NCBI GenBank assembly: GCA_024276425.1
Contig: JAJRXF010000095.1
Span: 20,207 to 84,206 of the forward strand
Reading direction: 5' to 3'
DNA: 64,000 nucleotides
DNA from: Actinomycetes bacterium
Lineage (GTDB): Bacteria; Actinomycetota; Acidimicrobiia; Acidimicrobiales; SZUA-35
The notes beneath the pieces were generated by a model. The model saw only the letters and a list, made by a program, of their open reading frames with translations, did not search any database and had not been told where the DNA came from. Every line of letters begins with the position of its first letter. Position 1 is the stretch's first letter. Shown here in pieces: positions 1 through 64,000 of this stretch. Both the position numbers and the translations under genes were made by a program.

Positions 1-1
1 G

Positions 2-430
2 CTTCACGACATGAATACCCAACTCGAAACTCGCCTCGGCCCAATCCAGCCGACGTTCTGCCACAACGACCTGCTACCAGCGAACATCCTGGACGACGGC
101 TCCCGCTTGTGGCTCTTGGATTGGGAGTACGCCGGGTGGAACACCGCCATGTTCGACCTGGCCAACCTGGCGGCCAACGCCGAGTTCACTACCGGTCAGA
201 GCGACCATCTCCTCGAAGAATACTTCGGTGCGCCCCCAGACTCGCCCCAGCTCGACTCCTTCGCCGTTCTTGGCAGCGCGTCCCTACTTCGCGAGGGCCT
301 GTGGAGCCTGATCCAAGAACAACACTCCACCCTCGATTTCGACTTCGAAACCTATACCGATACACAGCTCACCCACTTGGAGGTGGCACGCCAAAACCTT
401 CAGCTGCATAGCCATCGAGAACGAACCTGA
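2..430 (+). CDS. Choline-kinase/aminoglycoside-phosphotransferase-like protein, 5' partial
   Basis: This is the C-terminal part of a kinase-like phosphotransferase; the reading frame is open to the window edge, so the N-lobe is missing. The Brenner motif HNDLLPAN (catalytic Asp, metal-binding Asn) is followed by LLDWEYAG, the second metal-binding Asp region, and then a helical tail, which is the order seen in choline/ethanolamine kinases and APH enzymes. The stop codon overlaps the next start by one base (TGATG), so it is probably co-translated with the dehydrogenase downstream. The pairing with a dimethylglycine/sarcosine dehydrogenase-like enzyme hints at choline-derived or methylated-amine substrates, but the true substrate cannot be read from the sequence. 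Confidence 0.8.
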   Translation, partial: LHDMNTQLETRLGPIQPTFCHNDLLPANILDDGSRLWLLDWEYAGWNTAMFDLANLAANAEFTTGQSDHLLEEYFGAPPDSPQLDSFAVLGSASLLREGLWSLIQEQHSTLDFDFETYTDTQLTHLEVARQNLQLHSHRERT

Positions 431-2919
431 TGCGAACAACACCCGTTCCGACTCGGGCCGAAGTGGTCATCATCGGGGGAGGAATTATCGGCTGCTCCAC
501 CGCCTTTCATCTGGCGAGAGCCGGGGTCACCGACGTGGTTTTACTGGAACGAGCCCAACTGACATCGGGGTCGACGTTCCATGCCGCAGGACTTGTTGGC
601 CAGCTACGTTCGTCTCGCAACGTCACCCAACTACTCAAGTACTCCGTCGAACTCTATGACCAACTGGAAGACCTCACCGGTCAAGCCACCGGCTGGAAAC
701 GTAACGGAGGACTCCGACTGGCTTGCACCACAGAGCGACTCATCGAGCTTCAGCGCAGCGCCACCACCGGTCGATCGTTCGGCCTCGATATCGAGATCGT
801 CTCCCCCGCCGAGGCCAATAACCTATGGCCGTTGCTCGACCCCTCCGATGTAGTAGGGGCCGCCTTCCTCCCTGGCGATGGACAGGCCAATCCCTCCGAC
901 ATCACCCAGGCACTGGCCCGAGGAGCACGCAAGGCCGGAGCTCTCATCATCGAGAACTGCAACGTGACCGGAATCGAAACCAAGGATGGTCGGGTTGCTG
1001 GTGTGGCAACCAGCGAAGGCGCTCTATCCGACGTCAACTACATTGAGTGCGAGAAAGTCGTGAACTGTGGCGGCCAATGGGCCCGCGATATTGGGGCGAT
1101 GGCCGGAGTCTCGGTTCCCCTCGTCTCCATGCAGCACCAGTACATCGTGACCGAGCAGATCGAAGACATCAACGACACTCTGCCCACCCTTCGTGATCCA
1201 GATCGACTGGTCTACTTTAAGGAAGAGGTGGGCGGCCTGGTCATGGGAGGATATGAAGCCGATCCCCTCACCTGGGGCGAAAACGGAATCCCCGCCGACT
1301 TCAACAACCGAATATTGCCGTCGGATTGGGAACACTTCGAGCCCCTATTGGCCCAGGCGGTGAAGCGAGTCCCGGCCCTGGAAACGGTCGGGATTCGCAA
1401 ACTCATTAACGGGCCGGAGAGCTTCACCCCCGATGGAAACTTCATCCTGGGTGAAGCCCCCGAGGTTCGCGGCTTTTTTGTTGGTGCAGGCTTCAACGCG
1501 TTCGGAATCGCCGCCGGTGGCGGTGCAGGTAAGGCGTTGGCCGAGTGGGTCCAGGCTGGCGAACAGCCGGTCGACCTCTGGCCGGTCGATATCCGTCGAT
1601 TCGGCAGGGTTCATCACGATGTCGACTGGGTCAGAAGTCGCACAACGGAGATGTACGCCAAGCACTACACCATGTCCTGGCCCCACGAAGAACACACCAG
1701 CGCTCGACTCATCCTGGTGTCCCCGCTCTTTGACACGCTGGTCGAGGCGGGGGCTTGTTTTGGTTCAAAGCTCGGTTGGGAGCGTCCAAACTGGTTCGCC
1801 ACTGCTGGTGAGGATCCGATCGACAAGTACTCCTTCGGTCGACAGAACTGGTTTGAGGCGGTCGGTCGAGAACACGCGGGGTGCAGGGAACGGGCCGTGT
1901 TATTTGATCAAAGTTCGTTTGCGAAGTTCTTTGTTGAGGGGCCCGACGCTGAGTCGGCACTCCAGCGGATGTGTAGCAACGATGTTGGTCGACCCCCTGG
2001 CAAGCTCACCTACACCCAACTACTCAATGATCGTGGTGGGATCGAGTGTGACCTCACGGTTTCCCGGCTGGCCGATGACCGTTTTTACATTGTCACAGGC
2101 ACCGGATTTCGAACCCGGGACCTGGACTGGATCACCGGCAGCATTCCGTCCGGATCAGACGTGGCCGTTCGGGACGTGACTGAGGATTTGGCGGTCCTGA
2201 GCCTGATGGGACCCAACGCTCGTGACGTCCTGCAGCCGGTGATCGACACCGATGTTTCCGGCCAAGCCTTCCCCTTTGGTTCGGTGGTCGAGCTAGCCGT
2301 TGCTGGTTGTCCCGTGACCGCCCTACGGGTTACCTATGTGGGTGAGCTCGGCTGGGAACTCCATGTGGACCGGGCCAACACCTCGGTGGTCTACCAAGCG
2401 TTGATGTCGGCCGGTCGAGCATTCGGTATTGCCAATGCTGGGTATCGAGCGATCGAGTCGCTGCGATTAGAGAAGGGCTATCGGGCCTGGGGCAGTGATA
2501 TCGGCCCCGACCACACGCCGATCGAGGCCGGTATGGGCTGGGCGGTCAAGCTCTCTTGCGACATCGCGTTTCGAGGCCGCAATGCCCTGGAACGCCAACG
2601 GCTCGATGGCGTGACGAAGCGACTGACCTGCTTCACCGTTGATGATCCGGAGGTGACCCTGCTTGGCCGGGAGACCATCTATCGCGATGGTGAACGGGTT
2701 GGTTGGTTGACGAGTGGTGGCTGGGGCTACACCGTGGAGACCAACATTGGGTACGGCTATGTCCGTTCTGCGGTCGCCGGAATAGGCGAACCGGTCATCG
2801 TTGACACTGACTATTTGCGCGCCGGTTCCTACGAACTGGAGGTGGCAACCCGACGAATCCCCTGCCAACTCCGACTCGGAGTCCTCTATGACCCTAAATT
2901 GGAGAAGGTCCGGTGCTAG
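430..2919 (+). CDS. FAD-dependent dehydrogenase with GcvT domain (dimethylglycine/sarcosine dehydrogenase-like)
   Basis: An 829-residue two-part flavoenzyme. The N-terminal half is a DAO-fold oxidoreductase: the dinucleotide motif VVIIGGGIIGCSTAFHL is near residue 12 and STFHAAGLVGQLR near residue 48, where family members carry the His that can bind FAD covalently. The C-terminal half, from about residue 440, is an aminomethyltransferase (GcvT-like, tetrahydrofolate-binding) domain ending in a YVGELGWELH stretch and a beta-barrel. Length and order match dimethylglycine and sarcosine dehydrogenases, which demethylate N-methyl amino acids and pass formaldehyde to folate. It is coupled to the upstream kinase-like gene. 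The exact N-methylated substrate is not decidable from sequence. Confidence 0.88.
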   Translation: MRTTPVPTRAEVVIIGGGIIGCSTAFHLARAGVTDVVLLERAQLTSGSTFHAAGLVGQLRSSRNVTQLLKYSVELYDQLEDLTGQATGWKRNGGLRLACTTERLIELQRSATTGRSFGLDIEIVSPAEANNLWPLLDPSDVVGAAFLPGDGQANPSDITQALARGARKAGALIIENCNVTGIETKDGRVAGVATSEGALSDVNYIECEKVVNCGGQWARDIGAMAGVSVPLVSMQHQYIVTEQIEDINDTLPTLRDPDRLVYFKEEVGGLVMGGYEADPLTWGENGIPADFNNRILPSDWEHFEPLLAQAVKRVPALETVGIRKLINGPESFTPDGNFILGEAPEVRGFFVGAGFNAFGIAAGGGAGKALAEWVQAGEQPVDLWPVDIRRFGRVHHDVDWVRSRTTEMYAKHYTMSWPHEEHTSARLILVSPLFDTLVEAGACFGSKLGWERPNWFATAGEDPIDKYSFGRQNWFEAVGREHAGCRERAVLFDQSSFAKFFVEGPDAESALQRMCSNDVGRPPGKLTYTQLLNDRGGIECDLTVSRLADDRFYIVTGTGFRTRDLDWITGSIPSGSDVAVRDVTEDLAVLSLMGPNARDVLQPVIDTDVSGQAFPFGSVVELAVAGCPVTALRVTYVGELGWELHVDRANTSVVYQALMSAGRAFGIANAGYRAIESLRLEKGYRAWGSDIGPDHTPIEAGMGWAVKLSCDIAFRGRNALERQRLDGVTKRLTCFTVDDPEVTLLGRETIYRDGERVGWLTSGGWGYTVETNIGYGYVRSAVAGIGEPVIVDTDYLRAGSYELEVATRRIPCQLRLGVLYDPKLEKVRC

Positions 2920-2934
2920 CGCGTGGCCGGACCG

Positions 2935-3678
2935 TCAGTCAATCACCCGAAGAATCGGGCCGCGGTCAAAAGGTGGGCTTCGATGACCACTGGCCATGGT
3001 GACCACCTGAGCTGGTACCGAGATATCGGCCAGAAAAAGGTGACCCGCTTCGGCTCTTCCTCGCAAACCTTGCTTGGGGAGACAGAGGGTGAGAGTGGCA
3101 TCGGCCCGCACAATCAAACCTTCGCTGTCGCCCGGGGTTGTCGGGTCCTCCCGGGTGTCGCTGATGAGCCCGGAGGGAACGTCGAGGCTGAGAACCTTGG
3201 TCGTGTTCACGTTCACTCGTTCAGCCAGGTCAAGGGAAGTGCCGCGGAGCGGGCCCTCGAGGCCATAGCCGACCATGGCGTCAATCACCAGGTTCGCGGC
3301 ATGCAGGCTTTCGGGTGCCAGAACCCCATCGGTGACACTAATTCCAAGCCAGTCCACCGCCGCCAGCTGATGGGCCGGGACCTCTCCCATTCGGTCACGT
3401 CTGGAACTAAGAACAACAAGTACCTCGACTGCGGCGTTGCACAGGTGCCGGGCAGCCACCAATCCACCACCACCATTTCCACCCGACCCGACCAGGACGA
3501 CGACCCGCTTTGGAGCGAACTCCTGGATGGCAACCTCGGCTAGAGACCGGCCCGCGTTCTCCATCATCTGAGCCAACGACACCTTGGCGTACTGGATCGT
3601 AAGACGATCAATCTCAGTCATCATCGCCGCATCGATCCATGTCAATTCCTCGGCCACCGCGGCCGGCCACATGCTCAT
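2935..3678 (-). CDS. nnrE: NAD(P)H-hydrate epimerase (YjeF N-domain)
   Basis: 247 residues matching the N-terminal domain of YjeF. The protein interconverts R and S forms of hydrated NAD(P)H so that the dehydratase can repair them. Visible motifs are MMENAGRSLAEVA (about residue 40), the glycine-rich VLVGSGGNGGGGLVAARHL (about 60-78), and VIDAMVGYGLEGPLRG with the catalytic Asp (about 132), followed by LSLDVPSGL. In many bacteria this domain is fused to the NnrD dehydratase; here it stands alone, so NnrD must be elsewhere. A TANNNT box lies six bases before the ATG, suggesting a leaderless message. The gene converges with the dehydrogenase, with 15 bases between stops. Confidence 0.85.
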   Translation of the reverse strand: MSMWPAAVAEELTWIDAAMMTEIDRLTIQYAKVSLAQMMENAGRSLAEVAIQEFAPKRVVVLVGSGGNGGGGLVAARHLCNAAVEVLVVLSSRRDRMGEVPAHQLAAVDWLGISVTDGVLAPESLHAANLVIDAMVGYGLEGPLRGTSLDLAERVNVNTTKVLSLDVPSGLISDTREDPTTPGDSEGLIVRADATLTLCLPKQGLRGRAEAGHLFLADISVPAQVVTMASGHRSPPFDRGPILRVID

Positions 3679-3684
3679 GATCAG

Positions 3685-3690
3685 AGACTA
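3685..3690 (-). promoter_or_regulatory. Candidate -10 box for leaderless nnrE
   Basis: TAGTCT on the minus strand, then six bases, then the ATG of nnrE. The spacing places transcription start at the start codon. I see no good -35 hexamer 16-18 bases upstream, so this is only a candidate. Confidence 0.35.
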
Positions 3691-3905
3691 GGCCACCTCG
3701 GTCAGAGGGTGAGAACCGATGTCAGGCTCTGCCCTTTGGAGTCACTCCGTGTCAGCATATGGATCCCGCCGACCGCCATCTTCAAGAAGGAGATTCTCGA
3801 CCGATTTCAGATCGCCGGCACCCGAGCCATAATTCTCTGATCATCTCTTAGATATGTTTATTTCGCTCTTTTCTAATTTTACATATTAGAATAAGGAACA
3901 TTTGT

Positions 3906-5141
3906 TTGCAGTCTGGAGAAATGGAACCGGGTGATCTCCACGAACAACTCACCAATCTCGCCAACCTCGACCCTGCGGAGTTGACCGACGCGGAACTCTT
4001 TGCTCAGCTTCGCAAGATTGAAGAACTTGATGGCCTGATCCATGGTCACGCCATGCGTTTTCAGGCTGCTGCGGTCGATCGCAAGGTGCACAAAGTGCGC
4101 CACTACCGGAGCGCAGCAACGGGACTTTCGGCCGAAACTCGTCTCTGCTCAAGAACCTGCGCCAGCCATCTCAATCTGGCCGACCATGTGGTTAACAACC
4201 TGCCCAAGATCCATCGCTCCTATGTCGCCGGAGTACTCAACACCGACCAGGTGAACCTCATCCACCGGCTCACCAATCATCCGGACTTCCTTCAGGCAGC
4301 CATCCGAGATCAGAATCTTTTTATCGACTGGGCCAATGAGTCTTGGGCAGCCTTCAATCGCAACATGCGTACCTGGGCTGAGTACAACGATCCAACCGAC
4401 CCTCAAGACATCGATCGTCGAGCCGAAGCTAGCCGCCGCCTCCTTTGGGGCCTGGGATTGGACAAGACCATTCTGGGTGAGTTTTCGATGCCCAATGACA
4501 CCTTCGAGCAGTTCCTCGCCATCGTGCAACCGGTGTATGACAAGCTCTTCCACCAAGAATGCGCCCAAGCCAAGGCCACCCTAGATATCGAAGAATCGGA
4601 CACCAACGACGGTCATCTCGATGCCCATCTCAATCTGGCCAGGACCGATAAGCAGCGCTGGCTCGACGCACTTATGATTGTCTTGCGAGTGGGTGGATGT
4701 CACATCTACAAGCTCGAATCCTCCGTCGACGGTACCGGGCTCGATGTTTCTCTTAACGACCTCGATCCCGGTGTCACCACCGAGGTCATCATCATCTGCG
4801 ACCAGGAAACATTGACTCGCCAAATAGCAGAAGTCGAGGGAGTGGCACTTCCCAAACGAGACCCACAATCCGTGGCCAACTACCGGTGCGAAACCCTCTC
4901 CGGTCTACCAATCACACCAACCACTGCATTCAAGACTCTGGAACTCAACCACTTCCGCCGGATGGTCAACAAGCCCGGCGACCTCGACTTCACCCTGTCG
5001 AAACGGTCCCGATACTTCGCCGGACCCAAACGAACAGGCCTCACCGTCCCAGCCAACGGCCAGATTCGATGTGGTCCGTACAATCGGCACAAGACACGGC
5101 TGGAAGCTCGCGGGCTGTGGGCTCAGGCCAAGGCGGCCTGA
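3906..5141 (+). CDS. DUF222 (13E12-repeat family) protein with HNH core missing
   Basis: 411 residues. The N-terminal 330 residues follow the DUF222/13E12 family (ELTDAELFAQLRKIEELDGLIHGHAMRF at the start in two helical pieces, then the long helical body). Family members normally end in an HNH nuclease with CxxPGC, a central DHxxP and a final CGxHNR-type motif. Here SRYFAGPKR is joined directly to a segment ending NGQIRCGPYNRHK, so the first metal-binding pair and the central His are absent with the frame intact. I infer it is not a working HNH nuclease. The TTG start is chosen because AAGGA lies eight bases before it; the ATG at 3921 has GGAG only two bases away. The region upstream is strikingly AT-rich, unlike its neighbours, consistent with acquisition. 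Confidence 0.75.
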   Translation: MQSGEMEPGDLHEQLTNLANLDPAELTDAELFAQLRKIEELDGLIHGHAMRFQAAAVDRKVHKVRHYRSAATGLSAETRLCSRTCASHLNLADHVVNNLPKIHRSYVAGVLNTDQVNLIHRLTNHPDFLQAAIRDQNLFIDWANESWAAFNRNMRTWAEYNDPTDPQDIDRRAEASRRLLWGLGLDKTILGEFSMPNDTFEQFLAIVQPVYDKLFHQECAQAKATLDIEESDTNDGHLDAHLNLARTDKQRWLDALMIVLRVGGCHIYKLESSVDGTGLDVSLNDLDPGVTTEVIIICDQETLTRQIAEVEGVALPKRDPQSVANYRCETLSGLPITPTTAFKTLELNHFRRMVNKPGDLDFTLSKRSRYFAGPKRTGLTVPANGQIRCGPYNRHKTRLEARGLWAQAKAA

Positions 5142-5158
5142 CAGGTCCTGACCTCAGT

Positions 5159-6916
5159 TCAGGGCTCGCACCGAACAAGGTTCCGGCCATCATGCTTCGC
5201 GCGGTACAGGGCAGCGTCGGCTCTATCCACGATGTCGCTAATGGAACCTGTGGTGGTATCAGCGATACCAGCCGAGACCGTCAACTGCCCCCCAGGCTGG
5301 TCGGAGGACCCGGGGATCTGAGCAGCAGAAACCGCCTCACGAACACGCTCGGCAACCACCTTGGCTTCTTTGGCGGTGACACCAGGAAGAATGACGCAGA
5401 ACTCCTCTCCCCCGTAGCGATAGACGCCGTCTTCGGGCCGCACATTCTCAGACAGGACCCTGGCCACCACACGAAGAGCCTCATCACCCGCAGTGTGGCC
5501 ATTTTGATCATTGAAGACCTTGAAATGGTCGATGTCGATCATCAAATATGACAGGGTTGATTCCCGGGCGAAATCGGAAAGGTCTCGATCTAGGCATCGG
5601 CGGTTCTTGAGCCCAGTAAGTGGCTCGATGTCAACAAGGCGCGAGGTCGAGCCATGGGTTGAGGCAGCCTGGATGGCCGAACCGGCAAGTGGGACCAGCA
5701 TCTCCAAGGCCTCAATGTCATTTCGGGAGAACGGCTCTGCCGCTGAGCGGGTAACCAACACCGCTCCAATGATTGCTCCGCTCGCGATGATCGGAACAAT
5801 CGCTGTGGCAATGGGTCCACCACCGATGAGCGGATCATCCACGGTGACCGAGGCCAACGACCGACCGGTCTCGACAACACGGCATAGGACACTCTCGTTT
5901 AGACCCTCCAACCTAAAGAGGTCCTCCGGCTGGCCTTCAGCCGCCACCAACTCGCCCTGATCCCGAAGGACAAACAGACCAGCCTCGGCTGCAACCAAAC
6001 GGCGGGCCTCAGCCAGAGCGATCTTGGCGATCTCCTTGGAGTCCAATGAAGATGTCATGCGGCGACTGGCGTCTAACAGCCCGTCGAACTCAGCGAGTCC
6101 GGACACTGATGAAGCGCTGTTGTGCTTAGCGTTCACTCGCACCTTGCGAACCCAAAGCCCAACCAGAGCAAAGCCGACCACGATGCCAGCTATTGGCAGG
6201 AGCAGGTCAGAGTCCGGAGCGACGGTGCTGGCCGGCCCAGGAGTAGCCGTGGCGGCCGGGCCAGGAGTAGCCGTGGCGGCCGGGCCAGGAGTAGCCGTGG
6301 CGGCCGGAAGCTCCAGCAGAGAGTTCTGTGGCGGCGCCAAGCTGTCAGCATCGCCTTCCTGCAAGTCAAGCCGATCCAGAAACGCCCGGATGACCACGGC
6401 GGGATCGATCTCCTCAATCCTCACTCGCCCACTGGAGTCGCGGCTCAAAAGGTCTGCCAGTCCATCAAGCCAGGGCAGCGGGTCAAGGAGTTCTTCTTCA
6501 CCAGCTAGAACGGCCTCGAACTCGACACTGTCGACCTCGTCGGCGATCTCGCGAAGCTCACTTCTCAACGCCACCCCACTGCGGGTCAGATCACCAAGGA
6601 GTAGAGCCCAGTCCTCGGCAAAAAACTCAAGACCCAGAACGTGATCTTGGCGAGTCGACCCTGGAAACTGAGCGACCCTGCGCACCTCTTGCAAAACCTC
6701 ATCGGCCTCTGGGACGTTGGACTCGAACGCGTTGAGTTCAACAAGGGAGGCAATGGAAAGAACAAGTTCGTAGGAGGCATCCTCGATCAGGAACTGGATC
6801 TCTTGATCAACCGTCTCGGCGTCCGCTTCATCCCCCTCGGCGCCAGCAATCCCGGGCACAGCCAAGAACGCGAGTACCGCTCCCATGACAAGCAACACTC
6901 TTGACCTAGGTCCCAT
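5159..6916 (-). CDS. Membrane diguanylate cyclase with GAF domain
   Basis: 585 residues. Order: signal peptide (residues 1-26, ending GIAGA); a mostly helical extracytoplasmic region to about 205; a Pro/Ala/Thr linker made of three PAATATPG repeats; one membrane segment (about 240-258, LLLPIAGIVVGFALVGLWV); a GAF domain (about 275-420); and a GGDEF domain (about 430-585). The cyclase active-site loop is RYGGEEF, and RPED lies five residues before it, which is the inhibitory I-site, so product feedback is expected. It should make cyclic di-GMP at the inner face of the membrane in response to an outside or GAF-bound signal. It diverges from the histidine kinase. No phosphodiesterase is present in the window. 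Confidence 0.92.
   Translation of the reverse strand: MGPRSRVLLVMGAVLAFLAVPGIAGAEGDEADAETVDQEIQFLIEDASYELVLSIASLVELNAFESNVPEADEVLQEVRRVAQFPGSTRQDHVLGLEFFAEDWALLLGDLTRSGVALRSELREIADEVDSVEFEAVLAGEEELLDPLPWLDGLADLLSRDSSGRVRIEEIDPAVVIRAFLDRLDLQEGDADSLAPPQNSLLELPAATATPGPAATATPGPAATATPGPASTVAPDSDLLLPIAGIVVGFALVGLWVRKVRVNAKHNSASSVSGLAEFDGLLDASRRMTSSLDSKEIAKIALAEARRLVAAEAGLFVLRDQGELVAAEGQPEDLFRLEGLNESVLCRVVETGRSLASVTVDDPLIGGGPIATAIVPIIASGAIIGAVLVTRSAAEPFSRNDIEALEMLVPLAGSAIQAASTHGSTSRLVDIEPLTGLKNRRCLDRDLSDFARESTLSYLMIDIDHFKVFNDQNGHTAGDEALRVVARVLSENVRPEDGVYRYGGEEFCVILPGVTAKEAKVVAERVREAVSAAQIPGSSDQPGGQLTVSAGIADTTTGSISDIVDRADAALYRAKHDGRNLVRCEP
6234..6305. repeat. Three 24-bp tandem repeats inside the diguanylate cyclase
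   Basis: Three 24-base units, the last two identical and the first differing by one base. On the minus strand they encode PAATATPG three times in the linker just before the membrane segment. The unit is a multiple of three, so copy number changes would alter linker length without breaking the frame. Confidence 0.9.
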
Positions 6917-6981
6917 TGTCCTTGTATCGGCAGATTATTCGCAAGGTTGACTGGCCAATCTAGGCCAAATGGTCCAACCGC

Positions 6982-6987
6982 TAGGCT
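6982..6987 (+). promoter_or_regulatory. Candidate -10 box for leaderless histidine kinase
   Basis: TAGGCT, then seven bases, then GTG at 6995, which is in frame with the kinase. This fits a leaderless start and is the reason the GTG is preferred to the in-frame TTG at 6947, which has no ribosome site. No clear -35 is seen. Confidence 0.4.
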
Positions 6988-6994
6988 GTTCGCT

Positions 6995-8131
6995 GTGCCT
7001 GGACTCATCCAAGGTCGTTTCGCCAACCTCGCCGTTGTCCAACCCGGTGCTCCGCCGCGCCAACGGGATTGGATAATCTCAGCCCTTCTCGCGGCCATGG
7101 TTCTAGTCGAATTCGGCTTGAATCGATCCGGGTACCCCCTCATCGGGCTGATCTCGGCTGCAATTGCCATTGGACTACTCCCATGGCGGCGCCAGTTTCC
7201 GTTGCACACCACAATCCTTGCCTTCACCGCTGAAGCGGCTACCTCCGTGACCGCCTCGACGACAACAGGCGGGGATCCGTCAACCTTCGGGCATCTAGTA
7301 GCGGGGCTCATGCTGGTCTATGCCCTCTGTCGCTGGCTCCCACCGACCCGCGTGATTCTTGGGCTCATCACCGTTTCCTCCATCGTTCTTCTCTCGGAGT
7401 ACTTTGCCGGAGAGACCATTCTCAACAGTCTGGGCTTTCTAGTGCCTTGGCTGACCCTGACGCTGGTGGCCCTGGCAATGCGATACCGAGCGAGACTCAT
7501 TGCTCAACAGCATGAACAAGTTCGACTCAGTGAACGGACCGCATTGGCCCGAGAGCTTCACGACACTGTCGCCCACCACGTTTCCGCCATCGCCGTCCAG
7601 GCCCAAGCGGCTCAATTTGTCTCCAAGACCGACCCCTCCGCGGCCCTCAAGGCAATCACCACAATCGAGGAGGTCGCCAATCACACGATCGAAGAAATGC
7701 ATCGAGTAGTCGGCCTTCTTCGGACCGACGGGCAAGCGCTACCGGAATACGCTCGGCCTCGCCTCGACGACCTACTCGACCCCCATGGTCATCCCGCAAT
7801 CAGAGCGCATGGCGACACCGACATTTCGGACCTTCCCACCCCGATCCTGTCTGCGGTCTATCGCATCACTCAAGAGGCAATCACTAACGCACGAACTCAC
7901 AACCGAGGAGTGTCACGTGTCGATATCACCCTAACCCGAAGCACAAAGAGCCTGGAGCTAGTTATTCGCAACGACGGAACCCCATCGATGCGAAGCGGCG
8001 GCAGGGGTTTCGGTGTTATCGGAATGCGCGAACGTGCCGACGCCCTCGGTGGCACCCTTGGTTCTGGGCCCGAGTCGCCCAATGGCTGGCGAACAACGGC
8101 GAGTTTTCCCCTAGGCAAGCTCTCGAAGTGA
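6995..8131 (+). CDS. Sensor histidine kinase, NarL/DesK-type (HisKA_3)
   Basis: 378 residues from the GTG start. Several membrane segments occupy roughly residues 25-180 (for example IISALLAAMVLVEF and LITVSSIVLLSEYF). They are followed by a short coil and the phosphoacceptor helix ARELHDTVAHHVSAI with the conserved His, then a HATPase_c domain with ITQEAITNARTH (N box) and GFGVIGMRERADALGG (G boxes). The periplasmic part is minimal, so it probably senses a membrane state or intramembrane ligand. No response regulator follows; instead an ECF sigma and its anti-sigma lie 34 bases downstream on the same strand. The partner regulator is therefore either elsewhere or replaced functionally by this pair. 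Confidence 0.88.
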   Translation: MPGLIQGRFANLAVVQPGAPPRQRDWIISALLAAMVLVEFGLNRSGYPLIGLISAAIAIGLLPWRRQFPLHTTILAFTAEAATSVTASTTTGGDPSTFGHLVAGLMLVYALCRWLPPTRVILGLITVSSIVLLSEYFAGETILNSLGFLVPWLTLTLVALAMRYRARLIAQQHEQVRLSERTALARELHDTVAHHVSAIAVQAQAAQFVSKTDPSAALKAITTIEEVANHTIEEMHRVVGLLRTDGQALPEYARPRLDDLLDPHGHPAIRAHGDTDISDLPTPILSAVYRITQEAITNARTHNRGVSRVDITLTRSTKSLELVIRNDGTPSMRSGGRGFGVIGMRERADALGGTLGSGPESPNGWRTTASFPLGKLSK

Positions 8132-8165
8132 TGACTTTCAATACCGACTCCGATCGATCTCGTCG

Positions 8166-8702
8166 ATGCCTGAGTTAGACAGGTCCGACTCTCGGTTTGA
8201 CTTAATCGTCGAGCTTTTTCGCAACCACGCCGACGCCGTCTACAACGTCGCCTATCGGATTGTGTGGAACCGGTCCGACGCTGAGGACGTTGTCCAAGCC
8301 ACCTTCATTCAGGTTTTCTTGAAGGTAGACCAACTAAGGGACTGGTCCAGGGCCCGTGGTTGGCTCTTGCAGATCGCCTACCGGCAAGCCCTCTCGATCC
8401 TGCGAAGAAGGAAAGAGGAGCCAACTGACCCCGCTGACCTAGCCGCTTATATAACCGCCGAGCAACGAACCTCCGAAGATGCGGTAAGCAACCAGATCCT
8501 TCGGGGGGAGCTAGCCGACACTATTCGCGACGCAATCAATGCGCTTCCGCAATCTTTGCGAATGGCCATTGTCTTGCGCGATGTTGAGGGACTAACCCTC
8601 GCCGAGGTTGCTGACGTATTAGACATCGGCCCATCGGCCACCAAAATGAGGGTCACACGGGGACGTCAACAACTCCGAGCGGACCTAGTGGGAAAAATCT
8701 GA
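8166..8702 (+). CDS. ECF-family RNA polymerase sigma factor
   Basis: 178 residues with the two-domain ECF layout. Region 2 carries FRNHADAVYNVAYRIVWNRSDAEDVVQATFIQVF (split here into its parts YNVAYRIVW and DAEDVVQATF). After a variable linker, region 4 has LPQSLRMAIVLRDVEGL and the helix-turn-helix LAEVADVLDIGPSATKMRVTR. It should direct RNA polymerase to a small regulon. It sits between a histidine kinase and a zinc-type anti-sigma gene with short gaps, so the three are probably co-transcribed. The target promoters cannot be identified from this window. Confidence 0.92.
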   Translation: MPELDRSDSRFDLIVELFRNHADAVYNVAYRIVWNRSDAEDVVQATFIQVFLKVDQLRDWSRARGWLLQIAYRQALSILRRRKEEPTDPADLAAYITAEQRTSEDAVSNQILRGELADTIRDAINALPQSLRMAIVLRDVEGLTLAEVADVLDIGPSATKMRVTRGRQQLRADLVGKI

Positions 8703-8713
8703 AGGGAGCCGCC

Positions 8714-8953
8714 ATGCAATGCCACGAACTCGAAGCCAATCTCACAAGCTTTTTGGAAGGAGAACTTGACCAAGACACCGAAGCTGAAGCCCTGAAACAT
8801 CTTGCGACCTGCAGCCACTGCGAAACCGTCTTATCTGAGACCAGGTCGGTGATTGCTGCCTCCGCCGAATTTGGACAAGAACGGATGAGTCAATCGGCAC
8901 ACAAACGGCTGTTGAACTCCGTTCTCGATCAGTTGGGCGACCTAACCAACTAG
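8714..8953 (+). CDS. Zinc-binding anti-sigma factor (ZAS type), soluble
   Basis: 79 residues. The N-terminal helix region MQCHELEANLTSFLEGELD is followed by HLATCSHC, the HxxxCxxC zinc motif of anti-sigma domains that clamp ECF sigmas. No membrane segment follows, so this is a short cytoplasmic form, as in redox-sensing RsrA-like proteins. It begins 11 bases after the sigma gene with AAGGGAG as ribosome site. I infer that it holds the neighbouring sigma inactive until zinc/thiol chemistry or another signal releases it. Confidence 0.85.
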   Translation: MQCHELEANLTSFLEGELDQDTEAEALKHLATCSHCETVLSETRSVIAASAEFGQERMSQSAHKRLLNSVLDQLGDLTN

Positions 8954-8956
8954 ACG

Positions 8957-9973
8957 CTACTGGGTCAGGGTCACCTTCTTTAGTCCCCGGGGGTGATCCG
9001 GATCCAGAGAACGGAGCTCCGTTTCGCGATGACAAAGCAGTTGGCCCATCACGATGGCTGGCAGGGGGCTCAGCCACTCAGGCAGACCCCCAACTAGCGG
9101 AAGCCGATGGCCGGGGAGATCTTTTTCCGAGGAGATCACAATCACCTCGGCCCCCTTTCCGGACACCTCTACAAGAAGCTCACGCTGCTCATGCAAAAGA
9201 GGACCCTGCGGGCAAATCGCCAAGACCGGAAGACCAGACTCGACCAGAGCAAGAGGTCCATGGCGAAAGTCTGCCGTCGAAAATGGGTGAGCCAGCAAGT
9301 AGGTCAACTCTTGCAACTTCAGTGCCCACTCAAAGGCAGTCGCCAAGTTAAATCCTCGCCCAAGAACGACCGCTCGCTCGGCTGCAACCAAGGCCTTCGC
9401 CGCCGGCTCGACCTCACCTGCTCGATCCAGGGTTTCCTGCACTGCGGTTGGCACCCGATCAAGATCGGGGTCTTCCGCTCCACTCCATGCCTCGCTCAGT
9501 AGGGCAACCACCAGCAACTGGGTCGTATAGGTCTTGGTCGCGGCGACGGCGAACTCCTCACCGGCCTCAAGAGTCATGGTTACATCGGCCAGTTCAGCCA
9601 TGGGAGAATCCCCATGATTGGTGATGGCCATTGTTGGTCGTCCCTGCCGTTTAGCCTCCTTGAGTACCTCAACCAAGTCGGGAGATTGGCCTGACTGGGA
9701 GATACCAACGACCAAAGCATCGTCGAGCTTCGGCGGGGTTCGGTAGGGTCCATACAACGATGGTGTGGCCAACCCAACGGTGAACTTGTTGCGACTACCC
9801 CAGACGTAGGAGGCATAGCGCGCCGCATTGTCCGACGTACCTCGTGCCGCAATCACAATATGGGACCAGTCATGACCAAGGGCCAACACCGCACTTGCCG
9901 CCTTACTGCGCCCGGCAGCGAGGAGATTGGCCAGGACCTCTGGTTGTTCATGGATTTCAGACCACAGACTCAT
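8957..9973 (-). CDS. Glucosamine-6-phosphate deaminase, SIS type (NagB-II)
   Basis: 338 residues with two SIS (sugar isomerase) domains and no glutaminase domain. Motifs: IAARGTSDNAARYASYVWG (sugar-phosphate site, about residue 43), VVGISQSGQSPDLVEVL (about 88), EEFAVAATKTYTTQLL (about 138), ADFRHGPLALVE (about 235) and a C-terminal GLKKVTLTQ. These match NagB-II, the GlmS-like deaminase that converts glucosamine-6-phosphate to fructose-6-phosphate and ammonia. The start overlaps the nagA stop by four bases (ATGA). Its position after NagZ and NagA supports this role over a biosynthetic GlmS role. It is the last gene of the amino-sugar operon. Confidence 0.85.
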   Translation of the reverse strand: MSLWSEIHEQPEVLANLLAAGRSKAASAVLALGHDWSHIVIAARGTSDNAARYASYVWGSRNKFTVGLATPSLYGPYRTPPKLDDALVVGISQSGQSPDLVEVLKEAKRQGRPTMAITNHGDSPMAELADVTMTLEAGEEFAVAATKTYTTQLLVVALLSEAWSGAEDPDLDRVPTAVQETLDRAGEVEPAAKALVAAERAVVLGRGFNLATAFEWALKLQELTYLLAHPFSTADFRHGPLALVESGLPVLAICPQGPLLHEQRELLVEVSGKGAEVIVISSEKDLPGHRLPLVGGLPEWLSPLPAIVMGQLLCHRETELRSLDPDHPRGLKKVTLTQ

Positions 9974-11166
9974 TGGGTCTCGTTTCGTTGTTGGTTGAGC
10001 TCTGGTCGTTGTTGGTTGAGCTCTGGATGCATGAAAACCGATTTTCCGTCAACAACCGTGGCCATGACCCGTACATCCGCGTCAAGAATCACCAAGTCCG
10101 CCCTTGCTCCAGGGACAAGCCTGCCCCGGCTCCTATCACTGAGTACCTTGGCCGGAGTCCTCGACGCAGCTTGAATGGCCTCGTCCAACGAACAGCCGGT
10201 GAACTTCATGGTGTTGCGGATGGCGCTCGGCATGTCGAGAACACTCCCCGCCAGAGTTCCATCGGCAAGGCGGGCTGAGGCCCCATCGAGATGGACCTCA
10301 TGGGATCCTAGCTTCACTACTCCGGGGGGCAGCCCAATCCCAGCCATTGAGTCTGTAACCAGAACGAGTCGTTCCTGTCCCGCCCTCCAGGCAAGGTTGA
10401 CCAGCTCCGGTGCGACATGGATTCCGTCGACAATCAGTCCAAAGTAACTCTCACCTGCCAGCAGGGCGGCCGCTAGGCCCGGGTCTCGATGGTGAAGGCC
10501 ACTCATGGCGTTGTAAAGATGGGTACCCATCGAAGCCCCGCGAGTAAACGCAGTTTCGGCTAGGGCAGAGTTGGCATCGGAATGCCCAACGGCAACGATG
10601 ACTCCGCGTTTGGACAGCTCCGCAATGGCCTCAAGCCCGCCAGAGACTTCGGGGGCCAGGGTAAGGAGGCGAACTCCGGCCTCCGGGGCCAGCGAGGAGT
10701 CGATAGGAAACGTCGGAGACCGAAGAAGGTCCGGACGATGAGCTCCCTTTCTGGCCGGATTCAGCCAGGGACCCTCGAAGTGCCATCCCAGAGGTTCGGA
10801 TCCAGCCCACTGGCTTGGCCGGTTAGATAGTGCCGCCAGTGCAGTCCTCCAACTCGACTCAGGCGTCGTGATGAGGGTTGGTAACCAGGCGGTGACTCCC
10901 GTGGCCGCCAAGCGTTGACCTACCTTCCAGAGCCCACCTGGATCGCTAGCCAGATCAACTCCCCAACCTCCGTTGACCTGAAGATCGACGAATCCGGGAA
11001 CAACCAGAAGGCCGTCGGCCTCGACAGTTTCGACCGGTCGATCGCCAGGCTGATCCGAGCCGTTGATCTCGATGGAAGTAACCAGATGATCTGCTAGACA
11101 AACATCGGCGTCGATCCAACCAGCGGGAGTCAGAACTCGACCGCCTCGAATCAAGAGATCGGTCAC
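9970..11166 (-). CDS. nagA: N-acetylglucosamine-6-phosphate deacetylase
   Basis: 398 residues. It removes acetate from GlcNAc-6-phosphate in the cytoplasm. The amidohydrolase barrel shows VVPGFVDLQVNGGWG (about residue 55), HFEGPWLNPARKGAH with the metal-binding Glu (about 128), VGHSDANS, HLYNAMSGLHHRDPG (about 205) and VTDSMAGIG with the catalytic Asp. The C-terminus carries a seven-residue duplication, PELNQQR twice, from a 21-bp DNA tandem repeat. The gene overlaps nagZ by four bases upstream and the deaminase by four bases downstream, so the three are translationally coupled. Confidence 0.93.
   Translation of the reverse strand: MTDLLIRGGRVLTPAGWIDADVCLADHLVTSIEINGSDQPGDRPVETVEADGLLVVPGFVDLQVNGGWGVDLASDPGGLWKVGQRLAATGVTAWLPTLITTPESSWRTALAALSNRPSQWAGSEPLGWHFEGPWLNPARKGAHRPDLLRSPTFPIDSSLAPEAGVRLLTLAPEVSGGLEAIAELSKRGVIVAVGHSDANSALAETAFTRGASMGTHLYNAMSGLHHRDPGLAAALLAGESYFGLIVDGIHVAPELVNLAWRAGQERLVLVTDSMAGIGLPPGVVKLGSHEVHLDGASARLADGTLAGSVLDMPSAIRNTMKFTGCSLDEAIQAASRTPAKVLSDRSRGRLVPGARADLVILDADVRVMATVVDGKSVFMHPELNQQRPELNQQRNETQ
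9985..10026. repeat. 21-bp tandem duplication at the nagA 3' end
   Basis: Two identical 21-base copies, in frame, encoding PELNQQR twice at the C-terminus of NagA. This looks like a recent slippage or duplication event in a non-structural tail. Confidence 0.9.
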
Positions 11167-12743
11167 ACCTCAACCAGTCCATGACCGGCCGGGTAGTGGT
11201 CGCCCACTGATACCGGGAGACGACCCGGGGCTGGCTGCTTTCCTGCGAGCACATCGGCCAAGGCTTCAAGACTTGGAGGAAGGATCGAGTAGGTACAGAG
11301 ATAGGTACCGACCTCCGGATAGCTCACAAGGTCAAAGGGGGTACGCAGGGCCACCGCGATCGTCGGTGCAATTTCCGCAACGGCTGAAACCATACGGGAC
11401 TGTTGCTCATTTGCGGTAATGGTGCCAACGACAACGAGGTCGGCACGAGCAGCTTCGGAACGAAGCTCCTGAATCTCTGCTGGGTTCGGATGGTGCCCCA
11501 CCACCATTGACCTCGCAGCAGGCCAGTGACGCTTCATGGCAGCCCCAAGACCTGCCTCAACCGAGGAAGAGGTATCTGCCGGAGTGAGATCTATCGGGCG
11601 CGGCATGACGACTAAAAGGTCGGCCTCGGACCCGATTGGCACTAGACCAGCCTCATCACGAACCAGGGTGACAGCTCTGCGAGCGAGTTGGGATGCGAGG
11701 GCCGCATGCTCGCTTGTGCCGACAACCTCAAGTTCGGGTTGATCCATCATTGTGACTCGCTGACGCAGGGCATCAATTCGTTCTCGAGAGTTTGCGAGTG
11801 CTTCCGGATCCAGAAGGCGCCGCGAAACGGCCAATCGCAGACTCTCAAAGAGTTGCTTCGCCCGTTGGAAGTCCGCGCCACATAGAAGAAGATCGATCCC
11901 CGCACGCAGAGCAGCAATGGCCTCGATGGCTGGCGCACCACCGTTCTGCTTCAGCGCTCCCATGTCCAAGGCATCGGTCACCACCACTCCATCAAACCCC
12001 AGCTCATCTCTAATGAGTCCGGTCATAGCCTCGGTTGCCACCGTTCCGGGCAGGTCATCTCGGCCGGTCAGGAACGGTAGCGCATAGTGGCCGCTCATTA
12101 TCATCTCAGCGCCGGCGGCGATCCCAGCACGGAAGGGAACCAGCTCGACGGTATCTAATCGTTGGCGGCTGAGATCGAGGACTGGAAGCTCATAGTGGGG
12201 GTCGACCCGAGCCTCGCCCTTGCCCGGAAAGTGCTTTAGTGAGCCAGCGATTCCGGCTTGGCGCAGTCCGCTGACGAACGCTCTTACGTGCTCAGCCACC
12301 GTTGCCGGGTCGCTTCCGAAGGAGCGAACCCCGAGGGATGGGTTATTTGGTTGTGTGACAACATCGGCAACCGGAGCGAAGTCGACATTGATTCCCACTG
12401 CAGCCAATTCAAGACCGATGGACTTGGCGACAGCTTCGGTTAGGTCAATATCGTTGACTGCCCCCAGAGCCAGGTTGCCAGCAAACTCGGTCGAACCAGT
12501 CAAGCCCAAAAACTGCCCTCCCTCCTGATCGATGGCGACCAAAGGGTGGAGTCCATCTGGCATAGCCTCACGAAGTTCACTGGTCATACCAAGAACCTGT
12601 TCTGGGCTCAACACATTGAAGTTCCGGAACAGGGTTAGACCAACAACCTCACCGTTGCGCGCCCTGTCCAGGAGTTCTCCGGGAAGCTCCGGGCCATCGA
12701 ACCCCCACAGCATGCTGTGATCAGCGACTTCGTTTTGACTCAT
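11163..12743 (-). CDS. nagZ: Beta-N-acetylhexosaminidase, GH3 family
   Basis: 526 residues. The GH3 barrel has VAIDQEGGQ (about residue 70), GINVDFAPVADV, KHFPGKGEARVDPHYELP holding the DxH general acid/base dyad of NagZ-type enzymes (about 175), MSGHYALP and VVTDALDMGALKQ with the nucleophile Asp (about 258). A second alpha/beta domain fills the C-terminal 180 residues, longer than the single-domain NagZ of E. coli but usual in actinobacteria. No signal peptide is seen, so it should act in the cytoplasm on imported GlcNAc disaccharides or muropeptide sugars. It starts 12 bases after the permease gene. Confidence 0.9.
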   Translation of the reverse strand: MSQNEVADHSMLWGFDGPELPGELLDRARNGEVVGLTLFRNFNVLSPEQVLGMTSELREAMPDGLHPLVAIDQEGGQFLGLTGSTEFAGNLALGAVNDIDLTEAVAKSIGLELAAVGINVDFAPVADVVTQPNNPSLGVRSFGSDPATVAEHVRAFVSGLRQAGIAGSLKHFPGKGEARVDPHYELPVLDLSRQRLDTVELVPFRAGIAAGAEMIMSGHYALPFLTGRDDLPGTVATEAMTGLIRDELGFDGVVVTDALDMGALKQNGGAPAIEAIAALRAGIDLLLCGADFQRAKQLFESLRLAVSRRLLDPEALANSRERIDALRQRVTMMDQPELEVVGTSEHAALASQLARRAVTLVRDEAGLVPIGSEADLLVVMPRPIDLTPADTSSSVEAGLGAAMKRHWPAARSMVVGHHPNPAEIQELRSEAARADLVVVGTITANEQQSRMVSAVAEIAPTIAVALRTPFDLVSYPEVGTYLCTYSILPPSLEALADVLAGKQPAPGRLPVSVGDHYPAGHGLVEV

Positions 12744-12755
12744 CTTCGGAGATCC

Positions 12756-13610
12756 TTAGCCCTTAACCGATCCGGCGAGCATTCCCCGGACAAAGAATCG
12801 TTGCATGCCCAAGAAAACTCCGACCGGCACTGCCATGCTCACGAACGCCCCAGCGGTAAGAATATGCCATTTCTCCCCCTTGGAGCCTACCAACTCATTG
12901 AGCGTGGCGGTCAGGGTGGCTACCTCACTGTCTGTGCCCAGAAAGACCAGGCTTACCAAGAGGTCATTCCAAACCCACAAGAACTGAAAGATGGCAAATG
13001 AGGCCAAGGCCGGAGCTGAGAGGGGAAGAACCAAACGCCGGAAGATGTCGTAATGCGAAGCACCATCAAGATAAGCCGATTCCATGATTTCTGACGGAAG
13101 ACTGGAGATGTAGTTGTAGAGCAGATAGACGGCCAGTGGTAGTCCGAAGGTGGCATGAGCAAGCCACGTTCCAACATAGGTTCCCGACAGATTCAGGCCT
13201 GAGTACATCCGAAGCAGAGGGACAAGCGTCATCTGGATCGGGACCACCAACAACATGACCACGCCGCCAAAGAGCATGCGCCTCCCGGGAAACTTCATCC
13301 AGGCGAAGGCATAGGCGGCAAAAGCCGCGATCGTGATTGGGATGATAGTGGCGGGCAGGGTCACAACAACGCTATTGGCTAGTGCCCGCCAGAGCCCGTC
13401 AGACTCCAGTACCCGTGAATAGTTTTTGATTGTCCAGTTCGATCCCTCAAATGGGTGTTCGACGACGGTCCACCAGCCACTGGTCACCACATCGTTCTGA
13501 GGGCGGAAGGAGCTAATGAGCAGGCCAGTTGTCGGCAAGGACCACAGAGCCACGATGACAATGACCGCCACATGCAGAGGTGTTCGCTTCAGGAATCTCG
13601 GTAGCACCAT
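12756..13610 (-). CDS. Carbohydrate ABC transporter permease (MalG type)
   Basis: 284 residues with six predicted membrane segments and the MalG-family EAA loop ESAYLDGASHYDIFRRLVLPLS (the core EAAxLDGAS is read as ESAYLDGAS). It forms the membrane channel with the adjacent MalF-type protein. The start overlaps the upstream permease stop by one base (TAATG). No ATPase gene is in the operon, so a shared MsiK-like ATPase elsewhere in the genome is expected, as known for many actinobacterial sugar importers. Confidence 0.92.
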   Translation of the reverse strand: MVLPRFLKRTPLHVAVIVIVALWSLPTTGLLISSFRPQNDVVTSGWWTVVEHPFEGSNWTIKNYSRVLESDGLWRALANSVVVTLPATIIPITIAAFAAYAFAWMKFPGRRMLFGGVVMLLVVPIQMTLVPLLRMYSGLNLSGTYVGTWLAHATFGLPLAVYLLYNYISSLPSEIMESAYLDGASHYDIFRRLVLPLSAPALASFAIFQFLWVWNDLLVSLVFLGTDSEVATLTATLNELVGSKGEKWHILTAGAFVSMAVPVGVFLGMQRFFVRGMLAGSVKG

Positions 13611-14776
13611 TAACGCATGGCCTCCTGTCGTCTAGCACTTCGAAGATTGAGAACCATCACCGGAACCACCATCAAGAAGAGCAGTACCGCCAATGAACTT
13701 GCGCGGCCCTTGTTTGAGAAGATGAACATCTCCTTATACATCCGATTGGCAATTACATCGGTCTGGAATTTTCCACCAGTGAGGACGTACACAATGTCAA
13801 ACACTTTGAGCACGGCGACGGCAATAGTGGTGGTGACCGTGATAATGCTGGGCCGAATCGAGGGGAGTATCACTCGGGTGAAAACCTGGAGCTCGGAGGC
13901 ACCATCGAGCCTCGCCGCCTCAAGGTGCTCAGTCGGCACCCCCTTGATGGCCGCAGAGAGAATCACCATAGCGAATCCTGTTTGTAGCCAGATCATGATG
14001 GCGATGAGAGCCAATGTGTTGATGGGAACGGTCTGAAACACGGCGACCGGTTCGGCATCGAATTTTGTTATGACCGCATTGACCACACCGATTTGCCCAG
14101 TTCCCGGTGGTTTCCACCAGTAGACAAAGCGCCAAATCACACTTGCTCCTACCATCGAGATGGCCAGAGGCAAGAAGATGAACGTCTTCGCCAAGGCCTC
14201 ACGTTTGATGCGATCGAACAATTGGGCGATTACGAGCCCGATGCTGACACTGCCAGCGGTAGCGACAATGAGCCAGATCACATTGTTCACCAGGGCTCGC
14301 CGGGAATCGGCTTCCTGAAAGGCATCGAGGTAGTTTCTCCAGCCACGGTCTTCGGTGAAGCTAAGCCACACGGTCCACACCGCCGGGAACACCAGAAAGA
14401 ACCCCAGAAGCGAAACTGCCGGGAGGAGGTATACATATGGCCGGACCGATTCACGAACGCGTTGAGGAAGAGCGTCGACAAGCGCATTGAGGGCCCAGAA
14501 CAGGTACCAGATTCCGATGATGCCAAGAATGAGCGCAGTCAGTATGGTGAGGGCGACGGAGGGAATCGTTTGTAGCCCTCGATCGCGGATCGCATCCGCT
14601 GAGGCCCCCTGTCCAACGAGATCATAGACACTGGCGAGCACATCGCCGGGGCCCTCCGGCTCTTTGACCAGCCGAAGCGAAAGCCTCGCCAGACCGACGA
14701 GTCCTGCTAGCACAGCTACAGGTAGAGCCACTCGTCTCACAATATTGGGTTCGCTGTCATTGGTGCGGGTAACCAT
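13610..14776 (-). CDS. Carbohydrate ABC transporter permease (MalF type)
   Basis: 388 residues from the ATG at 14776. The frame is open 198 bases further, but that extension overlaps the binding-protein gene and is not membrane-like, so the shorter start with GGAAAG upstream is chosen. There are about eight membrane segments. The first (RVALPVAVLAGLVGLARL) and a second hydrophobic stretch precede the usual six-helix core, and the EAA loop is LEAARLDGASELQVFTRV. It works with the MalG-type permease and the lipoprotein encoded upstream to import the operon's sugar, probably GlcNAc or its disaccharide. Confidence 0.9.
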   Translation of the reverse strand: MVTRTNDSEPNIVRRVALPVAVLAGLVGLARLSLRLVKEPEGPGDVLASVYDLVGQGASADAIRDRGLQTIPSVALTILTALILGIIGIWYLFWALNALVDALPQRVRESVRPYVYLLPAVSLLGFFLVFPAVWTVWLSFTEDRGWRNYLDAFQEADSRRALVNNVIWLIVATAGSVSIGLVIAQLFDRIKREALAKTFIFLPLAISMVGASVIWRFVYWWKPPGTGQIGVVNAVITKFDAEPVAVFQTVPINTLALIAIMIWLQTGFAMVILSAAIKGVPTEHLEAARLDGASELQVFTRVILPSIRPSIITVTTTIAVAVLKVFDIVYVLTGGKFQTDVIANRMYKEMFIFSNKGRASSLAVLLFLMVVPVMVLNLRSARRQEAMR

Positions 14777-14837
14777 ATGAGTCACTTTCCAAACGGGGTC
14801 GTGCCAGCCATGGCTGACACGACCCCCACGGGAGAAC

Positions 14838-16286
14838 CTATTCTGCGGGCCAGGACGCCTCGATGTCGGCGAAAACTTCGTCCGTGTTTTCGCCGTTGGC
14901 GGCGATCCAGTCGACCATTCCTGTCCAGAATGTTCCGGCTCCAACCTCTTTGGGCATGGTGTCCGAAGCGTCAAAGCGGAAGACCGTTGCCTCAGTCAAG
15001 ATGACGGCGAGGTCGGTTTGTGGGTACGAGGTGTACCAATCGGTGGGCACGCTCTTGTTCGGGGACAAGAATCCTCCAGCCTCAACCCAGCCCTTTGCTC
15101 CTTCTGGAGTTGCAATAAACTCCAGAACAGCGCGGACCTCGGGACGATCGTTGAACATCACGAATTGATCGCCGCCGCCCAGCACCGGTGAGCCGAATTC
15201 CGACTCGATTGGAGGCAGGTAGAAGAAGGAACTGTCAACGCCAGGCTCATAAAGTGGCTCGTCGTTATCATCAGTCGGCCAGAACCCGGGAATCCAGGCC
15301 GCCTGCTTGTGTAGCCAGCACTCCGGTCCGTCCGCCGCGAACATTGGCGTCTGAGTGTCGCCAACCCAGATCGAGTTGATGCCGGTATTTCCTCCGTAGA
15401 CGTAGTCCTCCTGGAAGAAGACGTCGGAAACGACCGCGGCTGCTTCCAGTACCTCGGGATCATTGAAGGGGATCTCATGATTCACCCACTTGTCATAGAC
15501 CTCTGGTGATGCCGTGCGAAGCAGAACGTCTTCCATCCAGTCCGTAGCAACCCAACCCGAGACGTCGCCATGCTCGATTGACAGGCACCAGGGATTTCCA
15601 TTTCCATCAGCAATTATCTGATCGCTGAGGGCGGTGAGTTCGTCCCAGGTAGTTGGAATCTCATAGCCATTATCGGCGAAAGCCTGCACCGGATACCAGA
15701 CGATCGACTTGATGTCGGCCTTGTAGAAAATGCCGTAGATGTTGCCATCGACAGAACCAAGATTCAGAAACGATTCGATGTAGTCCGAAGCAAGTTGGTC
15801 GGTGTTCATCCACTCGCTGAGGTTGACTAACTGACCTTGCTCGACATAGCTGCGCATCGCTCCCGGTTGGGCGATCTGGGCCAAGTCGGGGGCATCACCA
15901 GCGTTAACCTTGACGTTCAAGACAGTTTCGTGATCGCTCACGCCTTCATACTTGATGTCAATCCCTGTCTCAGCAGCGAATCCAGCCAAGGCCGCATTGA
16001 AGCCATCTTCCTCGGCCTCTACCCACTGACCCTGGATAGTCACTTCTGTTCCATCGAATTCACCAGCAAGGGCACGGTTGAGGTGCTCATAAGGACCCGA
16101 GGGGACCTCAGCCATATCATCCATTGCCTCGGTGGTTTCCGAGCCATCATCAGATGTTGGAGCCTCTGTCACTTCGCTGGACTCTGATGCCGTCGTTTCC
16201 GACGACGCCTCCGGTTCGTTGTTGGCACACGCTCCGGCAATCAAGGCCAAAGCCGTGATGGCCAGCAGCCATCGGTTCTTTTTCAT
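14838..16286 (-). CDS. Sugar ABC transporter substrate-binding lipoprotein
   Basis: 482 residues. A short signal peptide (MKKNRWLLAITALALIAG) ends at the lipobox LIAGAC, then an acidic Ser/Thr-rich tether to about residue 65, then a two-lobe family-1 binding protein (GDAPDLAQIAQPG near residue 125, IPTTWDELTALSDQI near 215). It should capture a sugar outside the membrane for the two permeases. Start choice: ATG at 16286 has GGGGAG just before it; an in-frame ATG at 16301 is possible. It lies 38 bases after the ROK regulator and before both permeases, in the normal operon order. Confidence 0.92.
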   Translation of the reverse strand: MKKNRWLLAITALALIAGACANNEPEASSETTASESSEVTEAPTSDDGSETTEAMDDMAEVPSGPYEHLNRALAGEFDGTEVTIQGQWVEAEEDGFNAALAGFAAETGIDIKYEGVSDHETVLNVKVNAGDAPDLAQIAQPGAMRSYVEQGQLVNLSEWMNTDQLASDYIESFLNLGSVDGNIYGIFYKADIKSIVWYPVQAFADNGYEIPTTWDELTALSDQIIADGNGNPWCLSIEHGDVSGWVATDWMEDVLLRTASPEVYDKWVNHEIPFNDPEVLEAAAVVSDVFFQEDYVYGGNTGINSIWVGDTQTPMFAADGPECWLHKQAAWIPGFWPTDDNDEPLYEPGVDSSFFYLPPIESEFGSPVLGGGDQFVMFNDRPEVRAVLEFIATPEGAKGWVEAGGFLSPNKSVPTDWYTSYPQTDLAVILTEATVFRFDASDTMPKEVGAGTFWTGMVDWIAANGENTDEVFADIEASWPAE

Positions 16287-16324
16287 TTCTCCCCTTTTCA
16301 TCGGCGGTCTCGTGTGAGACCAGG

Positions 16325-17515
16325 TCATAGGACAAGATCCAGTTCTTTGGACAAGACCATGGCAACGGCGCCAGAGATGAGTAGATCGGTGTCATCACTA
16401 GCCGTGATTGTGAGATCCGCTCGCATGGCCGGCAGCACCCGTGGGACTAGGGTGGAGGACACCGAGGTGGTCAAAAGGTCCGCGGCATTCTTGATTCTGG
16501 TCCAGAGCACAACCTGGGAAATGTCCAAGGCGTTCACAAGGCTCGCCGCCACCTCACCAACAGCTTTGCCTGCCTCGGCAAGGGCCTTGGCCGCAGCAGC
16601 CGGTCCAACAAGGTCGGCCAGTGAATCGAAATCCCAAGCCAGTTCGTTGCCACGGGGGGCATCTCGCCCCACGGCATTGCGCCAGATGATGGGAGCCGAA
16701 GCTACGGTCTCCAAACAACCGCGATTGCCGCAACCACACGGCTCTCCATTCGCATCGACCACAACGTGACCAATCTCCCCCGCCGCTCGATGCGTGCCAA
16801 GGTGGAGAAGGCCATCAAGAATGATTCCAGCTCCCACACCACCCGAAATGTTGATCAGGAGCACTTCATGATTGCGGCTAGCCAGGCCGCGTTGGGCCGC
16901 CACCGCGGCGGCATGAGAATCGTTGGTGACGAGGACGGGAACCTCGACTCGTTCCTTCAGTCGATCAGCAAGATCAACATCTCGCCATCCAAGGTTAGCC
17001 GCCTGCAGAATCGAGCCTCGTTCGTTGATAATCCCTGGAGTGGCAACTCCAATACCCAGAACTTGCGATGGAGCACGAGAGATCAACTCACAGGCGAGAT
17101 CCAGAACGGACTCCACCGATTGTTCTTGAGCCTCTCCGGGCTCTGCGGCCTCAACCCTGGCGAGGACTGACCCTCGCAGATCGGTGACAGCACCGAAGAA
17201 AGGGCGGCAACTCAGATCAAGCACAACGATGGATCGGCCCGAGGCGTTGAGTTCGATAAGTGTCGGAGGTTTGCCCCCAGCCGAGCTGCCAACTCCAACT
17301 TCTTGGACAAGCCCGTCTTCGATCAGGTCGGCGACGATGCTGGAAACCGTGGCCCTCGTCAATGAGGTCAGGCGAGAGACCTCTGCTCGACTTGTCGTGC
17401 CCTGCTCGGCAATGACCTGGAGACATATTCTGCGATTTGTTTCTCGAGAATGACGACGCCCTGCCTTTTCCGGAACGCCAAGAAAGCGGGGTCGAAGAGG
17501 TAGAGAACTTTGCAC
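16325..17515 (-). CDS. ROK-family transcriptional regulator of the amino-sugar operon
   Basis: 396 residues from a GTG start. An N-terminal winged HTH (TTSRAEVSRLTSLTRATVSS, about 37-56) is followed by a ROK sugar-kinase-like domain with GIGVATPGIIN, INISGGVGAGIIL, GEIGHVVVDANG and the zinc cluster CGCGNRGCLE (about 262). It lacks nothing obvious of the ROK fold, but the HTH makes it a regulator like NagC/XylR rather than a GlcNAc kinase. It is the first gene of a seven-gene run on the minus strand ending with the deaminase. The start lies at the expected transcription start and inside an operator-like palindrome, so it probably represses itself and the operon until a sugar or sugar phosphate binds. 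Confidence 0.9.
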   Translation of the reverse strand: MQSSLPLRPRFLGVPEKAGRRHSRETNRRICLQVIAEQGTTSRAEVSRLTSLTRATVSSIVADLIEDGLVQEVGVGSSAGGKPPTLIELNASGRSIVVLDLSCRPFFGAVTDLRGSVLARVEAAEPGEAQEQSVESVLDLACELISRAPSQVLGIGVATPGIINERGSILQAANLGWRDVDLADRLKERVEVPVLVTNDSHAAAVAAQRGLASRNHEVLLINISGGVGAGIILDGLLHLGTHRAAGEIGHVVVDANGEPCGCGNRGCLETVASAPIIWRNAVGRDAPRGNELAWDFDSLADLVGPAAAAKALAEAGKAVGEVAASLVNALDISQVVLWTRIKNAADLLTTSVSSTLVPRVLPAMRADLTITASDDTDLLISGAVAMVLSKELDLVL

Positions 17516-17526
17516 GTTTATTAAAC
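17516..17526. promoter_or_regulatory. Palindromic ROK operator candidate
   Basis: GTTTATTAAAC: perfect inverted GTTTA/TAAAC arms around one base. It abuts the GTG of the ROK gene and covers the end of the -10 box. XylR-type ROK repressors are known to bind sites with a very similar TTTATTAAA-like core, so autoregulation is a reasonable inference. Confidence 0.6.
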
Positions 17527-17551
17527 TTACATAGTTTTCCCCGCTCGTCAA
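17524..17551 (-). promoter_or_regulatory. Promoter of the amino-sugar operon
   Basis: On the minus strand TTGACG (17551-17546), a 16-base spacer, TAAGTT (17529-17524), then eight bases to the GTG start at 17515. This makes the ROK message leaderless, with the operator palindrome over the start point. No better promoter is visible between the operon's genes, where the largest gap is 61 bases. Confidence 0.6.
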
Positions 17552-17604
17552 CGACTTTCTACATGACCTTTGCCCCTTCCTCCGGCAGAACCCCGAGGGT
17601 GACC

Positions 17605-18486
17605 ATGAAGAAGGGCCCAAATGAGGGCCAGCAAGAACCCAGAGAACAGGAACATACGGTGTTCGAAAACGTTGTCGTCCCACTGGACGGGTCGGATCTA
17701 TCCGCTACCGCCCTCCCCGTTGCCATCAAGGTATGCCGAGCCAGCGATGCTGCACTCGTGATCCTGAGCTTTGCCGATGCCGACGAGGCTGAGTCGCGCC
17801 GAATTCGGATCGAAGACCAGGCTGCCTTGGCCAATACCATTGGCGTCGAGACTGAGGTGCGAATTGTTTTACCCGAGGCCGAGATCGAACGAGAGATCCA
17901 GAAGCAAATTGATGCCCTTACCAAGGTCCTGGTTTGCATGTCCACCCACGGGCGTAGCCGCTCCGAGGCCCTAACCGGGAGCGTGGCCAGCAGCCTCCTG
18001 CAATACGTGAAGACCCCGGTTCTCCTAATCGGGCCAGATTGTGACACCGCGGCCTTTGACCCGGGTGGACATCTGGTTGTGGCCATCGACGGAAGCCGAA
18101 CGTCGGAGACCATCATCCCTCCGGCGGTGTGGTGGGCCCGAGAGTTTGGGAGCGCACTCGAGTTCATCACCGTGCTTGAACCACGCGTGGCCCGAGCCGG
18201 AGTTGGCCACGAGTCACTGCGAGGTGATATTAGCGAATCCGTCCAGGTCGAGCGTCATGCCCACGCTGCTCAGAAAGAGCTTGGCCGGGTGGTCAACTTC
18301 GAGGTCCTCCACGGAAAGAAGGCGGCCAAAGTTCTCCTCGAACGACTGGATAGTTCGGGCGCCAATATCATGGCGATGGCTACACATGGTGCCACCGGCC
18401 TGCGCCGGGTGGCCATCGGAAGCGTGACCAGCAATGTTGTCCGGCACGCCAAATGCCCGGTCATGGTTCTGCGACCAACCGAGTAG
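17605..18486 (+). CDS. Tandem universal stress protein (UspA x2)
   Basis: 293 residues from the ATG at 17605, chosen because CGAGG lies about six bases before it; longer in-frame starts exist but add a low-complexity head. Two Usp domains: residues about 20-145, beginning ENVVVPLDGSDLS, and about 155-293, beginning HLVVAIDGSRTSE. The second domain keeps the ATP-loop form ATHG-(9)-GS followed by VTSNVVRHAKCPVMVL. In the first domain the loop is one residue shorter (STHGRSRSEALTGS), so nucleotide binding may be weaker there. The gene diverges from the ROK operon. A general stress or nucleotide-sensing role is all that can be claimed. Confidence 0.88.
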   Translation: MKKGPNEGQQEPREQEHTVFENVVVPLDGSDLSATALPVAIKVCRASDAALVILSFADADEAESRRIRIEDQAALANTIGVETEVRIVLPEAEIEREIQKQIDALTKVLVCMSTHGRSRSEALTGSVASSLLQYVKTPVLLIGPDCDTAAFDPGGHLVVAIDGSRTSETIIPPAVWWAREFGSALEFITVLEPRVARAGVGHESLRGDISESVQVERHAHAAQKELGRVVNFEVLHGKKAAKVLLERLDSSGANIMAMATHGATGLRRVAIGSVTSNVVRHAKCPVMVLRPTE

Positions 18487-18498
18487 CCGACCAGGGAT

Positions 18499-18876
18499 CT
18501 AGCCAGAGACCAGAACGGCGAGAAGATCGAAACTGCTGAGTATTCCAGCCAAACCGTCCTGGTCCATGACAACCAGATGGTGGATCGATTCGCTCCGCAT
18601 CAGTTCGGCCGCCACCGAAACGGTAGCGTTGGCGTCCACCGATCGAACGGCGCGACTCATGATGGTGGCGACCGGCTCTCCGGCGGGCCATTCTTCCACC
18701 AGGTCGGCCGAGGTCACAATGCCAACGACCGAATCGTCCTCGACCACCGGCAAACCGTGAAACCCCAAACCCAACATCAAGTCTCGTGCTCGACCGATCG
18801 AGTCGGTCGGTTCGATCGTGATCAGGTCGGCCGTGAGATAGTCCCGGACCCGATATTCGTTCTCGTTGCTGGTCAT
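18499..18876 (-). CDS. CBS-domain pair protein
   Basis: 125 residues from ATG at 18876. Two CBS motifs in tandem: YLTADLITIEPTDSIGRARD with FHGLPVVEDDSVVGIVTSAD, then IMSRAVRSVDANATVSVAAE with IHHLVVMDQDGLAGILSSFD. Stand-alone CBS pairs bind adenosyl compounds and act as energy or redox sensors on partner proteins. The longer open frame to 18981 runs into the Pfk gene and is not used. It converges with the UspA gene. Its partner is unknown. Confidence 0.85.
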   Translation of the reverse strand: MTSNENEYRVRDYLTADLITIEPTDSIGRARDLMLGLGFHGLPVVEDDSVVGIVTSADLVEEWPAGEPVATIMSRAVRSVDANATVSVAAELMRSESIHHLVVMDQDGLAGILSSFDLLAVLVSG

Positions 18877-18917
18877 GATGCTTATTGGAGACCATCGATC
18901 GGGCTCCGGCAAGAGAC

Positions 18918-19859
18918 CTAAGCCCCGGATGGATCCAGAACAACCTGCGGTAAGAGACTTTCCACATCCTCGGACCGACAAAGCTCGGTCCCGGCGGTAA
19001 GTACCGCTGCGGTGCCAGCGGCGATACCCAGCCTCCCCATTTCCTGAGTGCTCAGACCTCGGGCGAGACCGACCGCAAATCCAGCCACCATGGAGTCGCC
19101 CGCACCAACCGCGCTGGCCACTCGAACAGCCGGTGCGCGAAGTCGAAGAACCTCACCCGAGCGTTGAAACACAATTGCCCCACCAGCACCGATAGAAACC
19201 ACCAAGGTTGAGACCGAGGAATCGCCAAGAACCTCCCGAGCCGCCGTCACTACCTCGGCTTCAGTAATCAACTCTCGACCAACGAGTGCCGCCAACTCAC
19301 GGGCGCTGGGCTTGACCAGAAAGGCCCCCGACTGCAGCGCAGAGACTAGGGCATCTCCGGATGTGTCAACCAAAACCGGAACTGGGTCTAGCGCTGCCAC
19401 CAACGACTCCATCACCCCGACAGGAACACCGCTCGGCAAGCTTCCCGAGATGACAACACAGGCAGCCTCGTGGGCGGCCTCTACTACAGCGCGTTCGCAG
19501 GCACGGAGTTCCCCCAGGGTGATCTCCGGTCCGGGAAAGACGAACCTGAACTGATCCTCGGTTGACCCAACACCAATCGTCAAACTTTCCCTTGTCTCGG
19601 CCACAATCGGGACCGGTCGAATCGGAATCCCTTCATTTCTCAGGAGAGCTTCGATTCGGTCGCCAACGCCGCCGCCAAGGGGAATAACAGCCAGCACACT
19701 CTGTCCGAGGCGTTTAGCAACACGCGCCACATTGATCCCCCCACCGCCGGGGTCATACACCGGTGCTGAACAACGAACCTTGTGATTCGGGACGACGTTT
19801 TCTGCCCAACTCGAAATGTCAAGGGCCGGGTTCAGCGTGAGGGTCACAATGGCAGACAC
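18918..19859 (-). CDS. pfkB: 6-phosphofructokinase, PfkB family (Pfk-2 type)
   Basis: 313 residues from a GTG start with GAGGGAG nine bases upstream. The PfkB/ribokinase fold shows TLNPALDISSWAENV at the N-terminus, the sugar-phosphate loop DPGGGGINVARVAKRLG (about 36-52), VVISGSLPSGVP (about 138), KPSARELAALVGR, and the anion hole with catalytic Asp ASAVGAGDSMVAGFA (about 252). GDSM rather than GDAF points to Pfk-2 or 1-phosphofructokinase/tagatose kinases. The start lies four bases after the IclR gene stop. The product of the nearby NagB-II, fructose-6-phosphate, would be a natural substrate, though 1-phosphofructokinase activity is an alternative. Confidence 0.85.
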   Translation of the reverse strand: MSAIVTLTLNPALDISSWAENVVPNHKVRCSAPVYDPGGGGINVARVAKRLGQSVLAVIPLGGGVGDRIEALLRNEGIPIRPVPIVAETRESLTIGVGSTEDQFRFVFPGPEITLGELRACERAVVEAAHEAACVVISGSLPSGVPVGVMESLVAALDPVPVLVDTSGDALVSALQSGAFLVKPSARELAALVGRELITEAEVVTAAREVLGDSSVSTLVVSIGAGGAIVFQRSGEVLRLRAPAVRVASAVGAGDSMVAGFAVGLARGLSTQEMGRLGIAAGTAAVLTAGTELCRSEDVESLLPQVVLDPSGA

Positions 19860-19863
19860 GTCA

Positions 19864-20592
19864 CTATTCTCCCTCAGGTTCTCGGTCATAGTCTTTCGCG
19901 GAAAACAAACCAAGGGACTCTCCAAAACGCGACGCTGCGTCGGCTACCGACTGCTTGGCTCTACTTAGCGCTTCTCCTCGCAACCGAAAGTCCGGGCCGA
20001 GTATTGATAAGGCCGCCACGACCTGGTGCCCCGGGGTTACCACAGGAGCAGACACAGCCGTTATGCCCTCTTCGGTACTCCCGATACGCACAGCAGCCCT
20101 CGGCAGTCCCGGTGTTTGTTCCTGCGGGTCCGTCGCCAGCGCAACACCAACAGCCGTACCCTCAAGCGGAACGGAACGGCTGATCCAACCAACGTGTCGA
20201 ACAGCACGGGGACTTGGCGAAGTAGCCACATACATTGCCACCTCGCCCTCGCGCACAGCAAGGTAGGCCGACTCAAGGGTTGTCGCCGACAGGGAATCAA
20301 GAAAGGGGCGGACGGCGGCAATCAGTTGAGCAGTCGGGCTATCGCTGAGTGCGGTCAAAGCCAACCGTACAAATGCCGGTCCGGGACTAAACAACCCTTG
20401 CTCGTCGCGGCTCACAAATCCATGCAGCTCTAGCGTTTTCAGATGTCGCAGCGTTGTGCTCGGGGAGAGGTCGCCGAGGCGGGCCGACTCGGACAGCGAA
20501 ATGCGCCCTCCGGTGATCACGATACTGAGGAGCCGGAGAGCTCTCTCCGCCGAGCGAGAGACATGGAGGCCACCAGCATTGGACTCAGTCAT
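19864..20592 (-). CDS. IclR-family transcriptional regulator
   Basis: 242 residues. The winged HTH (RALRLLSIVITGGRISLSES then SPSTTLRHLKTLELHGFV) is followed by the IclR effector domain with AYLAVREGEVAMYVA, VPLEGTAVGVAL and AVSAPVVTPGHQVVAALSI, where small metabolites bind in family members. The start at 20592 overlaps the end of the ABC ATPase gene by eight bases, and pfkB begins four bases after its stop, so it is embedded in a run of co-transcribed genes. It may control pfkB, the exporter, or both; the effector is unknown. Confidence 0.88.
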   Translation of the reverse strand: MTESNAGGLHVSRSAERALRLLSIVITGGRISLSESARLGDLSPSTTLRHLKTLELHGFVSRDEQGLFSPGPAFVRLALTALSDSPTAQLIAAVRPFLDSLSATTLESAYLAVREGEVAMYVATSPSPRAVRHVGWISRSVPLEGTAVGVALATDPQEQTPGLPRAAVRIGSTEEGITAVSAPVVTPGHQVVAALSILGPDFRLRGEALSRAKQSVADAASRFGESLGLFSAKDYDREPEGE

Positions 20593-21223
20593 CGTCGCGT
20601 TGGGAACCGAGCTCACCCGCTTCGATCTCAATCACCTCAGTCGCTCCCTCAACCAGTTCACGATCGTGCGTGCTGGAGAGCACAACACCTCCATGGTCGG
20701 CAAACTCGGCCAAAGTCTCAATGAGCGTAATCCGAGAGGTGGCGTCAAGGCCCGTTGTAGGTTCATCAAGGAGAAGGACCTTAAAGGGACGGGCCGTACC
20801 AACCAGAAGCCCAGCTTTTTGCCGCTGCCCCTTACTCATTGCTTGAGGAAAACGGCCAAGAAGTTCCGTTGCGTCCAACCTTTCGACCAACTCCACAGAG
20901 AAGTCCGTCGGCTCATCTTGGCCGTTGAGCTTGGCTACATACAACATCTGCTCTTGGACCGTCAGGTCATCGAAGAGTGCTGGCTGATCGGGGACAAAGG
21001 TGGTGACCTCACGAGCACCCCGAGACCCAACCAGTGAGCCATCAACAGAGATTGACCCCGAAGTCGGTCGGGCCAGGCCAGCAATGAGGGTCAGCAGGGT
21101 CGTCTTTCCCGCTCCATTTTGCCCGATGAGCACGGCATTGGAACCTGGTTCGAGGCGCCAGTCTGGAACCTGAAGGACCGTCGTCCTTCCGTAAGTCTTT
21201 TTCAATCTCTTGACCCGAATCAT
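20585..21223 (-). CDS. ABC transporter ATP-binding protein
   Basis: 212 residues. Walker A GQNGAGKTT (about residue 34), Q-loop region TFVPDQPALFDDL, signature MSKGQRQKAGLL in place of LSGGQ (about 130), Walker B VLLLDEPTTGLD, and the switch His in SSTHDRE. The MSKGQRQ form is typical of ATPases in small exporters. It overlaps the large membrane protein upstream by four bases (ATGA), so the two should form one complex. Confidence 0.92.
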   Translation of the reverse strand: MIRVKRLKKTYGRTTVLQVPDWRLEPGSNAVLIGQNGAGKTTLLTLIAGLARPTSGSISVDGSLVGSRGAREVTTFVPDQPALFDDLTVQEQMLYVAKLNGQDEPTDFSVELVERLDATELLGRFPQAMSKGQRQKAGLLVGTARPFKVLLLDEPTTGLDATSRITLIETLAEFADHGGVVLSSTHDRELVEGATEVIEIEAGELGSQRDDD

Positions 21224-22629
21224 CTGAGCGACTTCTCCAAGGGGTTCATGGCAACGACGGCAAGAATGAAAGCAATGACAGCAGTCAGTTGACCCCAGGT
21301 CTGGCCGAACTCATCCGGGCGAAAGTACTGATGGGAGATAGCGACTGTGGCCCCCAACAGCAGAAGCGGACCGCTCAAGGCACGCCCCCAAAGCAAGGGG
21401 CCAATGAATCCTGCGCCAACCGTCGTGGCCCATTTCGCCACATCCGGAGAACCAATCCGGGCCTGCATGAGGGCGGCAAGCGTGCCAACCAGGAAGAGGA
21501 ACATGGTGCCAGCGGCATCGTCAAAGGACTGACTCCAAAGCCAAGCCGTGAGCAGGCCACCTATGACCATGGCGATACTCAGGGCGGTAAGGGTTTGGCC
21601 CTGAAGGACTCTGGCTGAACCAGCTCGGTAGTGAACCAGAAAGGGGATCTGGTCGGCGGTAGCGGCCAAGGGCACGGCAAGATCAAACCCGATAACGGCA
21701 ACACACGCAGCCAGGCTCAACGCAACGACACCATGACTCGGATCGGAAAATCTGAGAAGGAGGAATATTGTTCCGCCCGCAAGTCCAAGTCTGGCTATCT
21801 GACCAGACAATCCGTGCTGGAGGGCAGCAATCTGACGCCAGAGGAAGGTCGGCATCCATGGCCTCGCCAGTTGAGGGCCCGCCACGCGTGGGGAGTCGCT
21901 GACGCGACGCATGTCCAACAACATTTGTTGGAAGTCGACCGTTTGCATCGATGAGCGCAGGGTTTCCAGGGCCCGAGCCCGAGACCACAATCGTTCCACC
22001 GGGGTCCAGGTTAGACCGAACAAAGCCAGACCGAGTGACAGGAGACCGAGGCTGAGGAGGCTCAGCAAACCGGTCGAGTCAAAGAACGTGCGCCCGCCAA
22101 GCAGACTGGCCAAGACGACCACGGGTACCAGCACAGCCCAGGCGACGACCCGCGGTCGGCGGCCCTCATTGGTAGAGAAGACGAGGTACCAGATCATCGA
22201 TTGACTAACCGAGATGGCCACGGCAAGAGCCGCAACCAGGGAGATTGTTACCGAGGAACTAACGGTGTATTCCCCGGGCGTCGACAATGCCAGGAATATG
22301 GTGGCCCCAATAGCTGCGATTGCAGACCGGGCCACCAACTGGCGTAGCAACCGAGGGTAAAGCATGGTCCGTCTCGATGCCCCCGAAGCCAGCTCATGGA
22401 GAACTCCGGCCCTCGACACCACCAGTGGTCCACCTCGCCATCCAAGCCAGACTGCAGCCGCAACAGCCACCACAACCGCAATGTTCACGCCAGGCTCGAT
22501 GGTAGAAAAGTCGCTCGGCAATAGTTCGGCCATTCGATCCCCATAGAACGGCAAAAGAAGCCAGCCAAGGCCAGCCAGATAGAGCGAGTACAAATCATCG
22601 CTTAGACGCGAACCCGGAGAAGCCGACAT
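21220..22629 (-). CDS. ABC exporter membrane protein, about 10-12 membrane segments
   Basis: 469 residues, largely hydrophobic; segments include VNIAVVVAVAAAVWLGW, VVAWAVLVPVVVLASLL, LLSLLSLGLLSLGLALFGL and TAVIAFILAVVAMNPLE. I do not recognise a named subfamily. Overlap with an ATPase gene and the lack of any binding protein argue for an exporter permease rather than an importer. It starts 27 bases after a small membrane protein gene that probably belongs to the same unit. The cargo is unknown. Confidence 0.75.
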   Translation of the reverse strand: MSASPGSRLSDDLYSLYLAGLGWLLLPFYGDRMAELLPSDFSTIEPGVNIAVVVAVAAAVWLGWRGGPLVVSRAGVLHELASGASRRTMLYPRLLRQLVARSAIAAIGATIFLALSTPGEYTVSSSVTISLVAALAVAISVSQSMIWYLVFSTNEGRRPRVVAWAVLVPVVVLASLLGGRTFFDSTGLLSLLSLGLLSLGLALFGLTWTPVERLWSRARALETLRSSMQTVDFQQMLLDMRRVSDSPRVAGPQLARPWMPTFLWRQIAALQHGLSGQIARLGLAGGTIFLLLRFSDPSHGVVALSLAACVAVIGFDLAVPLAATADQIPFLVHYRAGSARVLQGQTLTALSIAMVIGGLLTAWLWSQSFDDAAGTMFLFLVGTLAALMQARIGSPDVAKWATTVGAGFIGPLLWGRALSGPLLLLGATVAISHQYFRPDEFGQTWGQLTAVIAFILAVVAMNPLEKSLR

Positions 22630-22656
22630 GCAGCGGCCAATCCTAGGGCGAATGGA

Positions 22657-22962
22657 TCAGGGGAGAAACGCCCACGCCGCGAGCAGCGGGCCAAACATCG
22701 CTAACCCAAAGGAAAGCATGGTTGCACTTGTGGAAAGCCGCCGCAGATTCTCAATGGTCTCGGCCGAGCTATGGGAGAGCGCTGCGGTCCAGCCGTCGGC
22801 CATCTCGATTGCCTCATCAACACGTGTCAGCCTGCAGATCGAGGCCAGTACCACCAGCCATATCGCCAAAAGCATCGAAACCAAAACCAGGGTCGGGTGT
22901 CCCCCATTCTGAGAAAAACGCAATGCCGCAGCGACATACGCGAGGTAGGAAAGCTGGCTCAT
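22657..22962 (-). CDS. Small membrane protein of unknown function
   Basis: 101 residues with hydrophobic segments near residues 3-14, 25-43 (TLVLVSMLLAIWLVVLASI) and 82-100 (MLSFGLAMFGPLLAAWAF), joined by a charged loop. I recognise no family. It is the first gene of the exporter run and lies 150 bases from the divergent carboxylase operon. It could be an accessory subunit of the exporter; this is inference from position only. Confidence 0.6.
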   Translation of the reverse strand: MSQLSYLAYVAAALRFSQNGGHPTLVLVSMLLAIWLVVLASICRLTRVDEAIEMADGWTAALSHSSAETIENLRRLSTSATMLSFGLAMFGPLLAAWAFLP

Positions 22963-23075
22963 GTTGTTTCCGTCGGCACCTTTTAGGCCAGGATGAGGGG
23001 TTGAGGCCGAAACGGCAGGTCATCAAGAGAAAAAACCACCAACAGGAAACAAGACGGCCATAGAAGCCGGTAATA

Positions 23076-23105
23076 TTGACACCGCTTGATTACCCAACCT
23101 AGGGT
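23076..23105 (+). promoter_or_regulatory. Promoter of the Atu-like carboxylase operon
   Basis: TTGACA (23076-23081), an 18-base spacer, TAGGGT (23100-23105), then seven bases to the ATG at 23113. The -35 is consensus and the spacing puts transcription start on or next to the A of the start codon, so the message is leaderless. This decides the start of the carboxyltransferase. Confidence 0.7.
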
Positions 23106-23112
23106 CGGCCCC

Positions 23113-24750
23113 ATGGACCGAACTCTCCTGGCCCCTCCACTACCCTCATCGGTGGCCACTAGCTCCGAATCCTTCGCCAAGAACCGGGCAGACATGCTCG
23201 ACCAACTGCAGGTCATTGACGAACTCCTGGATGAGGCGGAGGCCGGCGGCGGTGAAAAAGCAATGGCCCGCATGCGCTCGAGGGGCAAGCTTCCCGTCCG
23301 GGAGCGCATCGCCAACGTGCTTGACCCTGACACCCCCTTCTTAGAGATCAGCGCGTTAGCTGGCTATGACTCCGACTACACCATCGGAGGCGGCATGGTG
23401 GTCGGAATCGGCATCATCGCCGGGACCGAGTGTGTGATCCTGGCCAACGACCCCTCCGTTCTCGGGGGGGCACTGACCCCCTACGTTCTAAAGAAGTGGA
23501 ACCGAGCACTGGAGATCGCTCGAGATAACCACATGCCCTATGTCAGCTTTGTCGAATCGGCCGGAGCGGACCTGCGAGTCGAAACTGGAGGGGGACGCAA
23601 GGCCAACACCAACCACTTCGCCGAGAGCGGTCGTTTCTTCTATGAGATGATCGAACTGTCGAAGATGGACATTCCCTTGGTCTGTGTTGTCTTCGGCTCT
23701 TCGACCGCAGGCGGTGCCTACCAACCAGGCCTGTCTGACTACAACATCGTGGTGAAGGACCAGTCGAAGATTTTCCTGGCTGGGCCTCCGCTGGTCAAGA
23801 TGGCCACCGGCGAAGAGTCCGACGATGAGACCCTGGGCGGGGCCAAGATGCACGCCGAGATCTCGGGCCTCGGCGACTACTTCGCCGAGGATGAGATGGA
23901 CGCCCTGCGATTGTGTCGCGAGGTGGTCTCACACCTCAACTGGCGAAAACCTGGGCCCGAACCGTCCCTCCTTGGGGATGACCCAATCTATGACCAGGAA
24001 GAACTGTTGGGTCTGGTGAGCCAGGACCTTCGCTCCCCTCTTGATGTCCGGGATGTCATCGCCCGAGTGGTCGACGGTTCTCGTTTCGAGGAGTTCAAGA
24101 CGCGGTATGGACCGACACTGGTCTGTGGATGGGCATCGATCCACGGCTACCCCATCGGCATCCTCGGCAACAACGGAGTTCTTCACCCCGAAGCAGCCGA
24201 AAAGGGTGCCCAGTTCATCCAGTTGTGCAACCAGATTGATGTCCCATTGGTGTTCCTGCAGAACATCACCGGCTTCATGGTTGGAAAAGACTTTGAGCAA
24301 GCCGGGATCATCAAAAAGGGATCCCAGATGCTCAACGCGGTCTCCAATTCAACCGTTCCCCATCTCACCGTGATAATTGGATCGTCCTATGGTGCCGGCA
24401 CCTACGGAATGTCCGGTCGGGCCTTTGGCAACCGATTTACCTGGTTGTGGCCAACGGCCAAGGTTGCCGTCATGGGTCCAAAGCAGATCGCCGGGGTGAT
24501 GTCGATGGTGCGCCGAGGACAAGCTGCCCGCAAAGGCATCGAGTTTGACGAAGAAGAGGACGCTCAGATCGTGGCCATGGTGGAAGAGGTTCAGGAAAAG
24601 GGTTCGCTGGCCTTGGCCGCAACCGGAGCGGTGAGCGACGACGGAATCATCGACCCCAGAGACACCCGCACGGTTCTTGGTATCTGCCTCTCGGTGGTTC
24701 GCAACACGCCCATTGAAGGCGCCGACGGCTATGGAGTATTCCGGTTATGA
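23113..24750 (+). CDS. Acyl-CoA carboxylase, carboxyltransferase (beta) subunit, AtuC/MccB-like
   Basis: 545 residues in two crotonase-fold halves. The N-half has RGKLPVRERIANVLDPDTPF, the oxyanion loop VFGSSTAGGAYQPGLSDY (about 195-212) and IFLAGPPLVKMATGE; the C-half has NITGFMVGKDFEQAGIIKKG and GSSYGAGTYGMSGRAFGNRF (about 425-444). This is the layout of methylcrotonyl/geranyl-CoA carboxyltransferases. With the biotin subunit it transfers carboxyl groups to a branched unsaturated acyl-CoA. It starts the operon and is followed by the biotin subunit with a four-base overlap. AtuA downstream favours a terpenoid acyl-CoA, but the loop sequence is diverged from characterised GCC and MCC, so the substrate is open. 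Confidence 0.85.
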   Translation: MDRTLLAPPLPSSVATSSESFAKNRADMLDQLQVIDELLDEAEAGGGEKAMARMRSRGKLPVRERIANVLDPDTPFLEISALAGYDSDYTIGGGMVVGIGIIAGTECVILANDPSVLGGALTPYVLKKWNRALEIARDNHMPYVSFVESAGADLRVETGGGRKANTNHFAESGRFFYEMIELSKMDIPLVCVVFGSSTAGGAYQPGLSDYNIVVKDQSKIFLAGPPLVKMATGEESDDETLGGAKMHAEISGLGDYFAEDEMDALRLCREVVSHLNWRKPGPEPSLLGDDPIYDQEELLGLVSQDLRSPLDVRDVIARVVDGSRFEEFKTRYGPTLVCGWASIHGYPIGILGNNGVLHPEAAEKGAQFIQLCNQIDVPLVFLQNITGFMVGKDFEQAGIIKKGSQMLNAVSNSTVPHLTVIIGSSYGAGTYGMSGRAFGNRFTWLWPTAKVAVMGPKQIAGVMSMVRRGQAARKGIEFDEEEDAQIVAMVEEVQEKGSLALAATGAVSDDGIIDPRDTRTVLGICLSVVRNTPIEGADGYGVFRL

Positions 24751-26837
24751 CGCATGCTCAGGTTATGACGACCCCCTTTGACTCTGTGCTGGTTGCCAAC
24801 CGCGGCGAGATCGCAAGGCGAGTATTTGCTACTGCCCGCTCAATGGGCATGGTTTGTGTGGCCGTATTTACCGATGCCGACGCAGACGCCGCCTTCGTTC
24901 GGGAGGCCGATGAGGCCATTCGGTTGGCCACTGGCTATCTCGACGGCGACGCCATCATTGGCGCGGCAAAGCTCAGCGGCGCCCAGGCCGTTCACCCCGG
25001 CTACGGGTTTCTGTCAGAGAACGCTAACTTTGCTCGCTCCGTACAGGCCGCCGGACTGATTTGGGTTGGCCCGACACCGGACATCATCGCCACCATGGGA
25101 GACAAGATCCTGGCCAAGGAGGCAGCACTGGCTGCGGGACTGCCGGTGCTGGACAGCTATGACACCGAATCGCTGACGGGAGAATCGACCGAACTCATTC
25201 GCTTCCCAGTCTTGGTTAAGGCAGCCGCCGGTGGCGGCGGCAAGGGAATGCGAGTGGTCCAGTCGGCGGACCAACTGGATGAGGCCATCGCTTCGGCCAG
25301 TCGAGAGGCAGACAAGGCCTTCGGGGATAGTCGGGTCTTTGTCGAGCGCTACGTGCCTCGAGCTCGCCATATCGAGATCCAGATTCTTGGTGACGCCCAT
25401 GGCAATCTTGTCCACCTCGGCGAGCGTGAATGCTCCATCCAACGACGCCATCAAAAGATCATCGAGGAATCGCCCTCTCCGGTTGTGAGCCCCGAGCTTC
25501 GCCAAGCCATGGGCAACGCGGCCCTCGCCCTGGCCAGTTCTCTTAGCTACTCCTCCACCGGAACCGTTGAATTCCTTCTCGACGAGGACAGCCTTACCGG
25601 GGACAGCATTACTGAAGGTGGTGCAGAGTTTTTCTTTCTGGAGGTCAACACGAGATTACAAGTTGAGCACCCGGTTACCGAGGCCATCACTGGCCTTGAT
25701 CTTGTTCGTGAGCAATTGCAGGTTGCAGCGGGTCAACAACTCAACTTCGACCAGTCGTCGATCGATTTCTTAGGCCATGCCATCGAGGCCCGCCTTTACG
25801 CCGAAGATCCAGCCAATGGCTTCCTCCCCTCGGCTGGCACCGTCGATGTATTCGAACCGGCCGAGACGCCGGCGCTGCGATGGGATGTTGGTATCGAGCA
25901 GGGTTCGGAGGTTGGGGTTCACTTCGATCCGATGCTGGGCAAGGTCATTGCCCATGGCCCCACCAGGGCCGAGGCCGCAGCACAGCTAGCCCGTGGACTG
26001 GAGCGCCTCCATCTCGGTGGGCTCACGACCAACCGCGATTTTCTGGCCGCCACCCTCCGTCACCCTCAGTTCTTGGCCGGGGCGACCACAACCGATTTCA
26101 TTGAACGAGTCAATCCGACCCCCTTGGTCAGTCCCGACGATGTCGTGTTCGCTGCCGTGGCCGGGGCCCTTTGGATGCAGGGTCGACGGGTGGCCGATCT
26201 GGAAGTGCTCCCGAGAGTTCCCAGCGGTTGGCGAAACTCCAAACTGCCCATGGAGCGAACCAGCCTGCTTCTGGAGGACGGTCTGGGCGATGGACTAGGT
26301 GACGGTAGAGATCAAGAGCCAATGGAGGTTCGGTACCGGAGAAATCGGGATGGCTCGTTCTCGGTTCGCAACAGCGCGAACGACAATACCGTCAGCAATG
26401 CGGCCATCAGCAATGCGATCATTCATGCCTGGTCGGCCGAGTGGATTGACATTGAGCTGGATGGCCTTCGCCGAGGGGTTCGAGTTAGCCATACAGCTCG
26501 GGTCAGTCACACGGGTTCGGCGGCCTCGTTCCTGTATGTCCAGACTCCTTCGACCACCCTTCGGTTCCGGATTGAACCTCGGTTTGTGGTGCCGGGGGCC
26601 GATACCGATACGTCCACCCTGCAGGATGGTGGGCTGGTCTCACCCATGCCGGGATCGGTTCTGGAGGTGCGGGTTAACCCCGATGATGAGGTGGTGGCCG
26701 GACAGGTCCTCCTGGTGTTGGAGGCCATGAAAATGGAGCACCCCGTGCCTGCTCCCCGTGATGGCACGGTCAGCCAGGTTCTGGTTGAGGTCGGTCAACA
26801 AGTCGAACTGGGCCTCGTGTTGGTGGAGTTCGAATGA
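24747..26837 (+). CDS. Acyl-CoA carboxylase, biotin carboxylase / carrier (alpha) subunit, AtuF-like
   Basis: 696 residues. Biotin carboxylase domain: VLVANRGEIARRVFATARSMG (start, about residue 14), AVHPGYGFLSENANFA, the ATP-grasp loop AAAGGGGKGMRVV (about 155), ERDCS-type loop read as ECSIQRRHQKIIEESP, and FLEVNTRLQVEHPVTE (about 295). The C-terminus is a biotin carrier with VLEAMKMEHPVPAPRDG, the Lys being the biotin site. The start overlaps the carboxyltransferase stop by four bases. A second in-frame ATG 18 bases later sits in a short direct repeat (GGTTATGACG twice), so either start could be used. It acts with the preceding gene as an alpha/beta carboxylase. Confidence 0.93.
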   Translation: MTHAQVMTTPFDSVLVANRGEIARRVFATARSMGMVCVAVFTDADADAAFVREADEAIRLATGYLDGDAIIGAAKLSGAQAVHPGYGFLSENANFARSVQAAGLIWVGPTPDIIATMGDKILAKEAALAAGLPVLDSYDTESLTGESTELIRFPVLVKAAAGGGGKGMRVVQSADQLDEAIASASREADKAFGDSRVFVERYVPRARHIEIQILGDAHGNLVHLGERECSIQRRHQKIIEESPSPVVSPELRQAMGNAALALASSLSYSSTGTVEFLLDEDSLTGDSITEGGAEFFFLEVNTRLQVEHPVTEAITGLDLVREQLQVAAGQQLNFDQSSIDFLGHAIEARLYAEDPANGFLPSAGTVDVFEPAETPALRWDVGIEQGSEVGVHFDPMLGKVIAHGPTRAEAAAQLARGLERLHLGGLTTNRDFLAATLRHPQFLAGATTTDFIERVNPTPLVSPDDVVFAAVAGALWMQGRRVADLEVLPRVPSGWRNSKLPMERTSLLLEDGLGDGLGDGRDQEPMEVRYRRNRDGSFSVRNSANDNTVSNAAISNAIIHAWSAEWIDIELDGLRRGVRVSHTARVSHTGSAASFLYVQTPSTTLRFRIEPRFVVPGADTDTSTLQDGGLVSPMPGSVLEVRVNPDDEVVAGQVLLVLEAMKMEHPVPAPRDGTVSQVLVEVGQQVELGLVLVEFE

Positions 26838-28657
26838 TGAGCGGGCCGAGCGTCTTACGTGCCACTGACCCGATTCGAATCGCCAACTGCTCTGGCTTTT
26901 ATGGGGACCGGATCTCGGCCGCTTCCGAGATGGTCGAGGGCGGCCCAATCGATGTTCTCACCGGCGACTGGCTGGCCGAGTTGACCATGCTCATCTTGGC
27001 CCGCACCCAGGCCAAGAGACCCGGCGGCGGCTACGCCCGCACCTTCGTCACCCAGATGGAACAGGTCCTGGGGACCTGCCTAGATCGTGGCATCAAGGTG
27101 GTCAGCAATGCTGGCGGGCTCGACCCCGATGGCTGTGCTGAGGCGGTGGCCGAAGTGGCAGACAAGCTGGGGCTCGCACCCAAAGTCGCCTACGTTCGCG
27201 GCGACAACCTGATGGGTCGGCTCGATGAGCTTTCGGCCGCCGGAGTCACGCTCGATCATTTCGAAACCGGTGAGTCATTGTTGGGAGACTCCGAGGCAAA
27301 TTCTCGGTTCATCAGTGCCAATGCCTATCTCGGCTGTTGGGGCATTGTTGAGGCCCTTAACCAGGGAGCAGACATTGTCATTACCGGACGAGTCACAGAC
27401 GCTGCGGTAGTTTGTGGCCCAGCGGCCTGGCACCACGGCTGGGCCCGAGACGATTGGGACGCCCTCGCCGGTGGGGTCGTTGCCGGTCACATTATTGAGT
27501 GTGGAACCCAGGCCACCGGAGGCAACTATTCGTTCTTCACCGAGATCGACAACATGATCCATCCTGGCTTCCCCTGGGCCGAGGTGGCGGCCGATGGCTC
27601 GTGCGTGATTGGCAAACACGACGAGACCGCAGGGGCAGTTACCGAGGGGACCGTTATCTCCCAGCTTCTGTATGAGATCGGTGGACCGACCTACTTGGGT
27701 CCCGACGTCAACGCTCACTTCGACACCATTTCGGTCCACCAGACTGGCCGAGACCGGGTGTTGGTCAGTCACACCAAGGGCAGCCCACCTCCGGCCACCC
27801 TCAAGGTGGCCATGAACGAAATGGGCGGCTTCCGTCAAGATCTTGGGATTGCCCTGGTTGGATTGGACATCGAGGCCAAGGCCAAACTGGTTGATGAAGC
27901 CTTCTGGGCCGCCTGTCCCTATGAGCCTGACGATTTTGCCAGCATTACAACGCGGATCGAACGCACGGACAAACCCGATCCATCAACGAACGCTGAGGCG
28001 GTGGCCCAATGGCGCCTGACCCTCAAGGACCCGGACGAACGTAAGGTCGGTCGAGCAATCTCCAACGCCATGATCGAGCTGGCCTTGGCCACCATTCCCG
28101 GCTTCTACGGCACCAGCGGGGGTCCGGGAGCGGCGAAACCCTTTGGGGTGTACCGACCAGCCCTTATTCCGGCCGACCTGGTGCCACAAGAGGTCACGGT
28201 TCTGGGGGGCCCGACGACCACGGTTGAATCGGTGGCCCCGGACGGAGTAGCGAGTGTTGCTCATGATGTGGTTGAACCGCCAGGACGCCAACCTGCTAGA
28301 TCAGATTCCACAGTCCAGAGGCCGATTGGCTCGGTGATTGGGGCTCGCTCCGGTGACAAGGGCGGGAACGCCAACCTTGGTGTTTTCGTCCGAAGTGACG
28401 AGGCCTGGGATTGGCTCGATGGCTTCCTCACCACCGAGCAGTTGCGAAAGCTCCTTCCCGAAGTGACCGAGCTACGCGTGGATCGGTACCGGTTGCCCAA
28501 ACTGCGCTCACTCAACTTTGTCGTCCACGGCTTGTTGGAGGAGGGCGTTGCCGCCAGCTCCCGGCGAGACAGCCAAGCCAAAAGCCTGGGCGAATGGCTT
28601 CGGGCCAGAGTGGTTGAAATTCCAGAATCTCTCCTAGCGAAAGAACGCACATGTTGA
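26834..28657 (+). CDS. AtuA-like protein (DUF1446, acyclic terpene utilisation)
   Basis: 607 residues. The DUF1446/AtuA domain fills residues about 8-455: RIANCSGFYGDRISAASEMVE is split as IANCSGFYGDR and AASEMVEGG, then DVLTGDWLAELTMLIL, VVSNAGGLDPDGCAEAV and ADIVITGRVTDAAVV. The C-terminal part (about 495-600, GSVIGARSGDKGGNANLGVF) is the AtuA-like ferredoxin-fold region often encoded as a separate gene. In Pseudomonas, AtuA is required for citronellol/geraniol growth, with unknown chemistry. Here it lies between the carboxylase and a nitronate monooxygenase-like gene, overlapping each neighbour, which supports one pathway. Confidence 0.88.
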   Translation: MMSGPSVLRATDPIRIANCSGFYGDRISAASEMVEGGPIDVLTGDWLAELTMLILARTQAKRPGGGYARTFVTQMEQVLGTCLDRGIKVVSNAGGLDPDGCAEAVAEVADKLGLAPKVAYVRGDNLMGRLDELSAAGVTLDHFETGESLLGDSEANSRFISANAYLGCWGIVEALNQGADIVITGRVTDAAVVCGPAAWHHGWARDDWDALAGGVVAGHIIECGTQATGGNYSFFTEIDNMIHPGFPWAEVAADGSCVIGKHDETAGAVTEGTVISQLLYEIGGPTYLGPDVNAHFDTISVHQTGRDRVLVSHTKGSPPPATLKVAMNEMGGFRQDLGIALVGLDIEAKAKLVDEAFWAACPYEPDDFASITTRIERTDKPDPSTNAEAVAQWRLTLKDPDERKVGRAISNAMIELALATIPGFYGTSGGPGAAKPFGVYRPALIPADLVPQEVTVLGGPTTTVESVAPDGVASVAHDVVEPPGRQPARSDSTVQRPIGSVIGARSGDKGGNANLGVFVRSDEAWDWLDGFLTTEQLRKLLPEVTELRVDRYRLPKLRSLNFVVHGLLEEGVAASSRRDSQAKSLGEWLRARVVEIPESLLAKERTC

Positions 28658-29790
28658 CGCGCATCACCGAAGTGTTTGGAATCGATGTTCCCATCCTGGC
28701 CTTTAGTCATTGCCGTGATGTCGTTGCCGCCGTATCCAAGGCCGGGGGCATGGGGGTGTTGGGGGCAGTGGCCCACTCTCCCGAACAACTGGAGATCGAC
28801 CTCAACTGGATCGAAGATGAGATCGGAGACAAGCCCTACGGAGTCGACCTAATCATCCCGGCCAAGTACGCGGGTTCCGATGAGGGCGGCATCACCCGAG
28901 AGAAGCTTGAGGCCCTGATTCCGCCGGGACATAGAGAGTTCCTCCAAGACATCCTCGATCGCTACGGGGTGCCCGAACTACCCGAGGACGATGACGACAA
29001 CCAGGGATACGCGTCCGGAGACAACGGGGCAATCTTCTCCAACGAAAGAGCCGAACCCCAGTTGGATATCGCCCTGGCCCACCGGGCCGCCTTCATCGTC
29101 AACGCCCTTGGTCCACCAACCGAACACATGATCAAACGCTGCAAGGAGGAGGGCCGACTGATTGGGGCACTGGCCGGAAAGGCCCAACATGCCGAGCGTC
29201 ATCAACTGGCCGGGGTTGACATCATTATCGCCCAGGGCACCGAAGCCGGGGGCCACACCGGAGAAATCGCTTCCATGGTTCTGATCCCCGAAATCGTCGA
29301 TGCAGTCGATGTCCCCGTGCTTGGTGCGGGAGGCATTGGCCGTGGCCGCCAAATGGCCGCCGCCATGGCCCTTGGTGCCGAGGGGGTTTGGTGCGGATCG
29401 GTTTGGCTCACCACCGAAGAGGCCGAGACCCATCCCGTGGTCAAGGAGAAGTTCTTGGCCGCCAGCTCGAGTGACACCGTGCGCTCTCGGTCCATCACCG
29501 GAAAGCCTGCTCGCCAGCTCCGCACCGCGTGGACCGAAGAGTGGGACAACCCCGAAACCCCGATGCCGCTGGGAATGCCCATCCAGCCCGCCCTCATCGG
29601 AGCGGCCCAGGTCCGGATCAACCGGGCCGCTCACACCAAGGGTTCGGGGGCAGAGTCGTTGGCCAACTATTTTGTTGGTCAGATCGTTGGCGACATGAAC
29701 AAGTCGAAACCCGCGGCCCAGGTCGTGTACGACATGATCGAAGAGTTCATCGAGGCCACCAGTTCGTTGGCCAAACAGCTGGAGGTTTAG
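28651..29790 (+). CDS. Nitronate monooxygenase / 2-nitropropane dioxygenase family flavoprotein
   Basis: 379 residues of the NMO TIM-barrel fold. Features: VPILAFSHCRDVVAAVSKAGG near the start, GVDLIIPAKY, the FMN-phosphate region QGTEAGGHTGEIASMVLIPE (about residue 190), PVLGAGGIGRGRQMAAAMALGAEGVWCGS (about 222, read in parts LGAGGIGRG and ALGAEGVWCGS). The GTEAGGHTG motif is standard in the family. It overlaps AtuA by seven bases and is followed at two bases by an acyl-CoA dehydrogenase. In such contexts these enzymes more likely act as flavin oxidoreductases on acyl-CoA or enoyl intermediates than on nitroalkanes; that is inference. Confidence 0.85.
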   Translation: MLTRITEVFGIDVPILAFSHCRDVVAAVSKAGGMGVLGAVAHSPEQLEIDLNWIEDEIGDKPYGVDLIIPAKYAGSDEGGITREKLEALIPPGHREFLQDILDRYGVPELPEDDDDNQGYASGDNGAIFSNERAEPQLDIALAHRAAFIVNALGPPTEHMIKRCKEEGRLIGALAGKAQHAERHQLAGVDIIIAQGTEAGGHTGEIASMVLIPEIVDAVDVPVLGAGGIGRGRQMAAAMALGAEGVWCGSVWLTTEEAETHPVVKEKFLAASSSDTVRSRSITGKPARQLRTAWTEEWDNPETPMPLGMPIQPALIGAAQVRINRAAHTKGSGAESLANYFVGQIVGDMNKSKPAAQVVYDMIEEFIEATSSLAKQLEV

Positions 29791-29792
29791 CC

Positions 29793-31013
29793 GTGGACTT
29801 CGACTTCCCGGACGACGATGACCCCCGCCGAACCAAGGTTCGGGACTGGATCGCCGCCAACCCAGACCCGACCGGGAAGGAACTGGCCGAGGCTGGCTAC
29901 GTGGTGCCCCACTGGCCAGCCCCCTACGGTCTGGATGCCGACCCAATGGAACAACTCATCATTGCTGAGGAGCTAGGCAATGCCAGCATTCAGCCGCCCA
30001 AGAACGACATCGGTATCGGCTGGGCTGCCCCAACCATTGCCCTGGCTGGAACCGAGGAGCAAAAGGCTCGCTACCTGCCGAAGATTTTCAGCGGTGAGGA
30101 GATCTGGTGCCAGATGTTTTCCGAACCCGATGCCGGTTCCGATCTGGCCAATCTGGCCACGCGGGCAGTTCGCGATGGGGATGAATACGTCATCAATGGC
30201 TCCAAGATCTGGACGAGTGGCGTACACCGTTCCCAATTCGGGATCCTGATCGCTCGAACCAATCCCGATGTTTCCAAACACAAGGGCATCAGCTATTTCA
30301 TCTGTCCGACCGACTTGCCGGGCCTCACCATGTCACCCATCATCGACATGACGACAGCCCACTCCTTCAACCAGGTGTTCTTCGACAACGTCCGCCTTCC
30401 TGCCTCCATGTTGGTTGGGGAAGAGGGCGACGGCTGGCGCCTCACCAAGGTGACACTGGCCAACGAACGGGTGAGCCTGTCGTCCGCAGGCTCACTGTGG
30501 GGCCACGGGCCGAGCACGGAAATGCTGCTGAACTGCATCCGGGAGAGTGGGGGGATTGCCGATCCCTTGCTTCGCCAGCAGGCGGCAGCCGCTTACATCG
30601 ACGGCGAGGTTCTTCGCCTTAACCGACTGCGCACCTTGAGCGCGCGGCTGGCGGGCAAGACCCCGGGGCCCGAAGCCTCGGTACAGAAGATCATGGCTGA
30701 TGAACATGGCCAACAGGTGATGGAGTTGGCTAAGGCAGTTGCTGGAACCAATGGGATGCTTGCCGGATCCGGGCCCAGCGGCGAGCTGCCACCGGTTGGT
30801 CGGTTGGGGGCCACCGAGGTGAATCCAAGCGGCGACCTGTATCCCGATGTCGACCCGATTTGGCACTACGGGTTCTTGTTTGCTCCCGCCCTGACCCTGG
30901 GCGGCGGCACATTCGCCGTCCAGCGCAACATCATTGGTGAAATGGTCTTGGGCCTAAACCGTGAGCCAAACCTGGAGCAAGGCCTCAGCTGGTCCGAGAC
31001 GCGCCGTTCGTGA
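29793..31013 (+). CDS. Acyl-CoA dehydrogenase (AtuD-like position)
   Basis: 406 residues from a GTG start with GGAGG seven bases upstream; the frame is open further back but overlaps the NMO gene in a different frame. The fold is complete: N-terminal helices, YVVPHWPAPYGLDADPMEQ, the mid domain MFSEPDAGSDLANLATRA and GSKIWTSGVH (flavin contacts), then the C-terminal helical domain. An unusual glycine/proline-rich loop near residues 315-345 (GTNGMLAGSGPSGELPPVG) replaces a shorter turn. It should oxidise the acyl-CoA feeding the carboxylase, or the shortened product afterwards. Confidence 0.9.
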   Translation: MDFDFPDDDDPRRTKVRDWIAANPDPTGKELAEAGYVVPHWPAPYGLDADPMEQLIIAEELGNASIQPPKNDIGIGWAAPTIALAGTEEQKARYLPKIFSGEEIWCQMFSEPDAGSDLANLATRAVRDGDEYVINGSKIWTSGVHRSQFGILIARTNPDVSKHKGISYFICPTDLPGLTMSPIIDMTTAHSFNQVFFDNVRLPASMLVGEEGDGWRLTKVTLANERVSLSSAGSLWGHGPSTEMLLNCIRESGGIADPLLRQQAAAAYIDGEVLRLNRLRTLSARLAGKTPGPEASVQKIMADEHGQQVMELAKAVAGTNGMLAGSGPSGELPPVGRLGATEVNPSGDLYPDVDPIWHYGFLFAPALTLGGGTFAVQRNIIGEMVLGLNREPNLEQGLSWSETRRS

Positions 31014-31026
31014 GTGAGCTGGAGTT

Positions 31027-31662
31027 ATGAGTGAGTTAGAAGAACGGCTCGGGGAAGTACCTCGGCCAAAGCCGGTTTTGAGCCGCGAGGCCGAAGAGGC
31101 GCTGACCGAACGCCAACGGGAGATCCTGGACCAACTGGGAGAAATCTTCCAAAGCGGTTTCGCTTCGCTGACCATGGCCGACCTCGCCGCCAAGCTGGGC
31201 TGCTCCCTCCGCACGCTGTACGGCCTGGCCCCAAGCCGCGATGAACTGGTGATGGTAGTGGTCGATCGAAACCTCTGGGCCGCCGGACGGGTGGCCATGG
31301 CCGCCATTGGGCCCGACATGGAACCACTGGTCGCGTTACGCTCCTACCTTGAGGCGGCCAACCGGGCAGTGGAAAACACCACCGAGGCCTTCGCTACCGA
31401 TACCGCAGCCATGGCCGAATGGTCTGGGCTCGGGGCCAGCCACAACGGCTACTTGGTAGCCATGACCGCCGCTCTGCTGGAACTGGCGGCCGAGCGGGGC
31501 GACATTGGCGATGTCGATGTCGCCGCTACTGCCCATGTGGTGGCCGGACTAGGTAGATCCTTTGCCCAACCGGACATGATTCCCGTCATCCGGTCCAACC
31601 CGACCGCGGCAGCCAATGAGGTCCTCGATCTCTTGCTGGCCGGACTCCGAGCCACTGCGTAG
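31027..31662 (+). CDS. TetR-family transcriptional regulator
   Basis: 211 residues. The HTH lies at about residues 30-75 (REILDQLGEIFQSGFASLTM, then LAAKLGCSLRTLYGLAPSRDEL). The HTH Tyr and Leu pattern SLRTLYGLAPSRDEL matches TetR helix 3 (TLYxYFxSKxEL) with Ala-Pro-Ser for the usual FxSK. The C-terminal helical domain should bind the inducer, probably an acyl-CoA. It is last in the Atu-like operon, 13 bases after the dehydrogenase, with GGAG as ribosome site. The obvious target is the operon's promoter at 23076, but I cannot see a clear operator palindrome there. Confidence 0.88.
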   Translation: MSELEERLGEVPRPKPVLSREAEEALTERQREILDQLGEIFQSGFASLTMADLAAKLGCSLRTLYGLAPSRDELVMVVVDRNLWAAGRVAMAAIGPDMEPLVALRSYLEAANRAVENTTEAFATDTAAMAEWSGLGASHNGYLVAMTAALLELAAERGDIGDVDVAATAHVVAGLGRSFAQPDMIPVIRSNPTAAANEVLDLLLAGLRATA

Positions 31663-31692
31663 GTCCGAACACGACCATGACTATCAGTTAAC

Positions 31693-31710
31693 AGAGAGAG
31701 AGAGAGAGAG
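31693..31710. repeat. (AG)9 dinucleotide repeat upstream of a small peptide gene
   Basis: Nine AG units in the gap between the TetR gene and the 28-residue peptide gene. TTAACA overlaps its left end and could act as a -35, which would place the repeat in a promoter spacer, but the hexamer that follows (TTCATC) is a poor -10. Tract length could vary by slippage. Confidence 0.85.
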
Positions 31711-31747
31711 TTCATCCTGATGACTAGGCACCATCAAGGGGGAAACC

Positions 31748-31834
31748 ATGACCGTTCCTAACCTCGCAGCTGCGTTGGTCAACGGGATCCTCGGGCTTCT
31801 TCTGGTGGGAACCGTCGTACTCATCAACTCCTAA
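31748..31834 (+). CDS. 28-residue single-span membrane peptide
   Basis: The reading frame starts at ATG with AAGGGGGAAACC before it, a strong purine-rich ribosome site at normal distance, and ends at TAA. The peptide is MTVPNLAAALVNGILGLL followed by LVGTVVLINS: a polar head and one hydrophobic helix long enough to cross a membrane. There are no charged residues at all. I recognise no family. It lies alone between the TetR gene and the Tat-lipoprotein gene, downstream of an (AG)9 tract and upstream of three 16-bp repeats. Its length and lack of homologue knowledge keep confidence moderate; the ribosome site and membrane-like composition are the support. Confidence 0.5.
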   Translation: MTVPNLAAALVNGILGLLLVGTVVLINS

Positions 31835-31837
31835 CTC

Positions 31838-31885
31838 CAGCGGGAATACAGCTCAGCAGGAATACGGCTCGGTAGGAATACAGGG
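31838..31885. repeat. Three imperfect 16-bp tandem repeats
   Basis: Three consecutive 16-base units with the shared core GGAATAC, differing at a few positions each. They fill the gap between the 28-residue peptide gene and the metallo-hydrolase gene, about 23 bases before its start, where they could be repeated binding sites for a regulator. No coding frame explains them. Confidence 0.75.
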
Positions 31886-31894
31886 CGCCACCGC

Positions 31895-31900
31895 TAGGTT
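31895..31900 (+). promoter_or_regulatory. Candidate -10 box for the metallo-hydrolase gene
   Basis: TAGGTT followed by eight bases and then ATG at 31909; consistent with a leaderless start. No consensus -35 is visible; the region where it should lie is the end of the 16-bp repeat array. Confidence 0.35.
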
Positions 31901-31908
31901 CGCTAGGC

Positions 31909-32742
31909 ATGTCTCAAACCCAGCCCAATGTTCCGGTATACCGCATGCAGAGAAGAGCCTTTCTTTCCCGCTACAGCACGGGCGCGATGGCTGTCGCCAT
32001 TCTCGGACCCGGCTTTCTTGCCGCCTGCGCAAGTGATGGAACCATCGCCTCTGCCACGAGCCAACCCGGCGACGATGGCGAGTCGACCACCTCGGCGACC
32101 TCGACAGGGGCCAGTGAAGCCGACCAAGAAGCGACAACCCCAGCCGTTGATGGCGACGGATCTGAGTTCCGCTGGGAACGGGTACAAATGGGATTTGTCT
32201 CGGCCTACCTCTTGGCCAGAGGCAACGAGATCACCATTGTCGACACCGGGACCCAGGGTAACCTCTCGGTCTTTGACGAAGCCCTCACCACCATTGGGGC
32301 AAGCTGGGGAGACGTTGGTCGGGTCATCATGACCCATGCCCACGGTGACCACATTGGTGGTCTGCCAGCAATTGCCAATGTTGCCACCGAGGCCACCGTC
32401 TATATCGGCGAGGCCGATCTCGTCGGACGCGATGCCGAAACTGTCAAAGATGGTGATGAGATCTTTGGCTTGCAGATCATTGGAACACCGGGGCACACGC
32501 CAGGACACATCTCGGTACTCGACCCCAAGGCTGGCTTCCTGGTTGCCGGGGATGCCATCAACGAAAGCGGCGGCATGGTGCTCGGACCAAATCCCGAGTT
32601 CACCAGCGACATGACCGCAGGCAACGCCTCGGTGCTGCGATTGGCCGAGCGAAACTTTGAGACCGTGGTGTTTGGGCACGGCGAACCAATCGAAGGTGGG
32701 GCATCCCAAGCCGTCGTTGCCTTCGCCCAGACGCTTGGCTGA
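31909..32742 (+). CDS. Tat-exported lipoprotein of the metallo-beta-lactamase fold
   Basis: 277 residues. The N-terminus carries a twin-arginine motif (MQRRAFLSR, about residues 13-21), a hydrophobic stretch and a lipobox LAAC at about 40, then a Ser/Thr/Glu-rich tether to about 85. The hydrolase domain has VDTGTQGN, the zinc motif MTHAHGDHIGGL (about residue 145), GTPGHTPGHIS (third His), VAGDAI (bridging Asp) and FGHGEPIEGG (last His). All ligands of a two-metal site are present. It should be anchored on the outer face of the membrane. The substrate (lactone, thioester, phosphodiester) is not evident. It converges with the P450 gene, two bases between stops. Confidence 0.9.
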   Translation: MSQTQPNVPVYRMQRRAFLSRYSTGAMAVAILGPGFLAACASDGTIASATSQPGDDGESTTSATSTGASEADQEATTPAVDGDGSEFRWERVQMGFVSAYLLARGNEITIVDTGTQGNLSVFDEALTTIGASWGDVGRVIMTHAHGDHIGGLPAIANVATEATVYIGEADLVGRDAETVKDGDEIFGLQIIGTPGHTPGHISVLDPKAGFLVAGDAINESGGMVLGPNPEFTSDMTAGNASVLRLAERNFETVVFGHGEPIEGGASQAVVAFAQTLG

Positions 32743-32744
32743 AT

Positions 32745-33911
32745 CTAGGGGGTAACCCACAACTCCGGCGGGCCACGAAACTCAAAACCCGTGTTGGTGA
32801 CCTCGTGGCTCGGATCCAGCATCAGATCGGGGAACCGGGCGAAGAGCCGCTCGACACCCTGGCGCACAACCTGGCGCCCCAACCACTCCCCCAGGCACCG
32901 ATGGGCACCAAGGGCAAAGGCGGCATGAGGTCCCTGCCGCCGGTCAAGATCGATCTCATCTGGGTTGTCCCAATGGCTTTCGTCTCGGTTGATGGAGCGC
33001 AGGATCCCAGATACAAGCGCCCCCTTTGGAATGGCAACGCCACCAAGCTCAGTATCTTCGGTGGCTTGTCTGGTGACCGTGCCGACCGGACAGTGCACTC
33101 GCAGTACTTCCTCGACCAGGCGCGCCATCTTGTTGGGTTCTTTGGCCACTCGTTGGCGCAAGTCAGGCCGGGTGAGCAGGGTCCAGGTCACCAGGCCGAT
33201 GGCCTCACAGGGTTCGTTGATTCCACCTGAGATCATCAGCCGGACATTGTTGAGGACCTCTTCGGGGGTCGCTCCGTTGGCGAGGAAGGCATCGATGGCC
33301 GAATTACCAGGATTTGTCCGACTCTGCTTGATCGCCTCGTCCAACGCGGCACCAAGTTCTTCCTTGGTCTTGGTTCCGATGGCGGCCAACTCGGGGTCGT
33401 CTTCAAAGTTGGCAAGGTCGGTGACCAGGCCGGTGCACCAGTCCCACATCTGGGCAAAGCCATGGTGGTCAAGGCCGAGTACCCGAGCCAATGATCCCGC
33501 AGACAGGAGCTGGGCATAAGAAGAGATCAGGTCGAAGCTCGCTCCCGATCCGGCTTCTCGGTTGAACTCGACCTGATCAAGGAGTTCATCGGCCATGTCT
33601 TTGAGTTCGTGTTTGGCAAACTCTCCGCTGCGGCCTCCAGCCTTGAACGGCGGCAGCATCATCGAGCGAAGCCGGTCCAGCTTCGGTGGATCGAGGGTCA
33701 ACATATTGACGCCAAGGGTGCGGGCCAGGAAGGACGGTTCGGTGGCAGCGGTAAACAACTCCGGGTTGTCTTCGACCGTGGCTACGTCATCCCAGCGGGT
33801 CACGAAGAACATTTGCAGGGCCGGTACCCAACAAACCGGCTCGTTGGCTCGCATCTTGGCCAGGATGGGATAGGGGTCGTCCTCAAGCTCGGCCAGGGTT
33901 ACCTCAAACAT
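32745..33911 (-). CDS. Cytochrome P450 with altered I-helix
   Basis: 388 residues. The haem-binding loop FALGAHRCLGEWLGRQ (about 330-345) has the Cys ligand, and ExxR is present in EEVLRVHCP (about 275). The I-helix reads LMISGGINEPCEAI: where camphor P450 has GGLDT, this has GGINE, so both the acid and the threonine of the usual oxygen-activating pair are changed. It is a soluble class I type without an anchor. The ATG at 33911 is chosen over the GTG six bases upstream because a -10 box lies six bases before it. No ferredoxin or reductase gene is adjacent. Confidence 0.9.
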   Translation of the reverse strand: MFEVTLAELEDDPYPILAKMRANEPVCWVPALQMFFVTRWDDVATVEDNPELFTAATEPSFLARTLGVNMLTLDPPKLDRLRSMMLPPFKAGGRSGEFAKHELKDMADELLDQVEFNREAGSGASFDLISSYAQLLSAGSLARVLGLDHHGFAQMWDWCTGLVTDLANFEDDPELAAIGTKTKEELGAALDEAIKQSRTNPGNSAIDAFLANGATPEEVLNNVRLMISGGINEPCEAIGLVTWTLLTRPDLRQRVAKEPNKMARLVEEVLRVHCPVGTVTRQATEDTELGGVAIPKGALVSGILRSINRDESHWDNPDEIDLDRRQGPHAAFALGAHRCLGEWLGRQVVRQGVERLFARFPDLMLDPSHEVTNTGFEFRGPPELWVTP

Positions 33912-33917
33912 GACCAC

Positions 33918-33946
33918 AACCTATTTGATGGGGCCCGCTCCCTCAA
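33918..33946 (-). promoter_or_regulatory. Promoter of the P450 gene
   Basis: Minus strand: TTGAGG (33946-33941), a 17-base spacer, TAGGTT (33923-33918), six bases, then ATG. Spacing is canonical and the transcript would be leaderless. Confidence 0.6.
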
Positions 33947-34051
33947 GCGAGCCCCACCGTTCCGCCTACCCTCCGCTGATCCCGCTCCCTCCAGCAGGAC
34001 CGGCAGAGATCAAGATATGGGGTCGACCTGCTCCTCGAATCGGGGCATGCC

Positions 34052-35296
34052 CTAGTTCGGGTACGGATTGGTAGGGGAAACCGGAACGCCGTCCTGGTAG
34101 ACCCCCCGCAGGCGTGAGCGAAGATCACTCACATCTAGTGACTCACCCTCAAGAACGACCGCGTCGGCTCGGCGGCCAACGGTCAGAGATCCAAGGTCTT
34201 CTTCGAGACCCATGAGTTCGGCCGCCAACCCGGTGGCCGACCGCAACACCTCGGCATCGGTCATGCCCAACTCGGCCATGAGGGCAAGTTCACGGAGATT
34301 GGTTCCGTGGGGAACGACTCCGGCATCGGTCCCCATGGCAATCTTGACCCCAGCCTTTATTGCCTTGGTGATGGATTCCCGATGGACATCGATGACCTGC
34401 TTAGTCTTCTCGATGGCATAGGCGGGAACGTCTATCCCAGCATCGGCTGCGTCGAGGACTCCCTGGGGCGCAACCAAGGTCGGAACAAGATAGGTGCCAT
34501 TGTCCAGCATCATCTGGATGGCAAGGTCATCCAGATAGATGCCGTGCTCGATCGAGCGGATCCCGGTGCGAATGGCCGACTTGATTCCCTCGTTGGCCTG
34601 AGCATGAGACATCACAAAGAGGTGGGCGGCCGATGCTTCGGCCACTAGAACCTCAAGCTCCTCGTCCCGAAAGTGGGCGTGGCGGGGATCATCTCGAGGT
34701 GAGATCACCCCACCGGAGGTGCACACCTTGATGACGTCGGCGCCCGCCCGAACGAGCTGTCGGACCTTCTTACGCATCTCCTCTGGACCATCAACGATGT
34801 TGGAGGGACGACCGGGGTGGCAGTCCAACAGACCCGGCATGTGGGCACCGCAAACCTCCCAGCTGTCGCCATGACCACCCGTTTGAGAAAGGATGGTGAT
34901 GGCGATCTGCATTCGCGGTCCGGCGATCAGCCCTCGCTCCTGGGCTTCTTTGACACCCAAGTCGGAACCTCCGGCCTCGCGGACCGTGGTGATGCCAACA
35001 TCTAGTGTCCTCTTCATCCGCTCGGCTGCGGCATAGAAGTTGTAGGAAAAGGGTGTTTGTCCGTGAGCGGCGGCACTGAAGTTGCCGTCAACCATGAAGT
35101 GGACATGACAATCAATCAGGCCTGGGATCACTGTCTTTCCAACACAATCGACGATCTGGTCTGGCCCAAAAGCAGCGCTGTCCAAGTTCGGCCCGGCCGC
35201 ACTCACCCGGCCATCGACGAACACAACATCGGCCACAGTTGCGGGGCTTCCGGTCCCGTCAAAGACCAGCCCCCCTTGAAGAAGAAGAGAACTCAT
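34052..35296 (-). CDS. Metal-dependent amidohydrolase (imidazolonepropionase/prolidase-like)
   Basis: 414 residues. The frame is open for another 984 bases, but that part lies opposite the M20 hydrolase gene and is not protein-like; MSSLLLQGGLVFDGTGSP is a normal amidohydrolase start. Motifs in order: VIPGLIDCHVHFMVDG (HxH metal pair, about residue 62), ITILSQTGGHGDSW, DVIKVCTSGGVISPRDDPRH (metal-bridging Lys, about 190), VMSHAQANEG (His), RSIEHGIYLDD (His) and AMGTDAGVVPHGTN (Asp, about 320). These fit the subgroup that cleaves Xaa-Pro and other N-acyl/peptide amides. No signal peptide is present. It diverges from the M20 hydrolase. Confidence 0.88.
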   Translation of the reverse strand: MSSLLLQGGLVFDGTGSPATVADVVFVDGRVSAAGPNLDSAAFGPDQIVDCVGKTVIPGLIDCHVHFMVDGNFSAAAHGQTPFSYNFYAAAERMKRTLDVGITTVREAGGSDLGVKEAQERGLIAGPRMQIAITILSQTGGHGDSWEVCGAHMPGLLDCHPGRPSNIVDGPEEMRKKVRQLVRAGADVIKVCTSGGVISPRDDPRHAHFRDEELEVLVAEASAAHLFVMSHAQANEGIKSAIRTGIRSIEHGIYLDDLAIQMMLDNGTYLVPTLVAPQGVLDAADAGIDVPAYAIEKTKQVIDVHRESITKAIKAGVKIAMGTDAGVVPHGTNLRELALMAELGMTDAEVLRSATGLAAELMGLEEDLGSLTVGRRADAVVLEGESLDVSDLRSRLRGVYQDGVPVSPTNPYPN

Positions 35297-35410
35297 GGCC
35301 ACAGCATCCCTGGTTGTGAGCACCTTGGCAAGATGAGACGCAAGGGGGGATCCATTCGGGCTAGGGTCCACAACCCGAACTCCAACCAGGATCAACGTTA
35401 GGAAGCCCAA

Positions 35411-36646
35411 GTGAACAGCGCCCCCAAGGTAAATGGCGAACGGTTGTGGTCCCGCCTTATGGACATGGCCAAAGTCGGTCCTGGTGTTGCCGGAGGTTCC
35501 AACCGCCAGGCCCTGTCCGATGAGGACCGCGACGGGCGCGAACTCTTCTTGTCCTGGGCCACGGCAGCCTGGTGCAGCCACGAGTTCGACGAAATCGGCA
35601 ACCTCTTCGTCCGTCGCGAGGGAAGCGACCCTGAAGCATCCCCGGTACTCATGGGGTCCCACCTTGACACCCAGCCAACCGGGGGCCGCTTTGATGGGGT
35701 CTATGGCGTATTGGGAGGGCTTGAGGTCATCGAATCGCTCAACGACCAGAATGTCACGACCACCCGGCCGATCGAACTCTGTGTCTGGACCAACGAGGAA
35801 GGTTCTCGATTCCAGTACTCGATGATGGGATCGGGCGTGTGGGCCAACCATTTGGATCTTGACACCGGCCGTGCCTTGGTCGACATCGACGGTGTCTCCG
35901 TTGCCGAGGAACTGGATCGACTTGGCTGGAAGGGCGAACGCCCAGCGAATCCCAGCGACTACAGCGCAGCCTTTGAACTGCATATCGAACAGGGACCAAT
36001 CCTGGAGGCGGAGGAGCTTGAGATCGGAGTAGTTACCGGCGTGCAGGGGTTCCGCTGGTACACCATTGATCTGGCTGGCCACCCCGTTCACGCCGGTCCT
36101 ACCCCGATGGAAGGACGCCAAGATCCGGCAAAGGCCATCGGCGCAATCATTACCAAGGTCTATGAGATGGCGGCCGAGTTCGCCCCCTGGGGTCGAGCAA
36201 CCTTCGCCATGTTCGGATCCCATCCCGTATCCCCAAACACGGTGCCAGAACGTCTGCACTGTTCCCTGGATATCCGCCACCCCGAGTTGAGGTCCCTGGA
36301 TGCCATGGAGTCCAAGATGCGGGCCATTGTGGCCTCAGAATGCGAGGCCCTTGGCGTTGGCCACACCGTCACGGTCGACAACGATTCCCCACCCGTTGCC
36401 TTTGCCGACAACTGCATCGATGCGGTCGAAGCCTCCGCCAAGGCCCTCGGGTACAGCTACAACAAAATGATTTCGGGTGCTGGCCACGATGCCTGCTACG
36501 TAGCCCTTCACAATCCGACTTCCATGATCTTTGTACCGTGTGAGGGTGGGCTTTCTCACAACGAAGCCGAACTGATCACGTCTGAACAAGCAGCCAGAGG
36601 GGCATCGGTGCTACTGGGTGCCATCCTGCAAGTGGCCAACGCCTAG
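35411..36646 (+). CDS. M20-family amidase (allantoate / N-carbamoyl-amino-acid hydrolase type)
   Basis: 411 residues from GTG with AGGAAG before it. Metal and active-site motifs: MGSHLDTQPTGGRFDGVYGV (His, Asp; about residue 80-99), VWTNEEGSRF (Glu pair, about 125), ELHIEQGPILEAE (His, about 190), HAGPTPMEGRQDPAKA, and MISGAGHDACYVA (C-terminal His, about 355). This is the family of allantoate amidohydrolase, beta-ureidopropionase and L-carbamoylase, which hydrolyse N-carbamoyl groups to amino acid, CO2 and ammonia. It begins 114 bases from the divergent amidohydrolase and runs into a glutamine-synthetase-like gene. A link with the hydantoinase operon 13 kb away is possible but unproven. Confidence 0.88.
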   Translation: MNSAPKVNGERLWSRLMDMAKVGPGVAGGSNRQALSDEDRDGRELFLSWATAAWCSHEFDEIGNLFVRREGSDPEASPVLMGSHLDTQPTGGRFDGVYGVLGGLEVIESLNDQNVTTTRPIELCVWTNEEGSRFQYSMMGSGVWANHLDLDTGRALVDIDGVSVAEELDRLGWKGERPANPSDYSAAFELHIEQGPILEAEELEIGVVTGVQGFRWYTIDLAGHPVHAGPTPMEGRQDPAKAIGAIITKVYEMAAEFAPWGRATFAMFGSHPVSPNTVPERLHCSLDIRHPELRSLDAMESKMRAIVASECEALGVGHTVTVDNDSPPVAFADNCIDAVEASAKALGYSYNKMISGAGHDACYVALHNPTSMIFVPCEGGLSHNEAELITSEQAARGASVLLGAILQVANA

Positions 36647-36661
36647 AAGGAGAAACAACTC

Positions 36662-38035
36662 GTGACCAAAGCTCCCCTCCAACTCGATGAACTCACCAGA
36701 CTGGTGGCTAGTGGCGACATCGACACTGTCGTCGTTGGCTTTACCGACCACTACGGACGAACCATGGGTAAGCGTTTTGACGCCGACTTCTTCCTCGACT
36801 CACTCGATGACGGAACCCACGTGTGCAACTATCTGTTCACCGTCGATATGGAAATGGAACCTGTTCCCGGCTTTGCCTCGGCCAACTGGGATCAGGGTTA
36901 TGGCGACGTTCACCTGGTTCCTGATCTGGACACCCTGCGCATCGCTGGCTGGACCGAGGGTGTGGCTTTTGTCTTGAGCCATGTGCACGATCACGACACG
37001 AAGGGGAACGAACGGCTGGCGCCCATTGCCCCACGCTCGATCCTCCAAATCCAAGTCGATGCGGCCGCCGCGACGGGATATGAGATTGCTGGCGCCTCCG
37101 AACTCGAGTTCTTCCTATTTCGCGACAGTTACCGCCAGGCCAACGCCAAGGGGTACCGCAACCTTGAGGCGGCTGGTTGGTACGTCGAGGACTATCACCT
37201 GCTCCAGGGGGCCCGGGTCGAGGACTATGTCGGAGCGGCGCGGCGGGCCCTCAAGGCATCGGGTATTCCGGTTGAGAACTCCAAGGGTGAGGCCGCTATT
37301 GGTCAACACGAACTCAACATCCGCTACGCCGATGCCATGACCATGGCTGACCGTCACGTCATCATGAAGCAGGGCATGAAGGAATTGGCCGATTCACTCG
37401 GTGTCAGTGTGTGCTTCATGGCCAAACCCGATGGGGACCAGCCCGGCAATAGCTGCCACATGCACCTCAGTCTGTGGGCGGACGGCAAGAACGTGTTCGC
37501 CGATGAGACCAGCGAAAAGGGTCGAAGCGATCTCTTCGGTTGGTTCCTCGGTGGTTGGATGAAGCATCTCCGAGACCTCATGCCCTTCTATGCCCCAACG
37601 GTGAATTCCTACAAGCGTTACCAGGATGAGTCGTGGGCTCCGACCCGGATCGCCTGGTCAACCGACAATCGGACCGCCGGTTTTCGCATTGTCGGCTCGG
37701 GGCCAAGTCTGCGGATCGAGAATCGCATCCCGGGAGCCGACGCCAATCCCTACCTGGCCTTCGCCGCCGCCCTAGCCAGCGGTTTGGACGGCATTGCTAA
37801 CAAAATCGAACCACCCCCCGAGTTTGATGGCAATGTGTATGACGCGGACGAGGTCGAGAAGGTGCCCTCAACCCTCGAGGCGGCCGTCGAGCGGTTCGCC
37901 AACAGTTCAGATGCTCGCAGACTCATGGGTGACGTGGTTGTCGATCACTACAGTCACTTCCTTCGCCAGGAAGTCGTCGCCTACCAGCGCTCGGTAACCG
38001 ACTGGGAAATGGCCCGCTACTTCGAACGCATCTGA
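36662..38035 (+). CDS. Glutamine-synthetase-family ligase (gamma-glutamyl amine ligase type)
   Basis: 457 residues from GTG with AAGGAG nine bases upstream. Glutamine synthetase fold: N-terminal beta-grasp (residues about 1-110), then the catalytic domain with ASELEFFLFRD (metal Glu), GQHELNIRYADA (about 220), GNSCHMHLSLW (about 262, nucleotide-binding His), APTRIAWSTDNRTAG and RIENRIPGADANPYL (about 358, Arg and Glu). It is nearer to GlnA3/PuuA/GlnT-like ligases than to housekeeping GlnA, which keeps a conserved adenylylation Tyr that I cannot place here. It probably joins glutamate to an amine, in one unit with the M20 amidase 15 bases upstream. Confidence 0.85.
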   Translation: MTKAPLQLDELTRLVASGDIDTVVVGFTDHYGRTMGKRFDADFFLDSLDDGTHVCNYLFTVDMEMEPVPGFASANWDQGYGDVHLVPDLDTLRIAGWTEGVAFVLSHVHDHDTKGNERLAPIAPRSILQIQVDAAAATGYEIAGASELEFFLFRDSYRQANAKGYRNLEAAGWYVEDYHLLQGARVEDYVGAARRALKASGIPVENSKGEAAIGQHELNIRYADAMTMADRHVIMKQGMKELADSLGVSVCFMAKPDGDQPGNSCHMHLSLWADGKNVFADETSEKGRSDLFGWFLGGWMKHLRDLMPFYAPTVNSYKRYQDESWAPTRIAWSTDNRTAGFRIVGSGPSLRIENRIPGADANPYLAFAAALASGLDGIANKIEPPPEFDGNVYDADEVEKVPSTLEAAVERFANSSDARRLMGDVVVDHYSHFLRQEVVAYQRSVTDWEMARYFERI

Positions 38036-38053
38036 TCGTTCGCGGCACTGCAG

Positions 38054-38632
38054 TCAGCGCCCGAGGGTGTAGAACTCGTCATTAGGGCGCATCGAGGTGA
38101 AGTTGGCCATCCGGTTGCTCAGCCCGAAGAAAGCAGTGATTCCGGCAATATCCCAGATGTCTTCGTCATCAAAGCCATAACCCCGAAGAGTGACAAAGTC
38201 CTCGTCGTTGATGGACCGGGCATCGTTGGAGACCTTGAGGGCGAAGGCCAGCATGGCCTTCTGACGGTCATTAATGTCGGCTTTGCGGTAGTTGGTCGCC
38301 ACCTGATCGGCCACCAGTGGATCCTTGGCGCGGATACGCAGGATGGCACCGTGGGCAACGACGCAGTACAGACAACCGTTGTCCGTAGAGGTGGCGACGA
38401 CAATCATCTCCTTGTCGGCCTTGGTCAGGTTTCCTTCCCGGTTCAAGAGGGCATCGTGATAGTCGAAGAAGGCCCGCATCTCATCGGGGCGATGGGCCAG
38501 GGCGAGGAAAACGTTCGGGACGAACCCCGACCGTTCCTGGATGGCCAGAACCTTCTCCTTGATGTCGTCGGGAAGGTCGTTGATGTCTGGGACGGGGAAC
38601 CGGCTAATGGGATGGGCAAACTCTTGTGTCAT
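38054..38632 (-). CDS. AhpD-like / peroxidase-related carboxymuconolactone-decarboxylase-family protein
   Basis: 192 residues. The AhpD core DNGCLYCVVAHGAILR (CxxC plus His, about residue 90) is preceded by LVLNREGNLTKADKEMIVVATS-like sequence, here LLNREGNLTKADKEMI. This is the all-helical family of small disulfide peroxidases and uncharacterised 'peroxidase-related' enzymes. ATG at 38632 is used because AGGAG is correctly spaced. It converges with the glutamine-synthetase-like gene and stands alone. Confidence 0.85.
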   Translation of the reverse strand: MTQEFAHPISRFPVPDINDLPDDIKEKVLAIQERSGFVPNVFLALAHRPDEMRAFFDYHDALLNREGNLTKADKEMIVVATSTDNGCLYCVVAHGAILRIRAKDPLVADQVATNYRKADINDRQKAMLAFALKVSNDARSINDEDFVTLRGYGFDDEDIWDIAGITAFFGLSNRMANFTSMRPNDEFYTLGR

Positions 38633-38710
38633 CAAAGGCTCCTAGTCAAACAAACCGAGGGATCTCCAACCTATCTGAGCAAGCCCACCCGTATCACCGT
38701 TTGAACACAC

Positions 38711-38914
38711 TCATGGCGGCGCATTGTAAAGGGGTTTTGGTGCTTGACGAGACGCCAAGTCGGAGCGGCTCATGCTGTTAAGATGTCGAGTGTCCTCGTT
38801 GTGGACGACCGCTGCCAGCTTCACTTCGAGGGCGAGCACACGTCCGTCAGCACGCTCCATGATGAGGTCGATCTCATGTTCACCTCCACGAGTGCGAAGG
38901 TTCTGACCCTGCCA
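38711..38914 (-). pseudogene. Remnant of an AAA-ATPase/DUF4143 protein (C-terminus only)
   Basis: On the minus strand, reading WQGQNLRTRGGEHEIDLIME and then a short segment with RADGRVLALEVKLAAVV, the frame gives the characteristic C-terminal nuclease-like end of DUF4143 proteins (H-E-x-D-L-I then E-V-K), then runs to a stop at 38711. It has no start: the frame is cut by the stop codon of the preceding lipoprotein gene, and the ATPase part (about 350 residues) is absent. It is a dead end left by deletion or insertion of the islet genes beside it. Confidence 0.7.
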
Positions 38915-39616
38915 CTAGCCAGCGGGGATAGTCTCTGACCATGGAGTACATCCATCGCACTCAACAGTGATGCTGTAGTCACTCGGGAGGGCTTGACCAA
39001 CAAACTCCACCACGAGCCCACCCTCACCAAGCACGACCCGCCCCCACGCCGGAGATACGGATACTCTCAGCTTCTTAGAAGCGTACGTTTCGGGCAGGTA
39101 CACGTTGAGAAGAGCATAGGGTTCCCTGCCTTCCACAATTGAATCAAAGGATCCCCACTGAATCTCATCCCAATACGACTGATCGTCAGCCGGGCTACAA
39201 TCAGATCCCGCAATCAGCGCCGAACCTGACAACAACTCCTTTGGCAACTCTTCACCTTTCGCTTGAGCTGCCTCGAAGCTCATCCTCCATTCTTCGGAAT
39301 CAGCGATTGCACCATCCAGATCGAGCTCAATGGAAGTGCTGGCTGCGGTAAGCATGCAGATGTTGCGTCCGGAGTGGACCCTCCACACCGAGAACCTGGG
39401 ATCCGAGACGACGATCTCGGCATCGTTAGCTTCAGACTTTGTCAGGCCGGACAGGGTTCGCACGCCCTCGGGTATGACCGTACTAGCCCGGGTCTCTGCG
39501 ACCTGTTCAGCGCTGTTTGCGCCAGCCGAGATCTCTTGGGGCTGGGTTGGGGCACAGCCGAACAGAGCGCCGGATAACGCCGCGAACAGAACTGCTCTCG
39601 CGAGGTTATGTCTCAT
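38915..39616 (-). CDS. Lipoprotein of unknown function, second gene of the poly-G operon
   Basis: 233 residues. A signal peptide (MRHNLARAVLFAALSGAL) ends at lipobox LFGC, so it should be a lipid-anchored surface protein. The rest shows no family I know; it has three further Cys (NICML, SDCSP, ECDGCTP region) and a beta-rich look. The ATG overlaps the ribosome region of the upstream secreted-protein gene's stop (TTTTAGGATG) with AAGGAG seven bases before it, so the two genes are one unit. Its stop codon adjoins the DUF4143 remnant. Pairing a small secreted protein with a lipoprotein is seen in some toxin/immunity and pilin-like systems; here it is only a possibility. Confidence 0.7.
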   Translation of the reverse strand: MRHNLARAVLFAALSGALFGCAPTQPQEISAGANSAEQVAETRASTVIPEGVRTLSGLTKSEANDAEIVVSDPRFSVWRVHSGRNICMLTAASTSIELDLDGAIADSEEWRMSFEAAQAKGEELPKELLSGSALIAGSDCSPADDQSYWDEIQWGSFDSIVEGREPYALLNVYLPETYASKKLRVSVSPAWGRVVLGEGGLVVEFVGQALPSDYSITVECDGCTPWSETIPAG

Positions 39617-39617
39617 C

Positions 39618-40052
39618 CTAAAACTCCTTGTAACAAGTCACGGCAATGGTTCCAGAGACATGCCAAGACCTTTCCCAGTAGTAGCAATAGTTGTTAACCG
39701 ACACGGCATATGAATCGAGGTTTACAACCCATCCGTTGCCTGTCTTGCATTGCTTAAAGTAGGGGCTCGCCCGGTACTGGCATATCCGTCCGGTGACGAG
39801 AGAAGTCTTGCTCATCTGACCGCCTAGTGAGTCATAGCTCCATGACCACTTCTTGGCCCATGGAGCCAGCTGGCCACTGAAGTAGCTTTGAGTCGCTGCA
39901 CCTGCAGGCAAGCCCAACGTAAAAACAATCACGACAGTTAAAGCTCGAACAGTCGTTCTGAGGAATCGAGAGCCGCCCCTGCTACGAAGTCGATTGCCTT
40001 GTCCGCCTCCTTGGTCTCTGAGGCAGATTACCCCCCCCCGAAAGGTTGTCAA
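39618..40052 (-). CDS. Small secreted four-cysteine protein, start uncertain
   Basis: The frame ends at 39618. The reliable part is a signal peptide, RTTVRALTVVIVFTLGL followed by PAGAATQS (cleavage near AGA/AT), and a mature region of about 92 residues rich in Trp and Tyr with four Cys (RICQY, KQCKT, NYCYY, VTCYK), enough for two disulfides. I recognise no family. The start is unresolved: the frame opens at TTG 40052 and passes through a G9 run, but that TTG is better read as a -35 box. A strong AAGGAGG at 40012-40006 has no ATG, GTG or TTG at proper distance. A non-standard start or a mutation could explain this. The downstream lipoprotein gene is coupled to it. Confidence 0.6.
   Translation of the reverse strand: MTTFRGGVICLRDQGGGQGNRLRSRGGSRFLRTTVRALTVVIVFTLGLPAGAATQSYFSGQLAPWAKKWSWSYDSLGGQMSKTSLVTGRICQYRASPYFKQCKTGNGWVVNLDSYAVSVNNYCYYWERSWHVSGTIAVTCYKEF
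40025..40052 (-). promoter_or_regulatory. Promoter with poly-G tract in the spacer
   Basis: Minus strand TTGACA (40052-40047, consensus), a 16-base spacer of ACCTTTC plus nine G, then TAATCT (40030-40025). The spacer is one base short of the 17-base optimum, so one extra G would give the ideal length. Promoters of this shape switch expression by tract slippage in other bacteria (for example porA of Neisseria). An AAGGAGG site follows 12 bases after the -10. Confidence 0.6.
40031..40039. repeat. G9/C9 homopolymer tract
   Basis: Nine consecutive C on the plus strand (G on the minus strand), the longest homopolymer I noticed in the window. It lies between the -35 and -10 boxes of the secreted-protein gene. 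Confidence 0.9.
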
Positions 40053-40144
40053 GCGGGGACAGGCGACAAGAGGAACGACAGACCAGCGGAACTGAGCTAT
40101 TCTGACATCGGCGCCCTCTGCATTGGCGTTGTGAGGCCTGGCGG

Positions 40145-41125
40145 TCAGGCCGAGACGTCGATGACAACACGACCGCGGACCTTGCCCGCCAGCTGCTCCG
40201 ATGCGAGGGGGATCACTTCGTCAAGGCTGACCTCGCTGGCCATCAGCGAAAGCTTGTCCGCATCCAAATCCGTGGCCAAACGGTTCCATGCCTCAATCCG
40301 CCTGGGCTTGGGACAGTTCACACTGTCGGTCCCGGCCAGGGTGACGCTTCGAAGAATGAACGGCATCACCGTCGCTGGCAAATCAAAGCCTTGGGCCAAT
40401 CCACAGGCGGCCACGGTGCCCCCATACTTCAGCGAGGCACACACGTTGGCCAGCGTGTGGCTGCCAACAGAATCGACCGCACCGGCCCACCGTTCCTTGC
40501 CAAGGGGACGGCCCGGTTCGGATAGTTCGCTTCGATCGATGGTTCCGGCCACTCCAAGTTCGGTGAGATAGTCTGCCTCCTCGGGTCGACCGGTGGAGGC
40601 GATGACGGTGTAGCCAAGCTTGGCCAAGACGGAGATGGCAACGCTCCCAACTCCCCCAGCGGCCCCGGTAACCAGGACCTCTCCCTGGTCCGGCGTAACC
40701 CCGTTTTTCTCCAGATTCAGGACGCACAGCATGGCGGTGTAGCCCGCAGTTCCGATAGTCATTGCCTCACGAGTGGTCAACGCCTCCGGCAGGGCAACGA
40801 GCCAGTCCGCCTTGACCCTGGCCTTTTGGGCATAGCCACCCCAATGACGCTCACCTACCCCCCAGCCATTGAGAACCACCTTGTCACCAACGGCGAACTC
40901 ATCGTTGGTGCTGCTGCTTACCGTGCCGGCAAAGTCAATTCCAGGCACCATTGGGAACTCACGCACGATCGGCGAAGAGCCCGTGATGGCCATCGAGTCC
41001 TTGAAGTTGAGGGTTGAGTAGTCGATGTCAACCGAGACCTCGCCCTCTGGCAACTCAGATTCCTCGACCTCGGTCACCTCGGCTGAATAGTCTTCTTCGG
41101 TTTTAGTTACCACGATCGCCTTCAT
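40145..41125 (-). CDS. acuI: Acryloyl-CoA reductase / YhdH-AcuI family oxidoreductase
   Basis: 326 residues of a zinc-free medium-chain reductase. The N-terminus ([20 protein letters not shown]) with [11 protein letters not shown], then [33 protein letters not shown] (about 85-104) and the NADPH site [20 protein letters not shown] (about 150) are the AcuI/YhdH pattern; the last motif has the GGVGS turn. Known AcuI enzymes reduce acryloyl-CoA to propionyl-CoA, as in DMSP or 3-hydroxypropionate breakdown. It diverges from the ArsR gene across 42 bases holding a CTATGCATAG palindrome. A 17-base inverted repeat overlaps its stop codon, without a T tract. Confidence 0.85.
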
Positions 41126-41130
41126 GGTTT

Positions 41131-41140
41131 CTATGCATAG
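41131..41140. promoter_or_regulatory. CTATGCATAG palindrome between acuI and arsR
   Basis: A perfect 10-base palindrome five bases from the acuI start and 27 bases from the arsR-type start. It also contains a possible -10 for acuI (TGCTATGCAT, extended type). An ArsR dimer could bind here and control both genes. Confidence 0.45.
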
Positions 41141-41167
41141 CAGCCAACCTCTGGCAAACTGGAATTT

Positions 41168-41545
41168 ATGGCTGCCAAGATTCCCGTCCTCTCACAAACC
41201 GAAGAAGCGCTCGGCGCGGCCTGTTGCGCTCCGATCCTAGAATCCGTCCTGTCTGCGGAGGAGGCGGTCCAGTTAGCCAAGTCGCTCAAGGCTCTGGCCG
41301 ATCCGGTACGGCTTCGCCTGGTGAGCATCATTGGAGCTTCCGGTGAGGCTTGCGCATGCGACTTTCCCGCACTCCTCGGAAAGTCCCAACCCACGGTCAG
41401 CCACCATCTCAGTTTGCTGGTCGCGGCCGGGATCCTGGAACGTGAGCAGCGCGGGAAGTGGGCCTGGTTCCGAGTTCTCAACGACGAACTGGCGGCGATT
41501 CGAGCCGCGCTCGGACCGGGCATAGCCGGCGAAACCACGGGCTGA
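41168..41545 (+). CDS. ArsR-family metalloregulator-like repressor
   Basis: 125 residues. The winged HTH is [16 protein letters not shown] then [20 protein letters not shown]. An N-terminal CC pair ([13 protein letters not shown], about residues 18-30) and CAC at about 63-65 resemble the thiol sites of actinobacterial ArsR/CmtR, which bind arsenite or heavy metals. There is no arsenic or metal transporter nearby; instead an acyl-CoA dehydrogenase follows eight bases downstream and acuI diverges. The ligand could be a metal or oxidised thiol state, or the Cys may be relics. Likely operator: the palindrome upstream. Confidence 0.85.
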
Positions 41546-41553
41546 GAACCCCG

Positions 41554-42762
41554 ATGGACTTCGCCATCAATCCCAACCATCAACTCATCGTCGAGGGTGT
41601 CGATCTGGTGTGCTCAGGTTTCGACGATACCTACTGGTCACAATGCGATCAGAACCACACCTTTCCCTGGGACTTCTATCGGGCCATGGCAGAGGGTGGA
41701 TGGGTTGGCATCTGCATCCCGGAGCAATACGGCGGAGGGGGCCAAGGTATTACCGAGGGCGCCCTAGTCCTGAATCGGGTGGCTGCCTCTGGCGCCGCCA
41801 TGAACGGCTCAACGGCCCTTCATCTGACCCTATTCGGTTTGAATCCGGTCGTTCGGTTCGGTAATGAACGGCTCAAAGAAGCCTTCTTGCCCCGGGCAGC
41901 AAAGGGAGATCTCCACGTCGCTTTCGGGGTGACCGAACCCGATGCCGGGACTGACACCAGTCGGATTTCTACCCGGGGAACCAAGACCTCAACCGGGGAC
42001 TGGGTCATCAGCGGACGAAAGATTTGGACCTCGAAGGCACTGGAGTCCGAGGTCTGTCTGCTGCTGGTTCGAACTGGTGGACATCCCGGCAGCTTTGATG
42101 GCCTCACTCTCTTTCTGGTTGACCTCGACAAGCGCTACTGCGACATTGCACCGATCTCAAAGGCCGGCCGCAACGCCGTTGCCTCCTGTGAAGTGTTCTA
42201 CGACGAACTCCCAGTCGAGGCCTGGCGAATGGTGGGCGAACAAGGGCAGGGTTTTCGCCACATTCTTCACGGCCTGAACCCTGAGCGAATCCTCTTAGCT
42301 GCCATGGCGTGTGGCATTGGTGAAGCGGCGCTTCGACGGGCCGTCGCCTACGCTAAGGAACGTGAGGTCTTCGGCCGACCCATCGGCGCGAATCAGGCCA
42401 TTTCTCACCCCCTGGCCAAGGCCCATATGGAGCTCGAGGCTGCTTGGACAATGGCCATGCGGGCCGCTTGGACCTACGACCAGCAAACCAACGACCAGCA
42501 AAACCTGGGGAACAAGCGCACCACCAAAGGCGACGACTCGATCGGCCAGCTGGCCAACACAGCCAAATACCTGGCGGCGGAAGCGAGCTACTTTGCGGCA
42601 GACCAGGCCATGCAAACCCATGGTGGCCTGGGCTACGCGGTGGAGTACCACGTCGAGCGCTACTGGCGGGAAGCCAGGATCCAGCGATTGGCGCCGATCA
42701 GCCAGGAGATGACATTGAACTATATCGCGACGAAGGGGCTCGGACTGCCGCGAAGCTACTAG
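41554..42762 (+). CDS. Acyl-CoA dehydrogenase
   Basis: 402 residues from ATG at 41554; the longer open frame overlaps the ArsR gene and is not used. Flavin motifs: FGVTEPDAGTDTSRISTRG (about residue 130), WVISGRKIWTSKA (about 150), EREVFGRPIGANQAISHPLAK (about 270), and QTHGGLGYAVEYHVERYWREARI near the C-terminus. A 20-residue polar loop rich in Gln and Asn (DQQTNDQQNLGNK, about 310-325) is inserted before the last helices, coded by a small internal duplication. It likely oxidises a short or branched acyl-CoA that feeds the mutase or AcuI steps nearby. Confidence 0.9.
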   Translation: MDFAINPNHQLIVEGVDLVCSGFDDTYWSQCDQNHTFPWDFYRAMAEGGWVGICIPEQYGGGGQGITEGALVLNRVAASGAAMNGSTALHLTLFGLNPVVRFGNERLKEAFLPRAAKGDLHVAFGVTEPDAGTDTSRISTRGTKTSTGDWVISGRKIWTSKALESEVCLLLVRTGGHPGSFDGLTLFLVDLDKRYCDIAPISKAGRNAVASCEVFYDELPVEAWRMVGEQGQGFRHILHGLNPERILLAAMACGIGEAALRRAVAYAKEREVFGRPIGANQAISHPLAKAHMELEAAWTMAMRAAWTYDQQTNDQQNLGNKRTTKGDDSIGQLANTAKYLAAEASYFAADQAMQTHGGLGYAVEYHVERYWREARIQRLAPISQEMTLNYIATKGLGLPRSY

Positions 42763-42775
42763 GTCCGGCTGGGCA

Positions 42776-43993
42776 TCACGAGCGAACCCTGGCGCCCAGA
42801 AACTGGATCGTTCCAGCGGCGAACAGGCCCAACCCGCTCATGCCAAGCAGAGCCGTGTCCATGGAGGTGAGACGGGCTACTGCCGTCACCGCTAGGGGCA
42901 TCGCCATCCCCGGATAGGCCAGAAGATAGAACGTTGAAACGGATGCTCCCCGGGTCTTCGCGTCAGACATCTCCCCCAATCGAGTGAGGCAGCCCGCGGT
43001 GAGCGTGCCCGACGATGTTCCCAAGATGACCGCGGCCGGGATGAGCAAGGGCCAAGACTCGGTGAAATAGGCCAGCGTCCCAATCAAGTAACCGAAAGAA
43101 CCCAGCCAAACTCCGATAGGCAAGGATCGACGAGCACCCATGCGATTCACCAGCGGGCGGGCCAAAACGCCACTCGTTGCTGTCAGGGTTCCCGCTACTC
43201 CAGCGATCATCACATCAGAACCCGTTTGCTCCAGTGAACCACTCAGAAGTACAGGAAGGAGAGCAAAGGAGACCGAGGCAAAGGCGAACACCCAGATAGC
43301 AGCAGGAACAATGGTGAAGAGGAAGGTTTGGCGATGCTCCTGGGGAACCCCGAACGTGACTCGAATTGATAGCGGTCCTTCGCGAGGCGGGACCGTCTCC
43401 CGAGTACGCACTAAACCTGGCACCAGAATCAGGGTTGCGAGCGCATGAATGACATAGGGGGTCACCAGCGGCGCCGGTAAAGCCTCGGCCAGAAGGGCTG
43501 AGCTGATTGGCCCAAAGCCAAACCCGAGGTAGGTCACCACAGTGAGCAAGACAGCAGCCCGCTGCTCCCCTCCTTTGCCGATGAGTTCCTGGGTCCAAGC
43601 CGCCCCAACTCCGAGCACACAACCGCTCACCATGCCCAGCAACAACCGGCCAACCAAGAGAAGCCAAAATTGGTTGCGTCCAAACAAAAGAAGAATGGAG
43701 GCAACGGCAGAAAGGATCACGAACGGCACCACAACTCGGCGACGTCCAACATGATCCGAGATCGGTCCTGCCACAAAAAGTGTGGCAAAGATGCCCGCTA
43801 CATAGACAACAAAGATGGCCATTGTCTGACTGGGTGACAGCCCGAGACGCTCCCGGTAGAGAACTAGAAAAGGCGTCGACACGTTGGTCCCATAGGAAAC
43901 CGCAAACAGACCGAGCAAGACCACGATGACGTCGCGACCCACCGATGCTGCGGAGACCGCCAATCGTGGCGTCCCGGTTCGGCTGGCAATCAA
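42776..43993 (-). CDS. Major facilitator superfamily transporter
   Basis: 405 residues from the TTG at 43993; GTG at 43942 (388 residues) is an equally plausible start, and the frame is open to 44089. Twelve membrane segments are visible. The MFS loop 2-3 motif is GPISDHVGRRRVVVP (about residue 78). It resembles drug or small-molecule efflux proteins of 12-helix type. The start overlaps or adjoins the MarR gene stop, so it is co-transcribed with, and probably controlled by, that MarR regulator. Confidence 0.85.
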   Translation of the reverse strand: MIASRTGTPRLAVSAASVGRDVIVVLLGLFAVSYGTNVSTPFLVLYRERLGLSPSQTMAIFVVYVAGIFATLFVAGPISDHVGRRRVVVPFVILSAVASILLLFGRNQFWLLLVGRLLLGMVSGCVLGVGAAWTQELIGKGGEQRAAVLLTVVTYLGFGFGPISSALLAEALPAPLVTPYVIHALATLILVPGLVRTRETVPPREGPLSIRVTFGVPQEHRQTFLFTIVPAAIWVFAFASVSFALLPVLLSGSLEQTGSDVMIAGVAGTLTATSGVLARPLVNRMGARRSLPIGVWLGSFGYLIGTLAYFTESWPLLIPAAVILGTSSGTLTAGCLTRLGEMSDAKTRGASVSTFYLLAYPGMAMPLAVTAVARLTSMDTALLGMSGLGLFAAGTIQFLGARVRS

Positions 43994-44000
43994 GAGATGA

Positions 44001-44495
44001 TCACGAGATATCCCCGGCCGATCGGCGAACTTCGGCCAGGGTGTTGGCGATTTGGACGGTCGGCTCCTCCGGAACTTCTCCGAGCCCAAATCGGATCTCG
44101 ACCATTGACTGGGTGGCCTTTTCTAGGCGGAGTCGACCCTGGGCCGTTATTTTTGCCAGTGTGGCCCGTCGGTCCGTTGGGTGGGCAACTCGTCGCACCA
44201 ACCCATCGGCTTCGAGCCGATCAATGGTGTTGGTCACGCTGGTGGGATGTACCTGGAGCCGCTCTCCCATTTTGCCTAGCGGCAGGGCACCCGACCGAGA
44301 GAAGCTGATCAATGCCAGCGCCTCGTAGCGGGAGAAGGTGAGATCAAAGGGCAGCAAAGCCTGATTTATGCGACCGAGTACAATCTGATGGGCGCGAGTG
44401 ATTGAGGTTGCGGCAGCCATGGCATCAGCCTCTCCCCAACCGCGCCGATCCCAATTCCGTTTCGCTTCCGTTATGAGATCGACAGGATGCTCCAT
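44001..44495 (-). CDS. MarR-family transcriptional regulator
   Basis: 164 residues from ATG at 44495, chosen because TAAGAT lies seven bases upstream (leaderless); the frame is open to 44534. The winged helix is ISFSRSGALPLGKMGERLQV then HPTSVTNTIDRLEADGLVRR, followed by the wing PTDRRATLAKITAQGR. MarR proteins bind small phenolics or acyl-CoAs and repress neighbouring genes. It is followed by the MFS gene and diverges from the mutase operon with a 73-base gap, so both could be targets. Confidence 0.9.
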   Translation of the reverse strand: MEHPVDLITEAKRNWDRRGWGEADAMAAATSITRAHQIVLGRINQALLPFDLTFSRYEALALISFSRSGALPLGKMGERLQVHPTSVTNTIDRLEADGLVRRVAHPTDRRATLAKITAQGRLRLEKATQSMVEIRFGLGEVPEEPTVQIANTLAEVRRSAGDIS

Positions 44496-44502
44496 CGCCG
44501 CT

Positions 44503-44508
44503 ATCTTA
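44503..44508 (-). promoter_or_regulatory. Candidate -10 box for the MarR gene
   Basis: TAAGAT on the minus strand, seven bases before ATG at 44495. No convincing -35 is seen. Confidence 0.4.
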
Positions 44509-44568
44509 GTTCTCGTCAATAGTAGGATGTCCAACTATCTGGCATCAAATGAGTTAGAGGAGTCTCTC

Positions 44569-46212
44569 GTGGACCAGGAACAGTCCAGGGCACAGTCCAG
44601 GAAGAGGTGGCAGACCGAATACGATCGGGCCAAGCTCCGTGATGCCGACTGGGAAACCATGTCTGGGGTGCCCGTCGAGCCGATCTACGGGAACGCTCCC
44701 TACCCGGGCCAGTATCCCTACACCCGCGGCGTTTATGCCTCCATGTACCGATCCCGACTCTGGACAATGCGCATGTTCGCCGGGTTTGGGACTGCAGTTG
44801 ACACCAACCTTCGCTTCAAGGACATCCTGCGCAACGGAGGCGGTGGGCTCTCGACCGCCTTCGACATGCCGACTCTCATGGGACATGACTCCGATCACGA
44901 GTGGTCCATTGGTGAGGTAGGCAAGTGCGGCGTCGCCGTGGACACCTTGGCTGATATGCGGGACCTCTTCGCCGACATCAATCTTGGTGGCGTGTCAACC
45001 TCGATGACAATCAATGGACCGGCCAACATCATCATGGCCATGTACATCGCCAACGCCGAGGAAACAGGAACCGAGCGAAGCAGGCTGGCGGGCACAATCC
45101 AAAACGATCTACTCAAGGAGTATCAAGCGCAGAAGGAGTACATCTTTCCTCCTCGTCCCTCCATGCGCCTGGTTACCGACCTGATCCGGTTCACCTCAAC
45201 CGAGATGCCTCGGTGGCATCCGGTGTCGGTATCGGGTTACCACATTCGTGAAGCTGGTAGCACCGCCGCTCAAGAATTGGCTTACACCCTGGCCAACGGC
45301 TTTGCCTACGTCGAAGCTGCCGTCGCTGCCGGCATCGACGTCGATGACTTTGCCCCGCGACTGAGCTTCTTTTTCAACAGCCACAGCGACTTCTTTGAAG
45401 AGATCGGCAAGTTCAGAGCGGCCAGACGAATCTGGGCGACGTGGATGCGCGAACGGTACGGGGCCAAGGACGAACGCTCCCTGCTATGCCGATTTCACAC
45501 CCAGACCGCAGGAGTGTCTCTAACGGCCCAGCAACCCGAAATCAACATTGCCCGGGTCGCCATTCAGGCAATGGCTGGGGTGCTCGGCGGAACCCAAAGC
45601 CTGCACACCGACGCCTTCGATGAGGCCATGGCGCTCCCCACTGAGGATGCGGCCCGAATCGCGCTTAGGACCCAACAAATAGTGGCCCACGAAACGGGAG
45701 TCGCATCGGTGGCCGACCCCCTAGGGGGCTCCCACTATGTCGAATGGATGACCGACGAAATGGAACGAAGAGCCGAGGCTATCTTTGCTCACCTTGATGA
45801 ACTGGGCGGAGGCTCCATCCTGGAGGGCGTCTTCGCTGGCATTGACAACAACTACTTCACAAGCGAGATCGCCAATGCTGCCTACCGATTCGAACAGAAA
45901 GTTAATGCGGGGAGACGAATCATTGTTGGCGTGAACGACTTCACCGAGGGAGATTCCGAACAACGGGATCTGCTTCGAATCGATCGCACCGTGGAGGAAA
46001 ACCAACTCAAACGACTATCCAATGTCAAGCACGACAGGGACAACAGTGCCGTCCGATCCGCTTTGGACGAACTTGTTGAGGTCGCGCAGGACTCCACCCT
46101 CAACACCATGCCCGCGACCATTAAGGCAGTGCAGTCCATGGCGACCGAAGGCGAAATTGTCGAGGCCCTGCGCGGCGTCTTTGGCACCTACGTCGAGAAG
46201 GCGACCATGTAG
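44569..46212 (+). CDS. icmA: B12-dependent acyl-CoA mutase large subunit, isobutyryl-CoA mutase-like
   Basis: 547 residues from GTG with AGAGGAG seven bases upstream; an ATG at 44527 is a longer option. The TIM-barrel domain matches methylmalonyl-CoA mutase throughout (YPYTRGVYASMYRSRLW, FDMPTLMGHDSDH, SLHTDAFDEAMALPTE), but there is no B12 domain; that is the next gene. Two substrate residues differ from methylmalonyl-CoA mutase. Its Tyr89 (RQYAGF) is Phe here (RMFAGF), and its Arg207 (EFMVRNTY) is Gln here (EYQAQKEY). Phe and Gln at these sites are the known signature of isobutyryl-CoA mutase (IcmA), which interconverts isobutyryl-CoA and n-butyryl-CoA. Confidence 0.82.
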   Translation: MDQEQSRAQSRKRWQTEYDRAKLRDADWETMSGVPVEPIYGNAPYPGQYPYTRGVYASMYRSRLWTMRMFAGFGTAVDTNLRFKDILRNGGGGLSTAFDMPTLMGHDSDHEWSIGEVGKCGVAVDTLADMRDLFADINLGGVSTSMTINGPANIIMAMYIANAEETGTERSRLAGTIQNDLLKEYQAQKEYIFPPRPSMRLVTDLIRFTSTEMPRWHPVSVSGYHIREAGSTAAQELAYTLANGFAYVEAAVAAGIDVDDFAPRLSFFFNSHSDFFEEIGKFRAARRIWATWMRERYGAKDERSLLCRFHTQTAGVSLTAQQPEINIARVAIQAMAGVLGGTQSLHTDAFDEAMALPTEDAARIALRTQQIVAHETGVASVADPLGGSHYVEWMTDEMERRAEAIFAHLDELGGGSILEGVFAGIDNNYFTSEIANAAYRFEQKVNAGRRIIVGVNDFTEGDSEQRDLLRIDRTVEENQLKRLSNVKHDRDNSAVRSALDELVEVAQDSTLNTMPATIKAVQSMATEGEIVEALRGVFGTYVEKATM

Positions 46213-46213
46213 G

Positions 46214-46663
46214 ATGAGCGACCGAGATCCAAAAGAAGAACAGGCCATTGCCGAGGCGGCCGCCTACGGCCCAATGCGGGTGATTCTGGCCAAGGTCGGT
46301 TACGACGGCCACGACCGCGGTGTGAAGATCGTGGCAAGAACTCTCAGAGACGCTGGCTTTGAAGTCATCTACCTTGGCCTCCGCCAAACAACTTCGGACA
46401 TCGTCTCAGCCGCCCAGCAAGAAGATGCAGATGCGGTTGGGCTTTCTCTCCACAATGCTGGCCACATGACATTGGCACCTCGAATGGTCGAGGCCCTACG
46501 AGAGGCCGAGTTGGACATACCGGTGGTTGTGGGTGGCATTATCCCCGATGAGGATATTCCCCAACTGCTCGATGGTGGCGTTGCTGCAATACTCACTCCG
46601 GGGGCCTCGTCCGATGAGGTGGTACGGGCGATGCGTGACGCCATTCTCGCCTCCAACCGGTGA
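46214..46663 (+). CDS. icmB: B12-binding small subunit of the acyl-CoA mutase
   Basis: 149 residues from ATG at 46214, two bases after the large-subunit stop. The Rossmann-like cobalamin domain shows GYDGHDRGVKIVARTL, containing DxHxxG with the cobalt-binding His (about residue 30), then GLSLHNAGHMTL (SxL motif) and VVVGGIIPDEDI (GG motif). It completes the mutase with the preceding subunit. The arrangement, separate large subunit, small subunit and MeaB chaperone, is found for Icm and Hcm mutases. Confidence 0.9.
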   Translation: MSDRDPKEEQAIAEAAAYGPMRVILAKVGYDGHDRGVKIVARTLRDAGFEVIYLGLRQTTSDIVSAAQQEDADAVGLSLHNAGHMTLAPRMVEALREAELDIPVVVGGIIPDEDIPQLLDGGVAAILTPGASSDEVVRAMRDAILASNR

Positions 46664-47631
46664 GCCTACGTGGGCTTAGCCCCGCCCAGGTTCTGGCCCG
46701 CGCCCTCGAGGGCGACCGTCACGCAACCGGGAGGCTACTCACCTTGATCGAACGCGGTGGGGAAGGAGCAGACGAGGTTGCATCCCTCACCCATCCAATG
46801 GCAAAGGGGGCCCACGTCATCGGCATCACGGGTCCTCCAGGAGCAGGCAAGTCAACCTTGGTGGGCCAACTAATCAAGGAGGCCGTGCGCCATGGTGCTC
46901 GACCGGCTGTTCTCGCCGTCGACCCATCATCGCCACTGAGTGGGGGGGCCATCCTCGGTGACCGGATTCGGATGGATGATCCCGAATCAGATTGTTTTAT
47001 CCGCTCGATCGCGACCCGAGGTCACTCCGGGGGACTTGCCCTCGCGGTACCCGGTGTGGTTCGGGTCTTTGATGCCTGCGGCTTTGGCCCCATCATTATC
47101 GAAACCGTTGGTGTTGGTCAGGTCGAGGTCGATATCACCGCAGCGGCAGACACCACGGTGGTCGTCATGAATCCAGGTACTGGTGACGCCGTGCAGGCCA
47201 ACAAGGCCGGACTTCTTGAAGTGGCCGACATTTTCGTGGTGAACAAGGCCGACCGCCCGGGAGCAAACGAGGTCCGTGGCGACCTCCAAATCATGCTCGA
47301 CCTCAGTCACATGACCGGTCGCGAAGATCATTGGGGTCGACGACCTCCCGTCGTGATGCTCAAAAGTTTGGAAGGAACTGGCTTCGGTGAACTCTGGAAC
47401 GAGATACAAACGCATATCGAGTTCCTTGGCATCGGCTCAGAACGAGAACGGCGTCGACATCTCCGGCAACGAGCCGAAGTCGAAGCCCGGATTGAACAGA
47501 TTGTTCATCAAAGTGTGCAACAGGTTCTTGACTCCCAAGAGGGTGGGCGGGTCCTTGAGCGACTTCGGAAACTGCAGGATTCTCCGGCGAGCGCCGCCAA
47601 AGAACTCGCCCGTTTACTTCTGGGGTCCTGA
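46660..47631 (+). CDS. meaB: Mutase-associated G-protein chaperone (MeaB/ArgK)
   Basis: 323 residues from GTG, overlapping the B12 subunit stop by four bases. G-motifs: Walker A GITGPPGAGKSTLVGQL (about residue 56), LAVDPSSPLSGGAILGDRIRM (switch region, about 88), ETVGVGQVEVDI (G3, about 145), VVNKADRPGA (G4 NKAD, about 188). MeaB loads and protects the B12 cofactor of acyl-CoA mutases using GTP. Its place here supports a working mutase rather than a relic. Confidence 0.93.
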   Translation: MSLRGLSPAQVLARALEGDRHATGRLLTLIERGGEGADEVASLTHPMAKGAHVIGITGPPGAGKSTLVGQLIKEAVRHGARPAVLAVDPSSPLSGGAILGDRIRMDDPESDCFIRSIATRGHSGGLALAVPGVVRVFDACGFGPIIIETVGVGQVEVDITAAADTTVVVMNPGTGDAVQANKAGLLEVADIFVVNKADRPGANEVRGDLQIMLDLSHMTGREDHWGRRPPVVMLKSLEGTGFGELWNEIQTHIEFLGIGSERERRRHLRQRAEVEARIEQIVHQSVQQVLDSQEGGRVLERLRKLQDSPASAAKELARLLLGS

Positions 47632-47741
47632 TCTAAAATTCTCCGACCGGCGCGCGTTGTCCAGCAGGGCGGGAGACTAAGGTCTTCCTCGGCCAGAACA
47701 AGATCTGGACGGGCGACGTCATCAGGACGAAGGAAACCTCG

Positions 47742-48353
47742 ATGTATCAGCCCTGTACGAGCGGACAACTTGGCCTGCCAGCGTCTCGTCAGCTTCGGCC
47801 AATCTTGGGCGGAACACTCCTTGTCTTGGCCAGCGTGGCACTGTCTGCCTGTGCCGAAATCACGAACTCAGGATCAACCGACGAGGTGCGTGGATTGAAT
47901 TTGATCGAGGACGTTCAGAACCAAGCTTCGATCGAGGAAATCTCACCAGAACCAACCACTCTTGGTAGTACTCAAACGGCGGAAGAGCAGAGCCAGCCAA
48001 CGACCCAGTCGATCTCGACAACTGGTTTGGTTGAGGGCTGGCCACAGGAGTATCCGCTGCCCAGTGGCGTCGAGATTACCCTGAGTTCGCGAACCGACAA
48101 CAACGGCGAAATCGACTTCTCCGCCAGCTTTGTCGGCTCGTTGTCCTTTGAGGAGACTGTCGGCCACTTTGCCGTCGTTACCGACGGTATCTATCCCGAA
48201 ACCGACGAACTGACTAGTGATCAAGGACAACGCAGCCTGGTACGGGTGTTCAGGGATTCGCCCAGCCGATTGTTAACCATTACAGTTGAGGAAACGGACG
48301 GCGGTTCGCGCGGTACAATCTCTATTGCCGGTTACTGGCAAGCGGGACAGTAG
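47742..48353 (+). CDS. Lipoprotein, paralogue of the next gene
   Basis: 203 residues. After a longish N-region, the signal segment LGGTLLVLASVALSAC gives lipobox LSAC at about residue 37. A Gln/Ser/Thr-rich tether follows, then a compact domain from about residue 100 starting GLVEGWPQEYPLPSGVEITL. The same domain, with W-P-x-E-x-P-x-P-x-G and a later DGQR/DQGQR pattern, ends the next protein, so these are duplicated genes. No known family is recognised. AAGGA lies eight bases before the ATG. It begins 110 bases after meaB; that gap holds no feature I can name. Confidence 0.75.
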   Translation: MYQPCTSGQLGLPASRQLRPILGGTLLVLASVALSACAEITNSGSTDEVRGLNLIEDVQNQASIEEISPEPTTLGSTQTAEEQSQPTTQSISTTGLVEGWPQEYPLPSGVEITLSSRTDNNGEIDFSASFVGSLSFEETVGHFAVVTDGIYPETDELTSDQGQRSLVRVFRDSPSRLLTITVEETDGGSRGTISIAGYWQAGQ

Positions 48354-48426
48354 CGTCTGGAAGGGCTCACGCCAGGCCATGAGCCGCCGACCCAGACGTA
48401 ACCCGAACTGGTTGGAGGGAACCAAA

Positions 48427-49077
48427 ATGAGCAGAATAGTGATCGCTAGTGTTGCCGGATTTGTCGTACTGGTATCTGGCTGTGGCAAAATTATCGAAGC
48501 TGGAACCGAGCGAGTGACCGAAAAGGTCATTGAGTCTCAAACCGGTGGCGACGTTGACATCAATACCGATGACGGCTCCTTTACCATCACCGGTGAGGAC
48601 GGCGAGAAAATCGAACTCAACACTGATGAAGATGGCGCCACCCTGGAAATCACCGATGCGGAAGGCAAAACCATCGAGTACAACGCCAATGAAGACGACG
48701 GGTCCGTCGTTATCACGGGCGAAGACGGTGAACTCTTTACCAGCGGCTCCGAGTTGGTGGATGATTGGCCATCGGAATTCCCGATTCCTGGCGGGTTGAC
48801 CATCGTCCAAAGCGGCCGTTTCGTGGAGGGCGACAGGGTCGCATACACCGCCACCTTCGAAGCCGACAAGAGCTTTGATTCCATTTTGGAAGACTTTAAG
48901 TCTATGGCGGGTGGTGGCCAACCTGCCTCGGAGACAACCACCAATTCCGATGGGCAGCGAGTGGCCATTGTTGGCTACGAGCTTGATTCGGGAATCTTGC
49001 TCACGCTCTTTTTGACCCAAGACGATGCCGAAGAGACACTCATCGGTACAGTCTCGGTGACTAACTACCCTGGCTAG
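48427..49077 (+). CDS. Lipoprotein with repeat region, paralogue of the previous gene
   Basis: 216 residues from ATG with GGAGGG upstream. Signal peptide MSRIVIASVAGFVVLVSGC ends in lipobox VSGC. Residues about 40-110 are acidic repeats of the form FTITGEDGEKIELNTDEDG, LEITDAEGKTIEYNANED, VVITGEDGEL, each predicted as a two-strand beta unit. From about residue 118 the domain shared with the upstream gene follows (LVDDWPSEFPIPGG). It is probably an extracytoplasmic, perhaps ligand-binding or cell-wall-associated protein; function unknown. Confidence 0.75.
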   Translation: MSRIVIASVAGFVVLVSGCGKIIEAGTERVTEKVIESQTGGDVDINTDDGSFTITGEDGEKIELNTDEDGATLEITDAEGKTIEYNANEDDGSVVITGEDGELFTSGSELVDDWPSEFPIPGGLTIVQSGRFVEGDRVAYTATFEADKSFDSILEDFKSMAGGGQPASETTTNSDGQRVAIVGYELDSGILLTLFLTQDDAEETLIGTVSVTNYPG

Positions 49078-49110
49078 ATTCTGCCCTGTTCATTGCTGGG
49101 ATGATGTGAC

Positions 49111-50838
49111 TTATTCCTGACGCCCTGACGTGTCAAGTGACCCATCTGGATTGACAACCACCCCATAGTCGTCTCGGGCCGATTCGACCGAGACGAGTTC
49201 ATCGGCAAGATCCTGGGCCACACGGCCTGCTGGCCGATCATGAGGGTGACCGAGGCCACCCCCGCCGGGCATCTCCAGAATCAGTCGATCATTAGCCGGA
49301 ATTGACTGTTGACCCTTGGCTTGCATGATGGCCCCAGACCCCAAGGAAACTTGGCCACGTTGCCCATCATGGCCACCGTGGCGGCCCCGTGGCGCCGTTT
49401 GCACTCGTTCGAACATGGCGAGCACATCAAAAGGTGCACCCCCATCGCCAGCCAACTCGATGATCTGACCCAAACCACCTCGGTACTTTCCTGCTCCGCC
49501 CGAATCCTCCCGCAGTTCCTTTCGCCAAAAAATCATGGGGACAATGGACTCGGTGGCCTCAACTGGTACCCCGCGGACGCCGCTGGGGAACCCGGTGGCA
49601 CTCAGCCCATCCTTCGTGGGGCGGGCCCCGGCCCCTCCACTGTTGAAATGGGTCATCTCAAACTCCGGGATCTCGCCCGCAAAAGACGACTCAGTCGACA
49701 CCGAAGGTCCACTTCGCAGTTGAATGTTCCACAACGAAGACGATCCCTCGGCCTGCACTCCCCCTTCGATCACCTGATCCAGGCACCCAAGAATGGTGTC
49801 GGGTAAGAGGTGCCCAATGATGTGTCTCGCCGCCACGGCGTAGGGTCGCGGCGCATTGAGAATGCAGCCAAGCGGAGCACTGAAAGTGAAGGGCTCGATC
49901 GAGCCGTGGTTGTTCGGTATTTCCGGGGCGACAACCGCCTTCATGCCATAGGTGGTGTAGGCCTTGGTGTAGTTCAGGACAACATTGATGCCATAGCTCG
50001 AAGCGGGCGAGGTTCCCTCATAGTCAACGTGAATGCTGTCCTTACCAATGGTCATGGCCGCCACGAGATGTACCGGCTGGTCATAACCATCCATTGTGAG
50101 CTCATTCCGATACGTTCCTGGTGCAAGCGCGCTGATTCGTTTCATGGTCGCCTGGCGAGAACTGTCGACGATGAAATCCGCCAGATCATCCAGTTCCGTG
50201 ATGGCGAACTCCTCCATCATTGCAATCAAGCGGGCCGCGGCAATGTCGTTGGCCGCGGCAAACGAATAGATGTCACCAATGACCTGGTTGGCTTCCCTCA
50301 CGTTCATCCGCACAATCTCCATCAACGTGTCGTTGACGTGTCCCCGCTCAAAAAGCCGAAGGATCGGAATGTTGAGGCCCTCTTCATACACCTGGCGGCC
50401 ATCGGGGGTGAAGCCGCGCCCTCCAATATCAACAACGTGGCAGGTGTTTGCCACCATGGCCACCGCTTTCTCCTCAATAAACACCGGCGTTGCCACAGTG
50501 ATGTCGTGCTGATGCCCCGAAGCTAACCAGGGATCGTTGGTGATGAACACATCACCCGGCGCCATCTCGGCCATAGGGAACTTTTCGATGAAATGTACCA
50601 GGCAGGCCGCCAGTGAGTTGATGTGGCCCGGAGTGCCAGTGACGGCCTGGGCCAACATGCGACCCTGCCCGTCAAAGACCGCAGCCGCCAAGTCTCCAGC
50701 CTCTCGGACGCTGGTGGAAAAGGCGGTTCGAATCAGGGTTTGCGCCTGCTCTTCCACCACGGCGATAAGACGATTCCACATGATGTGACGGTGAATCGTC
50801 GCCAGTGCGTTCCCCATGCTCGGGTTACTATCACTCAT
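49111..50838 (-). CDS. hyuB: Hydantoinase/oxoprolinase subunit B (HyuB)
   Basis: 575 residues of the HyuB family. Features include DPSMGNALATIHRHIMWNRLI-type start, the metal/active-site region FITNDPWLASGHQHDITVATPVF (about residue 95; read as NDPWLASGHQHD), NTCHVVDIGGRGF (about 130), NNHGSIEPFTFSAPLGCILNAP (about 310) and a glycine-rich C-terminus (GGGGLGHPHDRP). With HyuA it makes an ATP-dependent cyclase-opening enzyme acting on hydantoins or 5-oxoproline. It overlaps hyuA by four bases and ends the operon. Confidence 0.92.
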   Translation of the reverse strand: MSDSNPSMGNALATIHRHIMWNRLIAVVEEQAQTLIRTAFSTSVREAGDLAAAVFDGQGRMLAQAVTGTPGHINSLAACLVHFIEKFPMAEMAPGDVFITNDPWLASGHQHDITVATPVFIEEKAVAMVANTCHVVDIGGRGFTPDGRQVYEEGLNIPILRLFERGHVNDTLMEIVRMNVREANQVIGDIYSFAAANDIAAARLIAMMEEFAITELDDLADFIVDSSRQATMKRISALAPGTYRNELTMDGYDQPVHLVAAMTIGKDSIHVDYEGTSPASSYGINVVLNYTKAYTTYGMKAVVAPEIPNNHGSIEPFTFSAPLGCILNAPRPYAVAARHIIGHLLPDTILGCLDQVIEGGVQAEGSSSLWNIQLRSGPSVSTESSFAGEIPEFEMTHFNSGGAGARPTKDGLSATGFPSGVRGVPVEATESIVPMIFWRKELREDSGGAGKYRGGLGQIIELAGDGGAPFDVLAMFERVQTAPRGRHGGHDGQRGQVSLGSGAIMQAKGQQSIPANDRLILEMPGGGGLGHPHDRPAGRVAQDLADELVSVESARDDYGVVVNPDGSLDTSGRQE

Positions 50839-52985
50839 TGGGAACTCTCGAGGACTAGGTGGCCAAGTGGGTGCACGGTAGCGGAGTAACGAGACGTGAT
50901 GACCGTGGCGGTATCGGTCTCAACAACAACACAGGGGCCTTGGAGCACCGCACCGCTCTCAAGCTCAGCACGGTCATAGACCGGAGCCGAGACCGTTTCG
51001 CCGCTGGCCGAATCAACCAAGAGCCTGCTGGCCGTTGGGGCGGGGACACCCGAACTTAAAGATCCAAGATCTAGCTCGTTCAGCCCGACACCGCTGTCGT
51101 CTCCCTCCACCGCATCGGGTTCGGTGCTTATGACCAATACCCAGCTCAATATCTCGACGTCCAGATCGGGGATAGACCGCTCATACAGTCGGTTGTAGCT
51201 GTCGAGGAAAGCCTCACGAAGCACGCCAGGAGTGGAATCATCCAACCTAGTGGCTTCGATTTTGACCGGAAGTTCAACCCCAACCTCATGACCTTGGCCA
51301 ACGTAGCGCATATACGCCAACCGGGTCTCCACCAGCGGGCGACCAACCGCTCCGGGCTCGACCACGATGTGGGCCTCTCGCCGCATCTCCTCCAGCAACT
51401 CATTGCAGGCCAGTGCATTAAGATCACTCAGACGCTGATAGTAACTTCGGGTTACCTCATAGGCCACCGGCGCTCGCAAAAAACCAAGGGCCGAGCCAAC
51501 ACCGGCACCGGGAGGAATGATCACTCGGTCCATGTTTAGCTTCTCGCCAATGCGGGCGGCATGAAGCGGCGCGGCACCGCCAAAGGCAATGAGGGTCCTA
51601 GCCTCAATAGTCTCTCCGGACTCAATGGCATGAACTCGAGCCGCGTTGGCCATGTTCTCATCAACCATCTCCGACACTCCCAACGCCGAGGCACTGGCGT
51701 CAAGGTCAAGATGGCTTCCGACCGCACCAACCAGAGCAACCTCAGCCGCCGCTTGATCTAAGGTCATCGAGCCCCCGGCAAAATTCTGCGGATCAATTCG
51801 GCCCAACACGACATCGGCATCAGTCACGGTCGGCTCCCGACCGCCCCGACCATAGGCCGCTGGGCCAGGGTCAGATCCGGCACTGTGAGGACCAACAGCT
51901 ATGCGACCTAGCGCATCGACGCTGGCGATCGAACCTCCACCCGCCCCGATCTCGACCATCTCAATAACGGGAATCCGCAGCGGCAGGCCGCTGCCCTTCA
52001 TGAACCGATAAATCCGGGCTACTTCAAAACTACGGGAAGTCTGAGGCATTCCATCATCAATCAGACAAAGTTTCGCTGTCGTGCCACCCATGTCATAGGA
52101 CACAACCTCACTCAGATCGAGTTGACGAGCAATGTGACCAGCGAAGATCGCCCCACCAGCGGGACCAGACTCGACCAACCGGACCGGAAAACGGCGTGCG
52201 GTATCCAACGTGGTTATGCCGCCACCAGAGAGCATCAAAAACAAGGGACACGCCAAGCCGATCCGGCGAAGTTCGGCCTCCAGCCGAGTGAGATGTCGAG
52301 AGATGAGCGGCTGTACGTAGGCATTCGCACAGGTGGTTGAGATCCGCTCGTACTCTCGCATTTCGGGTGAGACTTCACTCGATATCGAGATCTCTACCTC
52401 AGCAAGTAGGGGGGCAAGGATCTCACGGGCACGACACTCATGGTCGTTGTTGATGTAACTATGCAGGAATCCGATGGCCACACTCTGAACCTCGGCCTGA
52501 CGAAAAATGTCAGCTGCACGACGAAGCGCACCCTCATCTAGCTCAACGAGAACCTCCCCCTTCACGTTGATTCTCTCGGGGATCGGGATCCGCAGCCGTC
52601 GAGGAACGAGTGGTTCGGGAAGATCGATGTTGAGGTCGTACTGCTCATATCGGCTCTCATTGCGAATGGCCAAAGTGTCGCGAAAGCCCTCCGTCGTCAC
52701 CAGACCAACCGGGGCCCCCTTCCGCTCGATCAATAGGTTCGTAGCCAGGGTGGTTCCATACACCAGGGTGGTGACCTGAGTCGGCTCAATTCCGGCCGAT
52801 CGAAGGACCTCAGCGACGCCAAGAACAACGCCGCGATCGGGTGCATCATGCGTCGTGAGAGTCTTGGTGACCGTTGTTGTCCGCCCTGGTCCGCGACCCT
52901 GTTCAAGGGCAACGTCGGTGAAGGTTCCGCCAATATCAACCCCGATACGAACTTCGCGTATGTCCGCCGGCGTCACAACGGGCAT
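50835..52985 (-). CDS. hyuA: Hydantoinase/oxoprolinase subunit A (HyuA)
   Basis: 716 residues with an acetokinase/hsp70-like ATPase fold: RIGVDIGGTFTDVALE near residue 11, TTLATNLLIERKGAPVGLVTT (about 80), SSEVSPEMREYERISTTCANAYV, ESGPAGGAIFAG (about 270) and SYDMGGTTAKLCL (about 288). The C-terminal part is the hydantoinase_A domain. This subunit binds ATP and works with HyuB, which overlaps it by four bases. Substrates in the family include N-methylhydantoin (creatinine breakdown) and 5-oxoproline; the presence of an amine oxidase in the operon favours the N-methyl type, by inference. Confidence 0.92.
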   Translation of the reverse strand: MPVVTPADIREVRIGVDIGGTFTDVALEQGRGPGRTTTVTKTLTTHDAPDRGVVLGVAEVLRSAGIEPTQVTTLVYGTTLATNLLIERKGAPVGLVTTEGFRDTLAIRNESRYEQYDLNIDLPEPLVPRRLRIPIPERINVKGEVLVELDEGALRRAADIFRQAEVQSVAIGFLHSYINNDHECRAREILAPLLAEVEISISSEVSPEMREYERISTTCANAYVQPLISRHLTRLEAELRRIGLACPLFLMLSGGGITTLDTARRFPVRLVESGPAGGAIFAGHIARQLDLSEVVSYDMGGTTAKLCLIDDGMPQTSRSFEVARIYRFMKGSGLPLRIPVIEMVEIGAGGGSIASVDALGRIAVGPHSAGSDPGPAAYGRGGREPTVTDADVVLGRIDPQNFAGGSMTLDQAAAEVALVGAVGSHLDLDASASALGVSEMVDENMANAARVHAIESGETIEARTLIAFGGAAPLHAARIGEKLNMDRVIIPPGAGVGSALGFLRAPVAYEVTRSYYQRLSDLNALACNELLEEMRREAHIVVEPGAVGRPLVETRLAYMRYVGQGHEVGVELPVKIEATRLDDSTPGVLREAFLDSYNRLYERSIPDLDVEILSWVLVISTEPDAVEGDDSGVGLNELDLGSLSSGVPAPTASRLLVDSASGETVSAPVYDRAELESGAVLQGPCVVVETDTATVITSRYSATVHPLGHLVLESSQ

Positions 52986-53015
52986 CCTTGGATAGTCATC
53001 AACGTTCCCTGCTCA

Positions 53016-53915
53016 CTAGTGTTGCTCGTCAGTGTTGCTCGTCAGTGCCCGCATCACCACCTTGTGTACCGGTCGGGCAGTCGAAGAAGAGCGGGCAATA
53101 ACCAGAATCTCGCGACAAATTGGTTCGCCAGCCACCTCGCGGATCACCACCCCTTCGGGTGGAGGGTCAGCGGAGAATGGGGGATGCAATGCGACTCCGA
53201 AACCATCAGCCACATAACGCTGCATCAGGAAGATGTCATCGGTTTCCCAGCGGACTCGGGGCTCGAAACCCGCCGTAGTGCAAGCCGCCCTGACCGCCCC
53301 TGCATAGGAAGTAAAAGCAGGCGAGCTAATCCAGTTGGCGTCGGCCAACTCGCCAAGTTCGACTGGTCCGGCAGGCAACTTCATGGTTGAGGGTACAAAA
53401 AGCTGCATTGCGTCACGCCCGAGCGAGGTGGCTTGCAGCCCGTCCGGAATGGTCCAAGGCTGTCCGTCGAATACCTCGATCACTGCTAGGTCGACCGCAT
53501 GACTCTGGAGTTGGCGAAGGCTTGTGAGCGGGTCCTGGTCAATAACAGAAAGCTCAAGCTTTGGATGTTCATTCTGGAGCGCAAGAATGGCATGGCGAAC
53601 CAGAGATAGGGCTGCGGTTGGAATCGAGGAGATACGGAACCGCCCAGTCGTGTCGGCTCCGGCCTCCTCAGCTACCGCTTTGGCCGCCTCAAGGGTGGCG
53701 ACAAGCTCACCTCCTAGCTGGGCTAGCCGGAACCCAAGGTCGGTCAGCACAACCCCTCGCCCCTCGGCTTGAAGAAGATCAGCTCCAACGGCTCCCTCGA
53801 GCACTCCGAGTTGCTGAGAAACTGCCGAGGGGGTGACTCCCAGTCGCTGTGCGGCCGCCGCCAGCGTGCCGACTTGAGAAACTAACCAAAGAGTTCGGAG
53901 CCGCTCGAAGTTCAT
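53016..53915 (-). CDS. LysR-family transcriptional regulator
   Basis: 299 residues. N-terminal HTH (LRTLWLVSQVGTLAAAAQRLG then VTPSAVSQQLGVLEGAVGA), then two periplasmic-binding-like lobes. It sits inside a five-gene minus-strand run, three bases after the oxidase and 30 bases before hyuA, rather than divergent from its targets as is usual for LysR genes. The C-terminus (TSNTDEQH) overlaps a 13-bp tandem duplication that probably changed the last residues. The effector is unknown; the operon's own substrate is likely. Confidence 0.9.
   Translation of the reverse strand: MNFERLRTLWLVSQVGTLAAAAQRLGVTPSAVSQQLGVLEGAVGADLLQAEGRGVVLTDLGFRLAQLGGELVATLEAAKAVAEEAGADTTGRFRISSIPTAALSLVRHAILALQNEHPKLELSVIDQDPLTSLRQLQSHAVDLAVIEVFDGQPWTIPDGLQATSLGRDAMQLFVPSTMKLPAGPVELGELADANWISSPAFTSYAGAVRAACTTAGFEPRVRWETDDIFLMQRYVADGFGVALHPPFSADPPPEGVVIREVAGEPICREILVIARSSSTARPVHKVVMRALTSNTDEQH
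53018..53043. repeat. 13-bp tandem duplication at the LysR 3' end
   Basis: Two exact 13-base copies at the end of the LysR gene. The unit is not a multiple of three, so the duplication shifted the reading frame and rewrote the last few residues and the stop. Confidence 0.85.
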
Positions 53916-53918
53916 GAA

Positions 53919-55109
53919 CTAGATAATGTTCGTCTCAACAACAGGTTCGCCAAGGAGAATCCGTTCGTATCCGAGTGGAGACAGATCAAGCGTCTGGTAT
54001 GAGCCATCGAAAATCAGTTCGCTCAGGCCACGACCAACCGCCGGAGCCTGCTGGAGTCCATGACCACTGAAGCCATTGCAGAAGAAGAAACCATTGATTG
54101 GGCTGGATCCAACCACCATATTGTGATCGAGGGTGTTGTAGGCGTAGTGGCCTCCCCATGATGACGTCACACGGATCTCATCGAACTGCGGAATCCGCTT
54201 GGCTAGCGCGGGCCAGATCTTGTCTTCAAACTCTTCGTTGCGGGCGCGGGTGTCCTCTGGGTCGACGGCAACGTCAGACTGGGGCTCAGTTCCGCTGAGA
54301 AACTGTTTGCCCTCACGCCGGACGTGGACTCCGCTGGTATCGATGGTCAGGGGAAAGATCTGGTCGATCGACGTACGGCATTCGAACACGAAACTCGTTC
54401 TGATGCGAGCCTCGACTGGAATCTGAAGTCCAACCATTTGAGCTACCTGGTTGGCCCGGACGCCCGCACAATTTACAACTTGAGAACAAGGCAAGACAGC
54501 TCCCGAAGCCAAACTTACCGACGATATCGAACCTTGGGTTAGCCCGATCCCGATCACCCGATCAGTCCCATAGGTAACTCCATTGGCCCGTGCCCGCTGC
54601 TTGAACCCACTCATGAATGCCCAAGGGTCAAACGTTCCTTCTCTCGACCCCAAGCTGGCTGCTACAAGACCATCGAGGTTGAGGTACGGAAAACGTCCGG
54701 CCAGTTCATCGATCTCGAGAAGTTCGACACTCGCACCACAAGAGCGTTGCACCGCATGACTCTGGCGGAACCCTTCAAGTCGATCTTCGTCGATAAGAAA
54801 GAGGTAGCCGGTGTCGACAAAACCAAGTTCTGGCGATTGGCCATCCACCTCAACCCACTCGTGCCAGTTCTCGATGACCTCCAGACCAAACTGGGAGACC
54901 AGCACATTGAGCGGGGTGGAGAACTGCTGTCGAATACTGCCACCTGACAAGGGAGTGGAGGCCTTCTCATAGGTCGGGTCGGCTTCAATGACCAAGACCG
55001 AATGGTCCACATTTTCCCTCCGGGCTCGCTCAGAAAGAAAGTAGGCCAGAGAGCTTCCCATCACGGCTCCACCAATGACGATGGTGTCGTAGTGAGCAGA
55101 TCTGGTCAC
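53919..55109 (-). CDS. FAD-dependent amine/amino-acid oxidase (DAO fold, sarcosine-oxidase-like)
   Basis: 396 residues. The dinucleotide loop is IVIGGAVMGSSLAYFL: GxAxxG rather than GxGxxG, a mild variation. Further features are SGGSIRQQFSTPLNV (FAD/substrate loop, about residue 55), VNCAGVRANQVAQMVG (about 215), and the C-terminal FCNGFSGHGLQQAPAVGRGLSE (about 345), whose GFSGHG is typical of sarcosine-oxidase-like and FOXRED-like enzymes. It should oxidise an N-alkyl amino acid or related amine. The gene overlaps the SDR gene by four bases. Confidence 0.88.
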   Translation of the reverse strand: MTRSAHYDTIVIGGAVMGSSLAYFLSERARRENVDHSVLVIEADPTYEKASTPLSGGSIRQQFSTPLNVLVSQFGLEVIENWHEWVEVDGQSPELGFVDTGYLFLIDEDRLEGFRQSHAVQRSCGASVELLEIDELAGRFPYLNLDGLVAASLGSREGTFDPWAFMSGFKQRARANGVTYGTDRVIGIGLTQGSISSVSLASGAVLPCSQVVNCAGVRANQVAQMVGLQIPVEARIRTSFVFECRTSIDQIFPLTIDTSGVHVRREGKQFLSGTEPQSDVAVDPEDTRARNEEFEDKIWPALAKRIPQFDEIRVTSSWGGHYAYNTLDHNMVVGSSPINGFFFCNGFSGHGLQQAPAVGRGLSELIFDGSYQTLDLSPLGYERILLGEPVVETNII

Positions 55110-55924
55110 TCAAGCCTCCCGAGCTTCGGGAAGCCAGACGGAGGCATGATGTCAACTGTGGCCGAGCGCTGCTGAGCCAACATCCCACCATCGACCCGAA
55201 GCACTTCACCAGTGACATAGTCGGCATCGTCACTGGCCAAGAAGACGGCTGGGCCAGTCATGTCCGCGGGCTCCCCAATCCGTCCAAGAGGAACGTTCTG
55301 CCCTCGGTAGACTCGCTCATTCTGATCAAGATCAGTGGTATCAATCGAACCTGGTGTCAGAGCATTAACCCGAACGCCATAGGGGCCAAGGTCAAGAGCG
55401 AGTGCTCGGGTGAACGCCTCGATTCCCCCCTTTGAAGCGTCATAAGAGGTGAAGGATCGGTGAGCTCGTGTTGCACCCCCCGACGACATGTTGATGATCG
55501 AGCCTGCACCCGCCTCGACCATGATGTGAGCCGCTCGCTTACAGGTCAGGAAGGCCCCGGTCAGATTGACATCGATAATGCGACGCCACCACGCCTCGTC
55601 CGCCTCAAGAAAATGAAGCATGGGTGAAACAATTCCAGCATTGTTCACCAGGATGTCGACCTGACCGTACTCCGCCAGAGTCAGATCGAATACGGAATCA
55701 ACTTCGGTTCTGATAGAAACGTCGGCCTGAGCCGACTTTGCTGTATAACCCAGGGAGACCAGCGTTGTAGCTACGGCCTCCGCCGTGGCGCCATCGAGAT
55801 CGTTGATGACCACGCTGGCTCCTTCTGCCGCATACCTTTCGGCAATCGCTCGGCCGATGCCCCGGCCAGCACCGGTGACGATGGCAACCTTGCCATCCAG
55901 CCTCGGACCCTTCGCTTCGCTCAT
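55106..55924 (-). CDS. Short-chain dehydrogenase/reductase
   Basis: 272 residues with the classical SDR features: cofactor loop [17 protein letters not shown] (about residue 17), NNAGIVSPM (about 92), catalytic [21 protein letters not shown] containing Ser and YxxxK (about 145-165), and DGGMLAQQ near the C-terminus (PGSIDTT in between). It is the first gene of the operon, with AGGAGG six bases before ATG. It would interconvert an alcohol and ketone upstream of the oxidase or hydantoinase step; the substrate is not known. Confidence 0.92.
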
Positions 55925-56019
55925 TGTGAACCTCCTGAAGGGCGCCTCACCGTGGGTGCCAAGACCGTTAAATAGTGATCCCGATTAATCTATCAAATCC
56001 AATTTCATTAGTCCATGTG

Positions 56020-56706
56020 ATGAAAGGAGTACCACTTTCCATCACTGCTCTTCCCGTCCGTGACCTCTACCCGAGTAGAGTTCTAGCGATGAGTGCCGAG
56101 TTGACGCACGAACTGAACAACCTTCTGACCATCATCAGAAGCTCAGCCACCCTGCTTGGCCAAGGGTTGCCAACCGATGACCCAGGCCAGGAATATGTCA
56201 AAGCAATCACCGATGCGGTTAACCAAGCCGCCTTTCTCACCGCACAGTTGCCATCAGGCGCCGTTTCCGGTGCCAAGGATGCTCCACACCAACCATTCCC
56301 AACAGACTCCGGTGGAGGTGCAACCAATGGAGCAGAAACCGTCTTGCTGGTTGAGGACGAGCAGGATGTTCGCCAAGCCAGCGTCCAGGCCCTATCCCAT
56401 CTTGGCTACCGGCTACATAGCGCTCACCATCCCGAGGAGGCCTTGACCGTGGTCGAGAAGTTGGCTCAGAGAGACGAGACAATCGACCTGCTGATTACCG
56501 ATATCACCCTCCCAGGAATGTCTGGTTATACCTTGGCCCAGGAACTCCAAACCCGCCAACCCTCACTTGCTGTTCTGTACTTCAGTGGGCACAGCCGAGA
56601 GTCCCTGGCCGATGAACTGGTCAACGGACACTTTCTACCAAAGCCCTTTACCTTGGAGAACCTGGCCAAATCGGTCCGACGAGCACTCGACAAATCACCG
56701 GAATAG
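56020..56706 (+). CDS. HisKA-REC fusion lacking the kinase ATPase domain
   Basis: 228 residues from ATG at 56020; GTG at 55975 and ATG at 56089 (seven bases after TAGAGT) are alternatives. Residues about 20-75 are a dimerisation/phosphoacceptor helix pair (AMSAELTHELNNLLTIIRSS), with the His in the ELNN H-box. After a Gly/Ser linker comes a receiver domain: VLLVEDEQDVRQASVQALSHLG, phosphoacceptor Asp in LLITDITLPGMSG, Thr/Ser switch and Lys in LPKPF. The usual HATPase_c domain between them is missing. It cannot phosphorylate itself; it might act as a phosphorelay or a decoy for another kinase. The thioesterase gene follows 13 bases later. Confidence 0.82.
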   Translation: MKGVPLSITALPVRDLYPSRVLAMSAELTHELNNLLTIIRSSATLLGQGLPTDDPGQEYVKAITDAVNQAAFLTAQLPSGAVSGAKDAPHQPFPTDSGGGATNGAETVLLVEDEQDVRQASVQALSHLGYRLHSAHHPEEALTVVEKLAQRDETIDLLITDITLPGMSGYTLAQELQTRQPSLAVLYFSGHSRESLADELVNGHFLPKPFTLENLAKSVRRALDKSPE

Positions 56707-56719
56707 ACGGAGCCCGACA

Positions 56720-57118
56720 ATGACCAATACCTATGGAAGCTTCGCCCTCAAGGATTTCTTGAGAATGTCGGTCCAGGAATCGTCAAGCGGTTCGGGATCA
56801 ACAACAATTCAGATCGGAACCGAGCACCTCAACCCAAACGGGGTCATACACGGTGGGGTCCTGTTCACGATGATCGACACTGCCATGGGAAAAGCCTCCA
56901 TGAGCGTGCTCGACGATGGTCAATTCTGCGCCTCAGTCGAGGTCCAGTTGCGCTTTATCCGGCCCGCATCGGAGGGCCAGCTCACGGCCGTGGCCAACGT
57001 TGTCAAGCGGGGGCGAAGTATCCTTCACCTTGAGGGCCACATCACTGGCCCCGACGCTCGACTAGTAGCCAGCGCCACCGGGACATTCACCGTCATCTCC
57101 TTCGATCCCCCGGGTTGA
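56720..57118 (+). CDS. Hotdog-fold thioesterase (PaaI type)
   Basis: 132 residues. The PaaI signature HLNPNGVIHGGVLFTMIDTAMG (about 38-59; here split as LNPNGVIHGG and LFTMIDTAMG) includes the catalytic-helix Asp and the HGG turn. This family hydrolyses acyl-CoAs, often phenylacetyl or hydroxyphenylacetyl CoA. The ATG at 56720 is 13 bases after the HisKA-REC gene. Several acyl-CoA dehydrogenases in the window make an overflow or recycling role plausible. Confidence 0.88.
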   Translation: MTNTYGSFALKDFLRMSVQESSSGSGSTTIQIGTEHLNPNGVIHGGVLFTMIDTAMGKASMSVLDDGQFCASVEVQLRFIRPASEGQLTAVANVVKRGRSILHLEGHITGPDARLVASATGTFTVISFDPPG

Positions 57119-57219
57119 TTGGAACCACTCGGAACCCCAAGGCGTCTAAGAACTTGCAGCAGTTCATATCCGGCCTACCGAAACCGATATGGACCAGGTA
57201 AGAACGAGAGAGGGAAGCC

Positions 57220-58068
57220 GTGAAAGTTCATCGTCCAACCGTACTGATACCAGTCCTGGTGTCCACCGCTTTGTTGGCATCGGCCTGTGGTAGCAGCGAC
57301 TCTGGGGCGACGAGCCCCACCACCTCAAGTGAGCCACCGGCCGCCTTGGTGGAGCCAGAGTCACCCGTTGTAACCGAACGGCCTCCGACCACCCAGCCCG
57401 CAACCTCATCCACCAAGGCTGATCCCGAAGAAACCACAACATCAACATCGGAAACCACGACAACCAACCCCGGTAGCGCACTGGACTTCTACCCACCAAT
57501 CGGAACGGAGTTCACCGTTGTTGGGGTGCGTTGGGACGACGATCTCAACTTCCGATCTGGCCCAGGAACCAGCAACGATGTGCTAGCCAACGTCGTTTCG
57601 TTGACCAACGAACACACCATTGTCGGCCTTGGGCAGGCTTGGCAGTTGGAAAATTCAATTTGGTGGAAAGTCAGTGTCGATGGCACCGAGGCCTGGGCCA
57701 GCCAGCGATACCTCGCTGCACCGGGTCTCCAAGACAGCGTGTTTGATGAGGTCGCGGCCCAGCTTGGGATCCTCAAGTTCGAGACATTGCAGGATATGGC
57801 TGACGCCGTGGCCGCCACGAGAGAGACCGGTGGACCCGAACCTCGAGTTGTCGTGGTCGGAGAGCCACTGGTATTTGAGACCGGCGGCATCATCACCATT
57901 GATGTCCTTGACTATGGAGATGACGCGCTGAAAGGCGAACGGCTACGACTCGAGGCCGCCGCCGCCCTCGGCGAAGGCGACGACCCCGTCGTTGAATTCT
58001 TCGTGCTCGAAGGCGTCGAGCGCACCATCTTGTGCCAGCGAGGAGTTTCCGGCGGGTTGTGCACCTAG
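57220..58068 (+). CDS. SH3-domain lipoprotein
   Basis: 282 residues from GTG with GAGAGGGAAG before it. Signal peptide VLIPVLVSTALLASAC gives lipobox ASAC at about residue 23. A 65-residue Thr/Ser/Pro-rich tether follows, then a bacterial SH3 (SH3b) domain, LNFRSGPGTSNDVLANVVSL (about 108-127), with WWKVSVDGTEAWASQRYL. The C-terminal 100 residues show no known family. SH3b domains bind peptidoglycan or metal/ligands at the cell surface, so an envelope role is likely. Confidence 0.82.
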   Translation: MKVHRPTVLIPVLVSTALLASACGSSDSGATSPTTSSEPPAALVEPESPVVTERPPTTQPATSSTKADPEETTTSTSETTTTNPGSALDFYPPIGTEFTVVGVRWDDDLNFRSGPGTSNDVLANVVSLTNEHTIVGLGQAWQLENSIWWKVSVDGTEAWASQRYLAAPGLQDSVFDEVAAQLGILKFETLQDMADAVAATRETGGPEPRVVVVGEPLVFETGGIITIDVLDYGDDALKGERLRLEAAAALGEGDDPVVEFFVLEGVERTILCQRGVSGGLCT

Positions 58069-58099
58069 GCCACACATCTCGTCCAGAGCTTTAGCCCAC

Positions 58100-59335
58100 T
58101 CAGATCGGCAAGTTTCCGGTCGCCGGAGCGGTCGAGCCGAAGTCCTTGTACGCGGCAATCGTTCGTTGGGCAATCCTCATCTGATGGACCTCGTCGGCAC
58201 CATCAGCGAATCGAGCCCAGCGGGCGTGTTGATACATGTTGGCCAGCGGTGTGTCAGTCGAATAGCCAAGAGCACCGTGCACCTGGATGGAACGGTCAAC
58301 TATTCGTCCAAGGGCATTGGCGACAAAGTGTTTGGCCATCGAAACCTCCGACTTGAAGTCCTCTCCCGCATCGATTTTGGAGGCAGCGTGTAGAACCATC
58401 AGCTTCGACTGATAGAGCTCCATGGTCGAGTCGGCAATCATCCATTGGATACCCTGCTTCTCAGCCAGAATCGAACCGTGACTGTAACGATCGAGCGAAC
58501 GGGCCACCATCATGTCCAAAGCAGTCTCGGCCTGAGCGATCCAGCGCATGTAGTGGGCAAGTCTTGCTGGTCCGAGCCGATACTGGCCAAGCAGGTGTCC
58601 TTGCCCACGGCCACCAAGCATCTGGCGCCCGTGAACCCGCAGATCCTCGATCATGATCTCGCTGTGGCCGGTACCCCCATGCATCGTTTCGATCTCGCGA
58701 ATCTCATTCCAGCCCTCGCTCGGCAAATCAATGATGAACGCGGTGTTGGCGGCCTGAGGAAGGTCCGGGTCGTCCTCGGTCCGACATATCAAGATGGCAA
58801 ACTTGGCTCGGTTAGCATTGGAGATGAACCACTTGTGGCCATTGATAACCCATTCCTCTCCGTCCTGATATGCCGAGGTGCGAATCAGGGTCGGGTCTGA
58901 GCCAGCAACTTCGGGTTCGGTCATGGCGAAACATGACCAAGTCGTTCCCTCACAAAGCGGACGGAGATAGGCCTCCTTCTGCTCGTCGGTGGCCCAATGA
59001 AGAAGGGTGTGCATATTTCCCTCATCGGGGGCCTGACAGTTGAGGACCCAGGGCCCGATTCGACTCTTGGCTGCCTCGGCCTGGACCATAGCCAATTCAA
59101 CATGACCGAGTCCCATTCCGCCCCACTCGGTCGGCATGTGAGGCAACCAGAGACCATCGGCAAAGGCCAGCTTGCGAAGGGCAATGAGGGCCTTGATGTA
59201 GGCCCCGCGGTCGGTCTCAGAAACTCGGTCCTGCTCGAGTCGCGCTTCTTCGGGCGCCACGACCTCGGAGATGAAGGTCCGGACTCGGGACCGAATCTGT
59301 TCACGTTCAGGGGTTAGGGTGAAACCAATGACCAT
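58100..59335 (-). CDS. Acyl-CoA dehydrogenase
   Basis: 411 residues. The N-terminal helices (TPEREQIRSRVRTFISEVV) are followed by CFAMTEPEVAGSDPTLIRTS (flavin-binding, about residue 135), WVINGHKWFISNANRAK (about 160) and DRSIQVHGALGYSTDTPLANMYQHAR (about 360), the family pattern of medium/branched acyl-CoA dehydrogenases and phosphotransferase-linked ACAD10-like enzymes. The start overlaps the decarboxylase gene by 29 bases, so the two are co-transcribed. Confidence 0.9.
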   Translation of the reverse strand: MVIGFTLTPEREQIRSRVRTFISEVVAPEEARLEQDRVSETDRGAYIKALIALRKLAFADGLWLPHMPTEWGGMGLGHVELAMVQAEAAKSRIGPWVLNCQAPDEGNMHTLLHWATDEQKEAYLRPLCEGTTWSCFAMTEPEVAGSDPTLIRTSAYQDGEEWVINGHKWFISNANRAKFAILICRTEDDPDLPQAANTAFIIDLPSEGWNEIREIETMHGGTGHSEIMIEDLRVHGRQMLGGRGQGHLLGQYRLGPARLAHYMRWIAQAETALDMMVARSLDRYSHGSILAEKQGIQWMIADSTMELYQSKLMVLHAASKIDAGEDFKSEVSMAKHFVANALGRIVDRSIQVHGALGYSTDTPLANMYQHARWARFADGADEVHQMRIAQRTIAAYKDFGSTAPATGNLPI

Positions 59336-60746
59336 TGGGCTGATCCTTCGTTCGAGCCGGGGCCGTCTCGATGAGTTCCAGTACTCGATCCAGATCGCCG
59401 TCGTGGGTCCTGGGGTTCAGGAAGGCCAAGCGGATAATGAGCCTGCCGTGTATTTGAGTTGAGGTCAACAGGACCTCACCGTCCTTGTTGATGTGGTCAA
59501 GTAATACTTCGGTGTCCACATCCCCGTGAACTGACCGGAAGACAACCACGCTAAGGTCCGGACTGCCAACTACCACGACGCGGGCGATCTGATCAAGCTC
59601 GGTGCGGGCTCGTTCGGCCAAGTCCAACATGCGGTCCAGTTCACCTCTGAAAGCAGCCACACCGTGGAGGTGCAGGCCGAGCCAGACCGGCAGTCCTCGA
59701 AAGGGCCGAGTTAGTTCTGGGCCAAGGGAATAGAAGTGCGGCAGGCCCTCAATATCCACGGTGTCTCGTAGGTAAGAACCCGAACCAGCATGCGCCTCCA
59801 CCAGCGCATCACCGTCGCGAACCAAGAGTCCACCAATTCCAAAGGGCATGAAAAGACTCTTGTGGGCATCAAGGGTGACCGAGTCAAACTGATCAATACC
59901 AGAGAGGCGTTTCGAGCCTCGTTCGGTGAGCTGAAAGAAGCCACCATAGGCCGCATCAACATGACTCCAGGCGCCGTACTTTGCCGCGGTCCCAGCCACA
60001 TCTGCCAGCGGGTCGATTGTTCCGGAGTCGGTCGTTCCGGCCGAAGCAACCACGAGCATCGGCCGCAGGCCCAAGCGCAAGTCTTGATCAATGGTTGCCT
60101 GGAGTTGAGCGGTGTCGATCCGAAGCGAGGCATCCGCATCGATGGTTCGGACCCGATCTGGGGCGATGCCGGCCAGCCTTGCTGCCTTGGTTATCGAGTG
60201 GTGGGCCTGGACCGAAACATAGACAACTCCTTGGCGAAAGTCGCCGTCGGTCGAGTCGCGGCTGAAACGAGAGCGCGCGGTCACCACCGCGGTGAGGTTA
60301 GCTATGGAGCCACCAGACAAAAGCACTCCGGCCGCCCGCGATCCCATGGAGAAGAGTTGGATCATCCAGTCGATGACTCCTTGCTCGATCGCCACCGCTC
60401 CGGTGCTGGCGTTGTTTCCGCCGGTGTATCGGTTTAGTCCCGCAGCCAAGAATTCGCCCACCGCACCGCTAAACACTCCCCCGTTTGGGATGTAGCCAAG
60501 GTGGGAGCCCGAAGCAGTGTCGACACCGACTTGATTGGAGCTCAGGATGACCTCGAGCAAGTCCTCCATTGCCCCACCAACCTCCGCCGGAGGCTGACGA
60601 AGAGTCTCCAGAACAGAAGCGTCGGAGACCGGCCCCACTACCGGGGCGCTGGGCAAGTTGATGAGAAACTGATCGAGAAACTCCAAGGCTTGATCGCCGA
60701 GCGTTCTTCTCTGATCGCTAGACATCTCAAGCGGAAGGTTGGACAT
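59307..60746 (-). CDS. PLP-dependent group II amino-acid decarboxylase
   Basis: 479 residues from ATG at 60746; the frame is open to 61124 but the extra part is not protein-like and lies opposite the molybdenum hydroxylase gene. The fold-type I decarboxylase shows GYIPNGGVFSGAVGEF, GVLLSGGSIANLTAVVTAR (about 128, PLP phosphate), SVQAHHSITKAARL (His stacking on PLP), SHVDAAYGGFFQL (Asp) and TLDAHKSLFMPFG with the PLP-lysine (about 295). It belongs to the aromatic-amino-acid, glutamate and aspartate decarboxylase group, making amines from amino acids. The precise substrate is open. Confidence 0.88.
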   Translation of the reverse strand: MSNLPLEMSSDQRRTLGDQALEFLDQFLINLPSAPVVGPVSDASVLETLRQPPAEVGGAMEDLLEVILSSNQVGVDTASGSHLGYIPNGGVFSGAVGEFLAAGLNRYTGGNNASTGAVAIEQGVIDWMIQLFSMGSRAAGVLLSGGSIANLTAVVTARSRFSRDSTDGDFRQGVVYVSVQAHHSITKAARLAGIAPDRVRTIDADASLRIDTAQLQATIDQDLRLGLRPMLVVASAGTTDSGTIDPLADVAGTAAKYGAWSHVDAAYGGFFQLTERGSKRLSGIDQFDSVTLDAHKSLFMPFGIGGLLVRDGDALVEAHAGSGSYLRDTVDIEGLPHFYSLGPELTRPFRGLPVWLGLHLHGVAAFRGELDRMLDLAERARTELDQIARVVVVGSPDLSVVVFRSVHGDVDTEVLLDHINKDGEVLLTSTQIHGRLIIRLAFLNPRTHDGDLDRVLELIETAPARTKDQPNGHWFHPNP

Positions 60747-60881
60747 GGCTGCAGTTCTAGCAAATCCGTACCCAATGGTTTGGGCATAGGTCTCAGGAAT
60801 CTGGGAGAATGCCACCGCATCTGCGCAACTCTGCACCCAACCCTTTGAGCAGGAAACAATATAGAAACGGACAGATAGAAG

Positions 60882-63152
60882 ATGGTGTTGACCGAGGTAC
60901 CCAAATTCGTCCGAGCCGACGGGCCAGATAAGGTCACGGGCACGGGCCGTTACACAGCGGACATGAACCTGACCGGAATGCTGGCAGCAAAGCTCAAGTT
61001 CGCCGAGATCTCTCACGGCCGAATCACCAAGCTTGACGTCGAGCAGGCTCGGGCAATCCCGGGCGTCTTCGCTGTGCTCACCGATGCTGATGTCCCCGAG
61101 GTGCGTTACAGCTCTCAAGTCCAAGACCGAACGCTGTTCGCCCGAGACACGGTTCGTTTTGAAGGAGAAGTCGTGGCCGCCGTCGCAGCGCTAACTCCCG
61201 AGATTGCCGAGGCGGCAATCGCCGCTATCACCGTCGAGTACGAAATGCTCCCACCAATCACCGACCCCGAGGCCGCTCTCGCCGACTCTGATGCCCTTGT
61301 CCACCAAGATTGGGAGAGCTACTCCAGCAACGGGATCGTGGTGCGGTCGGGTAATACCGCCTCGTTCTCCTCGTTGGAGAGGGGCGACAGTGACGCCGCC
61401 ATGGCGCTGGCCGACCGGGTGATTCACAGCCGCTATGTGGCCGATGCCAGCCATGCCGTTCCCATCGAGCCACGGGCAGTTTTGGCTCAGTGGCAGGGCA
61501 ACAAGGTTACGATCTGGAGTTCGACCCAGGTCCCCTTCGATGCCAGGGCTGGCGTGTGTGAGACACTCCAAATCCCAACCAATCGGGTACGCATCATTGT
61601 TCCCCACCTTGGTGGCGGCTTTGGTGGCAAGTGCGGATTCCACTTCGAGGCCCACGTCGCTGCCTTGGCCCGAGCGGCCAGGCGACCGGTGCGCCTCGTA
61701 TTCTCCCGTCACGAAGAGTTCGTCGCTCCTGACCGTCGACGCGAAGGAATTGTCGTCGAGGTGGCAACTGGTGTCGATGCTGAGGGCTCGATCGTGGCCA
61801 GAACGGGCAAGGTCGTTATCGACTGCGGGGCCTATATCGCCGATACCGCCTTCTTTCCCCAACTAGCCGCCATGCACCTCGCTGGGCCCTACCTTGTACC
61901 CAATCTCAAAATCGAATCTCACCTCGTTTACACCAACCATCAGCCCTCCGGTTCGGTCCGAGCCCCCACCGCCCCCCAAGTATGCTGGGCATTAGAATCA
62001 CATACCGATGAGATCGCGGCCGCCATTGGGATGAATCCGGTTGATTTTCGACTCAAGAACGCGGTCGAAACCGGCATGGTCGGACCGATGGGCCAGACCT
62101 ATGACGAAATTGGTCTACGGCGCTGCATCACCCTGGCCAGCAAGGGTGCGGGCGATCAGGACGAACTTGGACCGGATGAGGCCGTCGGGGTCGCCATTGG
62201 TTGGTGGCCTAGCTTCTCGTCCCCTTCGGGGGCCTATGTGAAACTCGATGATGACGGTGCGGGCCAAATCATCACCGGTGCTCAAGAATGCGGCACCGGC
62301 GCGGTCATGACCCTGCGCCAATTGGCGGCTGACGAGTTAGGCATGCACCCAGAGGACTTTGAACTCATCTATCAGGACACCAGCACTGGCCCCTACGACA
62401 TGGGTGCCACCGGATCCCAAACCCTGCTCAACAACGGCCGAGCGGTGGTCAATGCCTCCCGCCAGATTGCCGACCAACTCCGAGAGTTGGCGGCTCAACA
62501 ACTGGAAGCCTCCCCTGCCGACATTGTGCTGGCCAACGGCCATGCCAACGTCGCAGGATCGAGCACTCCATCGGTTTCACTCACCGAACTCGCTGGTATC
62601 GCCGCTGGCGGCGAACTGCTTTTGGGGGTCGGATCCGGTGAGCCACCGGAGGCCCCACCCATTGTGGGAGCGAACTGCGTGGGAGACCAAGGAATGGCGG
62701 CATGGGTTGGGCCTCAGTTTTCCTGCCATGCGGTGCGAATCCGGTTGGATCGAGACACTGGAGTGGTTCGTGTCCTCAAGGTCAATGCCGCCCACGACTC
62801 GGGCACCATTATCAACCCCATGGGGGCCCACGGTCAGGTGGAGGGTGCAGTTGTGATGGGTATCGGCCAAGCACTAACCGAGGGAACCCGCTATGACGAG
62901 GACGGCAAACAGATGAACACCGCTTTGTTGGAGTACAAGCTGCAGACCTCGGCCGACGCACCCGAGATCAATACCCAGTTCGTTGAGATATTCACCAGCA
63001 ACGCCGGTCCAAATGGAGCCAAGGGATTGGCCGAAGCACCCAATATCGCAACCGCGGCGGCCATCGCCAACGCACTTGCCAAGCTCATTGGCCGACCACT
63101 TCGCCAGTTGCCAATGACAGCGGAGCGAGTATGGGAGGCCATGTCGCAATGA
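60882..63152 (+). CDS. Molybdenum hydroxylase large subunit (xanthine dehydrogenase family)
   Basis: 756 residues. Domain order: N-terminal aldehyde-oxidase/XDH a/b hammerhead (KVTGTGRYTADMNLTGML; RFEGEVVAAVAA), then the two molybdopterin-binding parts: HLGGGFGGKCGFHFEAH (about 245), an active-site loop PSGSVRAPTAPQ (about 355) in place of the AYRGAGRP-type loop, TGAQECGTGAVMTLRQ (about 465), VGANCVGDQGMAAWVG and the catalytic Glu in NGAKGLAEAPN (about 710). No signal peptide, so cytoplasmic. It is not a CO dehydrogenase form I (no AYxCSFR). The FAD subunit follows with four-base overlap; the 2Fe-2S subunit should lie beyond the window. Confidence 0.9.
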   Translation: MVLTEVPKFVRADGPDKVTGTGRYTADMNLTGMLAAKLKFAEISHGRITKLDVEQARAIPGVFAVLTDADVPEVRYSSQVQDRTLFARDTVRFEGEVVAAVAALTPEIAEAAIAAITVEYEMLPPITDPEAALADSDALVHQDWESYSSNGIVVRSGNTASFSSLERGDSDAAMALADRVIHSRYVADASHAVPIEPRAVLAQWQGNKVTIWSSTQVPFDARAGVCETLQIPTNRVRIIVPHLGGGFGGKCGFHFEAHVAALARAARRPVRLVFSRHEEFVAPDRRREGIVVEVATGVDAEGSIVARTGKVVIDCGAYIADTAFFPQLAAMHLAGPYLVPNLKIESHLVYTNHQPSGSVRAPTAPQVCWALESHTDEIAAAIGMNPVDFRLKNAVETGMVGPMGQTYDEIGLRRCITLASKGAGDQDELGPDEAVGVAIGWWPSFSSPSGAYVKLDDDGAGQIITGAQECGTGAVMTLRQLAADELGMHPEDFELIYQDTSTGPYDMGATGSQTLLNNGRAVVNASRQIADQLRELAAQQLEASPADIVLANGHANVAGSSTPSVSLTELAGIAAGGELLLGVGSGEPPEAPPIVGANCVGDQGMAAWVGPQFSCHAVRIRLDRDTGVVRVLKVNAAHDSGTIINPMGAHGQVEGAVVMGIGQALTEGTRYDEDGKQMNTALLEYKLQTSADAPEINTQFVEIFTSNAGPNGAKGLAEAPNIATAAAIANALAKLIGRPLRQLPMTAERVWEAMSQ

Positions 63153-64000
63153 GTATCACCATCGCCACCACGTTGACCGAAGTTTTTGCCGCCATGGACC
63201 AGGGAGCGCGGCCGATCGCAGGCGGGACCGATCTGGTCGTCGGAGCACGGTCGGGCAAATCATCCCTTCCTGACCAACTGGTTGCCATAGACCGGATACC
63301 GGAACTGTCCACAATCACAACCATCGAGGTTGTCGGTGGGGATCCACCATCCGATGATGGCACCTGGTTGCGGATTGGTGCCACGGTTAGTCACGCGGAA
63401 CTCATGGCTAATGAAGTCATAGCTCGCGACTACAGCGGGTTGGCCGACGCTAGTGCCCTGGTCGGGTCACCGGCGACGAGAAACGTTGGCACCCTTGGAG
63501 GCAACGTCATGAATGCTTCCCCGGCTATGGATACCGGGGCTCCACTGCTGGCTATGGGAGCCAAGGTCGTTCTCGCCTCAAGCGATGGGAGTCGCACGAT
63601 CGGGCTGGCCGAGCTATGGACGGGACCAGGGCAAACATCGGCTCGCCCAAACGAAGTTTGTATCGCCATTCTGATTCCCGAACACAGCCCCGGCGTGGCC
63701 AGCGCTTACGTACGGCTGGAGTATCGCCGAGCCATGGAGATTGCGGTTGTTGGAGCCGGGGCAATGGTGGCGCTAGACAATGACGGTTCCGTAAAACACG
63801 CCGCGGTCGCCATGTCTGCGGTGGGACCCACCATCGTGGCACTCGAGGGCCTGGCTGGTGTTGTTGTTGGCAGGGGGCTCGACCATGGAAGCCTGACTGG
63901 TGTGGCCCAACTCGCTTCCGAGCAGGCGACACCAATATCTGATCTGCGGGCAAGCGACCGGTACCGCAGGCATGCCGTTGGTGTCATGGCCAGACGGGCA
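63149..64000 (+). CDS. FAD-binding subunit of the molybdenum hydroxylase, 3' partial
   Basis: 284 codons, open to the window edge. FAD-binding medium-subunit features: RPIAGGTDLVVGARSG (about residue 21, flavin diphosphate loop), VGSPATRNVGTLGGNVMNASPAMD (about 105-128; RNVGTLGGN is the family motif), then the start of the C-terminal CO-dehydrogenase-type flavoprotein domain (YRRAMEIAVVGAGAMV). It passes electrons from the molybdenum site via FeS centres to FAD. Start overlaps the large subunit stop (ATGA). Confidence 0.9.
   Translation, partial: MSITIATTLTEVFAAMDQGARPIAGGTDLVVGARSGKSSLPDQLVAIDRIPELSTITTIEVVGGDPPSDDGTWLRIGATVSHAELMANEVIARDYSGLADASALVGSPATRNVGTLGGNVMNASPAMDTGAPLLAMGAKVVLASSDGSRTIGLAELWTGPGQTSARPNEVCIAILIPEHSPGVASAYVRLEYRRAMEIAVVGAGAMVALDNDGSVKHAAVAMSAVGPTIVALEGLAGVVVGRGLDHGSLTGVAQLASEQATPISDLRASDRYRRHAVGVMARRA

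What the first reader, a model, noticed from the sequence alone, without database searches (positions are those of the whole stretch)
23113..31662. Atu-like operon without AtuE, AtuB, AtuG or AtuH
Carboxylase beta and alpha subunits, AtuA, a nitronate-monooxygenase-family protein, an acyl-CoA dehydrogenase and TetR are in one overlapping run. Pseudomonas atu operons for citronellol/geraniol also have a hydratase and further dehydrogenases; here the flavoprotein takes their place. The carboxyltransferase loops differ from both geranyl- and methylcrotonyl-CoA enzymes, so the substrate may be a new branched acyl-CoA.
Basis: partly seen in the sequence, partly recalled or inferred. Interest (0 to 1): 0.55.

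Follow-up and report, generated by a model that had tools for sequence, protein, structure and literature searches.

The report
Variant gamma-carboxylase operon with AtuA lyase
An uncultured actinobacterium carries an intact-looking operon that probably trims the side branch off a branched fatty or terpenoid acid; its carboxylase belongs to a large, unassayed third class shared with abundant marine bacteria, and the hydratase that seemed to be missing sits elsewhere in the same genome.

Summary
The operon is real: CT, BC, AtuA, an NMO-family flavoprotein and an acyl-CoA dehydrogenase overlap by 4-7 bp, with TetR 13 bp downstream. The CT falls in neither the MCC nor the GCC clade. It belongs to a clade in which all 88 sequences have a 17-45-residue active-site loop ending HF[AGS]-x-[STA], against 13 residues in MCC and 10 in GCC. 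That clade spans Acidimicrobiia, Geodermatophilaceae, Myxococcota, SAR86 and other proteobacteria.

'Flavoprotein instead of hydratase' fails. Relatives keep CT-BC-AtuA-TetR-hydratase-ACD-NMO together; 17 of 18 NMO-bearing loci also carry a crotonase; this genome's copy is on another contig.

AtuA (model pLDDT 92.7) has one significant fold match, citramalate lyase 9evf. In 9 of 80 related loci an HMG-CoA-lyase-like gene stands upstream of CT, always where AtuA was not found. Most likely the operon dehydrogenates, gamma-carboxylates, hydrates and cleaves a beta-branched acyl-CoA.

The parts
23113..24750 (+). Carboxyltransferase (beta) subunit of a gamma-type acyl-CoA carboxylase (called clade W here)
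   Evidence: PF01039 E 6.6e-129; nearest PDB chain PaMCC-beta 3u9r, then 9tps, human MCC, AccD1, 9yx0 and PaGCC 5ikl; tree outside MCC and GCC clades
23575..23628 (+). Active-site loop of the CT (residues 155-172, RVETGGGRKANTNHFAES), 18 aa against 13 in MCC and 10 in GCC; region of the MCC Phe191 / GCC Gly162 selectivity residue
   Evidence: PMC4673880
24747..26837 (+). Biotin carboxylase + BCCP (alpha) subunit, with biotinylation motif EAMKM (Lys662)
   Evidence: PF00289, PF02786, PF02785, PF00364; PF21139 MCC-alpha BT domain 29.4 bits, under its cut-off of 31; motif read
26834..28657 (+). AtuA-family protein, fused A and B parts; predicted C-C lyase; the only AtuA in the genome
   Evidence: PF07287 E 1.5e-159 + PF23544 E 2.4e-18; single copy; AF2 pLDDT 92.7; Foldseek 9evf citramalate lyase E 4e-20; profile match to CmlA 9erq
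28651..29790 (+). FMN flavoprotein of the nitronate monooxygenase / FabK superfamily, probably an accessory enoyl-CoA oxidoreductase
   Evidence: PF03060 E 5e-52; FabK/NMO structures 5gvh, 3bo9 share the GGHxGE motif; in the operon's locus in 18 of 80 related loci across phyla
29787..31013 (+). Acyl-CoA dehydrogenase (GTG start overlapping the NMO stop); closest solved relatives are steroid acyl-CoA dehydrogenases; Glu227 aligned with Glu247 of 4x28_A
   Evidence: Pfam; PDB 4x28 and 6wy9/6wy8 Tcur3483
31027..31662 (+). TetR-type regulator, conserved with the operon in relatives
   Evidence: TetR_C_27 and TetR_N both slightly under cut-off; same neighbour in L045, L046, L051, L060, L064

Best explanation
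This is a pathway operon, complete in the genome but with one gene moved away, for removing a beta-alkyl branch from a branched acyl-CoA by the Atu/leucine-type strategy. (1) ACD makes a 3-alkyl-2-enoyl-CoA. (2) The CT/BC biotin enzyme carboxylates its gamma carbon to a 3-alkylglutaconyl-CoA. (3) A crotonase hydratase, encoded on another contig in this genome but inside the operon in most relatives, adds water. (4) AtuA, a member of the family that contains citramalate lyase CmlAB, cleaves the tertiary 3-hydroxy-3-alkylglutaryl-CoA, releasing acetate (or an acetyl unit) and leaving a beta-oxidisable product. (5) The NMO/FabK-family flavoprotein is an accessory enoyl-CoA oxidoreductase, not a stand-in for the hydratase. 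TetR regulates. The carboxylase belongs to a third, widespread class distinct from MCC and GCC, so its substrate is probably neither 3-methylcrotonyl-CoA nor simple geranyl-CoA. Shown by computation: gene content, gene linkage, CT class, AtuA fold, location of the hydratase. Inferred: the reaction order, the AtuA reaction, the flavoprotein's role and the substrate.
For: Domains and overlaps. CT tree: MCC-type rows form one clade (99/98), GCC-type another (100/100), the window clade a third (100/100); rooted with one PCC it joins the AtuA-associated side with GCC (98/89); AU rejects joining the actinobacterial AtuA-CTs with MCC to the exclusion of GCC, p 0.003. Loop signature 88/88. Separate MCC-like cluster in the same genome, split over contigs C3/C182. 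Operon conserved across phyla with hydratase, ACD and NMO. Own hydratase: reciprocal best hit and same clade as operon hydratases. AtuA fold = citramalate lyase, E 4e-20 against 3e-3 for the next hit, supported weakly by a sequence profile match to CmlA. In 9 of 80 loci an HMG-CoA-lyase-like gene with GGMGGCPY and HxH motifs stands upstream of CT, never together with AtuA. [quoted passage not shown]
Against: No enzyme of clade W is known to me to have been assayed, and none was here. The HMGL-for-AtuA swap needs as few as two changes on the tree, so the count of loci overstates it, and the pattern was first seen in these same loci before it was counted, so the Fisher value is post hoc. Six fully flanked loci have neither lyase. 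The GCC-side position of the CT depends on one long PCC branch. The hydratase of this genome is not next to other operon genes, so its link is by phylogeny only; the SAR86 operon crotonases fall outside that hydratase clade.
Confidence: 0.75

Rival explanations
1. A true geranyl-CoA carboxylase / acyclic monoterpene (citronellol, geraniol) pathway that merely looks odd.
For: AtuA, gamma-type CT and GCC-like motif SSTAGGAYQPGLSDY; joins the GCC side of the tree with a PCC root.
Against: CT not in the GCC clade (100/100); loop 17-45 aa with Phe-containing HFAES instead of the 10-aa loop with Gly, whereas the other actinobacterial AtuA-CTs do have the GCC-type loop; the dehydrogenase's best PDB hits are steroid enzymes.
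Confidence: 0.15
2. Carboxylase of C24-alkylated sterol side chains: gamma (C28) carboxylation of a 24-alkyl-24-en-26-oyl-CoA, a described step whose carboxylase is not named in the review read.
For: Pathway step described without a named carboxylase (PMC6678751); window ACD closest to steroid ACADs in the PDB; the NMO's 46% homologue in Tsukamurella sits beside ligase, crotonase and thiolase-domain genes near a steroid thiolase; IpdA-like CoA transferase, a steroid ring marker, at 52-63% in three carriers including a SAR86 genome.
Against: IpdA marker absent from this genome and from G001, G010, G030, G042; in actinobacteria the cleavage is assigned to Ltp3/Ltp4, not AtuA; the steroid label of the ACD is from best PDB hits only.
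Confidence: 0.12
3. One reading: a hydratase-less Atu pathway in which the flavoprotein replaces AtuE and the dehydrogenases.
For: No hydratase inside the window's operon.
Against: 17 of 18 relatives with the NMO in the locus also have a crotonase in the locus; intact CT-BC-AtuA-TetR-ECH-ACD-NMO order in L137 and, with a P450 between, L152; own hydratase ortholog elsewhere.
Confidence: 0.04
4. A second leucine-type methylcrotonyl-CoA carboxylase.
For: Best single PDB hit is PaMCC; a Phe is retained near the MCC Phe191 position.
Against: CT excluded from the MCC clade; longer loop; AtuA instead of HMG-CoA lyase; a separate MCC-like cluster exists in the genome.
Confidence: 0.04

Closest known systems
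Pseudomonas acyclic terpene utilisation (atu) operon, AtuA/AtuC/AtuF (GCC)
   Same: AtuA plus gamma-carboxylase alpha and beta subunits, acyl-CoA dehydrogenase and a regulator; hydratase present in relatives' operons and elsewhere in this genome
   Different: CT is outside the GCC clade with a different active-site loop; no AtuB/AtuG/AtuH-type genes in the run; extra NMO-family flavoprotein; hydratase on another contig and not in the AtuE branch of the tree
3-methylcrotonyl-CoA carboxylase (MCC) / liu operon
   Same: Same domain layout and gamma-carboxylase lineage; a Phe in the loop
   Different: Outside MCC clade; 18-aa loop against 13; AtuA instead of HMG-CoA lyase; the genome has its own separate MCC-like genes
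Citramalate lyase CmlAB (PDB 9erq/9evf)
   Same: Same fold for subunit A over most of its length; the C-terminal domain of AtuA resembles subunit B; GR..D and EC positions shared in the alignment
   Different: A and B fused in one chain here; 15% identity; substrate expected to be a CoA thioester
Actinobacterial AtuA-carboxylase clusters of Rhodococcus, Mycolicibacterium, Nocardia, Dietzia, Nonomuraea
   Same: CT, BC, AtuA, mostly ACD and a hydratase, often a TIGR03084 protein
   Different: Their CTs carry the GCC-type 10-aa loop and form a sister group to the window's clade; no NMO found in those loci

Membership tests
Geranyl-CoA carboxylase (GCC) | CT groups with characterised GCC beta subunits | tested here: not met
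   GCC clade of 4 rows at 100/100 excludes the window CT
Geranyl-CoA carboxylase (GCC) | Gly at the MCC-Phe191 position, no insertion before it | tested here: not met
   18-aa loop with ...HFAES-GR; rule from PMC4673880
Methylcrotonyl-CoA carboxylase (MCC) | CT groups with characterised MCC beta subunits | tested here: not met
   MCC-type clade of 8 rows at 99/98 excludes it
Methylcrotonyl-CoA carboxylase (MCC) | Phe191 with a 3-residue insertion before it relative to GCC | tested here: inconclusive
   A Phe is invariant in the clade (88/88), but the loop is 17-45 aa and the Phe is 3 residues further from GR; its position in the pocket is unknown
Gamma-carboxylase lineage (MCC/GCC type rather than PCC) | Extended N-terminal helix before the CT domain | tested here: met
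   Alignment to PaMCC, human MCC, 9tps and GCC begins at residues 17-30 of P0001, to PCC chains mostly at 36-51; by sequence only, and AccD1 starts at 44, so not a clean separator
AtuA family | PF07287 plus C-terminal AtuA ferredoxin-like domain | tested here: met
   E 1.5e-159 and 2.4e-18
AtuA-type C-C lyase | Fold of citramalate lyase A and B | tested here: met
   9evf_A E 4e-20, TMt 0.72; 9evf_B prob 0.93, TMt 0.67 but E 0.16
AtuA-type C-C lyase | Lyase activity on a 3-hydroxy-3-alkylglutaryl-CoA | not testable with these tools
   needs an enzyme assay
Pseudomonas-type atu operon | AtuE hydratase in the operon | tested here: not met
   absent in the window run; ortholog of relatives' operon hydratase at G000:C110:49241-50002
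Pseudomonas-type atu operon | AtuB, AtuG, AtuH genes in the operon | tested here: not met
   none among the ORFs of the run
C24-branched sterol degradation | Steroid ring degradation genes in the genome | tested here: not met
   IpdA not found in G000 (96% complete) at E 1e-10; one marker only

The most novel reading that the evidence does not exclude
The window's CT defines a third functional class of gamma-carboxylase with a new substrate, possibly the C28 carboxylase of C24-alkylated sterols or of another bulky isoprenoid acyl-CoA, used by uncultured SAR86, Acidimicrobiia and Myxococcota, with AtuA and an HMG-CoA-lyase-like enzyme as interchangeable lyases.
Probability: 0.35. Interest if true: 0.7.

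Novelty: new variant of a known kind. Interest (0 to 1): 0.5.

Why it matters
A clean sequence signature (the HF[AGS]-x-[STA] loop) marks a large, unassayed class of gamma-carboxylases in abundant uncultured marine and soil bacteria. It points to a branched isoprenoid- or sterol-type carbon source that these organisms may use. The fold match to citramalate lyase and the HMGL-like gene in loci without AtuA give two separate reasons to accept the tentative lyase role of AtuA, and make that role directly testable.

Tried and rejected
Flavoprotein as hydratase substitute: rejected on co-occurrence. Flavoprotein as IpdC: only 141 aa align to the Tsukamurella protein in the IpdC position, against 46% over 380 aa to the homologue next to a crotonase and ligase. 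Steroid catabolism in this genome: the IpdA search was negative; the steroid-thiolase search gave hits of about 50% in all eight genomes and does not discriminate. Second flavoprotein locus C34 checked for an ipd cluster: none. Operator search upstream of CT: one 11-nt overlapping palindrome only, not informative. Literature searches for AtuA with nitronate monooxygenase and for such carboxylases in SAR86 or Acidimicrobiia turned up nothing on this system, judging by titles and abstracts.

Full report
Observation. The six genes are present and form one run on the + strand: carboxyltransferase (CT, 23113-24750), biotin carboxylase/BCCP (BC, 24747-26837), AtuA (26834-28657), NMO-family flavoprotein (28651-29790), acyl-CoA dehydrogenase (ACD, GTG at 29787 to 31013) and TetR (31027-31662); every junction up to ACD overlaps. 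Pfam and NCBIfam support the assignments. AtuA is the only one in the 3.95-Mb genome. The genome holds six places with a CT domain; two of them, at the end of contig C3 and the start of C182, look like the halves of one MCC-like gene followed by its own BC and ACD. So leucine degradation has a separate candidate enzyme.

Where the window's genome belongs. The best named matches to the CT (82-84%) are Acidimicrobiaceae and Acidimicrobiales MAGs, so an acidimicrobial genome is the likely source (inference).

Carboxyltransferase class. A tree of 38 CTs with one PCC gives an MCC-type clade (eight rows, 99/98), a GCC-type clade (Pseudomonas GCC, Acinetobacter, Sphingobium, Achromobacter; 100/100) and the actinobacterial AtuA-associated CTs; the window sits in its own eight-row clade (100/100) inside the last group, which joins GCC at 98/89. 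An AU test rejects placing the actinobacterial rows with MCC to the exclusion of GCC (p 0.003). The PCC branch is very long, so the GCC-side position is moderate evidence; exclusion from both the MCC and the GCC clade is strong. Jurado et al. give a rule: MCC has Phe191 plus a three-residue insertion, GCC has Gly162, and exchanging them changes substrate preference (PMC4673880). Scored over 116 CTs, MCC-type rows have 13 residues ending ...HF-G, GCC and the other actinobacterial AtuA-CTs have 10-11 residues ending in Gly (three end in Ala), and all 88 clade-W sequences have 17-45 residues ending HF[AGS]-x-[STA]-G (window detail).

Distribution. The operons share CT-BC, usually AtuA and a crotonase, and often ACDs, TetR, a TIGR03084-type protein and the NMO.

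The missing hydratase. In L137 and L152 the order is CT-BC-AtuA-TetR-hydratase-ACD-NMO (a P450 intervenes in L152); L211 and L212 show the same block without CT/BC in the stretch held. The NMO was scored in 18 of 80 loci and 17 of these also have a crotonase. The operon hydratase of G030 has one strong relative in the window's genome, C110:49241-50002, 50% identical, E 4e-66, next best E 4e-30; the reverse search returns the operon hydratases of G030 and G058 as best hits there. Both have NF005879 as best NCBIfam model, below its cut-off. In a 63-row tree this hydratase is the only one of the twelve own-genome crotonases sampled (of 19 hits) that falls in the clade made mostly of operon hydratases (91/94); its own subgroup, with G001, G010 and G013, is 100/99. 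The two SAR86 crotonases in the tree fall outside that clade. So in this group the enzyme was most likely moved, not lost, and the flavoprotein does not replace it.

AtuA. The AF2 model is very confident (pLDDT 92.7, pTM 0.92). The only PDB match with E below 0.001 is 9evf_A, citramalate lyase with ADP and pyruvate (E 4e-20; next 3e-3); the second subunit, 9evf_B, resembles the C-terminal domain (prob 0.93, E 0.16). A profile search finds the same protein, deposited as 'AtuA family protein' and 'citramalate lyase, subunit A', at E 4.5e-4, alongside a few designed-repeat proteins that are chance matches. The single-sequence search had found nothing. In 9 of the 80 loci an HMG-CoA-lyase-like gene lies upstream of CT, with the HxH and GGMGGCPY motifs kept and NF004283 as the only NCBIfam model of the two tested, under its cut-off. 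Among 58 loci with full flanks, 46 have AtuA only, 6 the HMGL-like gene only, 6 neither and none both (Fisher 2e-5); counting truncated loci, 57, 9, 14 and 0. Two cautions apply. The pattern was noticed in the layout and then counted on the same loci, so the p value is post hoc. The tree needs as few as two changes between AtuA and HMGL, so this is one or two historical replacements rather than dozens of independent ones. [quoted passage not shown] It remains unassayed here.

Flavoprotein and dehydrogenase. The flavoprotein's nearest solved relatives are FabK/NMO enzymes. Its 46% homologue in Tsukamurella lies beside crotonase, AMP-ligase, OB-fold and thiolase-domain genes near a gene annotated as steroid 3-ketoacyl-CoA thiolase; reading these as fadD19, echA19 and ltp3/4 equivalents is my inference from known gene order. 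The ACD's best PDB hits are 4x28 and Tcur3483, and its Glu227 aligns with Glu247 of 4x28_A; that 4x28 is FadE26-FadE27 and that this Glu is the catalytic base is from my own knowledge.

Substrate. A review describes removal of the C24 branch of phytosterols by C28 carboxylation, hydration and aldol cleavage, without naming a carboxylase (PMC6678751). That is chemically the same reaction type. Three carriers, including a SAR86 genome, have an IpdA-like protein at 52-63%, but the window's genome and four relatives do not. I therefore leave the substrate open: a beta-branched isoprenoid- or sterol-type acyl-CoA, not settled.

Choices made along the way. Presence calls used bit-score cut-offs (AtuA 55, ACD 55, TIGR03084 55, HMGL 45, crotonase 45, NMO 150) and 'full flank' meant at least 2.5 kb upstream and 6.5 kb downstream of CT; one search had used 55 throughout, and no other settings were tried. 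The first CT tree left out two distant own-genome CTs (OWN_C185, OWN_C123); the large tree also left out the PCC and one long Roseibium row. The CT sequences of the PDB references were copied from printed alignments. The hydratase tree used a chosen subset of loci, not all 80. The clade-W set comes from a capped scan and contains many near relatives, SAR86 above all.

Noticed in passing
L178, L181, L186, L189, L193, L194, L197, L201, L202, upstream of CT: HMG-CoA-lyase-like gene in loci where AtuA is not found, with REGLQ in place of the usual RDGLQ.
   Followed up: partly
L208 (G000:C34): A second NMO-family gene (43%) among two ACD-like, a crotonase and an SDR gene, with CYP-like genes on both sides; not an ipd cluster.
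   Followed up: partly
G000 contigs C3 (end) and C182 (start); L106, L105: MCC-like CT apparently split by a contig break, with BC and ACD following.
   Followed up: partly
window 44398-47631: Methylmalonyl-CoA-mutase-family gene and MeaB downstream; a similar pair lies next to AtuA in the Sphingobium locus L107.
   Followed up: no
L177, L196, L205: A second CT-BC pair close to the clade-W operon.
   Followed up: no
L053, L054, L056, L068, L069, L072: AtuA and NMO adjacent without CT/BC in the stretch held; CT lies elsewhere in several of those genomes.
   Followed up: no
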